Shown: positions 1 through 47,911 of the stretch, piece after piece
How the letters are laid out: every line of letters starts with the position of its first letter
Numbering within the stretch: position 1 is the first letter of the stretch
Source: Aliivibrio sp. EL58
Lineage (GTDB): Bacteria > Pseudomonadota > Gammaproteobacteria > Enterobacterales > Vibrionaceae
Assembly: GCF_900312675.1 (NCBI RefSeq)
Contig: NZ_OMPC01000010.1
Coordinates: 3,228 to 51,138, forward strand
DNA length: 47,911 nt
Direction of reading: 5' to 3'
Notes under the pieces: model-generated
What the model was told of the DNA's origin: nothing
What the model saw: the letters and a program-made list of their open reading frames with translations, nothing else
The model's database searches: none
Program-made: the position numbers and the translations under genes

Positions 1-237
1 CGCGAGAGGTCCGAAGATCCCCCTCTTTGGTTCCTGTCCGTAATGAACAAAAACATTATGCGGTATTAGCTATCGTTTCCAATAGTTATCCCCCACACTA
101 AGGCATATTCCCAGGCATTACTCACCCGTCCGCCGCTCGTCAGCAAATTAGCAAGCTAATTTCTGTTACCGCTCGACTTGCATGTGTTAGGCCTGCCGCC
201 AGCGTTCAATCTGAGCCATGATCAAACTCTTCAATTA
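1..237 (-). rRNA. rrs: 16S ribosomal RNA, 5' end only (rest lies left of the window)
   Basis: The reverse strand carries the universal 16S 5' sequence (GAGTTTGATCATGGCTCAG, read at 211-229) followed by the first variable region and the GCGGTATTAGC-type helix (complement at 60-70). Only about the first 237 nt are present. The gene is transcribed leftwards out of the window, so this is the start of an rRNA operon, with its promoter and leader at 238-530. The 5' boundary is placed by analogy with E. coli 16S and may be off by a few bases. Confidence 0.97.
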
Positions 238-480
238 AAGTTTTTTGATACCTTTCAGCAGAAAGGATATCGACTCAATGATTAATACTGATTGTTACAT
301 AAAAGTAATTTTGTGTAGCCACTCAGTTCATTGATTATTTTGTTTGAATTCACTTCGAAAAGTAAAAGCAAACTAGTGATTATCAACTCACAAGTGCCCA
401 CACAGATTAATAGGTTTCAAATTTTTAAAGAGCAAACTAACAAGGCATACTGTGATTTGAATCACTCGCTCCGTGTCAGT
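238..480 (-). promoter_or_regulatory. rRNA operon leader with boxB-like hairpin and boxA antitermination element
   Basis: This transcribed leader lies between the P1 promoter and 16S. Read on the minus strand, it has a small hairpin (GTGAT/ATCAC arms, 452-465) followed by TGCTCTTTAA at 425-434. That matches the boxA core of rrn antitermination elements, which load NusB/NusE so that long untranslated rRNA is transcribed past Rho. The hairpin-then-boxA order is that of known rrn leaders. The remaining AT-rich stretch to 16S probably forms one side of the RNase III processing stem, but its partner lies beyond the window. No protein-coding gene is seen from 238 to 683. Confidence 0.75.
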
Positions 481-488
481 GGATGCGC

Positions 489-516
489 AGTATAGGCAAT
501 TCAGAATTTCGTGCAA
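489..516 (-). promoter_or_regulatory. rRNA P1-type sigma-70 promoter
   Basis: On the minus strand, TTGCAC (-35, 511-516) and TATACT (-10, 489-494) are separated by exactly 16 bp. They are followed by the GC-rich discriminator GCGC typical of stringently controlled rRNA P1 promoters. The DNA upstream of the -35 (517-580) is strongly A/T-rich, as expected for an UP element. The predicted start site is near 481. Growth-rate and ppGpp control is inferred from the 16-bp spacer and discriminator. Confidence 0.88.
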
Positions 517-683
517 GGCTTTTTATTAAAAACAATACCGTTCGAATAATAATTAAACAATCCGAGCAAATATCAATCTAAAAACACCATTTTATACGTG
601 ATTAACCTCATTACTCTTAGCTCCTCACTCTTTAATAGCTATGTTACAATTATCATCTATTCAAACTTTATTGAGATATACAC

Positions 684-1379
684 ATGAAAATCGGCATTAT
701 TGGTGCAATGGAACAAGAAGTTGCCATTCTAAAAGAACAGATTGAAGGCTTAACGACAACAACAAAAGCAGGATGTACTTTCCATACAGGTACATTATCT
801 GGCGCTGACGTTGTATTGCTACAATCTGGTATTGGTAAAGTTGCTGCTGCAGTAGGTACAACATTACTTATTTCAGATCATAATGTAGATCTTGTACTAA
901 ACACAGGTTCAGCTGGTGGGTTTGATTCATCACTAAATCTTGGTGATGTCGTAATTTCAACAGAAGTACGTCACCATGATGCAGACGTAACTGCTTTTGG
1001 TTACGAAATGGGTCAAATGGCACAGCAACCAGCTGCTTTCAAAGCCGACGAGAAATTAATGTCTGTGGCAGAGCAAGCATTAACACAAATGGAAAATAAA
1101 CACGCTGTACGTGGCTTAATCTGTACTGGTGATGCTTTTGTATGTACTCCAGAGCGTCAAGCATTTATCCGCACTCACTTCCCATCAGTTATCGCTGTTG
1201 AAATGGAAGCATCAGCAATTGCTCAAACTTGCCACCAGTTTGAAATTCCATTTGTTGTTGTTCGTGCAATTTCAGATGTCGCTGATAAAGAATCACCAAT
1301 GAGCTTTGAGGAGTTTTTACCTCTTGCAGCGCAAAGCTCATCAGAAATGGTGACTAAAATGGTCGCATTGCTAAAATAA
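684..1379 (+). CDS. mtnN: 5'-methylthioadenosine/S-adenosylhomocysteine nucleosidase
   Basis: This cytosolic enzyme hydrolyses methylthioadenosine and S-adenosylhomocysteine to adenine plus the ribosyl thiols. It clears SAM by-products and supplies S-ribosylhomocysteine, the LuxS substrate for autoinducer-2. The 231-aa length is normal for MtnN/Pfs. The start GAMEQE holds catalytic Glu12; VEMEAS supplies the nucleobase/ribose-binding Glu175; AISD supplies catalytic Asp198, corresponding to E12/E174/D197 of the E. coli enzyme. The NTGSAGG nucleotide-site motif is also present. It lies divergent from the rRNA operon and upstream of a CbiB-like gene and yadS, close to the mtnN-btuF-yadS order of E. 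coli, but btuF is absent. A hairpin with a weak T-tract follows the stop. Confidence 0.96.
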
Positions 1380-1388
1380 TTGCAACGT

Positions 1389-1424
1389 AATTGAGCTAGC
1401 AAATTAGTTAGCTCAATTCTTTCC
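1389..1424 (+). terminator. Hairpin after mtnN, possible partial terminator
   Basis: Perfect 10-bp stem AATTGAGCTA/TAGCTCAATT (1389-1398 and 1409-1418) with a 10-nt loop. The tail CTTTCCCTCT is a poor T-tract, so termination may be partial, allowing read-through into the downstream gene. Confidence 0.45.
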
Positions 1425-1443
1425 CTCTATATAGTAAACATAT

Positions 1444-2397
1444 ATGTCTGAAAAATTATCTCTACTCATTGCTGATTACTCTCTATTGGTTTTATGGGGA
1501 GCATTATTATTTCATTTACTTCTGCCTATTCCCGTACATGCACACCCAATGACTATCTGGCGGAAATTCGCTGAACTGTTAGCCACAAAAGTAAATACAG
1601 CTCGCTCTTACCAACAACGCCTTCTTTCTGGCTTTCTAGCTTGGACGTTAATGATCATTCCTGCATTTATTGTGTGTATTGCCGCTCAACCAATCGCTTG
1701 GAACCTTCCGCTATTTAATTTAGGTCTATTGCTTATTTCATTAGAATGGCGAGGGGTTGAAAAACTCTGCAAAGCAACGATTCAAGCAATTAATCAAGAC
1801 AATAAGAAAGACGCAAAAAAAGCACTACAACCGTGGATCAATAGAGAGGTTGAACCTTTATCTTTATTGGGCTTAGGTAAAGCAAGTGCAGAAACAATAA
1901 TTTTAGGCTATGCAAGAACGGTTATCGGTGTTTTATTTTGGTACGGTATTGCAGGAGGAATAGGTGCATTTATCTATCGCCTATCATTAGAATTAGCAAG
2001 AGCTTGGTCTCCTTCACGAGATTCATTCAGACCTTTTGGTAATCCCGCATTAACTATACAAACCTTTCTTGATTTTATTCCTCTCAAACTTTTTAGTTTG
2101 CTGTGCCTTATTGGAAAGCATTTCCAAATAACACTTCAAACACTCAACCAACAACGTAAGAGTTGGGCAAATACAAATAATGCGTGGCTACTTATCATTA
2201 TTGGTAAAAAATTTGAGCTTTCTCTAGGCGGTCCTGTTATTTATCAAGGCAAGAAAATCAGTCGCCCAAAACTTGGAGGGAAAATTGCGCCTTCAGCGAT
2301 TCATTTAGCGCAAATACATCGTTTTTTAAGTTGGAGAATCGCTATCTGGTTAATTATTCAAAGCACCCTAATGGTTATAATCAAACATGGGTTATAA
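1444..2397 (+). CDS. CobD/CbiB-family cobalamin biosynthesis-related membrane protein
   Basis: A 317-aa polytopic membrane protein resembling the CbiB/CobD family, which attaches aminopropanol (phosphate) to adenosylcobyric acid. Hydrophobic segments are seen near residues 10-30, 60-80, 85-105, 155-180 and 295-315. The N-terminal HPMTIWRKF region matches the HPV-type motif of CbiB, and the C-terminal third keeps the GGP-containing segment. It is more divergent than canonical CbiB and lacks the usual N-terminal LLGDP-like segment, so activity is uncertain. It sits 64 bp after mtnN and 44 bp before yadS, where E. coli has btuF, which suggests a corrinoid-salvage link. No strong ribosome-binding site precedes the ATG. 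Confidence 0.72.
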   Translation: MSEKLSLLIADYSLLVLWGALLFHLLLPIPVHAHPMTIWRKFAELLATKVNTARSYQQRLLSGFLAWTLMIIPAFIVCIAAQPIAWNLPLFNLGLLLISLEWRGVEKLCKATIQAINQDNKKDAKKALQPWINREVEPLSLLGLGKASAETIILGYARTVIGVLFWYGIAGGIGAFIYRLSLELARAWSPSRDSFRPFGNPALTIQTFLDFIPLKLFSLLCLIGKHFQITLQTLNQQRKSWANTNNAWLLIIIGKKFELSLGGPVIYQGKKISRPKLGGKIAPSAIHLAQIHRFLSWRIAIWLIIQSTLMVIIKHGL

Positions 2398-2441
2398 CTT
2401 TTTATTTCAACGACATCATGCAGTAAGTCATAGAGGACAAG

Positions 2442-3053
2442 ATGTTAATCTATATAATTGATATGTTTGGTACCGCCATTTTTGCTATTTCAGGAGTGTT
2501 ATTAGCAGGAAGATTAAAAATGGACCCTTTTGGGGTCACTGTACTTGCTAGTGTTACCGCTATTGGCGGAGGAACGATTCGAGATATGGCGCTTGGCGCT
2601 ACCCCTGTTTTCTGGATTACGGATACCAACTATTTATTAGTCATCTTTATTACCTGCATTTTAACCATGTTAATCATCAGAAAGCCCAAACGTCTTCCTT
2701 GGTATATCCTGCCAGTATCAGATGCCATTGGTTTAGCGGTCTTCGTTGGCATTGGTGTCGAAAAGGCACTGAAATATAATGCAGACCCTATGGTTGCAGT
2801 CATAATGGGAGTAATTACTGGTTGCGGTGGCGGTATTATCCGCGATGTACTTGCTCGTGAAGTGCCTATGGTTCTTAGAAGTGAAGTCTATGCAACGGCT
2901 TGTATACTAGGAGGCATTGTACATACTTCATCATTAGCCTTTGATATTGAAGGGTCAACCTCAATGCTTTTAGGCGTAGCTACAACACTAATCATTCGAC
3001 TCGCAGCCATTCGCTGGCACTTATCCTTACCGACCTTCGCTCTTAATAAATAA
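2442..3053 (+). CDS. yadS: TRIC-type trimeric cation channel family protein (YadS/UPF0126)
   Basis: A 203-aa inner-membrane protein made of two homologous glycine-rich halves, each of about three membrane segments. The repeated motif GGGTIRD (about residues 47-53) and GGGIIRD (about 128-134) is the hallmark of the bacterial TRIC/UPF0126 family. Family members form trimeric K+-permeable channels, but the physiological role of bacterial YadS is unclear. The start is supported by AGAGGA four bases before the ATG. It ends the mtnN-cbiB-yadS cluster and is followed by a clear terminator. Its place near mtnN and erpA/hemL matches the enterobacterial gene neighbourhood. Confidence 0.88.
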   Translation: MLIYIIDMFGTAIFAISGVLLAGRLKMDPFGVTVLASVTAIGGGTIRDMALGATPVFWITDTNYLLVIFITCILTMLIIRKPKRLPWYILPVSDAIGLAVFVGIGVEKALKYNADPMVAVIMGVITGCGGGIIRDVLAREVPMVLRSEVYATACILGGIVHTSSLAFDIEGSTSMLLGVATTLIIRLAAIRWHLSLPTFALNK

Positions 3054-3060
3054 AACGTTA

Positions 3061-3096
3061 AGCCAACTCTTTTCCATTATTGAGTTGGCTTTTCTT
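3061..3096 (+). terminator. Intrinsic terminator after yadS
   Basis: Nine-bp stem AGCCAACTC/GAGTTGGCT (3061-3069 and 3082-3090) with a 12-nt loop, followed by TTTCTTGTTT. Confidence 0.8.
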
Positions 3097-3230
3097 GTTT
3101 ATTTTAAATTTATTGAACTTTTTTTTATTAAAAGGTGACAAAACGATAACTTCATCACATAGCAGTTAACCTAAAAACAAGCTAAACTCCTATGTCGTTA
3201 TTTTTATGAATTCTTTACCTAATTAGTCGA

Positions 3231-4541
3231 ATGATATTATCTAAATTAACTCGCATTCCTGTTATCCATCGCATTCTTATTGGTATTTGCAGTGCTGGAA
3301 TAGTTGCTGCTGTAGCGACAATCCCAGACTCTGTCGCACCAGATTCCGGTTTTTATAAATTATCCGTTGGACAAACATACCCTATTGAAATTCGCCAAGA
3401 GTCCCTTATTTCTCATGAGCAAGCCTCTAAAAATAAACAACTCTCTTGGGAAACTTATACTGTAAAGTCTGGTGAAAGTGCTTCTGTACTATTCAGCCGC
3501 GTCGGTTTAACTGCTCGTCAACTTTATAACTTAACCAGCAGCGATAAAGAGATAGAAAATCAGCTCACTCGGCTTCGCCCAGGAGACAAATTAAAATTTG
3601 GCTTCAACAAAAACCAAGAAATAATTCAACTTATCCGTCCAATCAGTAAATTTGAGACATTTCGGATCAGCAAAGTAGGTGATAGCTATCTTGGTTTATT
3701 TGAAAAACAAGATATCGAAACACAACTTAACTACACCAAAGCAACGATTACATCCAACTTCTGGAATGCTTCAATAACTGCAGGTTTAAATGCCAACCAA
3801 ATTATGGAACTGGCGGGGATTTTTGGTTGGGATATCGATTTTGCATTAGATATTCGTGAAGGTGACAACTTTAAAGTTCTTTATGAAGAGCGATATGTAG
3901 AAGGCGAATACGCAGGCAAAGGTAATATCATTGCTGCTTCTTTTACCAACCGTGGAGATACTTTTACCGCTATTCGTAATGATAAAAATGGCAATTTCTA
4001 CGAGCCAAATGGCAGAGCAATGAAAAAAGCCTTTTTACGCTCTCCAATTAACTTCCGTTATGTAAGTTCTAACTTTAATCCTCGTCGCTTACACCCAGTG
4101 ACTGGCCAAAGAAAAGCACATAGAGGTACAGATTATGTCGCACCGGTTGGTACGCCTATTTGGGCTGCGGGTGATGGTGTCGTAGATAAGTCGGGTTACA
4201 ATAGATTTAATGGTAACTATGTCTTTATTCGCCACAGTAATACCTACATTACTAAATATTTACACATGACTAAACGTTATGTAAAAGCAGGCCAACGAGT
4301 AAAACAAGGTGATACTGTCGGTACGCTTGGTGGTACAGGCCGAGTTACTGGCCCTCACTTACATTATGAGTTCTTAGTTAACGGTGTTCATAAAGACGCT
4401 AGAACAGTCTCGTTACCACAATCAAAATCATTAACAGGTAACGATAAGAAAGAGTTTGAACTTGTAGCAAAAGAACGCCTAAAGCAACTTGAGCAGTACA
4501 GCCAATTTATCGTTGGCAAGCCCCCTGTACTAACTCACTAG
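3231..4541 (+). CDS. M23-family peptidoglycan DD-endopeptidase (MepM-like)
   Basis: A 436-aa envelope murein hydrolase predicted to cut peptide crosslinks. The N-terminus has one hydrophobic segment (about residues 12-31), a signal anchor or uncleaved signal. An OapA/LysM-like carbohydrate-binding region follows (about 75-130, YTVKSGES...RPGDKL), then a middle domain and the C-terminal LytM/M23 domain (about 285-390). The zinc-site residues are intact: HRGTD gives His297 and Asp301, and HLH gives His376 and His378. A catalytically active enzyme is therefore expected, not an EnvC/NlpD-type activator. It is monocistronic and ends in a strong hairpin before the convergent efflux genes. Vibrios carry several paralogues, so a specific Shy name is not assigned. 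Confidence 0.88.
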   Translation: MILSKLTRIPVIHRILIGICSAGIVAAVATIPDSVAPDSGFYKLSVGQTYPIEIRQESLISHEQASKNKQLSWETYTVKSGESASVLFSRVGLTARQLYNLTSSDKEIENQLTRLRPGDKLKFGFNKNQEIIQLIRPISKFETFRISKVGDSYLGLFEKQDIETQLNYTKATITSNFWNASITAGLNANQIMELAGIFGWDIDFALDIREGDNFKVLYEERYVEGEYAGKGNIIAASFTNRGDTFTAIRNDKNGNFYEPNGRAMKKAFLRSPINFRYVSSNFNPRRLHPVTGQRKAHRGTDYVAPVGTPIWAAGDGVVDKSGYNRFNGNYVFIRHSNTYITKYLHMTKRYVKAGQRVKQGDTVGTLGGTGRVTGPHLHYEFLVNGVHKDARTVSLPQSKSLTGNDKKEFELVAKERLKQLEQYSQFIVGKPPVLTH

Positions 4542-4555
4542 TAAGTTAAAGTACG

Positions 4556-4606
4556 ATAATGCCCTACGACGTCATGATCTGATGACATCGTAAGGCATTA
4601 TTTTTA
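4556..4606 (+). terminator. Intrinsic terminator after the M23 peptidase gene
   Basis: Long hairpin with arms 4556-4577 and 4580-4601: ATAATGCC...TACGA...GTCAT pairs with ATGAC...TCGTA...GGCATTAT, with only two symmetric mismatches. It is followed by TTTTTAT on the plus strand. The T-tract overlaps the stop of the convergent RND gene. Confidence 0.85.
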
Positions 4607-7600
4607 TCTCTCGTTTGAGTATGCTTTATCTCTGCCTAACATCAATAAACAAGGCGTTAATACTAACGTTAATACCGTCGCAAATGCTAAGCCCCCAGCG
4701 ACTGCCGTTGCTAATTGTGACCACCACTGAGTACTAGGTGCACCAAACTCCACTTTTTGACTTACCAGATCAATATTCATTTCCAGTACCATTGGCATTA
4801 AACCTAAGATCGTTGTCACCGTAGTCAATAGCACTGGTCGTAAGCGTTGAACACCGGTTTGTAATATCGCATCTACTTTTTCAAGCCCTTCTTTACGTAA
4901 CGTATTGTAGGTATCAATAAGCACAATATTATTGTTTACGACGATCCCAGCCAAAGATATCACCCCTATTCCAGACATGATGATCCCAAATGGGCGCTGG
5001 AATATCAGCAAGCCAGCAAAAACACCAACGGTTGAAAATAAAACTGCGCTCAGAATAAGAAAAGCCTGATAAAAACTATTAAATTGCGTTACCAAGATAA
5101 TTGCCATTACAGCCAAAGCGACAATAAAGGCATTTTGAAGAAATTTAGCTGAATTATTTTGCTCTTCATTTTGCCCTCTTAATTTAAACTCAACATCCTC
5201 AGGTAAATCTAAAGAATTCAATGCTGATTCAATCTTTGGTAACTCAATACTTAAGTTATAGCCATCACTCATATCTGCTTTAACAGTTAAGATCCGATGA
5301 CCATCAATTCGATGAATCGTATCTTGTTTATGAGTCGGAATGATCCGCGCAAAATTCGTAATGGGAACCAGCCCATTTGCCGTTTTTACTCTTAACTCAT
5401 CAAAGCGCCCAATATCTCGATGCTCTTCAGGGAAACGAACAAGAATATCGACTTGTTCATCATTATCATCTGGTAAGTAATCACCAATTTTGAGCCCATT
5501 CGTAACAAATTGCACCGTATTACCAACCAGTGTCGCATCAGCACCAAAGCGCGCAGCATCATCTCGACGAATATCTATTTTCCAATCAATTCCTTGTTTA
5601 TTCGAGGTATCACTTACATTGGTAAAGGCTGGATTAGCGTCAATCCACTCTCTCACTTTCATGACTGATTGATTAAGCTGATCGCCATTTCTAGCACTGA
5701 GTTCGATAACTAAATCATGCTCACTCGGAGGCCCTGCATTTGGCGTACTGAACTCTAATTCAATACCTGCAATACCCTTTGTTTGCGCCCTTAAATCACT
5801 AATGATCTCTTTTACTGGTCGACGATATTGCCAATCGACTGGGGTGATCTGTATTTGTCCAATCTCATCATCACCTCCAGTTCGAGTGTAAATACTGTCT
5901 AACTCTTTCATCCCTAGTATTTGGTCTTGCACCTCAACCATTAATTTATCTTTTTCATTAATAGAGAGATCACCATGAGAGCGCACTTTGACCGTTAAGA
6001 ACGGAGGGTCAACATCAGGGAAGAAGACGACACCTAAACCGGCTTTAGCGTAAGTAAAACCAATCCCAACCGCTAGCACAATTGCCAACAGTAAAATTTT
6101 AAACGGGTGTTTTAATGCCATCGATAGCGTATGGAAGTAGAGTTTTGTAATTCCTTCAGCCTGACTATAATCTCCCTGACTCAGGGCATATAAGCTCTCT
6201 CTCTTTTGTGGCAATACTTGCTGTGGCTTCCCAAATAAGCTCCCCAAAACAGGGACAAACAGCAGAGCCATAACAAGAGATGCACTCAATGTCGCGATTA
6301 AGGTGAGAGGCAAGTACTTCATGAACTCACCCGTAATATCTGGCCAAAATAGCAAAGGAGCAAAAGCGGCTAATGTCGTTGCTGTAGAAGCGGTGATCGG
6401 CCAAGCCATTCGCTGTGCTGCTTCTCGATATGCATCAATGCGATGCGACCCTTCTTGCATTCGTCGATCAGCATACTCTGTAACTACGATCGCTCCATCA
6501 ACCAACATCCCTACGGCCATAATAAGAGAAAACAACACCACGATATTGATGGTTAATCCCGACAATGCCAGCATTAATAAGCCGGTAAGAAATGATCCTG
6601 GGATCGAGATCCCGACCAAAAGTGCTGTTCTTGCTCCCAAGATTGCAATAATAACAATCACAACCAGTAAGATAGCCGAAAGAATATTATTTTGCAGATC
6701 ATTAAGCATGATCTTAACGTCTTTTGATTCATCCCATGTGTATTTTACCAATAGATTATTTGGCCATGAATCAAGCTCTTGAGCACCAGCTAAAACCGCT
6801 TTTACTATCTCAACAGTTTCAATAATATTTTCGCCTGAGCGTTTTTTGATATCTAAAACAATCGCCTTTTCACCATTTAGCCGGGCGTAACTGTTTGGGT
6901 CTCTAAAGGCTTTTCGAACCGTTGCAATATCTCCAAAGGTAACAACTTGCTTACCATCCACTTTAATCGGTAGCTCAAGGACATCTTTTAATGAATCAAA
7001 AACAGAAGGCACCTTAACTGAGAATCGTCCATAACCGGTATCAACAAACCCTGCGGCTACCACTCGATTATTCAGTGCTATCAGGTTATAAATAGCGGCT
7101 TGATCTAATCCGTAACTTTCCAATAAAAGAGGATCGACAATAATTTCGACCACATCTTCCCGATCACCAGCAATATCAACTTCTAGTATTTGCTTATAGC
7201 TTTCAAGCTTATCTCGTAATTTACGAGCTATTTGTACTGTTGTTCGCTCAGGAACGGTTCCATATAAGACAACAGACAACACCGCTTGCTCTGCTGCTAA
7301 AGTAACTTCATTGACAGTTGGTTCATCACTCTCTTCTGGTAAATCTGGCTTTACCAAATCAACCGCATCCCTTACATCCATTAACGCTTTATCTAAATCA
7401 GTACCCACGTTAAATTCTAATGTCACTGAACCATGCCCTTCACCAGCAACAGCTGTCATTTCTTTAATTCCTTCAATAGAGCGTAACTCTTGCTCCATTG
7501 GACGAACTAATAAACGTTCTGAATCTTCAGACGAAATGCCTTGGTGACTCATCGACACATAAATAATAGGTATCGTGATGTCTGGATTAGATTCTTTTGG

Positions 7601-7699
7601 AATGACTATATACGTAGATACGCCAGCCACAAGCAGTAACACAAGTAGCATCAACATAGTTCGAGCACGACTTAATGCCGCATTAATAATAGCTAACAT
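4604..7699 (-). CDS. RND-family efflux permease (AcrB/HAE1-like)
   Basis: A 1031-aa inner-membrane proton-driven exporter of the resistance-nodulation-division superfamily. It shows the standard two-fold layout: TM1 near residues 10-32, a first periplasmic domain (about 40-330), TM2-6 (about 335-480), TM7 near 530-550, a second periplasmic domain, and TM8-12 near the end. In TM4 the relay motif is LVDGAIVV with Asp401, whereas AcrB has two adjacent Asp residues. TM10 reads VVNNNIVLID, with Asn where AcrB has its relay Lys. This fits a non-AcrB RND subgroup. It starts 9 bp after its adaptor gene, so the two are an operon. No outer-membrane TolC-type gene is adjacent. Substrates cannot be deduced. 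Confidence 0.9.
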   Translation of the reverse strand: MLAIINAALSRARTMLMLLVLLLVAGVSTYIVIPKESNPDITIPIIYVSMSHQGISSEDSERLLVRPMEQELRSIEGIKEMTAVAGEGHGSVTLEFNVGTDLDKALMDVRDAVDLVKPDLPEESDEPTVNEVTLAAEQAVLSVVLYGTVPERTTVQIARKLRDKLESYKQILEVDIAGDREDVVEIIVDPLLLESYGLDQAAIYNLIALNNRVVAAGFVDTGYGRFSVKVPSVFDSLKDVLELPIKVDGKQVVTFGDIATVRKAFRDPNSYARLNGEKAIVLDIKKRSGENIIETVEIVKAVLAGAQELDSWPNNLLVKYTWDESKDVKIMLNDLQNNILSAILLVVIVIIAILGARTALLVGISIPGSFLTGLLMLALSGLTINIVVLFSLIMAVGMLVDGAIVVTEYADRRMQEGSHRIDAYREAAQRMAWPITASTATTLAAFAPLLFWPDITGEFMKYLPLTLIATLSASLVMALLFVPVLGSLFGKPQQVLPQKRESLYALSQGDYSQAEGITKLYFHTLSMALKHPFKILLLAIVLAVGIGFTYAKAGLGVVFFPDVDPPFLTVKVRSHGDLSINEKDKLMVEVQDQILGMKELDSIYTRTGGDDEIGQIQITPVDWQYRRPVKEIISDLRAQTKGIAGIELEFSTPNAGPPSEHDLVIELSARNGDQLNQSVMKVREWIDANPAFTNVSDTSNKQGIDWKIDIRRDDAARFGADATLVGNTVQFVTNGLKIGDYLPDDNDEQVDILVRFPEEHRDIGRFDELRVKTANGLVPITNFARIIPTHKQDTIHRIDGHRILTVKADMSDGYNLSIELPKIESALNSLDLPEDVEFKLRGQNEEQNNSAKFLQNAFIVALAVMAIILVTQFNSFYQAFLILSAVLFSTVGVFAGLLIFQRPFGIIMSGIGVISLAGIVVNNNIVLIDTYNTLRKEGLEKVDAILQTGVQRLRPVLLTTVTTILGLMPMVLEMNIDLVSQKVEFGAPSTQWWSQLATAVAGGLAFATVLTLVLTPCLLMLGRDKAYSNER

Positions 7700-7708
7700 A
7701 TGACGTCC

Positions 7709-8821
7709 CTACTTACGTTGAGCGTGAATGAAATCATCATCACGGACAAATCCTTGCCCAACAGTAATAATGTCGACTTCATCACCAAGTCCTGTTAACC
7801 AAATACCATCATCTTCTGCTTTTACTAATTGGATCGGTACAAATTTTACTTTCTGATCACTCTCAGGATTCCCTTCACTCTGAATAACCGTTTTTACTCC
7901 TAAATCCCCCGCTTCATTTAGCGCTAACATGGCAGGAGAGACTTTTAACGCCAACTGAAGATCGAGGTTTATTTCTACTTCAGAACTCATGCCTGCATAG
8001 ATCTCTGCTCCAACATTCGGTATTTCAACCTCAACAGAAAAAGTGTTGGTCGACAATGAGGAAACACTCGATATATAACGAACATAACCCTCAATTGAAG
8101 AACCATTAATAAAGAATACCTCTGCTTTTTGACCTTTATTAATCTGCTCAATATGCCTTTCACTGGCGTTAACTTCGATAACTAAAGGATCTAATACCAC
8201 CACTTTTGCCACAGGGTCACCACGACTGACAAAGTCACCTACTTCAACAAAGAGGTGTTCAACAATGCCATCAAAGGGTGCTGTGATTGTGGTATTTTTT
8301 AAGATGAGTTCAGCATTTCTTACGCTTGCTCTGGCTTCTGCCAAAGAGGCCTCTGCCTGACTAAAAGCCACTTCTCCTTGTAGACCTTTACGGCGAAGCT
8401 CTTTTGCTGCTTTAAATTCTTTCAGACGAACAGAGTAGATGGCTTTAGCTTGGCTTAAACGTAAATCAAGATCTGCCATATCTAGATGAGCAATCGGTTG
8501 ACCTTTTTTAACCCTACCCCCTTTTCTTACTAATAAATCTTCAACTTGAGCAGCAACTTGAGCCCCTAATATCGTTTTACGATCAGGCGCTGTTCTTCCA
8601 TATAATGAAATCGTTTTATGGGTGGGGGTTGATTCGAAGCGCTCAACAATAACATTCGCTAAAGGTACTTTTAAGGCTACGTTATCTGACTTTTTTTCTG
8701 TATTTTCAGCATGAGAAGGACCGCTCATTATCCAGAGAAATAAGCTCAAAAATAAAAAAGAAGAAATAATCCAAGGGCGGTGAATAAGATAGGAGAAAAA
8801 TGCAGATGTGTATTTACCCAT
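7709..8821 (-). CDS. RND efflux periplasmic adaptor subunit (membrane fusion protein)
   Basis: A 370-aa adaptor that links the inner-membrane RND pump to an outer-membrane channel. The N-terminal hydrophobic stretch (about residues 17-36) ends in SHA and may be a signal peptide. Two lipoyl half-motifs (about 90-112, GGRVKKGQPIAHLD, and about 178-208, PFDGIVEHLFVEVGD) flank a short alpha-helical coiled-coil hairpin (about 112-172) rich in Ala, Glu and Leu. A beta-barrel and a membrane-proximal domain follow. It has no N-terminal lipobox Cys. It is directly upstream of the permease gene. No recognisable regulator gene is adjacent. Confidence 0.88.
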   Translation of the reverse strand: MGKYTSAFFSYLIHRPWIISSFLFLSLFLWIMSGPSHAENTEKKSDNVALKVPLANVIVERFESTPTHKTISLYGRTAPDRKTILGAQVAAQVEDLLVRKGGRVKKGQPIAHLDMADLDLRLSQAKAIYSVRLKEFKAAKELRRKGLQGEVAFSQAEASLAEARASVRNAELILKNTTITAPFDGIVEHLFVEVGDFVSRGDPVAKVVVLDPLVIEVNASERHIEQINKGQKAEVFFINGSSIEGYVRYISSVSSLSTNTFSVEVEIPNVGAEIYAGMSSEVEINLDLQLALKVSPAMLALNEAGDLGVKTVIQSEGNPESDQKVKFVPIQLVKAEDDGIWLTGLGDEVDIITVGQGFVRDDDFIHAQRK

Positions 8822-8910
8822 AGCAACAATCCTTAGTGCTTAGAAGGTAGGTAAACAGTAATACATCCTGATTTACTGTAAGTTTAAGTTATCTTTTATA
8901 TCGTAAGTTT

Positions 8911-8947
8911 ATAAAAAAAGGTAAGTAGAGAGTACTCAACTTACCTT
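8911..8947 (-). terminator. Intrinsic terminator after erpA
   Basis: On the minus strand, stem AAGGTAAGT/ACTTACCTT (arms 8918-8926 and 8939-8947) is followed by TTTTTTTATA. The loop contains GAGTACTC, an 8-bp palindrome at 8930-8937 that resembles a SlmA-site core. Confidence 0.82.
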
Positions 8948-8960
8948 TCTATCTCAGTAG

Positions 8961-9302
8961 TTACACACTAAATGATGCGCCACAACCACATGTTGTTGTC
9001 GCATTTGGGTTATTAATAAAGAAGCGAGAACCCTCTAGGCCTTCTGTATAATCAACAACACCGCCAATCAAGTACTGTAAACTCATTGGGTCGACAACTA
9101 AAGTTACGCCATCATTTACTAGCGTCATATCGCCTTCGTTTACGTCTTCATCAAAAGTAAATCCGTATTGGAAACCACTACAGCCACCACCTGTAATATA
9201 TACACGTAGTTTTAGATTTGGGTTTTCTTCTTCTGCTATTAACGTTTTTACTTTTGCTGCAGCAACATCAGAAAACGTTAACGGCACAGATACATCACTC
9301 AT
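8961..9302 (-). CDS. erpA: Iron-sulfur cluster insertion protein ErpA (A-type carrier)
   Basis: A 113-aa A-type carrier that delivers [4Fe-4S] clusters to apo-proteins, including those of isoprenoid synthesis and respiration. The three invariant cysteines are present: Cys41 in GGGCSGF, and Cys105 and Cys107 in TCGCG near the C-terminus. Length and termini match ErpA rather than IscA or SufA. It is divergent from hemL, as in other vibrios. AGAGG precedes the ATG, a good promoter lies at 9344-9372, and a terminator follows. Its product is cytosolic and generally essential in relatives. Confidence 0.96.
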
Positions 9303-9343
9303 TTCAACCTCTCAGATTGGTTTCCAATTCTATTTTAATTCTG

Positions 9344-9372
9344 ATTATCTAATACCTGACTGTTTCATTCAA
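9344..9372 (-). promoter_or_regulatory. Predicted sigma-70 promoter for erpA
   Basis: Minus strand TTGAAT (9367-9372), 17-bp spacer, GATAAT (9344-9349). Both boxes are close to consensus, and the -10 lies about 42 bp upstream of the erpA ATG. No clear IscR site was recognised. Confidence 0.6.
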
Positions 9373-9535
9373 GTATTCAATACATCCATCACGCGTAACA
9401 GAGCTAGTTAGCTCTCATTCAGCATAATTTTTTACTTATTAGATGGGGATTAATACGATCAACTCAAGCATTCTGATTCAATTTAGGTACAATAACTGCC
9501 AACTGGTCCAATTGATTACTACGAGGATATAAGTA

Positions 9536-10831
9536 ATGACCAAATCAGCAGAACTATTTGCAAAAGCGCAAGAGAAAATCCCTGGTGGCGTTAATTCACC
9601 TGTTCGTGCTTTTGCTGGTGTTGGTGGCTCACCAATTTTCATTGAGCGTGCCGATGGCCCATTAATTTTTGATGCCGATGGAAAAGCTTATATTGATTAC
9701 GTTGGCTCTTGGGGTCCAATGATCCTTGGCCATAACCATGCTGCTATTCGTGAAGCCGTAATATCTGCTGCACAACGTGGTTTAAGTTTTGGTGCTCCTA
9801 CTGAAACTGAAATCAATATGGCTGAGCTTGTCTCTGAACTAGTACCATCAATGGAACAAGTTCGTATGGTAAGTTCAGGTACGGAAGCAACAATGAGCGC
9901 AATTCGTCTTGCTCGTGGTTACACTAGCCGTGATAAGATCATGAAGTTTGAAGGCTGTTACCACGGTCATGCCGATAGCTTACTTGTAAAAGCAGGTTCT
10001 GGTGCATTAACGTTGGGTCAACCTAGCTCTCCTGGCGTACCTGCTGATTTTGCTAAGTACACACTAACTGCAACGTTTAATGACTTAGCGTCTGTTCGTG
10101 AACTCTTTGCTGCAAATAAAGGTGAGATCGCTTGTATTATTGTTGAGCCTGTTGCTGGCAACATGAACTGCATTCCACCAGTAGAAGGTTTCCATGAAGG
10201 TCTTCGTCAGATCTGTGATGAAGAAGGCGCGTTATTGATTTTTGATGAAGTAATGACGGGTTTCCGTGTTGCAGAAAACTGCGCACAAGGTTACTACAAC
10301 ATTAAACCAGATCTAACTTGTCTTGGTAAAGTTATTGGTGGCGGTATGCCTGTTGGCGCTTTTGGTGGCAGCAAAGAAGTAATGCAATACATTGCTCCGA
10401 CAGGTCCTGTATATCAAGCGGGCACCCTTTCTGGTAATCCTGTTGCAATGGCGGCTGGTTTTGCTTGTTTAAAAGTACTAACAGAAGAAGGCAATGAAAA
10501 ACGCCTTGCTACTACGACGAAGCAATTAGCACTAGGCTTAAAAGAGCTAGCAAATAAACACGGTATCCCAATGGTTGTAAATTACGTTGGTGGTATGTTT
10601 GGTTTCTTCTTTACTGAGCAAGAAACAGTAACAACCTACGAAGACGTAACTAAGTGCGACATCGAACAATTCAAACGTTTTTTCAATCTAATGCTAAAAC
10701 ACGGTGTTTACCTTGCTCCTTCTGCATTTGAAGCTGGATTTACTTCTTTAGCTCATGGTCCAAAAGAGATTGAAGCGACACTAGAAGCCGCTGATCGTTG
10801 TTTTGCTACAATGGCTTCAGAAGCAAAATAA
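9536..10831 (+). CDS. hemL: Glutamate-1-semialdehyde 2,1-aminomutase
   Basis: This PLP-dependent cytosolic enzyme converts glutamate-1-semialdehyde to 5-aminolevulinate, the last step of the C5 route to haem, sirohaem and cobalamin. The 431-aa length is typical. The N-terminus [11 protein letters not shown] is diagnostic, the PLP-binding lysine is Lys265 in CLGKVIGGG, and [10 protein letters not shown] is the Asp-containing cofactor motif. GAGG lies ten bases before the ATG. A hairpin terminator follows at 10857-10888. The hemL/erpA pairing is conserved with other gammaproteobacteria. Confidence 0.97.
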
Positions 10832-10856
10832 ATCTAAAACGATAAGAAATTAATCA

Positions 10857-10888
10857 ATGGTCGACTCTGTATTGAGAAGGCCATTTTT
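10857..10888 (+). terminator. Intrinsic terminator after hemL
   Basis: Hairpin with an outer stem ATGGTC/GGCCAT and an inner stem CTC/GAG, separated by a GA/AA internal loop, then TTTTTAT. It overlaps the stop codon of the small minus-strand ORF at 10887-10997. Confidence 0.72.
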
Positions 10889-10997
10889 ATTGCCAGAAAT
10901 ACACCACCATCACTATTAGTCCAATCATAATTACAGGAACAACTGGTAATTTTCTTTTTTTATTACTACTGCACGTCTCTTTATCACAACAGCCCAT
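10887..10997 (-). CDS. Probable 36-aa cysteine-rich single-span membrane protein, function unknown
   Basis: A short ORF in the hemL/permease intergenic gap. It starts MGCCDKETCSSNKKRK, with a Cys-Cys pair and a third Cys, then a basic cluster, then one hydrophobic segment (about residues 18-34) ending YFWQ. GGAGAG lies five bases upstream of the ATG, a strong ribosome-binding site that favours real translation. The layout (short cytosolic Cys/Lys tail followed by one membrane span) resembles many small inner-membrane proteins. I do not recognise a family and assign no function. Its stop codon sits in the T-tract of the hemL terminator on the opposite strand, so the two transcripts would overlap antisense. 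Confidence 0.5.
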   Translation of the reverse strand: MGCCDKETCSSNKKRKLPVVPVIMIGLIVMVVYFWQ

Positions 10998-11096
10998 CGT
11001 TACTCTCCATTATTCTTGCTAAGCTAACCAAGTACCTATATAACTTAACTAACTGTCAGTATTTATAAATAGCTAACCGCATCATAAGGGAATAAT

Positions 11097-12182
11097 GTGT
11101 CTCATTTCAATAAACTAAATTCTAGCCATTGGGTTTTAATTGCTGCTTTACTTGCCGCGGGTTATGCGTGTTTTCTATTAATTCAGCCGTATTTAAATCC
11201 TATTATTCTCGCCTTTATTATGTCTCTGTTATTTGCACCTCTGCATAATAAAATCAGCGAAAAACTACCGAATAGCCCAAATAGTGCGGCTATTTTATCT
11301 TGTACAGCCCTGACCTTTATTATTGCTATTCCCTTATTTTTTGTCTTTGTTGCCATTGTGCAGCAAGGAGCAACCTTCTCTAAAGACGCTTATCACTGGG
11401 TCACAGAAGGTGGCGTTCAGACTTTATTTGAACACCCGATTGTCGCGCAAATATTAGCGTTTATTAATAAGCATCTCCCTTTTGATGCTATTGACCCTGC
11501 TGAAATCACTCAAAAAGTGGCTCAACTTGCTTCTCAAGTAGGAACAAAAGTGGTTGGCGTCAGTGCTCAAATATTGGGTGATGTGACAAATGTACTCGTG
11601 AATTTCTTCTTAATGCTATTCGTTCTCTTCTTCTTATTACGAGATCAAGACAAAATTATCTCAGCATTTCGCCATGTATTGCCTCTTTCAAGAAGCCAAG
11701 AAGATCGCTTATTGAATGAAATTGAAGAGGTTTCAAAATCAGCGATTCTTGGATCATTCTTAACCGCTATAGCCCAAGGTTTAGCTGGTGGTTTTGCTAT
11801 GTGGTTAGCTGGTTTCCCTGGCTTATTCTGGGGAACAATGATGGGATTTGCCTCTTTCATTCCTGTTGTTGGTACTGCTCTTATTTGGGTACCTGCAACG
11901 ATTTATCTACTTTTAACGAACCAATGGGAATGGGCTATTTTCTTAACCGCGTGGGGAGTTCTGGTTGTAGGTTCGATTGATAACATCGTACGACCATTAT
12001 TGATGCAAGGTAACTCAGGAATGAATACGTTACTCATTTTCTTCTCTTTATTAGGCGGTATTCACTTATATGGCTTAATTGGTTTAATTTATGGCCCTAT
12101 TATTTTCGCTTTAACTTTAGTTCTTTTTAATATGTATGAGACTGAATTTAAAAAATTTTTAGACCAACAAGATAAGAATTAG
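11097..12182 (+). CDS. AI-2E family (PerM/YdiK-like) membrane transporter
   Basis: A 361-aa polytopic inner-membrane protein with about eight hydrophobic segments (near residues 10-50, 60-85, 150-175, 205-290 and 300-345). The C-terminal region reads GLIYGPIIFALTLVLF, characteristic of the AI-2 exporter/PerM superfamily. Members include the AI-2 exporter TqsA, but most are uncharacterised permeases, so a signalling role should not be assumed. The start is GTG: AAGGGA lies seven bases upstream, while the overlapping ATG at 11095 is out of frame and meets a stop after a few codons. It lies between hemL and rsmC on the same strand. Confidence 0.85.
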   Translation: MSHFNKLNSSHWVLIAALLAAGYACFLLIQPYLNPIILAFIMSLLFAPLHNKISEKLPNSPNSAAILSCTALTFIIAIPLFFVFVAIVQQGATFSKDAYHWVTEGGVQTLFEHPIVAQILAFINKHLPFDAIDPAEITQKVAQLASQVGTKVVGVSAQILGDVTNVLVNFFLMLFVLFFLLRDQDKIISAFRHVLPLSRSQEDRLLNEIEEVSKSAILGSFLTAIAQGLAGGFAMWLAGFPGLFWGTMMGFASFIPVVGTALIWVPATIYLLLTNQWEWAIFLTAWGVLVVGSIDNIVRPLLMQGNSGMNTLLIFFSLLGGIHLYGLIGLIYGPIIFALTLVLFNMYETEFKKFLDQQDKN

Positions 12183-12307
12183 CACCGTAAACTTTATCAG
12201 ATAGAGGCTGGATTTCTTTACTCACGTAAACAGCCTCTTACTTTTCTTTTCCTTCCCCTTTCTTTGTGGGACAATCTCGTCAGTTTTTGTATTCTTTCGA
12301 GGCCATT

Positions 12308-13327
12308 ATGTCTTACTCAGCTCCAAGTCAAATCACTCAACGTCAACTTGCTTATTTTGAAGGCAAACACGTTCTCATTGCTGGTGAACTTACTGATGAT
12401 TTCCCACTTGAGTTAGTCAAACATTGTGCTTCAACGTCAATTTTCACGACTAACTATGGCTACTATAAGCAATTTGAAAACAATGACAGTATTGACTGCC
12501 ATTTTGGTTCTGAGTTAACTAAAGATACCAATGCCGATATGATCCTACTTTATTGGCCAAAAGCAAAAGCTGAGGCTGAGTATCTACTGACTATGCTTCT
12601 AGCCAAGCTAGGTAAAGATACTGAAATCGCTGTCGTTGGTGAAAACAGAAGTGGTGTAAAAAGCATTGAAAAAATGTTTGCCGATTTTGGACCAATCACT
12701 AAATTTGATTCTGCTCGTCGTTGCAGCTTTTACTGGGGGCAATGCACTGAATCAGTACCAAGTTTCAATCAACAAGATTGGTTTAAAGAGTACCAAGTTC
12801 AATTTGAAGAGCACACTATTGAAGTAAGAAGCCTACCTGGCGTATTTAGCCATGGTGAATTTGACAAAGGTTCTGAATTACTACTACAAACACTGCCATC
12901 ATTGCGTGGACACGTCCTTGATTTTGGTTGTGGTGCCGGTGTTTTAGGCTCAGTAATGAAAACATTAAATCCTAAGATTCATTTAGATATGGTTGATATC
13001 AGCGCGCTCGCTATTGCCTCATCAATTGAGACTTTAAAAGCAAACGATCTTGAAGGTAATGTCTTCGCCAGTGATGTTTATTCTAATACTAAAGAAAATT
13101 ACCAATTTATTGTGAGTAACCCTCCGTTTCATGCCGGTTTGAAAACTCACTATTCTTCAACAGAAGAGTTACTAGCAAAAGCACCACAAAATTTAACCCA
13201 TCATGGGCAATTAATTTTAGTGGCGAATAGCTTCTTACAATATCCTCCAATTATTGAAAAAGCCTTTGGTGAATGCACAACATTAGCTAAAAATAATAAA
13301 TTTAAGATCTACTCCGCACAAAAATAA
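12308..13327 (+). CDS. rsmC: 16S rRNA m2G1207 methyltransferase RsmC
   Basis: This SAM-dependent methyltransferase modifies G1207 of 16S rRNA in the small subunit. The 339-aa protein has a degenerate N-terminal methyltransferase-like domain (about 1-165) and an active C-terminal domain. That domain has the SAM motif [10 protein letters not shown] (about residues 205-214) and the catalytic NPPFH motif starting at Asn271. The start at 12308 is preferred over an in-frame GTG at 12266: GAGG lies five bases before this ATG, and [14 protein letters not shown] is a typical RsmC N-terminus. A hairpin with arms at 13355-13363 and 13390-13398 follows. Confidence 0.94.
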
Positions 13328-13354
13328 TCTAGCACCCCGCCGCAACTTACTATT

Positions 13355-13409
13355 CTGCTGCTTGATTTTTAACGTAACTTACGTATAAGAAGCAGCAGAG
13401 TTTCTCGTT
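13355..13409 (+). terminator. Candidate hairpin terminator between rsmC and chiS
   Basis: Nine-bp stem CTGCTGCTT/AAGCAGCAG enclosing a second small hairpin, ACGTA/TACGT. The downstream tail GTTTCTCGTT is only moderately T-rich, so this may be a weak terminator or a structured leader element. Confidence 0.5.
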
Positions 13410-13433
13410 AAAATTTCACTACCAAATACTTAC

Positions 13434-13452
13434 TGACACGTTAATTGTGTCA
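13434..13452. promoter_or_regulatory. Palindromic operator candidate upstream of chiS
   Basis: Perfect inverted repeat TGACAC-N7-GTGTCA, centred 48 bp upstream of the chiS ATG. It is positioned like a repressor or activator site. No known regulator consensus was recognised with confidence. Confidence 0.4.
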
Positions 13453-13490
13453 ATTCCGCTGAATGGACAACAGTGTAAATCAGGCTTAAC

Positions 13491-16400
13491 ATGGATAAAA
13501 AACAACACTTTAAACGTCTTCAACATACGTTAATGATTGCATTTCTTGCATTGAGTATTACTCCCCTATCAATTATCGCTATCTTCTTTCTTCAATCGCA
13601 CAGCCAAGATCTAGCGACTCAAAGTACAGCTCACCTTGTTTCTTTGAGAGACAATAAAGAACAGCAAGTAACAAACTACTTTAAAGCTCGAAAGTCAGAA
13701 GTTTTAGGCTTTGCACGTTCAGAATTAGCCAATGCGAGTGGTGGCCGATTTTATGGCTTAATCAGTGCGTTTCCGCATTTAGGCTCATCGATTGAGAATG
13801 CGAGAAAAAACGCACAATTAAGGTATATAGAAGGGTCAGGAAATAAGATTCGCACCAGTATTTTGCCAGAATCAGATTCCTATATTGGCAGTGAACGCTA
13901 TCGTCTTTTGCATAAACGATATCACTGGGCTTACCAAGAGTTACTAAAGCGTTCTGATTTTACCGATATCTTATTAGTGGATATTGATGGTAATGTTGTG
14001 TACTCAACTAAAAAAGAAGACAACTACGGTACTAATTTACTCAGCGGTAAATATAAAGGCACCGCACTTGAGCATACGTACAGCAAAGTACGTGAAATGA
14101 TGGATAAACCAAACAACCAAGACAATATTCCCGTTATATTCTCTGATTTCTCTTACATTAATGATGAAAGTACCGCATGGTTTGCTGCACCTATCGTTCA
14201 ACAAGGGTACTTACATAGCTTTGCTTTATTTAAATTACCGAATACAGGTCTATCTACGCTGCTAGATAATAAAGAAAATAGTTCAACTAAAACCTATTTT
14301 GTTGGTGAAGATTCTTATTCTCGAATTAGCAATAACGACACGAACAAAAACTTAACTCAAAATATAATAGCGGCACTGTCAGGTAAAACTAACGTTGGCA
14401 GTTTTATAGATAAAAATGGTCAGAAAGTATTAGCTGCATTTGCTCCAATTAATATTGATAATCATGTTTGGGGATTATCTGTTGAGTTACCTGAAAATGA
14501 AGCCTTTGCTCGTATTCAGCAATTAGAGCACATTTTTATTATTGCTATGATCATCGCTATCGTCAGTGTTGTCATCGCCTCTCATTTCTTATCTAACTCA
14601 ATTACGGCTCCTTTGCTACGTCTTACTTGGGCTGCAGAACGAGTATCCGCAGGAGATTTAGATCAAGATATGATCAGTACCGATAGAAAAGATGAGATTG
14701 GCCGTCTTGCGGTAAGTTTTGCACGAATGCAACGATCAATAAGAGAAAAGATTCAACTGATCAAAGCTCAAAATAAAGAGCTAGAAGCAAACCTTGCTAT
14801 TATCAAAAATAAAAACAGTGAATTAGAAGCCGCTGATAAATTAAAAGATGAATTCTTAGCAACAACCTCTCATGAGCTAAGAACCCCACTGCATGGCATG
14901 GTTGGTATTGCAGAAGCTCTTTATACTGGCGCTAATGGCCCTATATCAGCCTCTCATCGTCATCAATTAGAAATCATAATTAATAGTGGTCAACGACTCA
15001 CTAACCTAGTTAATGATTTATTGGATTATCATAAAATGCGCCATGGTAATTTAGATATTCACCGTCATGTCGCTGATCTTTCTTCTGCCACAAGTCTCGT
15101 TCTTGAATTATCGCAGCATTTACTTGGTAATAAACCCATCCGTATTATTAACCAAGTTGATAAATCATTACCTTCTGTTTATGCCGATGAACAGCGCCTT
15201 GAGCAAGTTCTGTATAACTTAATTGGTAATGCGATTAAATATACTTCAGAAGGGAAAATTGTTATTTCAGCCAGTGTTGTTGACCAATTCTTGCGTGTGC
15301 AAGTGGTTGATACAGGGCATGGGATCCCAGCCGATGAATTAGAACATATTTTTGAACCTCTGATCCAAGCAGGTCATGACTCTAATCGCTACAGACAAGG
15401 CTCTGGGTTGGGTCTATCTATTAGTCGTCAACTTATTGAGTTAATGGGTGGTTCTTTATATGTAAGTAGTCAGCCAATGGTTGGTGCTACTTTTAGCTTT
15501 ACTGTACCTTTAGCCAGTAAAGAACAGATACAACAACATAAATTATTAACCAAAGAAGATATCGCTCATTTCCAAAACCCTGAAAAATTAGAATACAACT
15601 TAGATGATCTGACAGAAGAACTCCCAGAGAACCCTGATGGCCCTCTGCTATTAGTTGCTGATGATGAACCTATCAACCTACAAGTATTAAGTAGCTTCCT
15701 CAAACTTGAAGGCTATCGCGTGAAAACAGTTAATGATGGTCCTGAAACCCTGCAAGCCTTAGAAGAAGAAAAACCAGAATTGCTTCTCTTAGACGTAATG
15801 ATGCCAGGAATGAGTGGCTATGAAGTTTGCCAATCAATTAGGCAAACATACAACCACTCCCAGCTGCCTATTATTATGCTCACCGCATTAAATCAAACCC
15901 AAGATAGAGTACGAGGCTTTGAATCAGGGGCCAATGACTACTTAACTAAACCATTCAATAAGCAAGAACTGGCCGCTAGAATTAAAGCTCACTTACAAGC
16001 CAGCCAAGCTGAGGGAAGGTTGACTGAAAATGACAGACTACAACAAGAGATCCGTCATCGCGAGAAAGTAGAAACCAGCTTACTTGAAACCCAAGGTCAT
16101 ATACTAGGACAGTTAACTCACGCACAAGAAGCCATCATTTGTGCGAAATCTGATGGCAAAATTCAATATGTGAACCAAGCGGCAGCAAAACTTTTCTTAC
16201 GAACAGAAGAGCAACTGTCTCGATATTCTATTGATGAGTTAATCGCTAAACGCAGCTTAATTGAAAGTGAGCAAAATTATAGAGGTAATATTGACGTCTA
16301 TATTGATGGTGCAATAAAGCAAATTAATGCTGACCTATTGCATCTTCCTGTCGCTTCAGGCTTATCTATCATGCTTGTGGTGAGCCATAAAAATGAAGCG

Positions 16401-16868
16401 AGCGATCAACGTATTCATGACTTAGAAAGTGCCGTAGAAGCGCTCTCTGCGTTTGCTTTTGATGGCGATAAACAGAAACTTGATTCTTTATCTATTATGG
16501 GGGGCGATATTGCTCAGTTAGCCATTAAAGCCAATGAGAATAAAGAAGATAAAGGAACGATTATGCGAGAGCTCATTGTTGATGGAATGATTTCTGCTCT
16601 TCAATATTGGGAAGACTCAACAGGACAAACTAAATTTACTCTTGCAGAGGAAAGTGGGTTATGGCGCGTTTATCTTGATAGAAGCACACTGCAAACTCGA
16701 ACTTTAGATAAGTACTTACGAGTAGAGTCTTTGCCTAAAACACCGCGATGGCGAACTGTTGTGAGTACATTAGAATATATCCTTACACACTGTAGTGAGC
16801 ATAACCAAGAAAGAGAAAAACTAATAAGAATAAAGGATAAACTTCAGGCTTTAATCTCATCGAGTTAA
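13491..16868 (+). CDS. chiS: Chitin-sensing hybrid histidine kinase/DNA-binding regulator ChiS
   Basis: A 1125-aa inner-membrane hybrid sensor that governs the chitin-utilisation programme. Visible layout: TM1 (about residues 12-32), a large periplasmic sensor region (about 35-345), TM2 (about 346-366), HAMP (about 367-420), coiled coil, and HisKA with His461 in TSHELRTPLHG. These are followed by an ATPase domain with NLIGNAIKY and DTGHGIP, a receiver domain with phospho-acceptor Asp768 in LLLLDVMMPG, a PAS-like region (about 870-970) and a C-terminal domain (about 1020-1125). In V. cholerae ChiS, the C-terminus binds DNA directly, and periplasmic Cbp holds ChiS inactive until chitin oligosaccharides are bound. 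Its place directly upstream of the cbp operon supports orthology. A strong terminator follows. Confidence 0.94.
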   Translation: MDKKQHFKRLQHTLMIAFLALSITPLSIIAIFFLQSHSQDLATQSTAHLVSLRDNKEQQVTNYFKARKSEVLGFARSELANASGGRFYGLISAFPHLGSSIENARKNAQLRYIEGSGNKIRTSILPESDSYIGSERYRLLHKRYHWAYQELLKRSDFTDILLVDIDGNVVYSTKKEDNYGTNLLSGKYKGTALEHTYSKVREMMDKPNNQDNIPVIFSDFSYINDESTAWFAAPIVQQGYLHSFALFKLPNTGLSTLLDNKENSSTKTYFVGEDSYSRISNNDTNKNLTQNIIAALSGKTNVGSFIDKNGQKVLAAFAPINIDNHVWGLSVELPENEAFARIQQLEHIFIIAMIIAIVSVVIASHFLSNSITAPLLRLTWAAERVSAGDLDQDMISTDRKDEIGRLAVSFARMQRSIREKIQLIKAQNKELEANLAIIKNKNSELEAADKLKDEFLATTSHELRTPLHGMVGIAEALYTGANGPISASHRHQLEIIINSGQRLTNLVNDLLDYHKMRHGNLDIHRHVADLSSATSLVLELSQHLLGNKPIRIINQVDKSLPSVYADEQRLEQVLYNLIGNAIKYTSEGKIVISASVVDQFLRVQVVDTGHGIPADELEHIFEPLIQAGHDSNRYRQGSGLGLSISRQLIELMGGSLYVSSQPMVGATFSFTVPLASKEQIQQHKLLTKEDIAHFQNPEKLEYNLDDLTEELPENPDGPLLLVADDEPINLQVLSSFLKLEGYRVKTVNDGPETLQALEEEKPELLLLDVMMPGMSGYEVCQSIRQTYNHSQLPIIMLTALNQTQDRVRGFESGANDYLTKPFNKQELAARIKAHLQASQAEGRLTENDRLQQEIRHREKVETSLLETQGHILGQLTHAQEAIICAKSDGKIQYVNQAAAKLFLRTEEQLSRYSIDELIAKRSLIESEQNYRGNIDVYIDGAIKQINADLLHLPVASGLSIMLVVSHKNEASDQRIHDLESAVEALSAFAFDGDKQKLDSLSIMGGDIAQLAIKANENKEDKGTIMRELIVDGMISALQYWEDSTGQTKFTLAEESGLWRVYLDRSTLQTRTLDKYLRVESLPKTPRWRTVVSTLEYILTHCSEHNQEREKLIRIKDKLQALISSS

Positions 16869-16887
16869 TCATTAAAGTAATTAAATT

Positions 16888-16916
16888 AAACCCGTATTTT
16901 TATACGGGTTTTTTTT
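16888..16916 (+). terminator. Intrinsic terminator after chiS
   Basis: Ten-bp stem AAACCCGTAT/ATACGGGTTT (16888-16897 and 16902-16911) with a TTTT loop, running into an unbroken T-tract. It separates chiS from the cbp operon. Confidence 0.93.
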
Positions 16917-17095
16917 ATATCCATACTATTTCACAGCACAAATTAACTGCTTTTACATTCGTTAAAAACAACAAAAAATATAATAAAAAACCGTGTTTTA
17001 CTCAGTGAAATCTATATTTGTCGTAAGAATGAGAAGCGAATCACAACAAACCTAACCTGATAATTTTAGCGATAAATTTACGGACCTAAGTCACA

Positions 17096-17111
17096 CGTGA
17101 TCGCAATCACT
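17096..17111. promoter_or_regulatory. CRP-like binding site
   Basis: CGTGA-N6-TCACT keeps the full GTGA...TCAC core and eight of the ten consensus half-site bases. It is 373 bp upstream of the cbp ATG. Catabolite control of chitin genes by CRP is known in vibrios; use of this exact site is inferred. Confidence 0.5.
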
Positions 17112-17158
17112 CTCTATCAAACAAGTAGGAAAACCATATACACATCATAATAAAGGGG

Positions 17159-17170
17159 GTAAGTACGCAC
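17159..17170. promoter_or_regulatory. SlmA-like binding site
   Basis: GTAAGTACGCAC matches ten of twelve positions of the SlmA consensus GTGAGTACTCAC. SlmA is a nucleoid-occlusion protein that also activates the chitobiose operon promoter in V. cholerae, so a site in this promoter region is expected. Confidence 0.5.
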
Positions 17171-17416
17171 TAACTTTTGCCTTTACAGTACTTCATATAT
17201 TGAACATGCATCACACTGGTGTTAGTGTGCGAAATATGGGCAAAACATAGGAAAACAACAATTTTAACGTAGCAAAACCCAACTTTGACGTTTTTAACGG
17301 GAATCTAAATTGACGTTTTAAGCAGAAAACGTTTTCCTATACATGCCCAAGGCCTACAGACCACTCAAAAACCATGGTAAAGGTAATTTAAAAAATGGAT
17401 TTGAGGTAAGCCTAAA

Positions 17417-17500
17417 ATGTGTGTTTATCAGATTGATAAAGACGTATATATCGTGAAACTAAAGCAAAGAGTAAGGAACAGCTATGCTTGCCAATATTAA
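17417..17500 (+). CDS. Possible upstream/leader ORF overlapping the cbp start
   Basis: A 27-codon ORF starting MCVYQIDKDVYIVK, with GAGG ten bases upstream of its ATG. It ends at a TAA 12 bases inside cbp, in another frame, so translating ribosomes would pass over the cbp ribosome-binding site and start. A 7-bp hairpin (TTTATCA/TGATAAA, 17424-17440) lies near its start codon. It may be a regulatory leader or chance; nothing in the peptide suggests a stand-alone function. Confidence 0.3.
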   Translation: MCVYQIDKDVYIVKLKQRVRNSYACQY

Positions 17501-19157
17501 AAAAACTACACTAGCTGCTGCAGTATTAGCAGCAACAACTGGTTTTGCTGCTACAGATGCAGCAGCTCGCAGTGAGCTAACAGTAGTACCTGATTTCTAC
17601 CCTACAATGATTCAAAACTTTAACCCATACTTAGCAACTAATCTTCGTACAACAACTGATTTTGTTTACGAACCATTAGTTATCTTTAATGAGATGCATG
17701 GTAATGAACCAGTAATGCGTCTTGCGGAAGACTTCCGTATGTCTGATGACCTAATGAGTGTAACTTTTGACATTCGTAAAGGCGTTAAATGGTCTGATGG
17801 TGAAAAATTCACAGCTGACGATGTTATCTACTCTTACCAACTATTGAAGGACAAGCCAGAGCTTGACCAACGTGGTATTAATAAGTGGGTTACAAAAGTT
17901 GAACGTTTGAATGAATACCAAGTTAAATTCAGCCTATCTGAAGCTAACTCAAACGTACCTTATGAAATCTCATTGGTACCAGTAGTTGCAGAACATATTT
18001 GGTCTAAAGTTAAAAACCCAACAACATTTACCAATGAAAATCCAGTAGGTACTGGTCCTTTCACTGAAATCGATACGTTTACACCACAACTTTACATTCA
18101 GTGTCGTAACCCGAATTACTGGGACAACGATAACCTAGATGTTGACTGTTTGCGTGTTCCTCAAATTGCAAACAACGACCAACTACTTGGTAAAATCGTA
18201 AACTCTGAACTGGATTGGACTTCATCTTTCATTCCAGATATCGATCGTACTTACGCTTCAGCAAATCCTAATCACCAATACTGGTACCCGCCATCAGGTA
18301 CACAAGCATTGATGGTTAACTTTAAAAACCCAGATGCAGCAAAAAATGAAGCGTTAACTAACGTTGAATTCCGTCGCGCTATGGGTATGGCACTTGACCG
18401 TCAAACTATCATCGACATCGCATTCTATGGTGGCGGTACTGTCAATGACTTCGCATCTGGCCTAGGTTATGCGTTTGAAGCTTGGTCTGATGAAGATATT
18501 CATAATAAATACAAGAAATTCAATACTTACAACGTTGAAGCAGCTAAGAAACAATTAGCTAAAGCTGGCTTTAAAGATGTAAATGGCGATGGTTATGTTG
18601 ATACTCCATCTGGTAAATCATTTGAGCTTCTAATTCAATCACCAAATGGTTGGACTGATTTCAATAACACAGTACAACTTGCTGTTGAGCAATTAGATGA
18701 AGTGGGTATTAAAACAAAAGCGCGTACTCCTGAATTTGCGGTTTATAACCAAGCAATGCTAGAAGGCACATACGACTTAGCTTATACCAACTACTTCCAC
18801 GGTGCTGATCCACACCTATACTGGAACAGTGCATATAACTCAGCACTACAAGAAGGCGATGGTATGCCTCGTTTCGCAATGCATTACTTCAAAGATGCGA
18901 AACTAGATGCCCTACTTGATAGCTTCTACAAAACAGCTGATAAAGACGAGCAAATCGAAATCGCTCACGGTATTCAGAAAATCATCGCTGAAAACCAAGT
19001 AACTCTTCCTATTATGTCTGGTGCTTACATGTACCAATATAATACACAACGCTTCACTGGTTGGTGGAACGAGAAGAATCCTAAGGGCCGTCCAAACATC
19101 TGGGCTGGTATTCCTGAGCGTCTTCTACACGTTCTTGACCTAAAACCTGTTAAGTAA
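17484..19157 (+). CDS. cbp: Periplasmic chitin-oligosaccharide-binding protein Cbp
   Basis: A 557-aa extracytoplasmic solute-binding protein of the SBP_bac_5 (oligopeptide-binding-like) family. The N-terminus is a signal peptide: basic MLANIKK, an Ala-rich core to about residue 27, and likely cleavage near DAAA. SBP_bac_5 features include VTFDIRKGVKWSDGEKFTADDV (about residues 93-114, the family signature region) and NVEFRRAMGMALDR. In vibrios, Cbp delivers (GlcNAc)n to the adjacent ABC transporter and, when unliganded, binds the periplasmic domain of ChiS and keeps it off. It is the first gene of the operon and is followed by a strong hairpin, which should favour its abundance over the membrane genes. 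AAGGAA precedes the ATG. Confidence 0.93.
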   Translation: MLANIKKTTLAAAVLAATTGFAATDAAARSELTVVPDFYPTMIQNFNPYLATNLRTTTDFVYEPLVIFNEMHGNEPVMRLAEDFRMSDDLMSVTFDIRKGVKWSDGEKFTADDVIYSYQLLKDKPELDQRGINKWVTKVERLNEYQVKFSLSEANSNVPYEISLVPVVAEHIWSKVKNPTTFTNENPVGTGPFTEIDTFTPQLYIQCRNPNYWDNDNLDVDCLRVPQIANNDQLLGKIVNSELDWTSSFIPDIDRTYASANPNHQYWYPPSGTQALMVNFKNPDAAKNEALTNVEFRRAMGMALDRQTIIDIAFYGGGTVNDFASGLGYAFEAWSDEDIHNKYKKFNTYNVEAAKKQLAKAGFKDVNGDGYVDTPSGKSFELLIQSPNGWTDFNNTVQLAVEQLDEVGIKTKARTPEFAVYNQAMLEGTYDLAYTNYFHGADPHLYWNSAYNSALQEGDGMPRFAMHYFKDAKLDALLDSFYKTADKDEQIEIAHGIQKIIAENQVTLPIMSGAYMYQYNTQRFTGWWNEKNPKGRPNIWAGIPERLLHVLDLKPVK

Positions 19158-19172
19158 TATGTAACAACTTTT

Positions 19173-19195
19173 GCGGTGCATATCTTGTGCACCGC
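19173..19195 (+). terminator. Hairpin after cbp, probable processing/attenuation stem
   Basis: Eight-bp GC-rich stem GCGGTGCA/TGCACCGC with a 7-nt loop, not followed by a T-tract. Such stems after binding-protein genes usually protect the upstream mRNA and give higher binding-protein expression than the permeases. Confidence 0.6.
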
Positions 19196-19304
19196 CTATT
19201 CTCCCCTTCCCTACTAGCTAAAGGATTGGCGCTTGTCGTCAGGGGATTTTGCGTCCTGATTTCCAGGTCAGGCAAATAATATCTGGATGAGTAAGGTGTG
19301 AGTT

Positions 19305-20291
19305 ATGGGATTTTTTCTAAGACGTTTATCGTTCTATTTTATTGCGTTGGTCGTTGCTGCAACGATTAACTTTATCATTCCGCGAGCAATGCCAGGTGAC
19401 CCTGTTGTCATGATGTTTGCGAATGCCACCACTCAGGTAACTCCTGAGCGTATCGAAGCTATGAAACAATTGCTAGGTTTTGTTGATGGCCCTCTTTATC
19501 AACAATACTTTATCTACATCAAAAACATTCTAACTTGGGAACTAGGTACTTCTATCAAATTCTACCCTCTAAGTGTAAACACACTATTAGGTGGCGCATT
19601 TGGTTGGTCTCTTTTCCTAGCTGGTACAGCAGTTATTCTGTCTTTCTCTCTAGGTTCAATCTTAGGTATTTTTGCTGCTTGGAAACGCGGTAGTGCATAT
19701 GACACATTTATCTCTCCAGGGATGCTGGTTATTCAAGCCGTGCCGCAAGTGGTTATCGCAATGCTTGCCATGTTTACCTTTGCCGTCGGATTAAAATGGT
19801 TCCCTACAGGGTATGCGTATACTCCCGGAGTTATTCCTGACTGGACTAGTTGGGTATTCATAAAAGACGTCGCTTATCATGCCATTCTTCCATTGATCTG
19901 TGCTTCAGTTGTTCAAATTGGTGGTTTCTTAATCAACATGCGTAACAACATGATTAACCTGTTAGGTGAAGATTACATCACCATGGCAAAAGGAAAGGGA
20001 TTAAGCGAAAACCGAGTTGTATTTAACTACGCAGCACGTAACGCAATGCTTCCAAGTGTTACCGCTCTATCTATGTCTCTTGGTATGGCTATTGGTGGTC
20101 AACTTATCGTTGAAATTATCTTTAACTACCCAGGCCTTGGTTCAGTATTGTTTAATGCAATTACGTCTCGTGACTACCAAGTTCTTCAAGGTCAGCTACT
20201 TATCATGACTCTGTTCATGTTGTTCTTTAACCTTCTTGCTGACATGTTATACGTTGTTCTAGACCCTCGCCTACGCAAGGGAGGAAAATAA
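19305..20291 (+). CDS. Chitin-oligosaccharide ABC transporter permease 1
   Basis: A 328-aa inner-membrane permease of the DppB/OppB type (BPD_transp_1). The N-terminal MGFFLRRLSFYFIALVVAATINFIIPRAMPGDP is typical of the first permease of oligopeptide-type importers. About six membrane segments are seen. The EAA-type cytoplasmic loop (GEDYITMAKGKGLS, about residues 223-236), which docks on the ATPases, precedes the last segments. It pairs with the next gene, two bases downstream, to form the channel for (GlcNAc)2 and longer oligosaccharides delivered by Cbp. AAGG lies eight bases before the ATG. It corresponds by position to VC0619 of V. cholerae. Confidence 0.92.
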   Translation: MGFFLRRLSFYFIALVVAATINFIIPRAMPGDPVVMMFANATTQVTPERIEAMKQLLGFVDGPLYQQYFIYIKNILTWELGTSIKFYPLSVNTLLGGAFGWSLFLAGTAVILSFSLGSILGIFAAWKRGSAYDTFISPGMLVIQAVPQVVIAMLAMFTFAVGLKWFPTGYAYTPGVIPDWTSWVFIKDVAYHAILPLICASVVQIGGFLINMRNNMINLLGEDYITMAKGKGLSENRVVFNYAARNAMLPSVTALSMSLGMAIGGQLIVEIIFNYPGLGSVLFNAITSRDYQVLQGQLLIMTLFMLFFNLLADMLYVVLDPRLRKGGK

Positions 20292-20293
20292 TA

Positions 20294-21319
20294 ATGAAAG
20301 GCTTAATTAAACTTCTTTCTGGTAACCCTAAGTCACTGTTTGGTTTAGGTATCCTATTCATGTTTATCTTTGTTGCTGTGTTCGCCCCATTTCTTAGTGA
20401 CCACGCTCCAGATAAACGCACAGGTAAACCACATGAATACCCAAGTTTCGTTGTAACGTCTGCACAAAACAACCCAGATGGTTGGGTTTCTGAAAACTTA
20501 GCAACTGACCGTCGTACATTATTGATGTCTAAAAAGGCAGACCACGTAATGGGAACGACACGTATGGGTCGTGATGTTTGGTCTCAACTTGCTCATGGTG
20601 CTCGTGTATCACTAGCGGTTGGCTTTAGTGCAGGTTTAGTGGTGTGTTTCTTAGCAACTGTTATCGGGATCTCTGCGGGTTACTTCGGTGGCAAGGTTGA
20701 TGACATCTTAACGGCTGCAATGAACATCATGCTGGTTATTCCTCAGTATCCATTGTTGTTCGTGCTTGCTGCCTTTATTGGTGAAGCTGGCCCTATGACC
20801 ATAGCCCTCATAATCGGGTGTACGTCCTGGGCTTGGGGCGCACGTGTAATACGCTCTCAGACCTTAGCATTACGTGAAAAAGAATTTGTAAGAGCTGCTG
20901 AAGTACTAGGTGAATCATCATGGCGCATCATCTTTGTTGAGATTCTGCCAAATCTTATCTCAATCGTAGGTGCAAGTTTCATTGGCTCTGTAATGTACGC
21001 AATTATGATGGAAGCAACGATTTCATTCTTAGGTCTAGGTGACCCAAGTACGATTAGCTGGGGCATCATGCTGTACAACGTGCAAACGTCTTCATCTATC
21101 TTAATTGGCGCATGGTGGGAACTAATCGCTCCTTGTATGGCACTGACTCTTCTAGCTGTCGGCCTTGCAATGCTTAACTTCGCTGTTGATGAAATTGCTA
21201 ACCCACAACTTCGTTCTCACAAAGGAATGAAACGTTGGAAGAAATTAGCCACTCAAGATACGAATGAACGTAAACCAGATTTAGCTAAACCAGTATTAAA
21301 TTGGAACAGGGAAGATTGA
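20294..21319 (+). CDS. Chitin-oligosaccharide ABC transporter permease 2
   Basis: A 341-aa DppC/OppC-type permease. One N-terminal membrane segment (about residues 14-34) is followed by a periplasmic insert, the signature MGTTRMGRDVWSQLAHGARVSL (about 82-103) and five further segments. The EAA loop reads EKEFVRAAEVLGESSW. The C-terminal tail is hydrophilic and extended. A perfect GGAGG ribosome-binding site lies within the end of the upstream permease gene, and the next gene starts one base after this stop, so all four transporter subunits are probably translationally coupled. Confidence 0.92.
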   Translation: MKGLIKLLSGNPKSLFGLGILFMFIFVAVFAPFLSDHAPDKRTGKPHEYPSFVVTSAQNNPDGWVSENLATDRRTLLMSKKADHVMGTTRMGRDVWSQLAHGARVSLAVGFSAGLVVCFLATVIGISAGYFGGKVDDILTAAMNIMLVIPQYPLLFVLAAFIGEAGPMTIALIIGCTSWAWGARVIRSQTLALREKEFVRAAEVLGESSWRIIFVEILPNLISIVGASFIGSVMYAIMMEATISFLGLGDPSTISWGIMLYNVQTSSSILIGAWWELIAPCMALTLLAVGLAMLNFAVDEIANPQLRSHKGMKRWKKLATQDTNERKPDLAKPVLNWNRED

Positions 21320-21320
21320 T

Positions 21321-22304
21321 ATGACTGACCCACAAATTTCTATCCGCAATCTATGTGTGGATTACATTACTGAATCAGGTGATGTGCGTGCTGTAAACAA
21401 TGTGAGTTTTGACATCGGTAAAGGTGAAGTCTTTGGTCTAGCTGGTGAATCAGGTTGTGGTAAATCAACTATTGCATTCTCTTTAATGCGCCTACATAAG
21501 CCGCCAGCATTCATCACCGGTGGTGAGGTTATATTTGATGGACAAGACATCTTAAAATATAGCGACCCACAAATGCAGGCTTTCCGTTGGAGTGAGATGT
21601 CAATGGTATTCCAAAGTGCCATGAACGCATTAAACCCAGTACTTCCGATGGAAGAGCAGTTTTGTGATGTAATCATGCGCCATACCACAATGACTCGTGA
21701 GCAAGCAATTACTCGCGCTCAAGGTTTATTGGAAATTGTTGATATTCATCCGAGTCGTTTAAGTGATTATCCTCACCAATTCTCTGGTGGTATGCGTCAG
21801 CGTTTGGTTATTGCAATTGCATTAGCACTAAACCCTAAAATGATCATCATGGACGAACCAACAACGGCACTAGATGTTGTGGTTCAACGTGAGATTTTAC
21901 AGAAAATTTATGCGCTAAAAGAAGAGTTTGGTTTCTCTATTCTATTCATTACGCATGATTTATCACTAATGGTTGAGTTCTCAGATCGTATTGGGATCAT
22001 GTACTCAGGTGAATTGATCGAGGTTGCTTCTTCAAAAGAGATCTTAACCTCTCCTTACCACCCATATACAAAAGGGCTGGGTAGTTCATTCCCACCACTA
22101 ACGGGACCAAAAACAAAATTAACAGGTATCCCTGGAAACCCTCTTAATTTATTAGAGATTCCGCAAGGTTGTCGCTTCCAGTCTCGTTGTGATCGTGTAC
22201 ACGAAGCATGTCGTACGATTCCTACGCAGCTTCGTCAGATTGAGCCTGGTCACTTGTCAAATTGCCACCTTTATGGTGAGACAATTGCACAAGCAAAAGC
22301 ATAA
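21321..22304 (+). CDS. Chitin-oligosaccharide ABC transporter ATPase 1 (DppD/OppD-like)
   Basis: A 327-aa cytoplasmic ATPase. Walker A is GESGCGKST (about residues 39-47), the signature is FSGGMRQR, Walker B is MIIMDEPTTALD and the switch His is in FITHD. The C-terminal oligopeptide-transporter extension carries a Cys cluster (CRFQSRCDRVHEAC), typical of this subfamily. It is expected to work as a heterodimer with the ATPase encoded 22 bp downstream and to energise import by the two permeases. Confidence 0.92.
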   Translation: MTDPQISIRNLCVDYITESGDVRAVNNVSFDIGKGEVFGLAGESGCGKSTIAFSLMRLHKPPAFITGGEVIFDGQDILKYSDPQMQAFRWSEMSMVFQSAMNALNPVLPMEEQFCDVIMRHTTMTREQAITRAQGLLEIVDIHPSRLSDYPHQFSGGMRQRLVIAIALALNPKMIIMDEPTTALDVVVQREILQKIYALKEEFGFSILFITHDLSLMVEFSDRIGIMYSGELIEVASSKEILTSPYHPYTKGLGSSFPPLTGPKTKLTGIPGNPLNLLEIPQGCRFQSRCDRVHEACRTIPTQLRQIEPGHLSNCHLYGETIAQAKA

Positions 22305-22326
22305 AACGGATTTTCTGGAGTAAATT

Positions 22327-23322
22327 ATGAGCAAAGCATTTGGCGAACTACTGATTGAAGGCAAAAATCTAGTTAAAGATTTCCCTGTAAGTAGTAACGC
22401 ACTTAAAAACCCAATGATGCGAGCAATCAACGACGTATCATTCAAGATGTACAAAAGTCGTGGTCTTTCTGTTGTAGGTGAATCTGGTTCTGGTAAATCC
22501 ACCACTGCAAAAATGATCGCAAAAATGTACGCACCAACAGACGGCGTTATTGAATACAAAGGCCGTGATATTCAAGATATCGTTAAGAAAAATGATCTCA
22601 TGAAATATCGTGAAGGCGTACAAATGGTATGGCAAGACCCATTTGGTTCTTTAAACCCAACCCATAATATTTTCCATCATATTGCTCGACCACTTCTTAT
22701 TCATAAGAAAGTCACATCTGGCAATCAAAAAGAACTTGAAGATCGTGTTTATGATCTTCTAGAGCAAGTTGGTTTGATCCCACCAAAAGAAACCGCGGCT
22801 AAGTTCCCGCACCAGCTTTCAGGTGGTCAACGTCAACGTGTCAACCTTGCTCGAAATATTGCTGTAGGTGCTGAAGTTGTTCTTGCTGATGAGCCTACAT
22901 CAATGCTTGATGTTTCTATCCGTGCAGGTGTTCTTAACCTAATGGAAGAGATGAAGTTTGAGAAAGAAATGTCTCTACTTTACATCACGCACGATATCGC
23001 AACCGCTCGTTATATCGCAGAAGATCTCGCGGTAATGTACGTAGGGCACATGGTTGAATGGGGTGACACTGATGAAATTATTCACGATCCTCAGCACCCA
23101 TATACACAGCTATTAGTGTCAGCGGTGCCAGATCCAAGCAAATCGATCCACACCAAGTTGAAGGGAAATAAAGGGGAGATCCCTCTTTGGACTCCAGAAT
23201 CAGCAGGCTGCCCATTTGCTGGCCGTTGTACTCACGTAACAGAAAAATGTAAAGAACGTATGCCTGGCATAACAAAACTGTCAGACAACCATTTTGTTCG
23301 TTGTTACTTATACGAAAATTAA
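22327..23322 (+). CDS. Chitin-oligosaccharide ABC transporter ATPase 2 (DppF/OppF-like)
   Basis: A 331-aa ATPase partner. Walker A is GESGSGKST, the signature LSGGQRQR and Walker B VVLADEPTSMLD, with switch HD in YITHD. The C-terminal Cys cluster CPFAGRCTHVTEKC is kept, as in its partner. The start is supported by TCTGGAG seven bases upstream. All catalytic motifs are intact, so both ATPases of the pair should hydrolyse ATP. It is the last transport gene before the catabolic genes of the same transcript. Confidence 0.92.
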   Translation: MSKAFGELLIEGKNLVKDFPVSSNALKNPMMRAINDVSFKMYKSRGLSVVGESGSGKSTTAKMIAKMYAPTDGVIEYKGRDIQDIVKKNDLMKYREGVQMVWQDPFGSLNPTHNIFHHIARPLLIHKKVTSGNQKELEDRVYDLLEQVGLIPPKETAAKFPHQLSGGQRQRVNLARNIAVGAEVVLADEPTSMLDVSIRAGVLNLMEEMKFEKEMSLLYITHDIATARYIAEDLAVMYVGHMVEWGDTDEIIHDPQHPYTQLLVSAVPDPSKSIHTKLKGNKGEIPLWTPESAGCPFAGRCTHVTEKCKERMPGITKLSDNHFVRCYLYEN

Positions 23323-23370
23323 TTTCATTAGTAATATCGAACAGCAGTAATTGGTATTTTGGAGAAATAG

Positions 23371-25089
23371 ATGCAACTGTTAACTAACCATATTGGATAT
23401 GAAACAAACGGACCGAAATCAGCGGTATTATTGGCTACCACTGCCCTAGCGCAGCCAATCTCTGGTCAAATTGTTTGTACTCAAACACAACAGGTAAAAC
23501 ACCGTTTTTCTATTTCTTCATCAAACCAAGTTGCTCATTGGCATCAAGGTTACTTTGCTGAGATTTCATTTAATGAATTCTCAGAACAGGGAGAGTTCAT
23601 TCTTGTAATCGAAGGGGCGATTTCTCATCCTTTTATTATCAAATCAAACCTATTAATGAGTCATACATTCTCTGATGTTATGCACTACTTTAAATCGCAA
23701 CGTTGTGGTGGAATTTTTGATAAACAAGATAAGAAAGCTCCTGTATTAAACAGTAATGAAACCGTCGATGTTCATGGTGGTTGGTACGACGCATCTGGTG
23801 ATGTAAGTAAATACTTCAGTCACCTTTCTTATGCTAATTACTTAAACCCTCAACAAATTCCAATGGTTGTTTGGAATATGCTGAAAGGGCTTGAATTAAC
23901 TCAAAACCTATCGAGTTTTGCTGCATTCTCTCGCACCCGTCTCACGGAAGAGGCATTGTTTGGTGCTGACTTTTTAGTTCGAATGCAAAATCCGACAGGT
24001 TTCTTTTACATGACCGTATTTGATAAGTGGAGTAAAGATATCAATCAACGTGATATCTGTGCTTACGCGACTCAAGAGGGTCTGAAATCTGATGATTACC
24101 AAGCAGGTTTCCGTCAAGGTGGAGGAATCGCAATTGCGGCTCTTGCTTCTGCTGCTCGCTTAGATATTGATGGTGAATTTACTAGTGAAAACTATTTAGA
24201 CGCAGCGGTAAAAGGTTATTGGCACCTAAAAGAACATAACCTTAATTATTTAAATAATGGCGAAGAGAATATCATTGATGAATATTGTGCTCTTCTTGCT
24301 GTTATCGAGCTATTCAAAACAACTCAAGATAATGCCTTTTTACTGGAAGCTCGTTCATGGGCAGAAAGATTATCAGCTCGCCAACAAAGTGATGAGCAGC
24401 AAAGCAACTTTTGGTCTGCAACTCAAAATGGCGAACGTCCTTATTTCCATGCAGCAGAAGCTGGTCTTCCTGCGATTGCACTATCTCAATACTTAGAAAT
24501 AGAAACTGACAATAGCCGTAAAGCTCATACTCAATTAATTATCAACAAAGCTGTTGAATTTGAATTAACTATCTCTTCAGAAACATTCAATCCATTTGGT
24601 TATCCAAGACAATACGTTAAGCCGGTTAAGGGTAAAAAACGCAGTGCCTTTTTTGTCGCTCATGACAATGAATCTGGCTACTGGTGGCAAGGAGAGAATG
24701 CTCGCCTAGGTTCGTTAGCGAGCATGAGCTATTTAGTCCTACCTCATATTACTTGTACTGATATTAAACAGAAATTAGAGATCTTTGCTCAGAATAATTT
24801 GAACTGGGTATTAGGATTAAATCCTTATGATATGTGTATGTTAGATGGCCATGGTCATAACAACCCTGATTACCTTCCTCATCTTGGTTTTTTTAATGCT
24901 AAAGGTGGTGTTTGTAATGGCATTACTGGTGGTTTTGATGATGAAGAAGATATCGCTTTCAATCCTGCACCACACGGTGAAGATATGCTACAAAACTGGC
25001 GTTGGGGTGAACAATGGATCCCTCACGGCGCATGGTATTTATTAGCAATTATGACTCAATCATCTTACCAAGCGAAACTAGGAGAATAG
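23371..25089 (+). CDS. Glycoside hydrolase family 9, probable cytoplasmic exo-beta-D-glucosaminidase
   Basis: A 572-aa GH9 protein with an N-terminal Ig-like CelD_N domain (about residues 1-95, NHIGYETNGPKSAVLL) and an (alpha/alpha)6 barrel. The GGWYDASGD motif gives the catalytic base region (Asp140, Asp144), and Glu547 in WRWGEQWIPH is the likely acid. There is no signal peptide, so it acts on imported sugars. Database labels often call such proteins endoglucanase. The chitin-operon setting and the characterised Photobacterium GH9 exo-glucosaminidase favour release of glucosamine from (partly) deacetylated oligosaccharides. The adjacent glucosamine kinase supports this. The stop overlaps the ribosome-binding site of the kinase gene. 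Confidence 0.82.
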   Translation: MQLLTNHIGYETNGPKSAVLLATTALAQPISGQIVCTQTQQVKHRFSISSSNQVAHWHQGYFAEISFNEFSEQGEFILVIEGAISHPFIIKSNLLMSHTFSDVMHYFKSQRCGGIFDKQDKKAPVLNSNETVDVHGGWYDASGDVSKYFSHLSYANYLNPQQIPMVVWNMLKGLELTQNLSSFAAFSRTRLTEEALFGADFLVRMQNPTGFFYMTVFDKWSKDINQRDICAYATQEGLKSDDYQAGFRQGGGIAIAALASAARLDIDGEFTSENYLDAAVKGYWHLKEHNLNYLNNGEENIIDEYCALLAVIELFKTTQDNAFLLEARSWAERLSARQQSDEQQSNFWSATQNGERPYFHAAEAGLPAIALSQYLEIETDNSRKAHTQLIINKAVEFELTISSETFNPFGYPRQYVKPVKGKKRSAFFVAHDNESGYWWQGENARLGSLASMSYLVLPHITCTDIKQKLEIFAQNNLNWVLGLNPYDMCMLDGHGHNNPDYLPHLGFFNAKGGVCNGITGGFDDEEDIAFNPAPHGEDMLQNWRWGEQWIPHGAWYLLAIMTQSSYQAKLGE

Positions 25090-25091
25090 TC

Positions 25092-25967
25092 ATGAGCTAT
25101 TTATATGTTGGAATTGATGGTGGTGGTACTTCTTGTCGCGCTCGAATTCGCAATGCACAAGGTGATTTATTAGGTGAAGCTAAAAGCGGCAGTGCCAATA
25201 TCTTATTAGGTATTGAAGTTGCAATGGATTCAATCATTACTGCGATTACCCAAGCGGCAGCACAAAGTAAATTATCACAAAATGATTTTGCCACAATGCA
25301 CGTTGGCCTTGCCCTTGCTGGTGCAGAGCAAAAATCAGCTTGGCATAAATTTATGCAATTAAAACACCCTTTTGCCTCAATGACATTAAACACAGATGCT
25401 TACGGCGCATGTTTAGGTGCCCATAAAGGCAAAAATGGAGCAATCATGATAGCTGGAACTGGCTCTTGTGGTATCTACATCCAAGATGGTCAACAGCATG
25501 TTGTTGGCGGTCGAGAGTTTCCAATATCAGACCAAGGTGGTGGCGCAATTATGGGCCTTCATTTAATTCAAAATACGCTTTTGGCTTCTGATGGTATAAA
25601 ACCTATGACAGCTCTAACCGAGCATGTATTAGCGCATTTTAATCATGATATCGATAGCATCGTTGATTGGTCTAAAACGGCTCGCCCATGCGATTACGGA
25701 CAGTTCTCTCCAACTATCTTCGCTCTTGCGTTAAAAGGGGATGATCTTGCTATTGAGCTGTTACAACAAACAGCCAGTGATATCGAAATGTTTTTAACGG
25801 CTTTAAATAAGAAAGGCGCAACACAAATTGCGTTAATGGGAAGTATTGGTGAGCGCATTGTTGAGTGGTTATCCCCTTCTATTCGCCAATATTTAGTACA
25901 ACCACAATGTGATGCGATTGAAGGTGGCATCATGATGGCAGGAAAAGCAGAACATAACCTGTTCTAG
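25092..25967 (+). CDS. gspK: Glucosamine-specific kinase (BadF/BadG/BcrA/BcrD ATPase family)
   Basis: A 291-aa cytoplasmic kinase that phosphorylates free glucosamine to GlcN-6-P with ATP. The N-terminal phosphate-1 motif VGIDGGGTSCRARI is diagnostic, with IAGTGSCGIY (phosphate-2) and SDQGGGAIMG further on: the actin-like ASKHA fold. A longer in-frame reading from 25014 lies within the GH9 gene and is rejected; GGAGAA sits just upstream of the ATG at 25092. V. cholerae VC0614, in the same operon position, was shown biochemically to be GlcN-specific. It probably follows the GH9 exo-glucosaminidase in one route. Confidence 0.88.
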   Translation: MSYLYVGIDGGGTSCRARIRNAQGDLLGEAKSGSANILLGIEVAMDSIITAITQAAAQSKLSQNDFATMHVGLALAGAEQKSAWHKFMQLKHPFASMTLNTDAYGACLGAHKGKNGAIMIAGTGSCGIYIQDGQQHVVGGREFPISDQGGGAIMGLHLIQNTLLASDGIKPMTALTEHVLAHFNHDIDSIVDWSKTARPCDYGQFSPTIFALALKGDDLAIELLQQTASDIEMFLTALNKKGATQIALMGSIGERIVEWLSPSIRQYLVQPQCDAIEGGIMMAGKAEHNLF

Positions 25968-25984
25968 CATTTTATAAGGAAAAG

Positions 25985-27889
25985 ATGATGGATTATCGTG
26001 TAGATCTTGTTGTTTTGTCAGAAAAAGACAATCTAAGCCGCTTTGGCTTAACGTTACACAATTTAAGCGATGTGGATCTTCATCATTGGCAGTTTCATTT
26101 TACGATTGATCGCTTCATAGCTCCGCACAGTAATACTCAAGGTACTTTAGAGCAAATCGGTAGTTTCTGTAAGCTGATTCCAAATGCTAACCAAGTACTG
26201 AAAGCAAACAACCATTACTATGTAGAATTCAGCATTGGAACGGCCCCTTTTCGTTTTATTTCTGATGGTCTTGATGATGCAGCTATATTCATTACCGATA
26301 GCGAAAAGCCTCAATTTTTAGAGGTTTCAATCTCTCCAATAGTATTAGCATCACCACACACGGAACGCACTCAAATACCAAGAGTTGCACCTGCTGAATT
26401 ATCGTTAATTCCAAAACCAGAATCAGTACAACGCCTTGATGGGTTATTTAATTTAACGAACTCCTCACTTGAGATTCAAACTCATTTAGCAAAAGGCCCT
26501 GCAACATGGTTAAGTGAAGAGTTAGAGGTAATTACATCAAAAAGTCATCCTCTTAGTGATAATGGACAGATCCTATTTATTGCTAATCCAACACTAGATA
26601 GAGGGGCTTACCAAGTCTCAGTGGTGGAAGATAAAATCACACTCCATGCTGGTTCAAATGAAGGTTTTGCTCATGCTTGCGCTACATTACTGCAATTAAT
26701 TAATGAAAACACACAACTAGTACCATGTGTAAAAATTAAGGATCAACCACGCTTTCATTACCGTGGCATGATGCTAGATTGCGCAAGACACTTCCATCCG
26801 CTTGAACGAGTAAAGCGTTTAATCAATCAATTAGCTCAATATAAATTTAATGTATTCCATTGGCACCTTACCGATGATGAAGGCTGGCGCGTTGAGATCA
26901 AAGCATTCCCAGAGTTAACTCAAATCGGAGCGTGGCGTGGACCTGACCATCTTTTAGAGCCTCAATATACGCATGTTGCTCGCTCTCATGGTGGTTTTTA
27001 CTCACAAGAAGAAGTCAAAGAAGTGATCGCTTACGCTGAATTACGTGGCATTACCGTGATCCCAGAAATCGATATTCCTGGTCACTGCCGCGCAGCAATC
27101 AAAGCATTACCTCATTTATTAGTTGATACCGAGGATCACTCAAATTACCGCAGTATCCAACATTACACAGACAATGTTCTTTCTCCTGCATTAGAAGGAA
27201 CTTACACCTTTATTAATACCGTATTAGAAGAACTTGCTGAGCTATTTCCTGCTCCCTTTATTCATATTGGCGCAGATGAAGTACCAAAAGGCGTTTGGAC
27301 AGACAGCCAAAAATGCCAAGAACTAATGGAACAACAAGGCTATAGCGATCCAGTAGAGCTTCAAGGCCACTTACTTCGTCATGCCGAAACAAAATTAAAG
27401 CAACTCGGCAAAAGAATGTTGGGATGGGAAGAAGCTCAACATGGTAATAAAGTCAGTAAAGATACCGTTATTTACTCTTGGTTAAGCGAAGAAGCGGCAC
27501 TTAATTGCGCTAAACAAGGCTTTGATGTGGTACTTCAACCTGGACAAACGACTTACCTAGATATGGCTCAAGATTATGCGCCTGAAGAACCAGGGGTAGA
27601 TTGGGCTAATGTACTTCCTCTTGAAGATGCATATAACTATGAACCATTAGCAGAACTTGCTGATAACGACCCTATTCGTAAACGAATTCTTGGCATTCAA
27701 TGCGCCCTTTGGTGTGAAATCATCAATAACCAAGAGCGTATGGACTACATGATTTTCCCACGCCTTTTAGCAATGTCTGAAGGTATGTGGACACAAAAAC
27801 AACACAGAAACTGGACAGACTTTTTATCAAGGTTAAATGGACGATTACCAACCCTAACACGTCAGGGTATTAATTTCCGTCAACCATAA
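25985..27889 (+). CDS. Beta-N-acetylhexosaminidase, GH20, cytoplasmic
   Basis: A 634-aa GH20 enzyme that removes terminal GlcNAc from chitin oligosaccharides. An N-terminal CHB_HEX_C/GH20b-like region (about residues 1-250) precedes the TIM barrel, which starts near FHYRGMMLDCARHF. The catalytic pair is Asp431-Glu432 in HIGADEVPKG. HWHLTDDEGWR and PEIDIPGH are further GH20 motifs. There is no signal peptide, so it works on imported trimers and longer sugars, leaving (GlcNAc)2 for the phosphorylase. Two ATG codons stand in tandem at 25985 and 25988 after AAGGAAAA; either may be used. Confidence 0.92.
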   Translation: MMDYRVDLVVLSEKDNLSRFGLTLHNLSDVDLHHWQFHFTIDRFIAPHSNTQGTLEQIGSFCKLIPNANQVLKANNHYYVEFSIGTAPFRFISDGLDDAAIFITDSEKPQFLEVSISPIVLASPHTERTQIPRVAPAELSLIPKPESVQRLDGLFNLTNSSLEIQTHLAKGPATWLSEELEVITSKSHPLSDNGQILFIANPTLDRGAYQVSVVEDKITLHAGSNEGFAHACATLLQLINENTQLVPCVKIKDQPRFHYRGMMLDCARHFHPLERVKRLINQLAQYKFNVFHWHLTDDEGWRVEIKAFPELTQIGAWRGPDHLLEPQYTHVARSHGGFYSQEEVKEVIAYAELRGITVIPEIDIPGHCRAAIKALPHLLVDTEDHSNYRSIQHYTDNVLSPALEGTYTFINTVLEELAELFPAPFIHIGADEVPKGVWTDSQKCQELMEQQGYSDPVELQGHLLRHAETKLKQLGKRMLGWEEAQHGNKVSKDTVIYSWLSEEAALNCAKQGFDVVLQPGQTTYLDMAQDYAPEEPGVDWANVLPLEDAYNYEPLAELADNDPIRKRILGIQCALWCEIINNQERMDYMIFPRLLAMSEGMWTQKQHRNWTDFLSRLNGRLPTLTRQGINFRQP

Positions 27890-27927
27890 GTCACCCAATT
27901 ATTAGTATTTTAGTTAAGGATAAAACA

Positions 27928-30333
27928 ATGAAATACGGCTTTTTTGATAACGATAACCGTGAATATGTAATCACTCGCCCTGACGTACCAGCTCCATGGA
28001 CTAACTATTTAGGCACAGAAAAATTCTGTACGGTTATTTCTCATAATGCTGGCGGTTACTCTTTCTATAACTCTCCAGAGTACAACCGTGTTACTAAATT
28101 CCGTCCAAATGGCACATTTGATCGCCCTGGACACTATGTTTACTTGCGTGATGATGAAACTGGCGATTACTGGTCTATCTCATGGCAGCCTGTTGCAAAA
28201 AGCTTAGATGAAGCAAGCTATGAAGTTCGTCACGGCCTGTCTTACTCTAAGTTCAAGTGTGATTACAACGGCATTGAAGCAACAAAAACCTTATTTGTTC
28301 CAAAAGGTGAAGACGCTGAAGTGTGGGATGTGGTTATTAAGAATACTAGCGATAAGCCTCGTGTTATCTCTGCATTCTCTTTTGTTGAATTCTCATTCAG
28401 CCATATCCAATCAGATAACCAAAACCACCAAATGTCATTGTACTCTGCTGGTACGTCTTACAATGAAGGCGTGATCGAATACGATCTTTACTACAACACC
28501 AATGATTTTGAAGGTTTCTACTACTTAGCATCTACGTTTGATCCTGATTCATATGATGGCCAACGTGACAGCTTCTTAGGCGCATACCGTGATGAAGCAA
28601 ACCCAATTGCGGTTGAAAAAGGTCAATGCTCTAACTCAGCACAAACCTGTTACAACCATTGTGGTTCTCTTCATAAGCAATTCACTATTCAACCGGGTGA
28701 AGAAGTTCGTTTCGCTTACGTACTTGGTCTAGGCAAAGGCAACGGTGAGCGTCTACGTCAAAAATACCAAGATGTAGCTAATGTTGATGCTGCTTTCCAA
28801 GAGATTAAAGATCACTGGAGTGAGCGTTGCGATAAATTCCAAGTTAAATCACCAAACGAAGGTTTGGATACAATGATCAACACTTGGACACTATATCAAG
28901 CAGAAACTTGTGTGGTTTGGTCTCGTTTTGCTTCATTCATCGAAGTGGGTGGACGTACTGGGCTTGGTTACCGCGATACCGCTCAAGATGCGATCTCTGT
29001 ACCTCACGCTAATCCAAAAATGACTCGTAAACGTATCGTAGACTTATTACGTGGCCAAGTAAAAGCCGGTTACGGTCTACACTTATTTGATCCTGACTGG
29101 TTCGATCCTGAAAAAGCAGACGTTGTTCCATCAAAATCACCAACAGTGGTTCCTACTCCATCCGATGACGATAAGATCCACGGCATTGAAGATACCTGTT
29201 CTGATGACCATTTATGGATTGTTCCGACGATCATCAAATATGTAATGGAAACTGGTGAACATTCTTTCTTTGACGAAGTGATCCCATACGCTGATGGCGG
29301 TGACGCAACAGTTTATGAGCACATGAAAGCGGCGTTAGATTTCTCTGCAGAATACGTTGGTCGTACTGGTATTTGTAAAGGTTTACGTGCTGACTGGAAT
29401 GACTGTTTGAACTTAGGTGGTGGCGAATCATCAATGGTTTCATTCTTACATTTCTGGGCATTAGAAGAATTCTTAGATTTAGCTAAATTCCGTAACAATG
29501 ATGCTGATATCTCTAAATACTCAGAAATGGCAGCTAACGTACGCGAAGCGTGTGAAACTCACCTTTGGGATGAAGAAGGCGGCTGGTACATTCGTGGTCT
29601 AACCAAAGATGGCGACAAAATTGGTACAGCACAGCAAACTGAAGGCCGTGTTCATCTTGAATCAAACACATTAGCGGTTTTATCTGGTGCGGTATCTCAA
29701 GAGCGCGGTGAGAAAGCGATGGATGCTGTTGATGAGAACTTATTCTCTGAATACGGTTTACACCTAAATTCACCTTCATTCTCAACACCAAATGATGACA
29801 TTGGTTTTGTTACTCGTGTTTACCAAGGCGTAAAAGAGAATGGCGCAATCTTCTCCCACCCAAACCCATGGGCTTGGGTAGCAGAAGCAAAATTAGGTCG
29901 TGGTGACCGTGCAATGAAATTCTATGATGCACTAAATCCATATAACCAAAATGACATGATTGAAAAGCGTGTTGCAGAACCATACTCATACGTACAGTTT
30001 ATCATGGGTAAAGATCATCAAGATCATGGCCGTGCTAACCACCCTTGGTTAACAGGTACTTCTGGTTGGGCTTACTTCGCGGTAACTAATTTTATTCTTG
30101 GTGTTCGTGCTGGCTTCGAAGGCTTAACGATTGATCCTTGTATTCCAACTAATTGGCCTGAGTTCTCAGTGACTCGTCAATGGCGTGGTGCTACATACAA
30201 TATTCAAGTTAAGAACCCTAACTCAGTAAGTAAAGGCGTTCAATCAATCACGATTAATGGCGAAGAAGTTAATGGCGCAGTCCCTGTTCAAGCAGAAGGC
30301 AGTGTGAATAACGTTATCGTAATCATGGGTTAA
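27928..30333 (+). CDS. chbP: N,N'-diacetylchitobiose phosphorylase, GH94
   Basis: An 801-aa cytoplasmic enzyme that phosphorolyses (GlcNAc)2 to GlcNAc-1-phosphate and GlcNAc, saving one ATP. The length equals that of the structurally known V. proteolyticus ChbP, and the catalytic acid falls at the same residue, Asp492 in RADWNDCLNL. The N-terminal beta-sandwich (about residues 1-270), linker helices and (alpha/alpha)6 barrel (about 310-740) follow the GH94 layout. AAGGA lies upstream of the ATG. A strong 11-bp hairpin without a T-tract separates it from the mutase gene. Confidence 0.95.
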   Translation: MKYGFFDNDNREYVITRPDVPAPWTNYLGTEKFCTVISHNAGGYSFYNSPEYNRVTKFRPNGTFDRPGHYVYLRDDETGDYWSISWQPVAKSLDEASYEVRHGLSYSKFKCDYNGIEATKTLFVPKGEDAEVWDVVIKNTSDKPRVISAFSFVEFSFSHIQSDNQNHQMSLYSAGTSYNEGVIEYDLYYNTNDFEGFYYLASTFDPDSYDGQRDSFLGAYRDEANPIAVEKGQCSNSAQTCYNHCGSLHKQFTIQPGEEVRFAYVLGLGKGNGERLRQKYQDVANVDAAFQEIKDHWSERCDKFQVKSPNEGLDTMINTWTLYQAETCVVWSRFASFIEVGGRTGLGYRDTAQDAISVPHANPKMTRKRIVDLLRGQVKAGYGLHLFDPDWFDPEKADVVPSKSPTVVPTPSDDDKIHGIEDTCSDDHLWIVPTIIKYVMETGEHSFFDEVIPYADGGDATVYEHMKAALDFSAEYVGRTGICKGLRADWNDCLNLGGGESSMVSFLHFWALEEFLDLAKFRNNDADISKYSEMAANVREACETHLWDEEGGWYIRGLTKDGDKIGTAQQTEGRVHLESNTLAVLSGAVSQERGEKAMDAVDENLFSEYGLHLNSPSFSTPNDDIGFVTRVYQGVKENGAIFSHPNPWAWVAEAKLGRGDRAMKFYDALNPYNQNDMIEKRVAEPYSYVQFIMGKDHQDHGRANHPWLTGTSGWAYFAVTNFILGVRAGFEGLTIDPCIPTNWPEFSVTRQWRGATYNIQVKNPNSVSKGVQSITINGEEVNGAVPVQAEGSVNNVIVIMG

Positions 30334-30368
30334 GTACGTTTAATTAACGCTTAATTTAAATGATAAAA

Positions 30369-30395
30369 GTAAGGAGCTTATAGCAAGCTCCTTAC
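30369..30395 (+). promoter_or_regulatory. Intercistronic hairpin between chbP and the mutase gene
   Basis: Perfect 11-bp stem GTAAGGAGCTT/AAGCTCCTTAC with a 5-nt loop, followed by TCTAAAAGG with no T-tract. The left arm contains AAGGAG. Probably an mRNA processing or stabilising stem rather than a terminator. Confidence 0.5.
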
Positions 30396-30412
30396 TCTAA
30401 AAGGAATTTACA

Positions 30413-31825
30413 ATGATTCAATTTGGTACTGGCGGATGGCGTGCTTTCATTGGTGAAGAGTTCACTAAAGACAATGTACGTCTTGTCGCACAAGCGTTAT
30501 CTAATATTATGATCAATGAACAAGCGCAAGAAAAAGGCTTTGTTATTGGCTATGACCGCCGCTTTCTTTCAGATAAAGCAGGTAAATGGTTTGCTGAAGT
30601 CGTCGCGGCAAACGGTATTAAAGTTAGCTTTATTGACCGATTCGTTCCAACCCCGATTGTTATGTTTCAAGCAAAAGAGATGGGATGTATTTACTCGGCT
30701 TGTATTACTGCCTCTCACAACCCTGCAGATTACAACGGTGTTAAAGTCTTCATTGAAGGCGGACGCGATGCTGATGAAATAATCACTCAAAAAATTGAAC
30801 AACAAATTGCTCATTTAACGCAGCAAGATGTAAGCAGTGTTGATTTTGAAGAAGCGCTAAACGATGGTTGTATTGAGATAATTAATCCAATGAACGCATT
30901 CGTTGATTCCATCGTTAACTTTATCGATATGGAAGCCATTAAAAAAGCGAATTTACGCGTACTGATCGACCCTATGTTTGGCGTGGCAAAAAATGCTCTA
31001 CAAACCGTATTAATCAGTGCTCGCTGTGATGTTGATGTTATCAATGACGGTGAAAACCCTTCATTTGGTGGTCTAATGCCATCGCCTAACGCAGCAACAT
31101 TATATCGTTTAAAACACTTGGTTGCTCATGATGGTTATGACATTGGTATTGGCACCGATGGTGATGCTGACCGTCTAGGTATCATTGATGAGAAAGGTAA
31201 CTTTATTCATCCAAATGAAGTGCTATTGCTACTTTATTATTACCTACTTGAGTACAAAGGTTGGAAAGGTTCTGTTGTTCGTAATATTGCTACTACTCAC
31301 CTACTAGATAAAGTCGCAGCCGATCATGGTGAAAAGAGCTTTGAGGTTCCGGTAGGCTTTAAGCATATCAGTTCACAAATGGAAGCGGATGATTCTTTAC
31401 TTGGTGGTGAAAGCTCGGGTGGCTTAACTATTCGTGGTCACATTAAAGGTAAAGATGGCGTATTCGCTTCAAGTTTACTCGTTGAAATGATCAGTGTGAC
31501 GGGTAAAAAACTCTCTGAAATGCTTGATGAAATTTATGCTAAATATGGTTATGCCTACACTGCCGAAGGCGACTGTACATTCAAAGCAAGTGAAAAAGAA
31601 GCGCTGTACAATAAAATTTATATTGAAAAACAACTGCCTGAATTTGAACATGAAATTGAAAAAGTGAGCTATGAAGATGGCGCTAAAGTTTATTTCAAAA
31701 ATGGTGGCTGGGTAATTGCTCGATTCTCAGGAACAGAGCCGTTACTAAGAATTTTTGCTGAGATGGAAGACCAATTAACAGCAGAAAAAGTATTGAATGA
31801 AATGAAAGCTTTCCTTTCTCTTTAG
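30413..31825 (+). CDS. Alpha-D-phosphohexomutase, probable GlcNAc-1-P/GlcNAc-6-P mutase
   Basis: A 470-aa cytoplasmic phosphohexomutase. Active-site phosphoserine Ser101 lies in TASHNP, metal-binding Asp249/251/253 in GTDGDADRLG, the sugar-binding loop in GGESSGG, and the phosphate-binding loop in RFSGTEPLLRIF. Annotation pipelines usually call it phosphoglucomutase/phosphomannomutase. Its place directly after chitobiose phosphorylase makes conversion of GlcNAc-1-P to GlcNAc-6-P the likely job. GlcNAc-6-P would feed NagA and NagB, which are not in this window. It is the last gene of the operon and is followed by a strong terminator. Confidence 0.88.
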   Translation: MIQFGTGGWRAFIGEEFTKDNVRLVAQALSNIMINEQAQEKGFVIGYDRRFLSDKAGKWFAEVVAANGIKVSFIDRFVPTPIVMFQAKEMGCIYSACITASHNPADYNGVKVFIEGGRDADEIITQKIEQQIAHLTQQDVSSVDFEEALNDGCIEIINPMNAFVDSIVNFIDMEAIKKANLRVLIDPMFGVAKNALQTVLISARCDVDVINDGENPSFGGLMPSPNAATLYRLKHLVAHDGYDIGIGTDGDADRLGIIDEKGNFIHPNEVLLLLYYYLLEYKGWKGSVVRNIATTHLLDKVAADHGEKSFEVPVGFKHISSQMEADDSLLGGESSGGLTIRGHIKGKDGVFASSLLVEMISVTGKKLSEMLDEIYAKYGYAYTAEGDCTFKASEKEALYNKIYIEKQLPEFEHEIEKVSYEDGAKVYFKNGGWVIARFSGTEPLLRIFAEMEDQLTAEKVLNEMKAFLSL

Positions 31826-31866
31826 TTTCCAATGTATTTTTAATAAAAATACACTTCTAAAGACTT

Positions 31867-31906
31867 AACCCAGCTAATTCTTGAGTCGATTAGCTGGGTT
31901 CTTTTT
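31867..31906 (+). terminator. Intrinsic terminator of the chitin-oligosaccharide operon
   Basis: Perfect 12-bp stem AACCCAGCTAAT/ATTAGCTGGGTT with a 10-nt loop, then CTTTTTAT. A smaller AT-rich hairpin (GTATTTTT/AAAAATAC) lies about 30 bp upstream. Confidence 0.9.
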
Positions 31907-31916
31907 ATCTAAAAGC

Positions 31917-32957
31917 TTAATTATTTTCTTGAAGGAATACGATTGGACAATGAGGCTTAATCTCAACTCTTACCTTTTCACCATTAGATAAAGAGTCATT
32001 AGAAACACCAATCAATTGCGTCCCATCATCTTCAATCACATATCGGCACGTATCACCCATAAATTGTAATTCTTTAACAATAGCACTGCCTGATACGTCT
32101 CTATATAACGTAATATTTTGTGGGCGAAGTAAAACATCGGCTTTCTTATTTGCATCTTCAGTACTACGACCACAAGAGATCAAACCAACCGCAGTTTCAA
32201 TGTTTCCATCATTGCCAATCATACCTGAAACATAAGAGCCACCACCTAAGAAATCAGCAACGAAACGACTGTTTGGTGAATAATATAAGTCATTAGCACT
32301 GCCAAATTGCTCTATCACACCATGGTTCATTACTGCTAATTTATCAGAGAAAGCAAATGCCTCTTCACGGCTATGAGTAACGAAAATAGCCGTCACGCCT
32401 TGAGCTTTAAAGATACGGCGGATCTCTTTGATTAAATCGTGACGAACCTGTGTATCGATATTAGAGAATGGTTCATCTAATAACAGAAGATCAGGCTCAC
32501 TGGCGAGTGCTCTTGCAATCGCGACACGCTGCTGCTGACCACCCGATAGTTGATGAGGATAACGATCACCAAAGCCACTTAAGTGCACAAGATGAAGCAT
32601 AGATTCTACTTTATCTATTGCTCGCTGCTTTTCCCATTTCTTTAAGCCAAACCCGATATTTTCGCTTACCGTAAGATGTGGAAACAACGCATAATCTTGA
32701 AAGATCATACCTATATTTCGCAGCTCTGGCGGCAACCATGTATGACTGCCGGTAATAACTTTACCATTAAGATTCATCTCACCTTCAGATAGAGGCAAGA
32801 GACCTGCAATCGCTTTTAGAAGAGTAGTTTTTCCGCAGCCACTCGCACCTAGCAAACAAACAATTTCACCCGATTCAACGTCTAAAGAGAGCTGAGATAA
32901 AATATCCTGATCATGATAGCGACAGGTTAAATTAGATATAGATAATGCAGAATTCAT
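31917..32957 (-). CDS. fbpC: Ferric-iron ABC transporter ATP-binding protein FbpC
   Basis: A 346-aa cytoplasmic ATPase of the FbpC/AfuC type. Walker A is GASGCGKTT, the signature LSGGQQQR and Walker B LLLLDEPFSNID, with switch His in FVTHS. A C-terminal TOBE-like region (about residues 240-340) follows. Its ATG overlaps the fbpB stop codon as TAATG, the classic arrangement for translational coupling. It is the third gene of fbpABC and is convergent with the chitin operon. Confidence 0.92.
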   Translation of the reverse strand: MNSALSISNLTCRYHDQDILSQLSLDVESGEIVCLLGASGCGKTTLLKAIAGLLPLSEGEMNLNGKVITGSHTWLPPELRNIGMIFQDYALFPHLTVSENIGFGLKKWEKQRAIDKVESMLHLVHLSGFGDRYPHQLSGGQQQRVAIARALASEPDLLLLDEPFSNIDTQVRHDLIKEIRRIFKAQGVTAIFVTHSREEAFAFSDKLAVMNHGVIEQFGSANDLYYSPNSRFVADFLGGGSYVSGMIGNDGNIETAVGLISCGRSTEDANKKADVLLRPQNITLYRDVSGSAIVKELQFMGDTCRYVIEDDGTQLIGVSNDSLSNGEKVRVEIKPHCPIVFLQENN

Positions 32958-34588
32958 TAATGCTGTTGCTCCAAAGAACGGTTAACAATGATCAATGGGA
33001 TCAATCCAACCAATACCAATAATACCGCAGGCATTGCTGCAATCTCTAATTGCTCATCAGAAGCAAAATTAAATACATAAGTGGCTAGTGTTTCAAAGTT
33101 AAATGGGCGTAATAATAAGGCCGCATTTAACTCTTTCATGGTTTCAATAAAGACTAATAACCCAGCAATCAAGCAACCCCGACGAATTAATGGAAAATGA
33201 ACTCGACGTAACATAGGCCACGTTCCACAACCTAAAGTGCGCGATGCCATATCCAATGACGGTGGAATTTTATTTAAATTACTTTCAATCGAACCAATCG
33301 CAACCGCTGAAAAGCGAGTCACAGATGCAAAAATTAACGCAAAGATTGAGCCTGAGAAAATTAAACCAACCATCCCAAAACCCAGTTGTTTTGAAATATC
33401 ATTAACTAAATGATCCAAACCAATCATAGGTAACATTACACCAATCGCTAGCACTGTTCCGGGAACTGCATAACCAAGTGATGCTAAGCGCATCGGGAGC
33501 ACACTCCACTTACTGCTAGGTTGCAGACGGTGTAAAAAATTAACCACGATGGCAATAATTACAGCAATGATCGCCGCAATAGATGAGACATATAAACTAT
33601 TGACTGCATACTCTTGAAACTCTGCCGTCCAACTCTCTTCAAAGTAATGAAAAGAATAACTAATGAGCTGCAATAATGGAAAAATAAAAGCAATCGAGAC
33701 TAATCCCCAGCACCAAGTGAATGCGCCCCACTTTTTCCAACCATGAAGTTCATATTGAAACTCTTCGTTGGTATTAAACTTCTCTTGGAACATTTTTTGT
33801 TTACGACGGCTATAACGCTCACCACTGATCAACAATAAAATACCCATCAACATAAACGCTGACACTTTAGCTGCGGCATTCAAATTCGAATAACCTAACC
33901 ACGTATCATAAACCGCCGTCGTTAATGTATTTACTGCAAAATAGCTAACCGTACCAAAATCCCCTAACGCTTCCATCGCAACTAAAGATAAAGCAACCGC
34001 AATAGAAGGTCTTGCTAGAGGTAGCGATATGCGTTTAAAGCTCTCCCAAGGAGTACATTTTAATAATCGCGCCGACTGTAGCAAACTGATGTTTTGCTCC
34101 ATAAATGCAGCACGAGCAAGTAAATATACATATGGGTATAGCACCAAAGACATTACAAGAATGGCACCAGTTAAGGTTCGAATATCTGGGAACCAATAAT
34201 CACCGTAAGATTGCCATCCAGTGATATCGCGGAGTAATACTTGGATTGGTCCTGCAAAATCAAGCCAATCGGTATAGATATATCCCACAATATAAGCTGG
34301 CATAGCCAAAGGAAGAACTAAAGCCCATTGTAAAACTGACGAGGAAGGTATACGACACATGGCCATAAACCATGCAGAAGGGACACCTAAAATTAAGGAA
34401 AAGAACATCGCACCAAAGACTAATAACACCGTATTCAGCGTATAGGTTGGTAATACGGTATTAAACAGATGAGTAAAGATATCATCTGTATTACCTAGTG
34501 CGGTATATAGGATCGCTAAGATCGGCAAAACCAGTAGTAGAGATACACTCCAACTACTGGTTTTCCAGAATAATAATTTTTCTTTCAT
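32957..34588 (-). CDS. fbpB: Ferric-iron ABC transporter permease FbpB (fused duplicate)
   Basis: A 543-aa inner-membrane permease with two BPD_transp_1 halves (about residues 50-265 and 330-540), each with an EAA-type loop: AARLLKCTPWESFKRISLPLARP in the first half and ASRTLGCGTWPMLRRVHFPLIRR in the second. About twelve hydrophobic segments are visible. A single polypeptide therefore supplies the whole channel, as in FbpB/SfuB. It is separated from fbpA by a 9-bp hairpin and overlaps fbpC by one base. Confidence 0.92.
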   Translation of the reverse strand: MKEKLLFWKTSSWSVSLLLVLPILAILYTALGNTDDIFTHLFNTVLPTYTLNTVLLVFGAMFFSLILGVPSAWFMAMCRIPSSSVLQWALVLPLAMPAYIVGYIYTDWLDFAGPIQVLLRDITGWQSYGDYWFPDIRTLTGAILVMSLVLYPYVYLLARAAFMEQNISLLQSARLLKCTPWESFKRISLPLARPSIAVALSLVAMEALGDFGTVSYFAVNTLTTAVYDTWLGYSNLNAAAKVSAFMLMGILLLISGERYSRRKQKMFQEKFNTNEEFQYELHGWKKWGAFTWCWGLVSIAFIFPLLQLISYSFHYFEESWTAEFQEYAVNSLYVSSIAAIIAVIIAIVVNFLHRLQPSSKWSVLPMRLASLGYAVPGTVLAIGVMLPMIGLDHLVNDISKQLGFGMVGLIFSGSIFALIFASVTRFSAVAIGSIESNLNKIPPSLDMASRTLGCGTWPMLRRVHFPLIRRGCLIAGLLVFIETMKELNAALLLRPFNFETLATYVFNFASDEQLEIAAMPAVLLVLVGLIPLIIVNRSLEQQH

Positions 34589-34617
34589 TGCCTAAACTGC
34601 AAGGCTCTTTTTAAAAT

Positions 34618-34639
34618 GGTGAGGTATTGTTACCTCACC
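34618..34639 (-). terminator. Hairpin between fbpA and fbpB
   Basis: Perfect 9-bp stem GGTGAGGTA/TACCTCACC with a 4-nt loop, followed on the minus strand by ATTTTAAAAAG. Likely a partial terminator or 3'-end stabiliser that raises FbpA over the membrane subunits. Confidence 0.6.
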
Positions 34640-34655
34640 AATAGTAAATATCAAA

Positions 34656-35669
34656 TTAAAGATCAAATTTAACTTCATCTAAAAGTTTAATCGCTTTAGT
34701 GTGGTTATCTGCAATCGCATCTAAAGATAGCGTATCTGCTTTGAAATCACCCCAAGATGCAACTAACTCAGAACGCTTAACACCAGGTTTTACTGGGTAT
34801 TCGTAGTTCACTTCAGCGTACATACCTTGTGCAACATCACCCGTTAAAAACTCCATTAATTTCAAGGCATTGCCTTTATTAGGTGCGTATTTAGCCATTG
34901 CCATACCACTAATATTTACGTGAGTACCATCAGTGTTTTGGTTAGGGAAGTTAATGTATACAGACTCAGCCCATGCAACTTGCTTAGGATCATTAACCAT
35001 TTTACCTAGGTAGTAACTGTTACCTAAAGCAACATCACAAAGACCTTCTTTAATTGCTTTAACTTGTGCACGGTCATTACCTTGTGGCTTACGAGCAAGA
35101 TTATCTTTTACGCCTTCTAGCCATGTTTTTGTTTCTGCTTCACCATGATGAGCAATCATTGATGATACAAGAGAAACATTGTAAGGGTGCTTACCGCTAC
35201 GAGTACAAATTTTACCTTTCCACTCTGGGTTTGCTAAGTCAGCGTAATCAAAATCAGCACCTAATTTACCAACACGGTCACGAGATGAATATACGTTACG
35301 AGCACGTAGAGTTAATGCGAACCACTCATCGTCTGAATCACGGTATTGAGCAGGAACGTTAGCATCAATCGTTTTGCTATCTACTGGTTGTACTAGATTT
35401 TTATTTGTTAGTTCAGCAAGACGGCTAATATCAGTTGTTAAGATAACATCAGCAGGACTTAATTCACCTTCTTGAGCTAGCTTTTCAGCCAAGCCTTTTT
35501 TAGCAAATTTCACGTTAACTTTAATACCAGTCTCTTTGGTAAACTCTTTAAACATTGGCTCAACCAAGAAAGGTTGACGGTAAGAGTAAACATTGACTTC
35601 TTCAGCAGCCATAACACTTGGTGCAAACATACCTGCGATTAGTGCAGAAACTGATAATAACTTTTTCAT
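34656..35669 (-). CDS. fbpA: Periplasmic ferric-iron-binding protein FbpA
   Basis: A 337-aa periplasmic binding protein that passes Fe3+ to FbpBC. The signal peptide is clear (MKKLLSVSALIAGMF...), with cleavage near SVMA-AEE at residue 21-22. The hallmark iron-ligand tyrosine pair, Tyr219-Tyr220, is in GNSYYLGK. The N-terminal VNVYSYRQPFL and the pattern DVILTTDISRL match bacterial transferrin-type proteins. AAAGGAA precedes the ATG. Expression is probably iron-repressed: a Fur-like box overlaps the region just downstream of a strong promoter. Confidence 0.93.
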   Translation of the reverse strand: MKKLLSVSALIAGMFAPSVMAAEEVNVYSYRQPFLVEPMFKEFTKETGIKVNVKFAKKGLAEKLAQEGELSPADVILTTDISRLAELTNKNLVQPVDSKTIDANVPAQYRDSDDEWFALTLRARNVYSSRDRVGKLGADFDYADLANPEWKGKICTRSGKHPYNVSLVSSMIAHHGEAETKTWLEGVKDNLARKPQGNDRAQVKAIKEGLCDVALGNSYYLGKMVNDPKQVAWAESVYINFPNQNTDGTHVNISGMAMAKYAPNKGNALKLMEFLTGDVAQGMYAEVNYEYPVKPGVKRSELVASWGDFKADTLSLDAIADNHTKAIKLLDEVKFDL

Positions 35670-35705
35670 GATATTCCTTTAAATTTTTCTAGTTACAAAT
35701 GGTAA

Positions 35706-35720
35706 TAAGAATACTTATCA
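35706..35720 (-). promoter_or_regulatory. Fur box controlling fbpABC
   Basis: Minus-strand TGATAAGTATTCTTA matches 11 of 14 fixed positions of the 7-1-7 Fur consensus TGATAAT-N-ATTATCA. It lies just downstream of the promoter -10, an ideal place to block initiation. Confidence 0.7.
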
Positions 35721-35728
35721 ATATCGCT

Positions 35729-35756
35729 ATTATACAAAGCAATTATTAAATGGCAA
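35729..35756 (-). promoter_or_regulatory. Sigma-70 promoter of fbpABC
   Basis: Minus strand TTGCCA (35751-35756), 16-bp spacer, perfect TATAAT (35729-35734). A Fur box follows directly. Confidence 0.8.
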
Positions 35757-35774
35757 TGATCTCACGCATTATTT

Positions 35775-35812
35775 ACTAAAAAAGCCTCAACACAGACGGT
35801 GTTGAGGCTTCA
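35775..35812 (-). terminator. Intrinsic terminator after amtB
   Basis: Twelve-bp stem AAGCCTCAACAC/GTGTTGAGGCTT (35782-35793 and 35799-35810). On the minus strand it is followed by TTTTTTAG. Confidence 0.92.
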
Positions 35813-35842
35813 TATTTTGTAAATAAATATTAATAATGTTAT

Positions 35843-37072
35843 TTATTTCACACTAACAAACTCTGGATAAGCATCTATTCCACAATCGTGAACATCCATC
35901 CCTTCAAGCTCTTCATCTTCTGTTACTCGGATCCCCATGGTTGCTTTTAATATTGCCCAAACCACAAGACTTGCACCAAATACCCAAGCAAAGATAACGA
36001 CAGCTCCAAACAGTTGAGCGCCAAACGTTGCATCTGTATTATTTAGTGGAACTATCATCAAACCAAATAACCCACATACACCATGAACTGAAATAGCCCC
36101 CACTGGATCATCAATCTTAATTTTATCAAACCCAACAATACTAAAGACAACCAATGCACCAGCCACAGCACCGACACTCACGGCGGCCAATGGAGACGGG
36201 GATAAAGGATCCGCGGTAATCGCTACAAGCCCAGCTAATGCACCATTTAATACCATAGTTAAATCCGCTTTGCCCCACGTAGTTTTACACACGAATAACG
36301 CTGTGATGGCACCAGCTGCTGCTGCTGCATTGGTATTTAAAAAGATTTGGCCAACTGTAGTTGCATTCTCAAAGTCTGAAATCATTAATTGAGAACCGCC
36401 GTTAAATCCGAACCAGCCAAACCATAAGATAAAGGTACCTAATGTTGCCAGTGGCATATTAGAACCAGGAATTGGGTAAATTTGACCTTTCTTACCGTAC
36501 TTACCTTTACGAGCACCAAGTAATAGTACGCCAGCTAATGCGGCTGAAGCACCAGCCATATGAACAATACCAGAACCGGCAAAGTCACTAAATCCTGCTT
36601 CAGATAAGAAGCCGCCACCCCATGTCCAATACCCTTCCATTGGATAAATAAAGGCCGTTAAAATGGCAGAGAACACAAGAAAAGACCAAAGTTTCATACG
36701 TTCAGCCACGGCACCAGATACCACTGACATCGCTGTAGCAACAAAAACCACTTGGAAAAAGAAATCCGATTCTAATGAATGATCAGCCCCTTCTGATTGA
36801 GTACCAATTAAAGCACCAATAGAAGGCATGATCCCACCCGCTGTATTATCGACATACATGATGTTATAACCGACAACTAAATAAGTTGTACAAGCAATCG
36901 CATACAAACATAAGTTCTTAGTTAAAATTTCAGTGGTATTTTTTGAGCGAACTAAACCGGCCTCTAACATGGCAAAACCTGCTGCCATCCACATGACTAA
37001 AGCACCTGACATTAAAAAGAAAAAGGTATCTAAGGCATAACGAAGTTCTGATACTGTTGTTGAAAGTTCCAT
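35843..37072 (-). CDS. amtB: Ammonium transporter AmtB
   Basis: A 409-aa inner-membrane ammonium channel with eleven predicted membrane segments and an outside N-terminus. The family signature DFAGSGIVHMAGASAAL (about residues 155-171) contains the conserved Asp and the first pore His. A second His-containing GVCGLF segment is further on. The C-terminal tail (MGIRVTEDEELEGMDVHDCGIDAYPEF) is the region by which AmtB binds GlnK. It starts 17 bp after glnK and ends in a strong terminator. It is expected to be expressed under nitrogen limitation from the shared sigma-54 promoter. Confidence 0.95.
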   Translation of the reverse strand: MELSTTVSELRYALDTFFFLMSGALVMWMAAGFAMLEAGLVRSKNTTEILTKNLCLYAIACTTYLVVGYNIMYVDNTAGGIMPSIGALIGTQSEGADHSLESDFFFQVVFVATAMSVVSGAVAERMKLWSFLVFSAILTAFIYPMEGYWTWGGGFLSEAGFSDFAGSGIVHMAGASAALAGVLLLGARKGKYGKKGQIYPIPGSNMPLATLGTFILWFGWFGFNGGSQLMISDFENATTVGQIFLNTNAAAAAGAITALFVCKTTWGKADLTMVLNGALAGLVAITADPLSPSPLAAVSVGAVAGALVVFSIVGFDKIKIDDPVGAISVHGVCGLFGLMIVPLNNTDATFGAQLFGAVVIFAWVFGASLVVWAILKATMGIRVTEDEELEGMDVHDCGIDAYPEFVSVK

Positions 37073-37089
37073 AATATTGTCCTCTATCC

Positions 37090-37431
<342 letters not shown>

Positions 37432-37467
37432 TCAGTCCTTGAATTATTTGTAACTTATAATTAACAA

Positions 37468-37483
37468 TCCAATTCGTGTGCCA
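37468..37483 (-). promoter_or_regulatory. Sigma-54 promoter of glnK-amtB
   Basis: Minus strand TGGCACACGAATTGGA. The -24 half TGGCAC is perfect; the -12 half reads TTGGA against consensus TTGCA. The spacing is correct, and the predicted start is about 30 bp upstream of the glnK ATG. Confidence 0.8.
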
Positions 37484-37530
37484 ACTTTAAAAACATAAAA
37501 AATTCAATGCGTTAATTAATCTTCTTCAAA

Positions 37531-37568
37531 AAAACGAAAAAAGGCTGCACTAAATAAGTGCAGCCTTT
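37531..37568 (-). terminator. Intrinsic terminator after yacL
   Basis: Twelve-bp stem AAAGGCTGCACT/AGTGCAGCCTTT (37540-37551 and 37557-37568), 5-nt loop. On the minus strand it is followed by TTTCGTTTTTTT. Confidence 0.9.
37546..37562. promoter_or_regulatory. NtrC-type enhancer site, coincident with the yacL terminator stem
   Basis: TGCACTAAATAAGTGCA fits the NtrC dyad GCACYA-N3-TRGTGC at 11 of 12 fixed positions. Its centre is about 96 bp upstream of the predicted sigma-54 start of glnK-amtB, a usual enhancer distance. The same bases form the upper part of the yacL terminator hairpin. Confidence 0.55.
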
Positions 37569-37597
37569 CCCTAGTATTGAGCAATAAATGACTCAGA

Positions 37598-37966
37598 TCA
37601 GAAGCGTCGAATAAACGCCTCCCAACTTTGGAGCATGGTTTCAAAATCTTCTAATCCGCATACAGAAATACATTCATCGTCATACATATGAATATCTTCT
37701 TCAAATTCTTCTTCTGAATTTTCAAATAAAGCATTTTCTTGGACGATAACTTCTTGATCGGTCAGAATTAGAGTCATTACCTGACCTGAGCGTTTCCATT
37801 CGTCTTGAGTATTTTTTACTGCTGCTATTTGCTGATACAGCTCCGCCAATAGTTCGGTATCTTTTGCGACATCTTCTACCAACCAACGTCCCATGGCTTC
37901 ATGCCCCATAGAAAAGTTCGCATGATAAGTGCCATCGAGTGTATTTTTCTTAAATTCGTAATCCAT
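37598..37966 (-). CDS. yacL: YacL family protein (UPF0231), function unknown
   Basis: A 122-aa soluble acidic protein. The N-terminus MDYEFKKNTLDGTYHANFSMGHEAMGRWLVEDV is characteristic of UPF0231/YacL, and the C-terminal half is rich in Glu/Asp (SEEEFEEDIHMYDDE). No catalytic motif or membrane segment is seen. In E. coli yacL sits directly after acnB; here it is still downstream of acnB on the same strand but separated from it by three glycerate genes. The function is not known in any species to my knowledge. Confidence 0.9.
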   Translation of the reverse strand: MDYEFKKNTLDGTYHANFSMGHEAMGRWLVEDVAKDTELLAELYQQIAAVKNTQDEWKRSGQVMTLILTDQEVIVQENALFENSEEEFEEDIHMYDDECISVCGLEDFETMLQSWEAFIRRF

Positions 37967-38103
37967 CGGAAACCCTTACGATAATTGACGTTAGCTCACA
38001 CGTTTTTAACCAAAGACAATGCTGAGCTATTTTCCTCCAGTATAATCCTATCCCTAGTATTTTTATAGTTAAGCCCTTATTCCATGATGAAAGAGATCCA
38101 ACC

Positions 38104-39249
38104 ATGCAACTAACCACCGTGATCGCAAAGCAAATCGTTGAGCGCTCAATGAAAATCATCAAGCATTCTGTCAATGTGATGGATGAATATGGCGTCATTA
38201 TTGGATCTGGCGATCCATCTCGCCTTAATTGCCGTCATGAGGGGGCTATCTTAGCCATTAATGAAAATCGCATTGTCGAGATTGATCACGCAACCGCCCA
38301 GCAATTACGAGGGGTAAAAGCTGGGATCAACTTGCCTATTATTTTCCAAAATCACATCATTGGTGTGGTTGGTATTTCAGGCCACCCAATAGATATTCAA
38401 CAATACGGTGAATTAGTAAAAATGACCGCTGAGCTAATCATAGAGCAAGCGGCATTAATGACAGAGATACAGTGGTCGAAACGACATAAGGAAGAGTTGG
38501 TTTTACAGCTAATTCAACCTTCAGAGCTCAATACTCAACAGCTGTATTCAATTGCTGAACGCTTAGAGCTCGATCTTCATCAACCTCGGATCGCTACCAT
38601 CATTAAGGTTGATTCATTTAACGGAGAGAACCTGTCTCTTACTCACCTACAAAAGCTCGTTCATTTACTTGAATACCCTGAACGCGATAATTTGGTGGCG
38701 ATCAGTTCAGTGACATTAAATGAAGTTGTGGTGTTAAAACCAATAACACTGACGGGTACAGGGTGGAATCGATCTCACGAAGAAAAACGTATTCGCCAAC
38801 TTTTCCAACGAATATCCCATGATGAGAAATTCACGATAAAAATAGCACTTGGTGATTACTTTCCTGATTTAGAAGGTCTTGCACAATCTTATATGACGGC
38901 AAAGGCCACCATGAATACCGCAGACTCCAAAAGCCGTATTCTTTTTTACCAAGATAATATCTTGCCTGTTTTAATCGATGGCTTACGACCTGATGCATGG
39001 CGATCGGAACAATTAGCGCTTCCGATTCAAAAGCTGATGGCCAGTGATACAAAACATATTTTAATTAAAACACTACGTGCCTTTTTTAATCATAATTGTG
39101 ATTCAGCTCAAACCTGTAATGCGCTTCATATACATCGTAATACTCTCCGCTATCGACTAGACAAGATACAACAAGAAACCAACTTAAATATCAATAAGAT
39201 AAACGATCGTACTTATTTATATTTAGCAATACTATCAAGCAACAAGTAA
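38104..39249 (+). CDS. cdaR: CdaR/SdaR-type sugar-diacid regulator
   Basis: A 381-aa transcription regulator. The N-terminal sugar-diacid recognition domain (about residues 1-135) starts IAKQIVERSMKIIKHSVNVMDEYGVIIGSGDPSR, diagnostic for CdaR. A central GGDEF-like/CdaR middle domain is followed by a PucR-type C-terminal helix-turn-helix (about 325-378, CNALHIHRNTLRYRLDKIQ). In E. coli, CdaR activates glucarate, galactarate and glycerate genes. Here it lies directly upstream of a GntP-type permease and a glycerate kinase, so glycerate (or a precursor diacid) is the likely signal. It is divergent from yacL. No strong promoter was recognised. Confidence 0.88.
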   Translation: MQLTTVIAKQIVERSMKIIKHSVNVMDEYGVIIGSGDPSRLNCRHEGAILAINENRIVEIDHATAQQLRGVKAGINLPIIFQNHIIGVVGISGHPIDIQQYGELVKMTAELIIEQAALMTEIQWSKRHKEELVLQLIQPSELNTQQLYSIAERLELDLHQPRIATIIKVDSFNGENLSLTHLQKLVHLLEYPERDNLVAISSVTLNEVVVLKPITLTGTGWNRSHEEKRIRQLFQRISHDEKFTIKIALGDYFPDLEGLAQSYMTAKATMNTADSKSRILFYQDNILPVLIDGLRPDAWRSEQLALPIQKLMASDTKHILIKTLRAFFNHNCDSAQTCNALHIHRNTLRYRLDKIQQETNLNINKINDRTYLYLAILSSNK

Positions 39250-39257
39250 ATGTGAAT

Positions 39258-39273
39258 TTGTGCAGCGGCACAA
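39258..39273. promoter_or_regulatory. Candidate CdaR operator upstream of gntP
   Basis: Perfect 16-bp inverted repeat TTGTGC-AGCG-GCACAA, about 110 bp upstream of the gntP start, in the only long gap of the module. Assignment to CdaR is by position only. Confidence 0.4.
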
Positions 39274-39376
39274 TCAAAGCTACACCCCGGCGATAAAATT
39301 TGTTCATTCGTCTAAAGCTTATTTCTACTCTTAAAGATAGATTACTGGCATCTTAATTATTAAATGGAACATTAAT

Positions 39377-40642
39377 ATGATCGAAGTATCAACTTTAGGT
39401 GCACTCGCCGCCTTGACCGTTGCAATTACACTCATTTTGAAAAAAGTACCGCCGGCTTATGGCATGATCATTGGTGCTTTAATCGGTGGTATTGTTGGTG
39501 GCGTATCACTTACCGATACCGTGAACTTAATGATAGGTGGTGCACAAGGTATCGTTACTGCTGTGCTTCGTATTCTAGCTGCTGGTGTTCTTGCTGGTGT
39601 TCTAATCGAATCAGGCGCGGCAACCTCTATTGCAGAAACCATTGTAAAGAAAGTCGGTGAAACTCGTGCTTTATTTGCTTTAGCCGTCGCGACAATGATC
39701 TTAACCGCCGTTGGGGTTTTTGTGGATGTTGCTGTTATCACCGTAGCTCCTATTGCACTTGCCATTGCTCGTCGTGCTGACCTTTCAAAAATGGCGATTC
39801 TATTAGCTATGGTTGGTGGCGGTAAAGCGGGTAACGTTATGTCTCCGAATCCAAACGCCATTGCAGCTGCTGATGCCTTTAATGTTCCTTTAACTTCAGT
39901 AATGGCAGCAGGTGTGATCCCTGGCTTATTCGGCCTAGTCTTTGCCTATTTCATCGCTAAGAAATTAGTCAATAAAGGCAGTAAAGTTCAAGAGCACGAA
40001 GTCGTGGCAGTTGATCACTCTCGTTTACCAAGTTTCGTTACTTCAATCGTCGCTCCTCTTGTTGCTATTAGCCTTCTTGCGTTACGCCCTATCGCAGGGA
40101 TTAACGTTGACCCACTCATCGCACTTCCACTTGGTGGTTTATTAGGTGCTGTTGCTATGGGACGTTTTAGAGACACCAATCACTTTGCAGTATCAGGTCT
40201 TTCTCGTATGGCTCCAGTGGCGGTAATGCTACTTGGTACAGGTACTCTTGCAGGAATTATTGCGAACTCCGGACTTAAATCAGGCTTAATTGAAGTATTA
40301 ACCGCATCAGGTCTTCCTTCTTATTTATTAGCGCCTATTTCAGGTGCAATGATGTCACTCGCAACGGCATCAACGACCGCAGGTACAGCAGTTGCAGCCA
40401 GTGTCTTTAGTCATACTATTTTAGAGCTTGGTGTTCCCGCTCTTGCTGGTGCTGCAATGATCCACGCAGGTGCGACAGTATTAGATCACATGCCACACGG
40501 CAGCTTCTTTCATGCAACGGGTGGCGCAGTTCACATGGACATGAAAGAACGTTTAAAACTTATCCCATATGAATCAGCGGTTGGTCTTATGATCGCAACT
40601 GTTTCAACTCTCATCTTTGGTGTCTTCGGTTTATTTGTTTAA
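39377..40642 (+). CDS. GntP-family permease, probable glycerate (or related hydroxy-acid) uptake
   Basis: A 421-aa inner-membrane transporter of the gluconate:H+ symporter family with about twelve hydrophobic segments. It carries conserved family motifs such as PPAYGMIIGALIGG near the N-terminus, GGGKAGNVMSPNPNAIAAAD (about residues 147-166) and MIHAGATVLDHMPHGSFFHATGG near the C-terminus. The substrate is inferred from the neighbours: a CdaR regulator upstream and a glycerate kinase 12 bp downstream. Gluconate is less likely because no gluconate kinase or 6-phosphogluconate gene is nearby. Confidence 0.87.
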   Translation: MIEVSTLGALAALTVAITLILKKVPPAYGMIIGALIGGIVGGVSLTDTVNLMIGGAQGIVTAVLRILAAGVLAGVLIESGAATSIAETIVKKVGETRALFALAVATMILTAVGVFVDVAVITVAPIALAIARRADLSKMAILLAMVGGGKAGNVMSPNPNAIAAADAFNVPLTSVMAAGVIPGLFGLVFAYFIAKKLVNKGSKVQEHEVVAVDHSRLPSFVTSIVAPLVAISLLALRPIAGINVDPLIALPLGGLLGAVAMGRFRDTNHFAVSGLSRMAPVAVMLLGTGTLAGIIANSGLKSGLIEVLTASGLPSYLLAPISGAMMSLATASTTAGTAVAASVFSHTILELGVPALAGAAMIHAGATVLDHMPHGSFFHATGGAVHMDMKERLKLIPYESAVGLMIATVSTLIFGVFGLFV

Positions 40643-40654
40643 TAAGGCTTTATT

Positions 40655-41794
40655 ATGAAAATTGTTATTGCTCCTGATTCTTACAAAGAAAGTTTAACAG
40701 CGATGGAAGTCGCTACGGCAATTGAAGCTGGATTTAAACAGGTATTACCTAACGCTGAATATATTAAATTACCGATGGCCGATGGCGGTGAAGGGACAGT
40801 TCAATCTCTAATTGACGCTACTGGTGGGTCTATAATTGAACATACGGTTACCGCTCCTCTTGGTGAGAAAATAACTGGATTCTATGGATTACTTGGGGAT
40901 GGCCAAACCGCAATTATAGAAATGGCTGCGGCATCAGGCTTACACCTTGTTGAACCCAATTTCCGCAACCCTTTACACACTACAACCTATGGTACTGGCG
41001 AGTTAATTAAAGCGGCTCTCGATAAAGGTGTAAAACATATTATTGTCGGAATTGGTGGCAGTGCGACTAATGATGGCGGCATTGGCATGGCTCAAGCGCT
41101 TGGTATTAAGTTGCTGGATAAAGATGGTAATGATCTTGCTTTTGGTGGCGGTTCATTAGCACAGCTTGCAACGATCGATACTTCAAATAAAGATCCTCGT
41201 CTTGATGATATTACGCTTGAAGTCGCGTGCGATGTTGATAACCCATTATGTGGCCCCAAAGGTGCATCTTTCGTGTTTGGCCCACAGAAAGGGGCAACAC
41301 CTGAAATGGTCAAAACATTAGATTCAAACCTAAGCCATTACGCTGATGTGATGAAATCACAATTGAATAAAGACGTAAAAGATACAGAAGGCGCAGGTGC
41401 TGCAGGTGGTCTTGGTGCGGCGTTACTTGGTTTATTTGATGCGACGCTTCGACCTGGTATCGAAATTGTAATGGACGCGGTTAATTTAAGTAATGTGTTA
41501 TCTAAGGCAGATTTAGTGATTACAGGTGAAGGCCGAATTGATAGTCAAACCATCCATGGTAAAACGCCTATTGGTGTAGCAAGAACTGCGAAAAAGTTTG
41601 ATTTACCCGTTATTGGCATTGCTGGTTGTCTATCTGATGATTGCGCTGTTGTTCATGAATATGGCATTGATGCGGTATTTAGTGTCGTTCCTCGCTCTGT
41701 ATCTTTAGAAATAGCACTAAAAGAAGCCTCGATCAATGTTGAAAATACAGCAAGAAATGTCGCTGCAATTTATTCGATGCATATTAAAAAATAG
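40655..41794 (+). CDS. Glycerate kinase (GlxK/GarK family)
   Basis: A 379-aa cytosolic enzyme that phosphorylates D-glycerate, giving 2-phosphoglycerate in the GarK/GlxK type. The N-terminus MKIVIAPDSYKESLTAMEVA is diagnostic. The Gly-rich segments PMADGGEGTV (about residues 41-50) and GIGGSATNDGGIGMA (about 132-146), and TGEGRIDSQTIHGKTPIGVA (about 289-308), are the family's active-site regions. With the permease it makes a minimal route from external glycerate to lower glycolysis. It is followed by a terminator shared with the convergent acnB. Confidence 0.92.
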   Translation: MKIVIAPDSYKESLTAMEVATAIEAGFKQVLPNAEYIKLPMADGGEGTVQSLIDATGGSIIEHTVTAPLGEKITGFYGLLGDGQTAIIEMAAASGLHLVEPNFRNPLHTTTYGTGELIKAALDKGVKHIIVGIGGSATNDGGIGMAQALGIKLLDKDGNDLAFGGGSLAQLATIDTSNKDPRLDDITLEVACDVDNPLCGPKGASFVFGPQKGATPEMVKTLDSNLSHYADVMKSQLNKDVKDTEGAGAAGGLGAALLGLFDATLRPGIEIVMDAVNLSNVLSKADLVITGEGRIDSQTIHGKTPIGVARTAKKFDLPVIGIAGCLSDDCAVVHEYGIDAVFSVVPRSVSLEIALKEASINVENTARNVAAIYSMHIKK

Positions 41795-41840
41795 CGTATT
41801 TTTTTATTGAGTACGTTATTAATATAAAGTTATACGCAAT

Positions 41841-41869
41841 AAAAAAGCAGCCGATTTGGCTGCTTTTTT
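41841..41869. terminator. Bidirectional terminator between glycerate kinase gene and acnB
   Basis: Twelve-bp stem AAAAAAGCAGCC/GGCTGCTTTTTT with a 5-nt loop. The A-tract and T-tract flank the GC-rich core, so it works in both directions. Confidence 0.92.
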
Positions 41870-41885
41870 CATTTATAAACAAAGA

Positions 41886-44474
41886 TTAAGCGGGTTCTTG
41901 GAAAATAACTGTATCTGCTTTATCTGTATACTGACCCATTTTATGGAAGTTCAGGTAACGGTATGTATCAGCAGCTGTTGCATTTATCTTCTCTGCGTAC
42001 TCTAAGTACTCTTCTTTTGTTGGAATGCGGCCAAGAATCGCACCAACAGCAGAAAGCTCAGCAGAAGCCAGATAAACGTTCGCACCTGTACCCAAACGGT
42101 TCGGGAAGTTACGAGTAGAGGTAGACATTACTGTCGACTTGTCAGCAACACGGGCTTGGTTACCCATACATAGTGAACAGCCAGGAGTTTCGATACGTAC
42201 CCCAGCGCGACCGAAGATGCCGTAGTAGCCTTCTTCTGTCAGTTGGTCTTTATCCATCTTCGTTGGCGGAGCAACCCATAGACGAGTATTTAGTGAGCCG
42301 TTAAACTCCTCTAACATCTTACCTGCAGCACGGAAGTGACCAATGTTCGTCATACATGAACCGATAAACACTTCTTGAATCTCAGTGCCTTGAACATCAG
42401 ATAGAAGACGAGCATCATCTGGATCGTTTGGCGCACATAGGATTGGTTGGTCGATATCAGCAAGATCAATCTCGATAATATGAGCATATTCAGCATCTGA
42501 GTCAGCAGCTAACAACTCAGGGTTCGCTAACCACTCTTCCATTGCAATTATGCGACGTTCAATCGTACGAACATCACCGTAACCTTCGGCAATCATCCAT
42601 TTAAGCATGACGATATTCGAGTTTAAGTACTCAGAGATAGACTCTTGAGAAAGCTTCACTGTACAACCAGCTGCCGAACGTTCAGCCGATGCATCTGAAA
42701 GCTCAAATGCTTGCTCTACTGATAGGTGGTCAACACCTTCAATTTCTAGTACACGACCAGAGAATTCATTGATCTTACCGGCTTTTTCAACGGTCAGTAG
42801 GCCTTGCTTGATACCGTAAAGAGGAATTGCATGTACCAGGTCACGTAGCGTGATACCTGGTTGCATTTCACCTTTAAAGCGAACCAAGATTGATTCAGGC
42901 ATATCAAGAGGCATAACACCTGTTGCTGCAGCAAATGCTACTAAGCCAGAACCAGCAGGGAATGAAATACCTAGAGGGAAACGTGTATGTGAATCGCCAC
43001 CAGTACCTACAGTATCAGGCAATAACATGCGGTTTAGCCATGAGTGGATAACACCATCACCCGGACGCAGTGAAACACCCGCACGGTTCATGATGAAATC
43101 AGGTAGCGTATGGTGAGTGTTTACATCAACTGGTTTTGGGTATGCCGATGTGTGACAGAAAGACTGCATTACAAGATCAGCAGAGAAACCAAGACATGCT
43201 AGATCTTTAAGCTCATCACGAGTCATAGGACCGGTCGTATCTTGAGAACCTACCGTTGTCATTTTAGGTTCGCAGTACTGACCAGCACGCACACCTTCAA
43301 CGCCACACGCTTTACCAACCATCTTCTGAGCTAGCGTGTAGCCTTTATCAGATTCAGATGGATCGATTGGTTTAGCAAATAGATCCGTCTCAGCTAGGCC
43401 TAGAGCATCACGAGCACGGCCTGTTAAGCCACGACCAATAATCAGTGGAATACGACCACCAGCACGAACTTCATCTAAAAGTACTTTGCCCAACTCAAAA
43501 CTTGAGATCTCAGCACCGTCTTTACGAACAACACCTTCATAAGGGTAGATATCAATCACATCACCCATGTTCATATCTTGTACGTTCAACTCAATTGGTA
43601 GTGCACCTGAATCTTCCATAGTGTTGTAGAAGATTGGTGCAATTTTACCACCAAGACAAACACCGCCAGTACGCTTGTTTGGTACGAATGGGATATCTTC
43701 GCCCATGAACCAAAGCACTGAGTTTGTTGCCGATTTACGTGAAGAACCAGTACCAACAACATCACCAACGTAAGCCAGTGGAATGCCATCTTTCTGCATT
43801 TCTTCAATTTGATTGATTGGACCAACGCTACCTTGCTCATCAGGAGTGATACCATCACGCTCCATCTTCAGCATCGCTTTTGCGTGTACTGGAATATCAG
43901 GTCGTGACCACGCATCTGGCGCAGGAGATAAGTCATCGGTGTTGGTTTCACCAGTAACTTTAAATACTTTAACGGTGATCTTTTCTGCTACTTTGTTTTT
44001 CGCTGTAAACCATTCAGCATCAGCCCAAGATTGAAGTACTTGTTGTGCAAATACATTTCCAGCTTTCACTTTCTCTTCTACATCGTAGAACGCATCGAAC
44101 ATAAGTAGAGTATGAGACAGTGCTTTTACAGCGATAGGAGCAAGCTCTGTATCATCTAGTAGAGAAACTAGAGATTCAATGTTGTAACCACCTTGCATAG
44201 TACCAAGCAGTTCAGTCGCTTTTGCTTTGCTAACTAATGGGGACTCCACTTCACCCTTTGTAATTGCTGTTAAAAAACCAGCTTTAACATAAGCGGCTTC
44301 ATCAACACCAGGGGGAATGCGATTTTCTAGTAAATCAAGAATGACCTCTTCTTCACCTTGTGGCGGATTTTTTACTAGTTCAACTAATGCTGCTACCTGT
44401 TCAGCATTTAATGGTCTTGGGACCACACCTTCAGAAGCACGTTCTTCGACGTGTTTACGATAAGCTTCAAGCAC
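41886..44474 (-). CDS. acnB: Aconitate hydratase B
   Basis: An 862-aa cytosolic [4Fe-4S] enzyme of the TCA and methylcitrate cycles that interconverts citrate and isocitrate. The N-terminal HEAT-like domain (about residues 1-160) is specific to AcnB. The swivel domain precedes the Fe-S domains. Cluster cysteines are Cys766 and Cys769 in [11 protein letters not shown], plus the Cys in FIGSCMTN. The start is GTG, giving [13 protein letters not shown] as in other AcnB proteins, with GAGGA upstream. The order acnB then yacL of E. coli is kept on this strand but split by the glycerate module. Confidence 0.97.
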
Positions 44475-44694
44475 GACTTAATTCCTCACTTTCTGGTCTA
44501 CTCTTAATGAGTAAACATCCTTGGAAACGATTCAGTTTATATCCATTAACTTTTTAATTCTGTTATAAATCTCAATAAAACAAGAGAATATGTATCGGTA
44601 TAGACTAAAATGTGGCCAGATGATATCAAATTTAACTTAAAATTAAAATCTCACCACATCAAACAACATACGACTTATAGCGCAATTTTAAACA

Positions 44695-46962
44695 TTATAA
44701 TGTTGCACCAATGCTTAAATATACTGATTCATGATTTTGCTCTGTACGACCATAAGCTAAAATAATTGGTCCTAATGGCGAGTCTATTCCTGCGAAAATA
44801 GAACCTGAGGTATAAATAGGTGCGTCATCAAAATGCTCATCATTCCATAGCCCTCCATTTTCGACTGAAGCCCCTAAATATATAGGGGATTGAAATAATC
44901 CAAAATCGTTATCCATTAAACGATATCGATATACAAGACTAGCAAACGCCAAGTTTTGCCCTGTTAAGCTGTCTTTTGGTGTGCCTGATAAGCGTAAAAA
45001 TCCGCCGAGAGATTTGGGTTCTAACTGTAAATCTCCATTCTTATTTTCGACAACACCATATTCAAAATTACCGACGAAAGTATGACGAGAATAAGTCCAA
45101 GCAGCTCTGGTATTCACAGAAAACTCTATAACTGAATCTTTAGTTCCATCAATATCAATAACGCTGTCATCTACATTATCATGAGAATAAAGGTACTCTG
45201 AACGAACATAGAAACCTTTAGTTGGAAAGGTATAGTTATCTAATGTATCAAGGCGATACTGAGCAAAAACACCTTCTCGCGTGTAACTTGCATCGATACT
45301 TGAGATGCTACTAAAAGCGACGTCACCTTTAGTGTATCGCCCACCAATTCTAAAATCACTCCATAAACGACCTTGTAGCCCAAATGCAGCTTCAAAAACT
45401 AAGTCACTGTATTCCAATGGAAAATCATTATCAATTGAGCTTAATTCATTACCTGATAAAGAGAATTTTTTCTGCTCTACACTATAAGTAGACTTAAATG
45501 ATGTAAATAATAGTTGGTTAATTAAAAATGGGGTGTATAGCTCTGCAGAGATTAATTTATCTGTTCCCAACTCAAAGTTAGTTCTTAATTCTGAACGGTT
45601 ATCTCTAAAGCCAGTTAACTCAATATCAGTAAAATTAATCGACATCCCTAATGAATATTTACTCTGATTATCAAAGTCATCTTCTAATGCAAATCGAAAA
45701 TCTAAATAATTTGGTCCCCAACTCTTTTCCTTCACTTCAACAACTAGATCATGAGTTCCAGCTTCATTCTCTTCATAGTAATAATCGACCCTCTCAAATC
45801 TATCTATCACATATAAATCTCTTACATGTTCCTCAAGCTCACTCGCGCTATACGCTTTGTTTTCTTTTAAATTTAATCGATCACGCAGCATCTTCCCTGT
45901 ATATAAGCTGTTGTTTTTAATTACAATTTCATTAACTTGAATAGTTTCACCACGAACAAGTTGTTCTGTTTTATGTGTTTTCTCATCTAAATATGATTTA
46001 TAAGCACTTTTAGACAAGACTAACTTATCTAATGCTTTATGCTTCTCATAAGCGATATCGTAGCCTTTTTCATAGGCAAACGACATTTTATCAAACTCAG
46101 CGGTTTCCATTTTACCAACATGAGGTGAGAGCAAAATATCTTGTTCTTCTAATAATTTCTCTTGCTGAAGAGTACTGTTTTTTACAATGTAATTTGTTAA
46201 TTGTCCCATTACAGATAGATAACTAGAGATATCTTTTGCTTCTAAGTAATCAGAACCGATATCTACCGCAATGATAATATCTGCTCCCATCTCCCTTGCT
46301 ATATCAACAGGCATATTATTTACACTACCACCATCAACTAACAAGCGTCCTTCATATTCAACGGGTGGAAGGGCTCCAGGAACCGACATACTTGCCATCA
46401 TTGCTTCAGCTAAATTGCCATGATCTAATATAACAGGCTCTAGCTTTTCTATATCGGTGGCAACGGCTCTGAATGGGATAGGAAGATCATCAAATGACTC
46501 TAAATAAGGAACATTTCCTGAGGTTGTTCTCAGAATTTTGGCCATATTCTGGCCTTGAACAAATCCTTTTGGTGCTTTTAGTTCTGTGAATGAGAAGCCG
46601 ATATCAGTTCCTATTTGATAACGATCTTCATATTCTTTATCTCTAATTTGTCTTTCACTTCGTTCAACTTTATCTACAAATCCACTATTCCAATCAATAG
46701 AATCAATAAATACTTCGATTTCATCCGCACTTAGCCCTGACGCATACAAGCCTCCAATATAAGCTCCCATACTAGTGCCTGTAATATAATCAATTGGAAT
46801 ATTCATTTCTTCTAATGCTTTAAGTACACCAATATGGGCAGCACCTTTTGCACCGCCTCCCGCCAATACAAGACCGATTTTAGGGCGAGCTTCAGCAGCC
46901 AGCGATGCTGACGAAAATAGATATAGAGCAATAGAAGAAAATAAGAGAGGTTTGAAATGCAT
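44695..46962 (-). CDS. Patatin-like phospholipase with POTRA and outer-membrane barrel (type Vd autotransporter)
   Basis: A 755-aa protein with a signal peptide (residues 1-23, ending SASLAA) and a patatin domain (about 25-310) with an intact dyad: Ser64 in GTSMG and Asp210 in DGGSVNN, plus the oxyanion loop GGGAKGAAH. A single POTRA-like domain (about 335-412) and a BamA/Omp85-type 16-strand barrel (about 415-755) follow, ending YLSIGATL. This is the PlpD/FplA layout of type Vd secretion, in which the lipase is moved to the cell surface. It is predicted to be an active class A1 phospholipase. No terminator is evident between it and acnB, 220 bp downstream. Confidence 0.9.
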   Translation of the reverse strand: MHFKPLLFSSIALYLFSSASLAAEARPKIGLVLAGGGAKGAAHIGVLKALEEMNIPIDYITGTSMGAYIGGLYASGLSADEIEVFIDSIDWNSGFVDKVERSERQIRDKEYEDRYQIGTDIGFSFTELKAPKGFVQGQNMAKILRTTSGNVPYLESFDDLPIPFRAVATDIEKLEPVILDHGNLAEAMMASMSVPGALPPVEYEGRLLVDGGSVNNMPVDIAREMGADIIIAVDIGSDYLEAKDISSYLSVMGQLTNYIVKNSTLQQEKLLEEQDILLSPHVGKMETAEFDKMSFAYEKGYDIAYEKHKALDKLVLSKSAYKSYLDEKTHKTEQLVRGETIQVNEIVIKNNSLYTGKMLRDRLNLKENKAYSASELEEHVRDLYVIDRFERVDYYYEENEAGTHDLVVEVKEKSWGPNYLDFRFALEDDFDNQSKYSLGMSINFTDIELTGFRDNRSELRTNFELGTDKLISAELYTPFLINQLLFTSFKSTYSVEQKKFSLSGNELSSIDNDFPLEYSDLVFEAAFGLQGRLWSDFRIGGRYTKGDVAFSSISSIDASYTREGVFAQYRLDTLDNYTFPTKGFYVRSEYLYSHDNVDDSVIDIDGTKDSVIEFSVNTRAAWTYSRHTFVGNFEYGVVENKNGDLQLEPKSLGGFLRLSGTPKDSLTGQNLAFASLVYRYRLMDNDFGLFQSPIYLGASVENGGLWNDEHFDDAPIYTSGSIFAGIDSPLGPIILAYGRTEQNHESVYLSIGATL

Positions 46963-47087
46963 GATGTCATCCTTGAAATAGCAATATTAAAAGAATACAG
47001 GATGAAAGGTGATAGAGAAAGATAAGTAGCTGAGTTTTGTTTTAATTGATTATGTTAATGAATAATTTTATACCAGTGTAAAAAAGC

Positions 47088-47110
47088 CTAGCCAACTGAA
47101 TTATCACTTC
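47088..47110 (-). pseudogene. Truncated remnant (copy C) of the tRNA-Asp-derived repeat
   Basis: The minus strand shows the same 5' flank as the other copies (GAATAGACACTGC), then GAAGTGATAATTCAGTTGGC, the acceptor-strand and D-arm part of tRNA-Asp. The sequence then jumps directly to GGCTTTTTTAC, the 3' half of the array terminator. The rest of the unit is deleted. Its 5' end is exactly 189 bp from that of copy B. Confidence 0.75.
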
Positions 47111-47150
47111 GCAGTGTCTATTCTGCATCATTTTACCTTTAGACAGACGT

Positions 47151-47181
47151 AAAAAAGCCCTAATCTTTCGATTAGGGCTTT
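47151..47181 (-). terminator. Intrinsic terminator of repeat copy B
   Basis: Twelve-bp stem AAAGCCCTAATC/GATTAGGGCTTT; on the minus strand it has a GAAA tetraloop and runs into TTTTTTACG. Confidence 0.9.
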
Positions 47182-47191
47182 CTTGGTATAG

Positions 47192-47299
47192 TGGCGGAGT
47201 GGACGGGACTTTCTATTAACCTTAAAAACGACACGTCCCCCGGTGTGACAGGCCGCTAAGCTCTCCAATAAAAAGTCTAACCAACTGAACTACCACTCC
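47192..47299 (-). pseudogene. tRNA-Asp-derived repeat, copy B (108 nt, expanded anticodon arm)
   Basis: The acceptor stem is intact (GGAGTGG/CCACTCC), with discriminator G and encoded CCA. The D-arm sequence and anticodon loop CTGTCAC match the functional tRNA-Asp. The normal T-arm is absent. Compared with the 77-nt tRNA, about 16 nt are added 5' and 15 nt 3' of the anticodon arm, and these additions are complementary: GACTTTTTATT with AATAGAAAGTC (11 pairs including one G-U), and GAGAGC with GTTTTT (6 pairs, three of them G-U). It cannot form a standard tRNA. Whether it is an inert pseudogene or a structured RNA is open. Confidence 0.8.
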
Positions 47300-47339
47300 G
47301 AAGTGTCTATTCTGCATCGCTTTACTTTTAGACAGACGT

Positions 47340-47370
47340 AAAAAAGCCCTAATCTTCCGATTAGGGCTTT
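47340..47370 (-). terminator. Intrinsic terminator of repeat copy A
   Basis: Same 12-bp stem as its neighbours with a GGAA loop on the minus strand (still a GNRA type), followed by a T-tract. Confidence 0.9.
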
Positions 47371-47380
47371 CTTGATATAG

Positions 47381-47488
47381 TGACGGAGTGGACGGGACTT
47401 TCTATTAACCTTGAAAGCGACACGTCCCTCGGCGTGACAGGCCGCTAAGCTCTCCAATAGAAAGTCTAACCAACTGAACTGCCACTTC
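47381..47488 (-). pseudogene. tRNA-Asp-derived repeat, copy A (108 nt, expanded anticodon arm)
   Basis: Same architecture and length as copy B, with eight differences, all transitions. The acceptor stem has one A-C mismatch (GAAGTGG) and the 3' end reads TCA instead of CCA. The inserted arms pair perfectly here: GACTTTCTATT/AATAGAAAGTC (11 bp) and GAGAGC/GCTTTC (6 bp with one G-U). The anticodon stem is CGGC/GCCG around CTGTCAC. The T-arm is missing. It lies 188 bp from the tRNA-Asp 3' end, with an intrinsic terminator on each side. Confidence 0.8.
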
Positions 47489-47528
47489 GCAGTGTCTATT
47501 CTGCATCATTTTACTTTTATACAGACGT

Positions 47529-47561
47529 AAAAAAGCCCTAATCTTTCGATTAGGGCTTTTT
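47529..47561 (-). terminator. Intrinsic terminator after tRNA-Asp (end of the rrn operon)
   Basis: Stem AAAAAGCCCTAATC/GATTAGGGCTTTTT with a GAAA loop on the minus strand, followed by a T-tract. It is the strongest member of the three repeated terminators. Confidence 0.92.
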
Positions 47562-47568
47562 CAAATAG

Positions 47569-47645
47569 TGGCGGAGTGGACGGGACTCGAACCCGCGACC
47601 CCCGGCGTGACAGGCCGGTATTCTAACCAACTGAACTACCACTCC
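47569..47645 (-). tRNA. tRNA-Asp (anticodon GUC)
   Basis: A 77-nt cloverleaf on the minus strand. Acceptor stem GGAGTGG/CCACTCC, discriminator G and encoded CCA; anticodon stem CCGGC/GCCGG around CTGTCAC, with GTC anticodon; T-arm GCGGG-TTCGAGT-CCCGT. It lies about 90 nt downstream of 5S on the same strand, as the distal tRNA of an rRNA operon. It is the intact parent-like copy of the tandem array to its left. Confidence 0.97.
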
Positions 47646-47677
47646 GCAGTGTCTATTCAGCATAATGCTATTACTTA

Positions 47678-47728
47678 AATAAAACATATTATGTTTTATT
47701 CTGTTTTTATCTTTAAAAAGATAAAAAC
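47678..47728 (-). other. Two strong AT-rich hairpins between 5S rRNA and tRNA-Asp
   Basis: One is a perfect palindrome with 11-bp arms AATAAAACATA/TATGTTTTATT and a single central base (47678-47700). The other has 12-bp arms GTTTTTATCTTT/AAAGATAAAAAC (47703-47728). They lie in the transcribed 5S-tRNA spacer and probably serve as RNase cleavage or folding signals for 5S and tRNA maturation. Confidence 0.6.
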
Positions 47729-47735
47729 TAATTTA

Positions 47736-47855
47736 AAGCCTGGCGATGTCCTACTCTCACATGGGGAAACCCCACACTACCATCGGCGCTATTACGTTTC
47801 ACTTCTGAGTTCGGCATGGGATCAGGTGGGTCCATAACGCTATGGTCGCCAAGCA
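47736..47855 (-). rRNA. rrf: 5S ribosomal RNA
   Basis: A 120-nt minus-strand gene from TGCTTGGCGACC to GCCAGGCTT, containing CCATGCCGAACTCAGAAGTG and GGTAGTGTGGGG, the diagnostic 5S core. The terminal stem TGCTTGGC/GCCAGGCT pairs with wobble. The preceding 23S gene must lie right of the window. It ends the right-hand rRNA operon together with tRNA-Asp. Confidence 0.97.
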
Positions 47856-47911
47856 AATTCTTTCTATCTACCTCAATAAGAGATAAATAATAATCTGGAA
47901 AGCTGTGTATG

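Follow-up and report, generated by a model that had tools for sequence, protein, structure and literature searches.

Behind an rRNA operon of Aliivibrio sp. EL58, an intact tRNA-Asp gene is followed by two 108-nt sequences that share much of its frame and carry additional segments complementary to each other. Are these tRNA duplicates on their way to decay, or a rebuilt RNA that is being kept, and how could two separate inserts come to match? The stretch of DNA analysed, hereafter the window, comprises 47,911 nt, and the two tRNA-Asp-like sequences are present beside the intact gene, on the minus strand, where a preliminary description of the window had located them.

Layout of the array in the window

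The features of the locus are, in the direction of transcription of the rRNA operon and with the evidence in brackets:

47738..47853, minus strand: 5S rRNA, end of the rRNA operon (Rfam RF00001, 101.3 bits)
47646-47658, minus strand: leader GAATAGACACTGC before the true tRNA-Asp (sequence)
47569..47645, minus strand: intact tRNA-Asp (GUC), parent of the elements (ARAGORN; Rfam RF00005, 70.4 bits)
47530..47561, minus strand: terminator-like hairpin GCCCTAATC/GATTAGGGC with an A run and a T run, 3' of tRNA-Asp (inverted repeat I6, 14 bp)
47489..47501, minus strand: leader GAATAGACACTGC before copy 1, identical to the leader of the true tRNA-Asp (sequence)
47381..47488, minus strand: tRNA-Asp-like element copy 1, 108 nt (repeats and sequence)
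47456..47466, minus strand: strand a of the new helix in copy 1 (GACTTTCTATT), within the 5' insert (helix alignment, sequence)
47449..47454, minus strand: strand b in copy 1 (GAGAGC) (helix alignment, sequence)
47430..47444, minus strand: anticodon arm of copy 1, CGGC-CTGTCAC-GCCG (sequence)
47413..47418, minus strand: strand c in copy 1 (GCTTTC), within the 3' insert (helix alignment, sequence)
47407..47412, minus strand: AAGGTT bulge of copy 1 (sequence)
47396..47406, minus strand: strand d in copy 1 (AATAGAAAGTC), partner of strand a (helix alignment, sequence)
47341..47373, minus strand: terminator-like hairpin 3' of copy 1 (inverted repeat I8)
47192..47299, minus strand: tRNA-Asp-like element copy 2, 108 nt, with perfect acceptor stem and CCA (repeats and sequence)
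47267..47277, minus strand: strand a in copy 2 (GACTTTTTATT) (sequence)
47207..47217, minus strand: strand d in copy 2 (AATAGAAAGTC) (sequence)
47152..47184, minus strand: terminator-like hairpin 3' of copy 2 (inverted repeat I7)
47087..47110, minus strand: third copy, truncated to the 5' acceptor strand and the D arm (direct repeat families D1 and D3; sequence)

The tandem units lie 3' of the tRNA-Asp gene in the same orientation and repeat with a period of 189 nt, each consisting of its own GAATAGACACTGC-like leader, the element and a terminator-like hairpin. The hairpin at 47530..47561 is missing from the output of a simple terminator scan. The only promoter-like site in the scanned stretch is located upstream of tRNA-Asp and none lies inside the units, so that their transcription would need read-through of the hairpins. 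A protein gene on the minus strand, which we take from its GGGAKGA motif to be a patatin-like phospholipase, starts at 46962, 125 nt behind the truncated third copy and in the same direction as the rRNA operon. The array may insulate this gene from rRNA transcription.

Both full copies retain the discriminator G, the 5' D-arm sequence and the GUC anticodon loop (CUGUCAC), as had been described, and end in CCA or TCA. The acceptor strands, also said to be retained, pair at all seven positions in copy 2 and with one A/C mismatch in seven in copy 1. The T arm had been reported as absent; its loop and 5' stem strand are indeed gone, but the letters of the 3' stem strand (GTCCCGT) are left. The two-sided complementary inserts are present: GACUUUCUAUU/AAUAGAAAGUC form 11 bp that join the insert following the D arm to the sequence preceding the 3' acceptor strand, and GAGAGC/GCUUUC form 6 bp further in, including G-U pairing. 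With the Rfam tRNA model RF00005, the true tRNA-Asp was the sole match in 40000-47911, and likewise in 46950-47911 at E values up to 10. No Rfam family matched the window elements at or above its threshold; weaker matches (Thr_leader and others), all below threshold, were taken as chance.

Relatives and their tie to tRNA-Asp

The genome contains the same elements elsewhere: on contig C2, three follow another rRNA-linked tRNA-Asp, and on contig C9, two follow a different tRNA-Asp that belongs to a tRNA-Ser/tRNA-Asp cluster. Degraded or partial copies are present on contigs C1 and C8. In the Ser-Asp cluster, the acceptor strands of the elements are those of the local tRNA-Asp (GGAGCGG/CCGCTCC, as against GGAGTGG at the rRNA operons), and the inserts belong to the same family as in the window. 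Within the genus, at least one copy of at least 85 model positions was found in 12 of 14 genomes, and none in the fetched pieces of G003 and G008. The 65 fetched pieces gave 68 such copies; eight of them, three from another genus and five degraded, were left out before the first alignment, and alignment A1 holds 60 sequences (55 of the 60 retained Aliivibrio copies and 5 of 12 Photobacterium copies). Many copies share a different, GTTAACGTAGCCA-like 3' end, which leaves the 5' acceptor strand without a partner (A1 columns 99-111; L157, L165); this end occurs in Aliivibrio, Photobacterium and, in altered form, Vibrio.

Three genomes of the genus carry, at the same site inside the D-arm part of a Ser-Asp-linked element, an insertion of about 160 nt whose ends are inverted (CATCACT...ATTAAT type; L060:1151-1310, L079:3241-3400, L082:963-1122). 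It looks MITE-like and may hold a short coding remnant. The insertion separates the D arm from the rest of the element, which by eye is still conserved in the three genomes. In addition, a transposase-like reading frame, presumably IS110-like, lies directly behind the hairpin of one element (L079:1380 onwards).

Beyond the genus, genomes were searched with a pattern of tRNA-Asp carrying 14-40 bases between the D arm and the anticodon arm; as the patterns demand an insert at this place, they cannot show that inserts occur only there. Among 329 Vibrionaceae genomes, 47 match (two of them doubtfully), from 4 of 13 genera, against two matches of the reversed pattern. By genus, these are 11/14 genomes of Aliivibrio, 19/52 of g8 (Photobacterium), 16/227 of g12 (Vibrio, including the two doubtful ones) and 1/2 of g6. 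An order-wide draw gave 19 matching genomes out of 394 and none with the reversed pattern. Named genomes contributed 59 matching stretches, and the named records belong to Aliivibrio (A. fischeri, A. finisterrensis, A. sifiae and others), Photobacterium, Vibrio, Moritella, Shewanella and Parashewanella, and further to Psychromonas, Colwellia, Pseudoalteromonas, Psychrosphaera, Ferrimonas and an Alteromonadaceae bin. A match in Pseudomonas (L192) was discarded as an assembly artefact because of an N within a partial duplication. Relatives sought in Vibrionaceae, as the preliminary description had proposed, are found there and in other genera as well, and the window elements are no local oddity. 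The same design with halves of tRNA-Ser(UGA) or of tRNA-Lys was found in 0/121 genomes each; tRNA-Lys halves are present at normal spacing in the EL58 genome.

The relatives fall into two classes. A T arm with a TTCGA loop is present in 54 of 170 distinct element strings and absent from the other 116, the window copies among them. Some relatives carry other inserts, in the T loop, in the variable region or between the T arm and the acceptor, and two Photobacterium elements are extended by another 27-30 nt or so, inserted after the anticodon loop (L129:1423-1557, L139:776-910). A variable-region hairpin, GCC-(GAA, GUGA or GCA)-GGC, is common to the T-arm relatives L123, L148, L163, L260 and L264, whose hosts are Photobacterium, Vibrio, Moritella and Shewanella. 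Eight loci of other genera gave only rRNA and tRNA matches in Rfam. Several T-arm relatives are called tRNA-Ser(UGA) or tRNA-Gly(ACC) by ARAGORN (L123:289-386, L125:1489-1586, L137:606-703, L175:838-929), and such ARAGORN and Rfam tRNA calls are likely misannotations.

Pairing of the inserts, and their probable origin and constraint

The extended arm described for both copies was recovered in part. Both beat dinucleotide shuffles, with z of -2.14 (6/200 shuffles as good) and -2.16 (4/200), the true tRNA-Asp being at -1.25 (16/200), but only copy 2 folds much as described: the minimum-energy fold of 47299-47192 is the extended arm, that of 47488-47381 two local hairpins. For four relatives, z was -1.89, -2.39, -0.68 and -1.72, and the one at -0.68 is no better than its shuffles (50/200). 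Across alignment A1, cells are paired at 98.0% in the 11-bp helix, 93.9% in the 6-bp helix, 92.5% in the anticodon stem and 68.1% in the acceptor stem. In the clade of the window, the local hairpins are kept less (321/359 and 324/360 cells) than the 11-bp helix (646/659). An origin of the new arm from the 5' insert alone was considered and dropped, since local hairpin energies lie barely under those of mononucleotide shuffles (mean z -0.54, s.e.m. 0.25, 28 representatives).

Covariation that would prove the extended helix did not emerge. In A1, the four commonest variants of the new helices retain pairing through one-sided changes; two-sided (compensatory) changes occur at 0 of their 17 pairs, and those counted over the whole structure fall in the acceptor helix. 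Moreover, own and swapped inserts pair equally well across the order (p 0.33 with 46 representatives, p 0.47 with 38), and a lineage-specific coevolution of the inserts was abandoned on this ground. As own inserts fit no better than swapped ones, the complementarity looks old and shared rather than tuned in each lineage. Own inserts pair slightly better than shuffled 3' inserts (mean z -0.79, s.e.m. 0.23, 38 representatives); the same test on the T-arm class gave 0.08 (21 representatives). A candidate compensatory change in the T stem of a Shewanella kaireitica element (L196) was rejected because the true tRNA-Asp there has the same T stem, and the fetched pieces of the Moritella-like loci L244, L260 and L262 contain no true tRNA-Asp with which the T stem could be compared. 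Two genomes with doubtful matches (G031 and G239) were excluded from the tests of insert energy, own and swapped inserts, homology and inverted homology, and from the first of the counts on loop and insert motifs.

The inserts themselves can be compared between lineages. CT occurs in the first four bases of 101 of the 106 distinct 5' inserts, of which 73 continue as CTNTT. The 5' inserts look homologous throughout, across several bacterial families. Inverted homology was assessed on 150 elements of both classes. In the class without a T arm, reverse-complemented 3' inserts were aligned with the 5' insert joined to the 5' anticodon-arm strand, and they fit better than mononucleotide shuffles (39 representatives, mean z +1.84, s.e.m. 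0.24; p<0.05 in 16/39 and p<0.01 in 8/39). In the T-arm class, mean z was +0.22 (s.e.m. 0.21, 18 representatives; p<0.05 in 1/18). Judged by these alignments, the 3' insert of the class without a T arm repeats, in inverted orientation, the 5' insert together with a portion of the anticodon arm. For example, the unpaired AAGGT of the window 3' insert, which in copy 1 has no ACCTT partner in the 5' insert of the same copy, finds a possible partner in the 5' inserts of certain relatives from Photobacterium and Vibrio. ACCTTGA, exact or slightly varied, is present in 21/108 distinct 5' inserts and the 3' motif in 47/113 tails without a T arm (the two doubtful matches being included in both totals), and one element, L159, inferred to be from Vibrio, retains motifs of both the ACCTT and the AAGGT type.

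A decaying pseudogene evolves like its surroundings, and this is not what was found in the Ser-Asp-linked copies. Their elements are 90.4% identical over 36 genome pairs, compared with 72.4% in the 150 nt upstream and 67.5% in the 120 nt downstream (nine Aliivibrio genomes, one copy each, that is 9 of the 15 listed Ser-Asp-linked copies, gaps excluded and the three copies split by the insertion omitted). The two inserts are 86.8% and 92.9% identical and the tRNA-derived parts 86.8 to 93.2%. An element about 90% identical between flanks of 68-72% across nine genomes looks selected, and the claim that these are not ordinary decaying tRNA pseudogenes was borne out. The conservation suggests that the hairpin core, and not the acceptor stem, is what selection acts on, and purifying selection probably keeps the element as a non-coding RNA. 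Part of this conservation could be mimicked by exchange between species, which can likewise keep copies alike. In a tree of the core, which is based on few columns and has no branch at the highest support mark, copies group by locus type, which takes 2 changes as against 32 for genome.

The preliminary description had left a choice between a tRNA-derived structured RNA and a template-switch product amplified in tandem, and each appears to hold in part: the inverted homology of the inserts points to a template switch, and their conservation between species to an RNA under constraint. We give an even chance to the reading that these elements are an old family of tRNA-Asp duplicates that would have been made into hairpins by template switching and would now be a constrained RNA. 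In these duplicates, an insert separates the D arm from the anticodon arm. A template switch in replication may then have put the reverse complement of this insert and of part of the anticodon arm in the place of the T arm; parts would later have been lost, and halves replaced through gene conversion from tRNA-Asp. The resulting RNA could fold as a rod made of the acceptor strands, the extended anticodon arm and the old anticodon loop. The unit of leader, element and terminator-like hairpin was multiplied in tandem, both behind the tRNA-Asp at rRNA operon ends and in the tRNA-Ser/tRNA-Asp cluster. The RNA would be made by read-through of the rRNA/tRNA transcript and then processed, and our guess at its likeliest role is that, as a structured decoy or sponge, it would sequester a protein that binds tRNA or RNA. 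A wider proposal is advanced tentatively: the elements may constitute an unnamed, widespread class of non-decoding RNA in marine Gammaproteobacteria, which arose when a template switch exchanged the T arm of a tRNA-Asp duplicate for an inverted copy of its own insert and anticodon arm, and which is transcribed together with rRNA and tRNA-Asp in amounts that follow the growth rate and serves as a structured decoy for a protein that binds tRNA or degrades RNA.

The main competing explanation is a neutral array whose copies conversion and template switching keep similar, the elements being by-products of a tandem tRNA-Asp duplication, of template-switch hairpins and of gene conversion with the neighbouring tRNA-Asp, and their RNA having no function; we regard this as possible, at distinctly less than an even chance. 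The accessible account of PMC8794818 has template switching alone able to create and maintain hairpins. The tRNA-derived parts do track the local tRNA-Asp, as seen in the GGAGCGG and GGAGTGG acceptors and in the T stem GCGAG that the Shewanella kaireitica element shares with its local tRNA-Asp. Copies with a broken acceptor, truncated copies, a strongly patchy distribution and the equal pairing of swapped inserts also speak for such an array. The inserts, for which tRNA-Asp offers no template, nevertheless stay 87-93% identical across nine species between flanks of 68-72%. Conversion within a single genome does not alone make species diverge more slowly; that the inserts are conserved between species therefore counts against the neutral array.

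It is improbable that the selected part is the repeated hairpin, acting as a terminator array behind a strong rRNA operon with the tRNA-like part carried along. A terminator-like hairpin ends both full units of the window and the gene starting at 46962 follows in the same direction, but the flanks that bear the hairpins are less conserved than the element and, judged by eye, other genera have different hairpins but inserts that remain homologous.

An origin as mobile element or as remnant of an attachment site is very improbable. Several loci carry copies, and three elements contain the short insertion with inverted repeats, but the window elements have no match in plasmid and phage collections, nor has the search pattern in viral contigs, and copies stay beside tRNA-Asp. 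Among 172 distinct places (fetched loci only, two doubtful matches included), an intact tRNA-Asp lies within 1.5 kb upstream on the same strand at 115; at 51 the fetched piece ends, and 6 have no tRNA-Asp upstream, two of these having one downstream, which makes 115 of 121 decidable places.

Scarcely credible is a tRNA that still functions, possibly with an extra arm: T-arm relatives retain UGU at loop positions 33-35 in 52/54 cases, L123 exceeds the Rfam tRNA threshold (32.6 bits) and ARAGORN calls tRNAs at four loci, but the window copies, which still carry the CUGUCAC loop, have no T arm and fail to match the tRNA model even with E values up to 10, and UGU is kept in 64 and lost in 48 of 112 elements without a T arm. 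In A1, the loop changes concentrate on U33 (20/59), G34 (6/59) and U35 (14/60), with 1, 1, 0 and 2 of 60 at the other four loop positions, and many of them are inherited together. With the T arm missing and loop positions 33-35 drifting, the element is probably no longer a decoding tRNA.

Relation to known systems

The literature search, whose coverage of subscription journals was poor, found no publication on these elements; the available part of one report mentions four tRNAs of Photobacterium profundum missed by prediction (PMC3505737), which could not be placed here. The elements have consequences for annotation, given the relatives called tRNA-Ser(UGA) or tRNA-Gly(ACC) by ARAGORN. They offer a natural series, across bacterial families, of a tRNA gene rebuilt into another sequence with its parent adjoining as a control, in which template switching as a source of RNA hairpins becomes testable on real cases. 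If expressed, they would give well-studied symbionts and deep-sea bacteria a further small RNA, one linked to rRNA.

Among tRNAs, those of class II carry a long variable arm, and the variable-region hairpin of some T-arm relatives (GCC-GAA-GGC or similar) is like it. Unlike class II tRNAs, these relatives have a further insert between the D arm and the anticodon arm, and their D stem is partly lost. The closest design is that of rtT RNA in the tyrT operon of Escherichia coli, where tandem repeats of less than 200 bp reportedly follow the tRNA gene, include part of the tRNA and belong to the same transcript. The Asp elements likewise form tandem units behind a tRNA gene, in its orientation and with a 189-nt period. 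The rtT repeats are said to contain only the 3' end of tRNA-Tyr, whereas the Asp elements keep the frame of tRNA-Asp with an insert and its inverted copy, and rtT is absent among the weak Rfam matches listed for the window elements.

Template switching can create a hairpin through a reverse-complement copy in a single mutational event, according to the accessible text of PMC8794818, and a reverse-complement copy making a hairpin is what the Asp elements have in common with those cases. The hairpins treated there, as far as that text goes, illustrate a mutation process in RNA genes and not a family derived from tRNA-Asp. With regard to fate, the nearest parallel is tRNA-Other, a pseudo-tRNA of Bacillus cereus that, in the available account, is non-decoding, retained and part of larger RNAs (PMC3399842), so that in both cases a non-decoding tRNA-like element is kept in the genome. 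That account places tRNA-Other beside a genomic island and, in its accessible parts, describes neither a tandem array nor inverted inserts, and no link with tRNA-Asp (PMC3399842). The Asp elements resemble rtT in design and tRNA-Other in fate, and we file them under neither.
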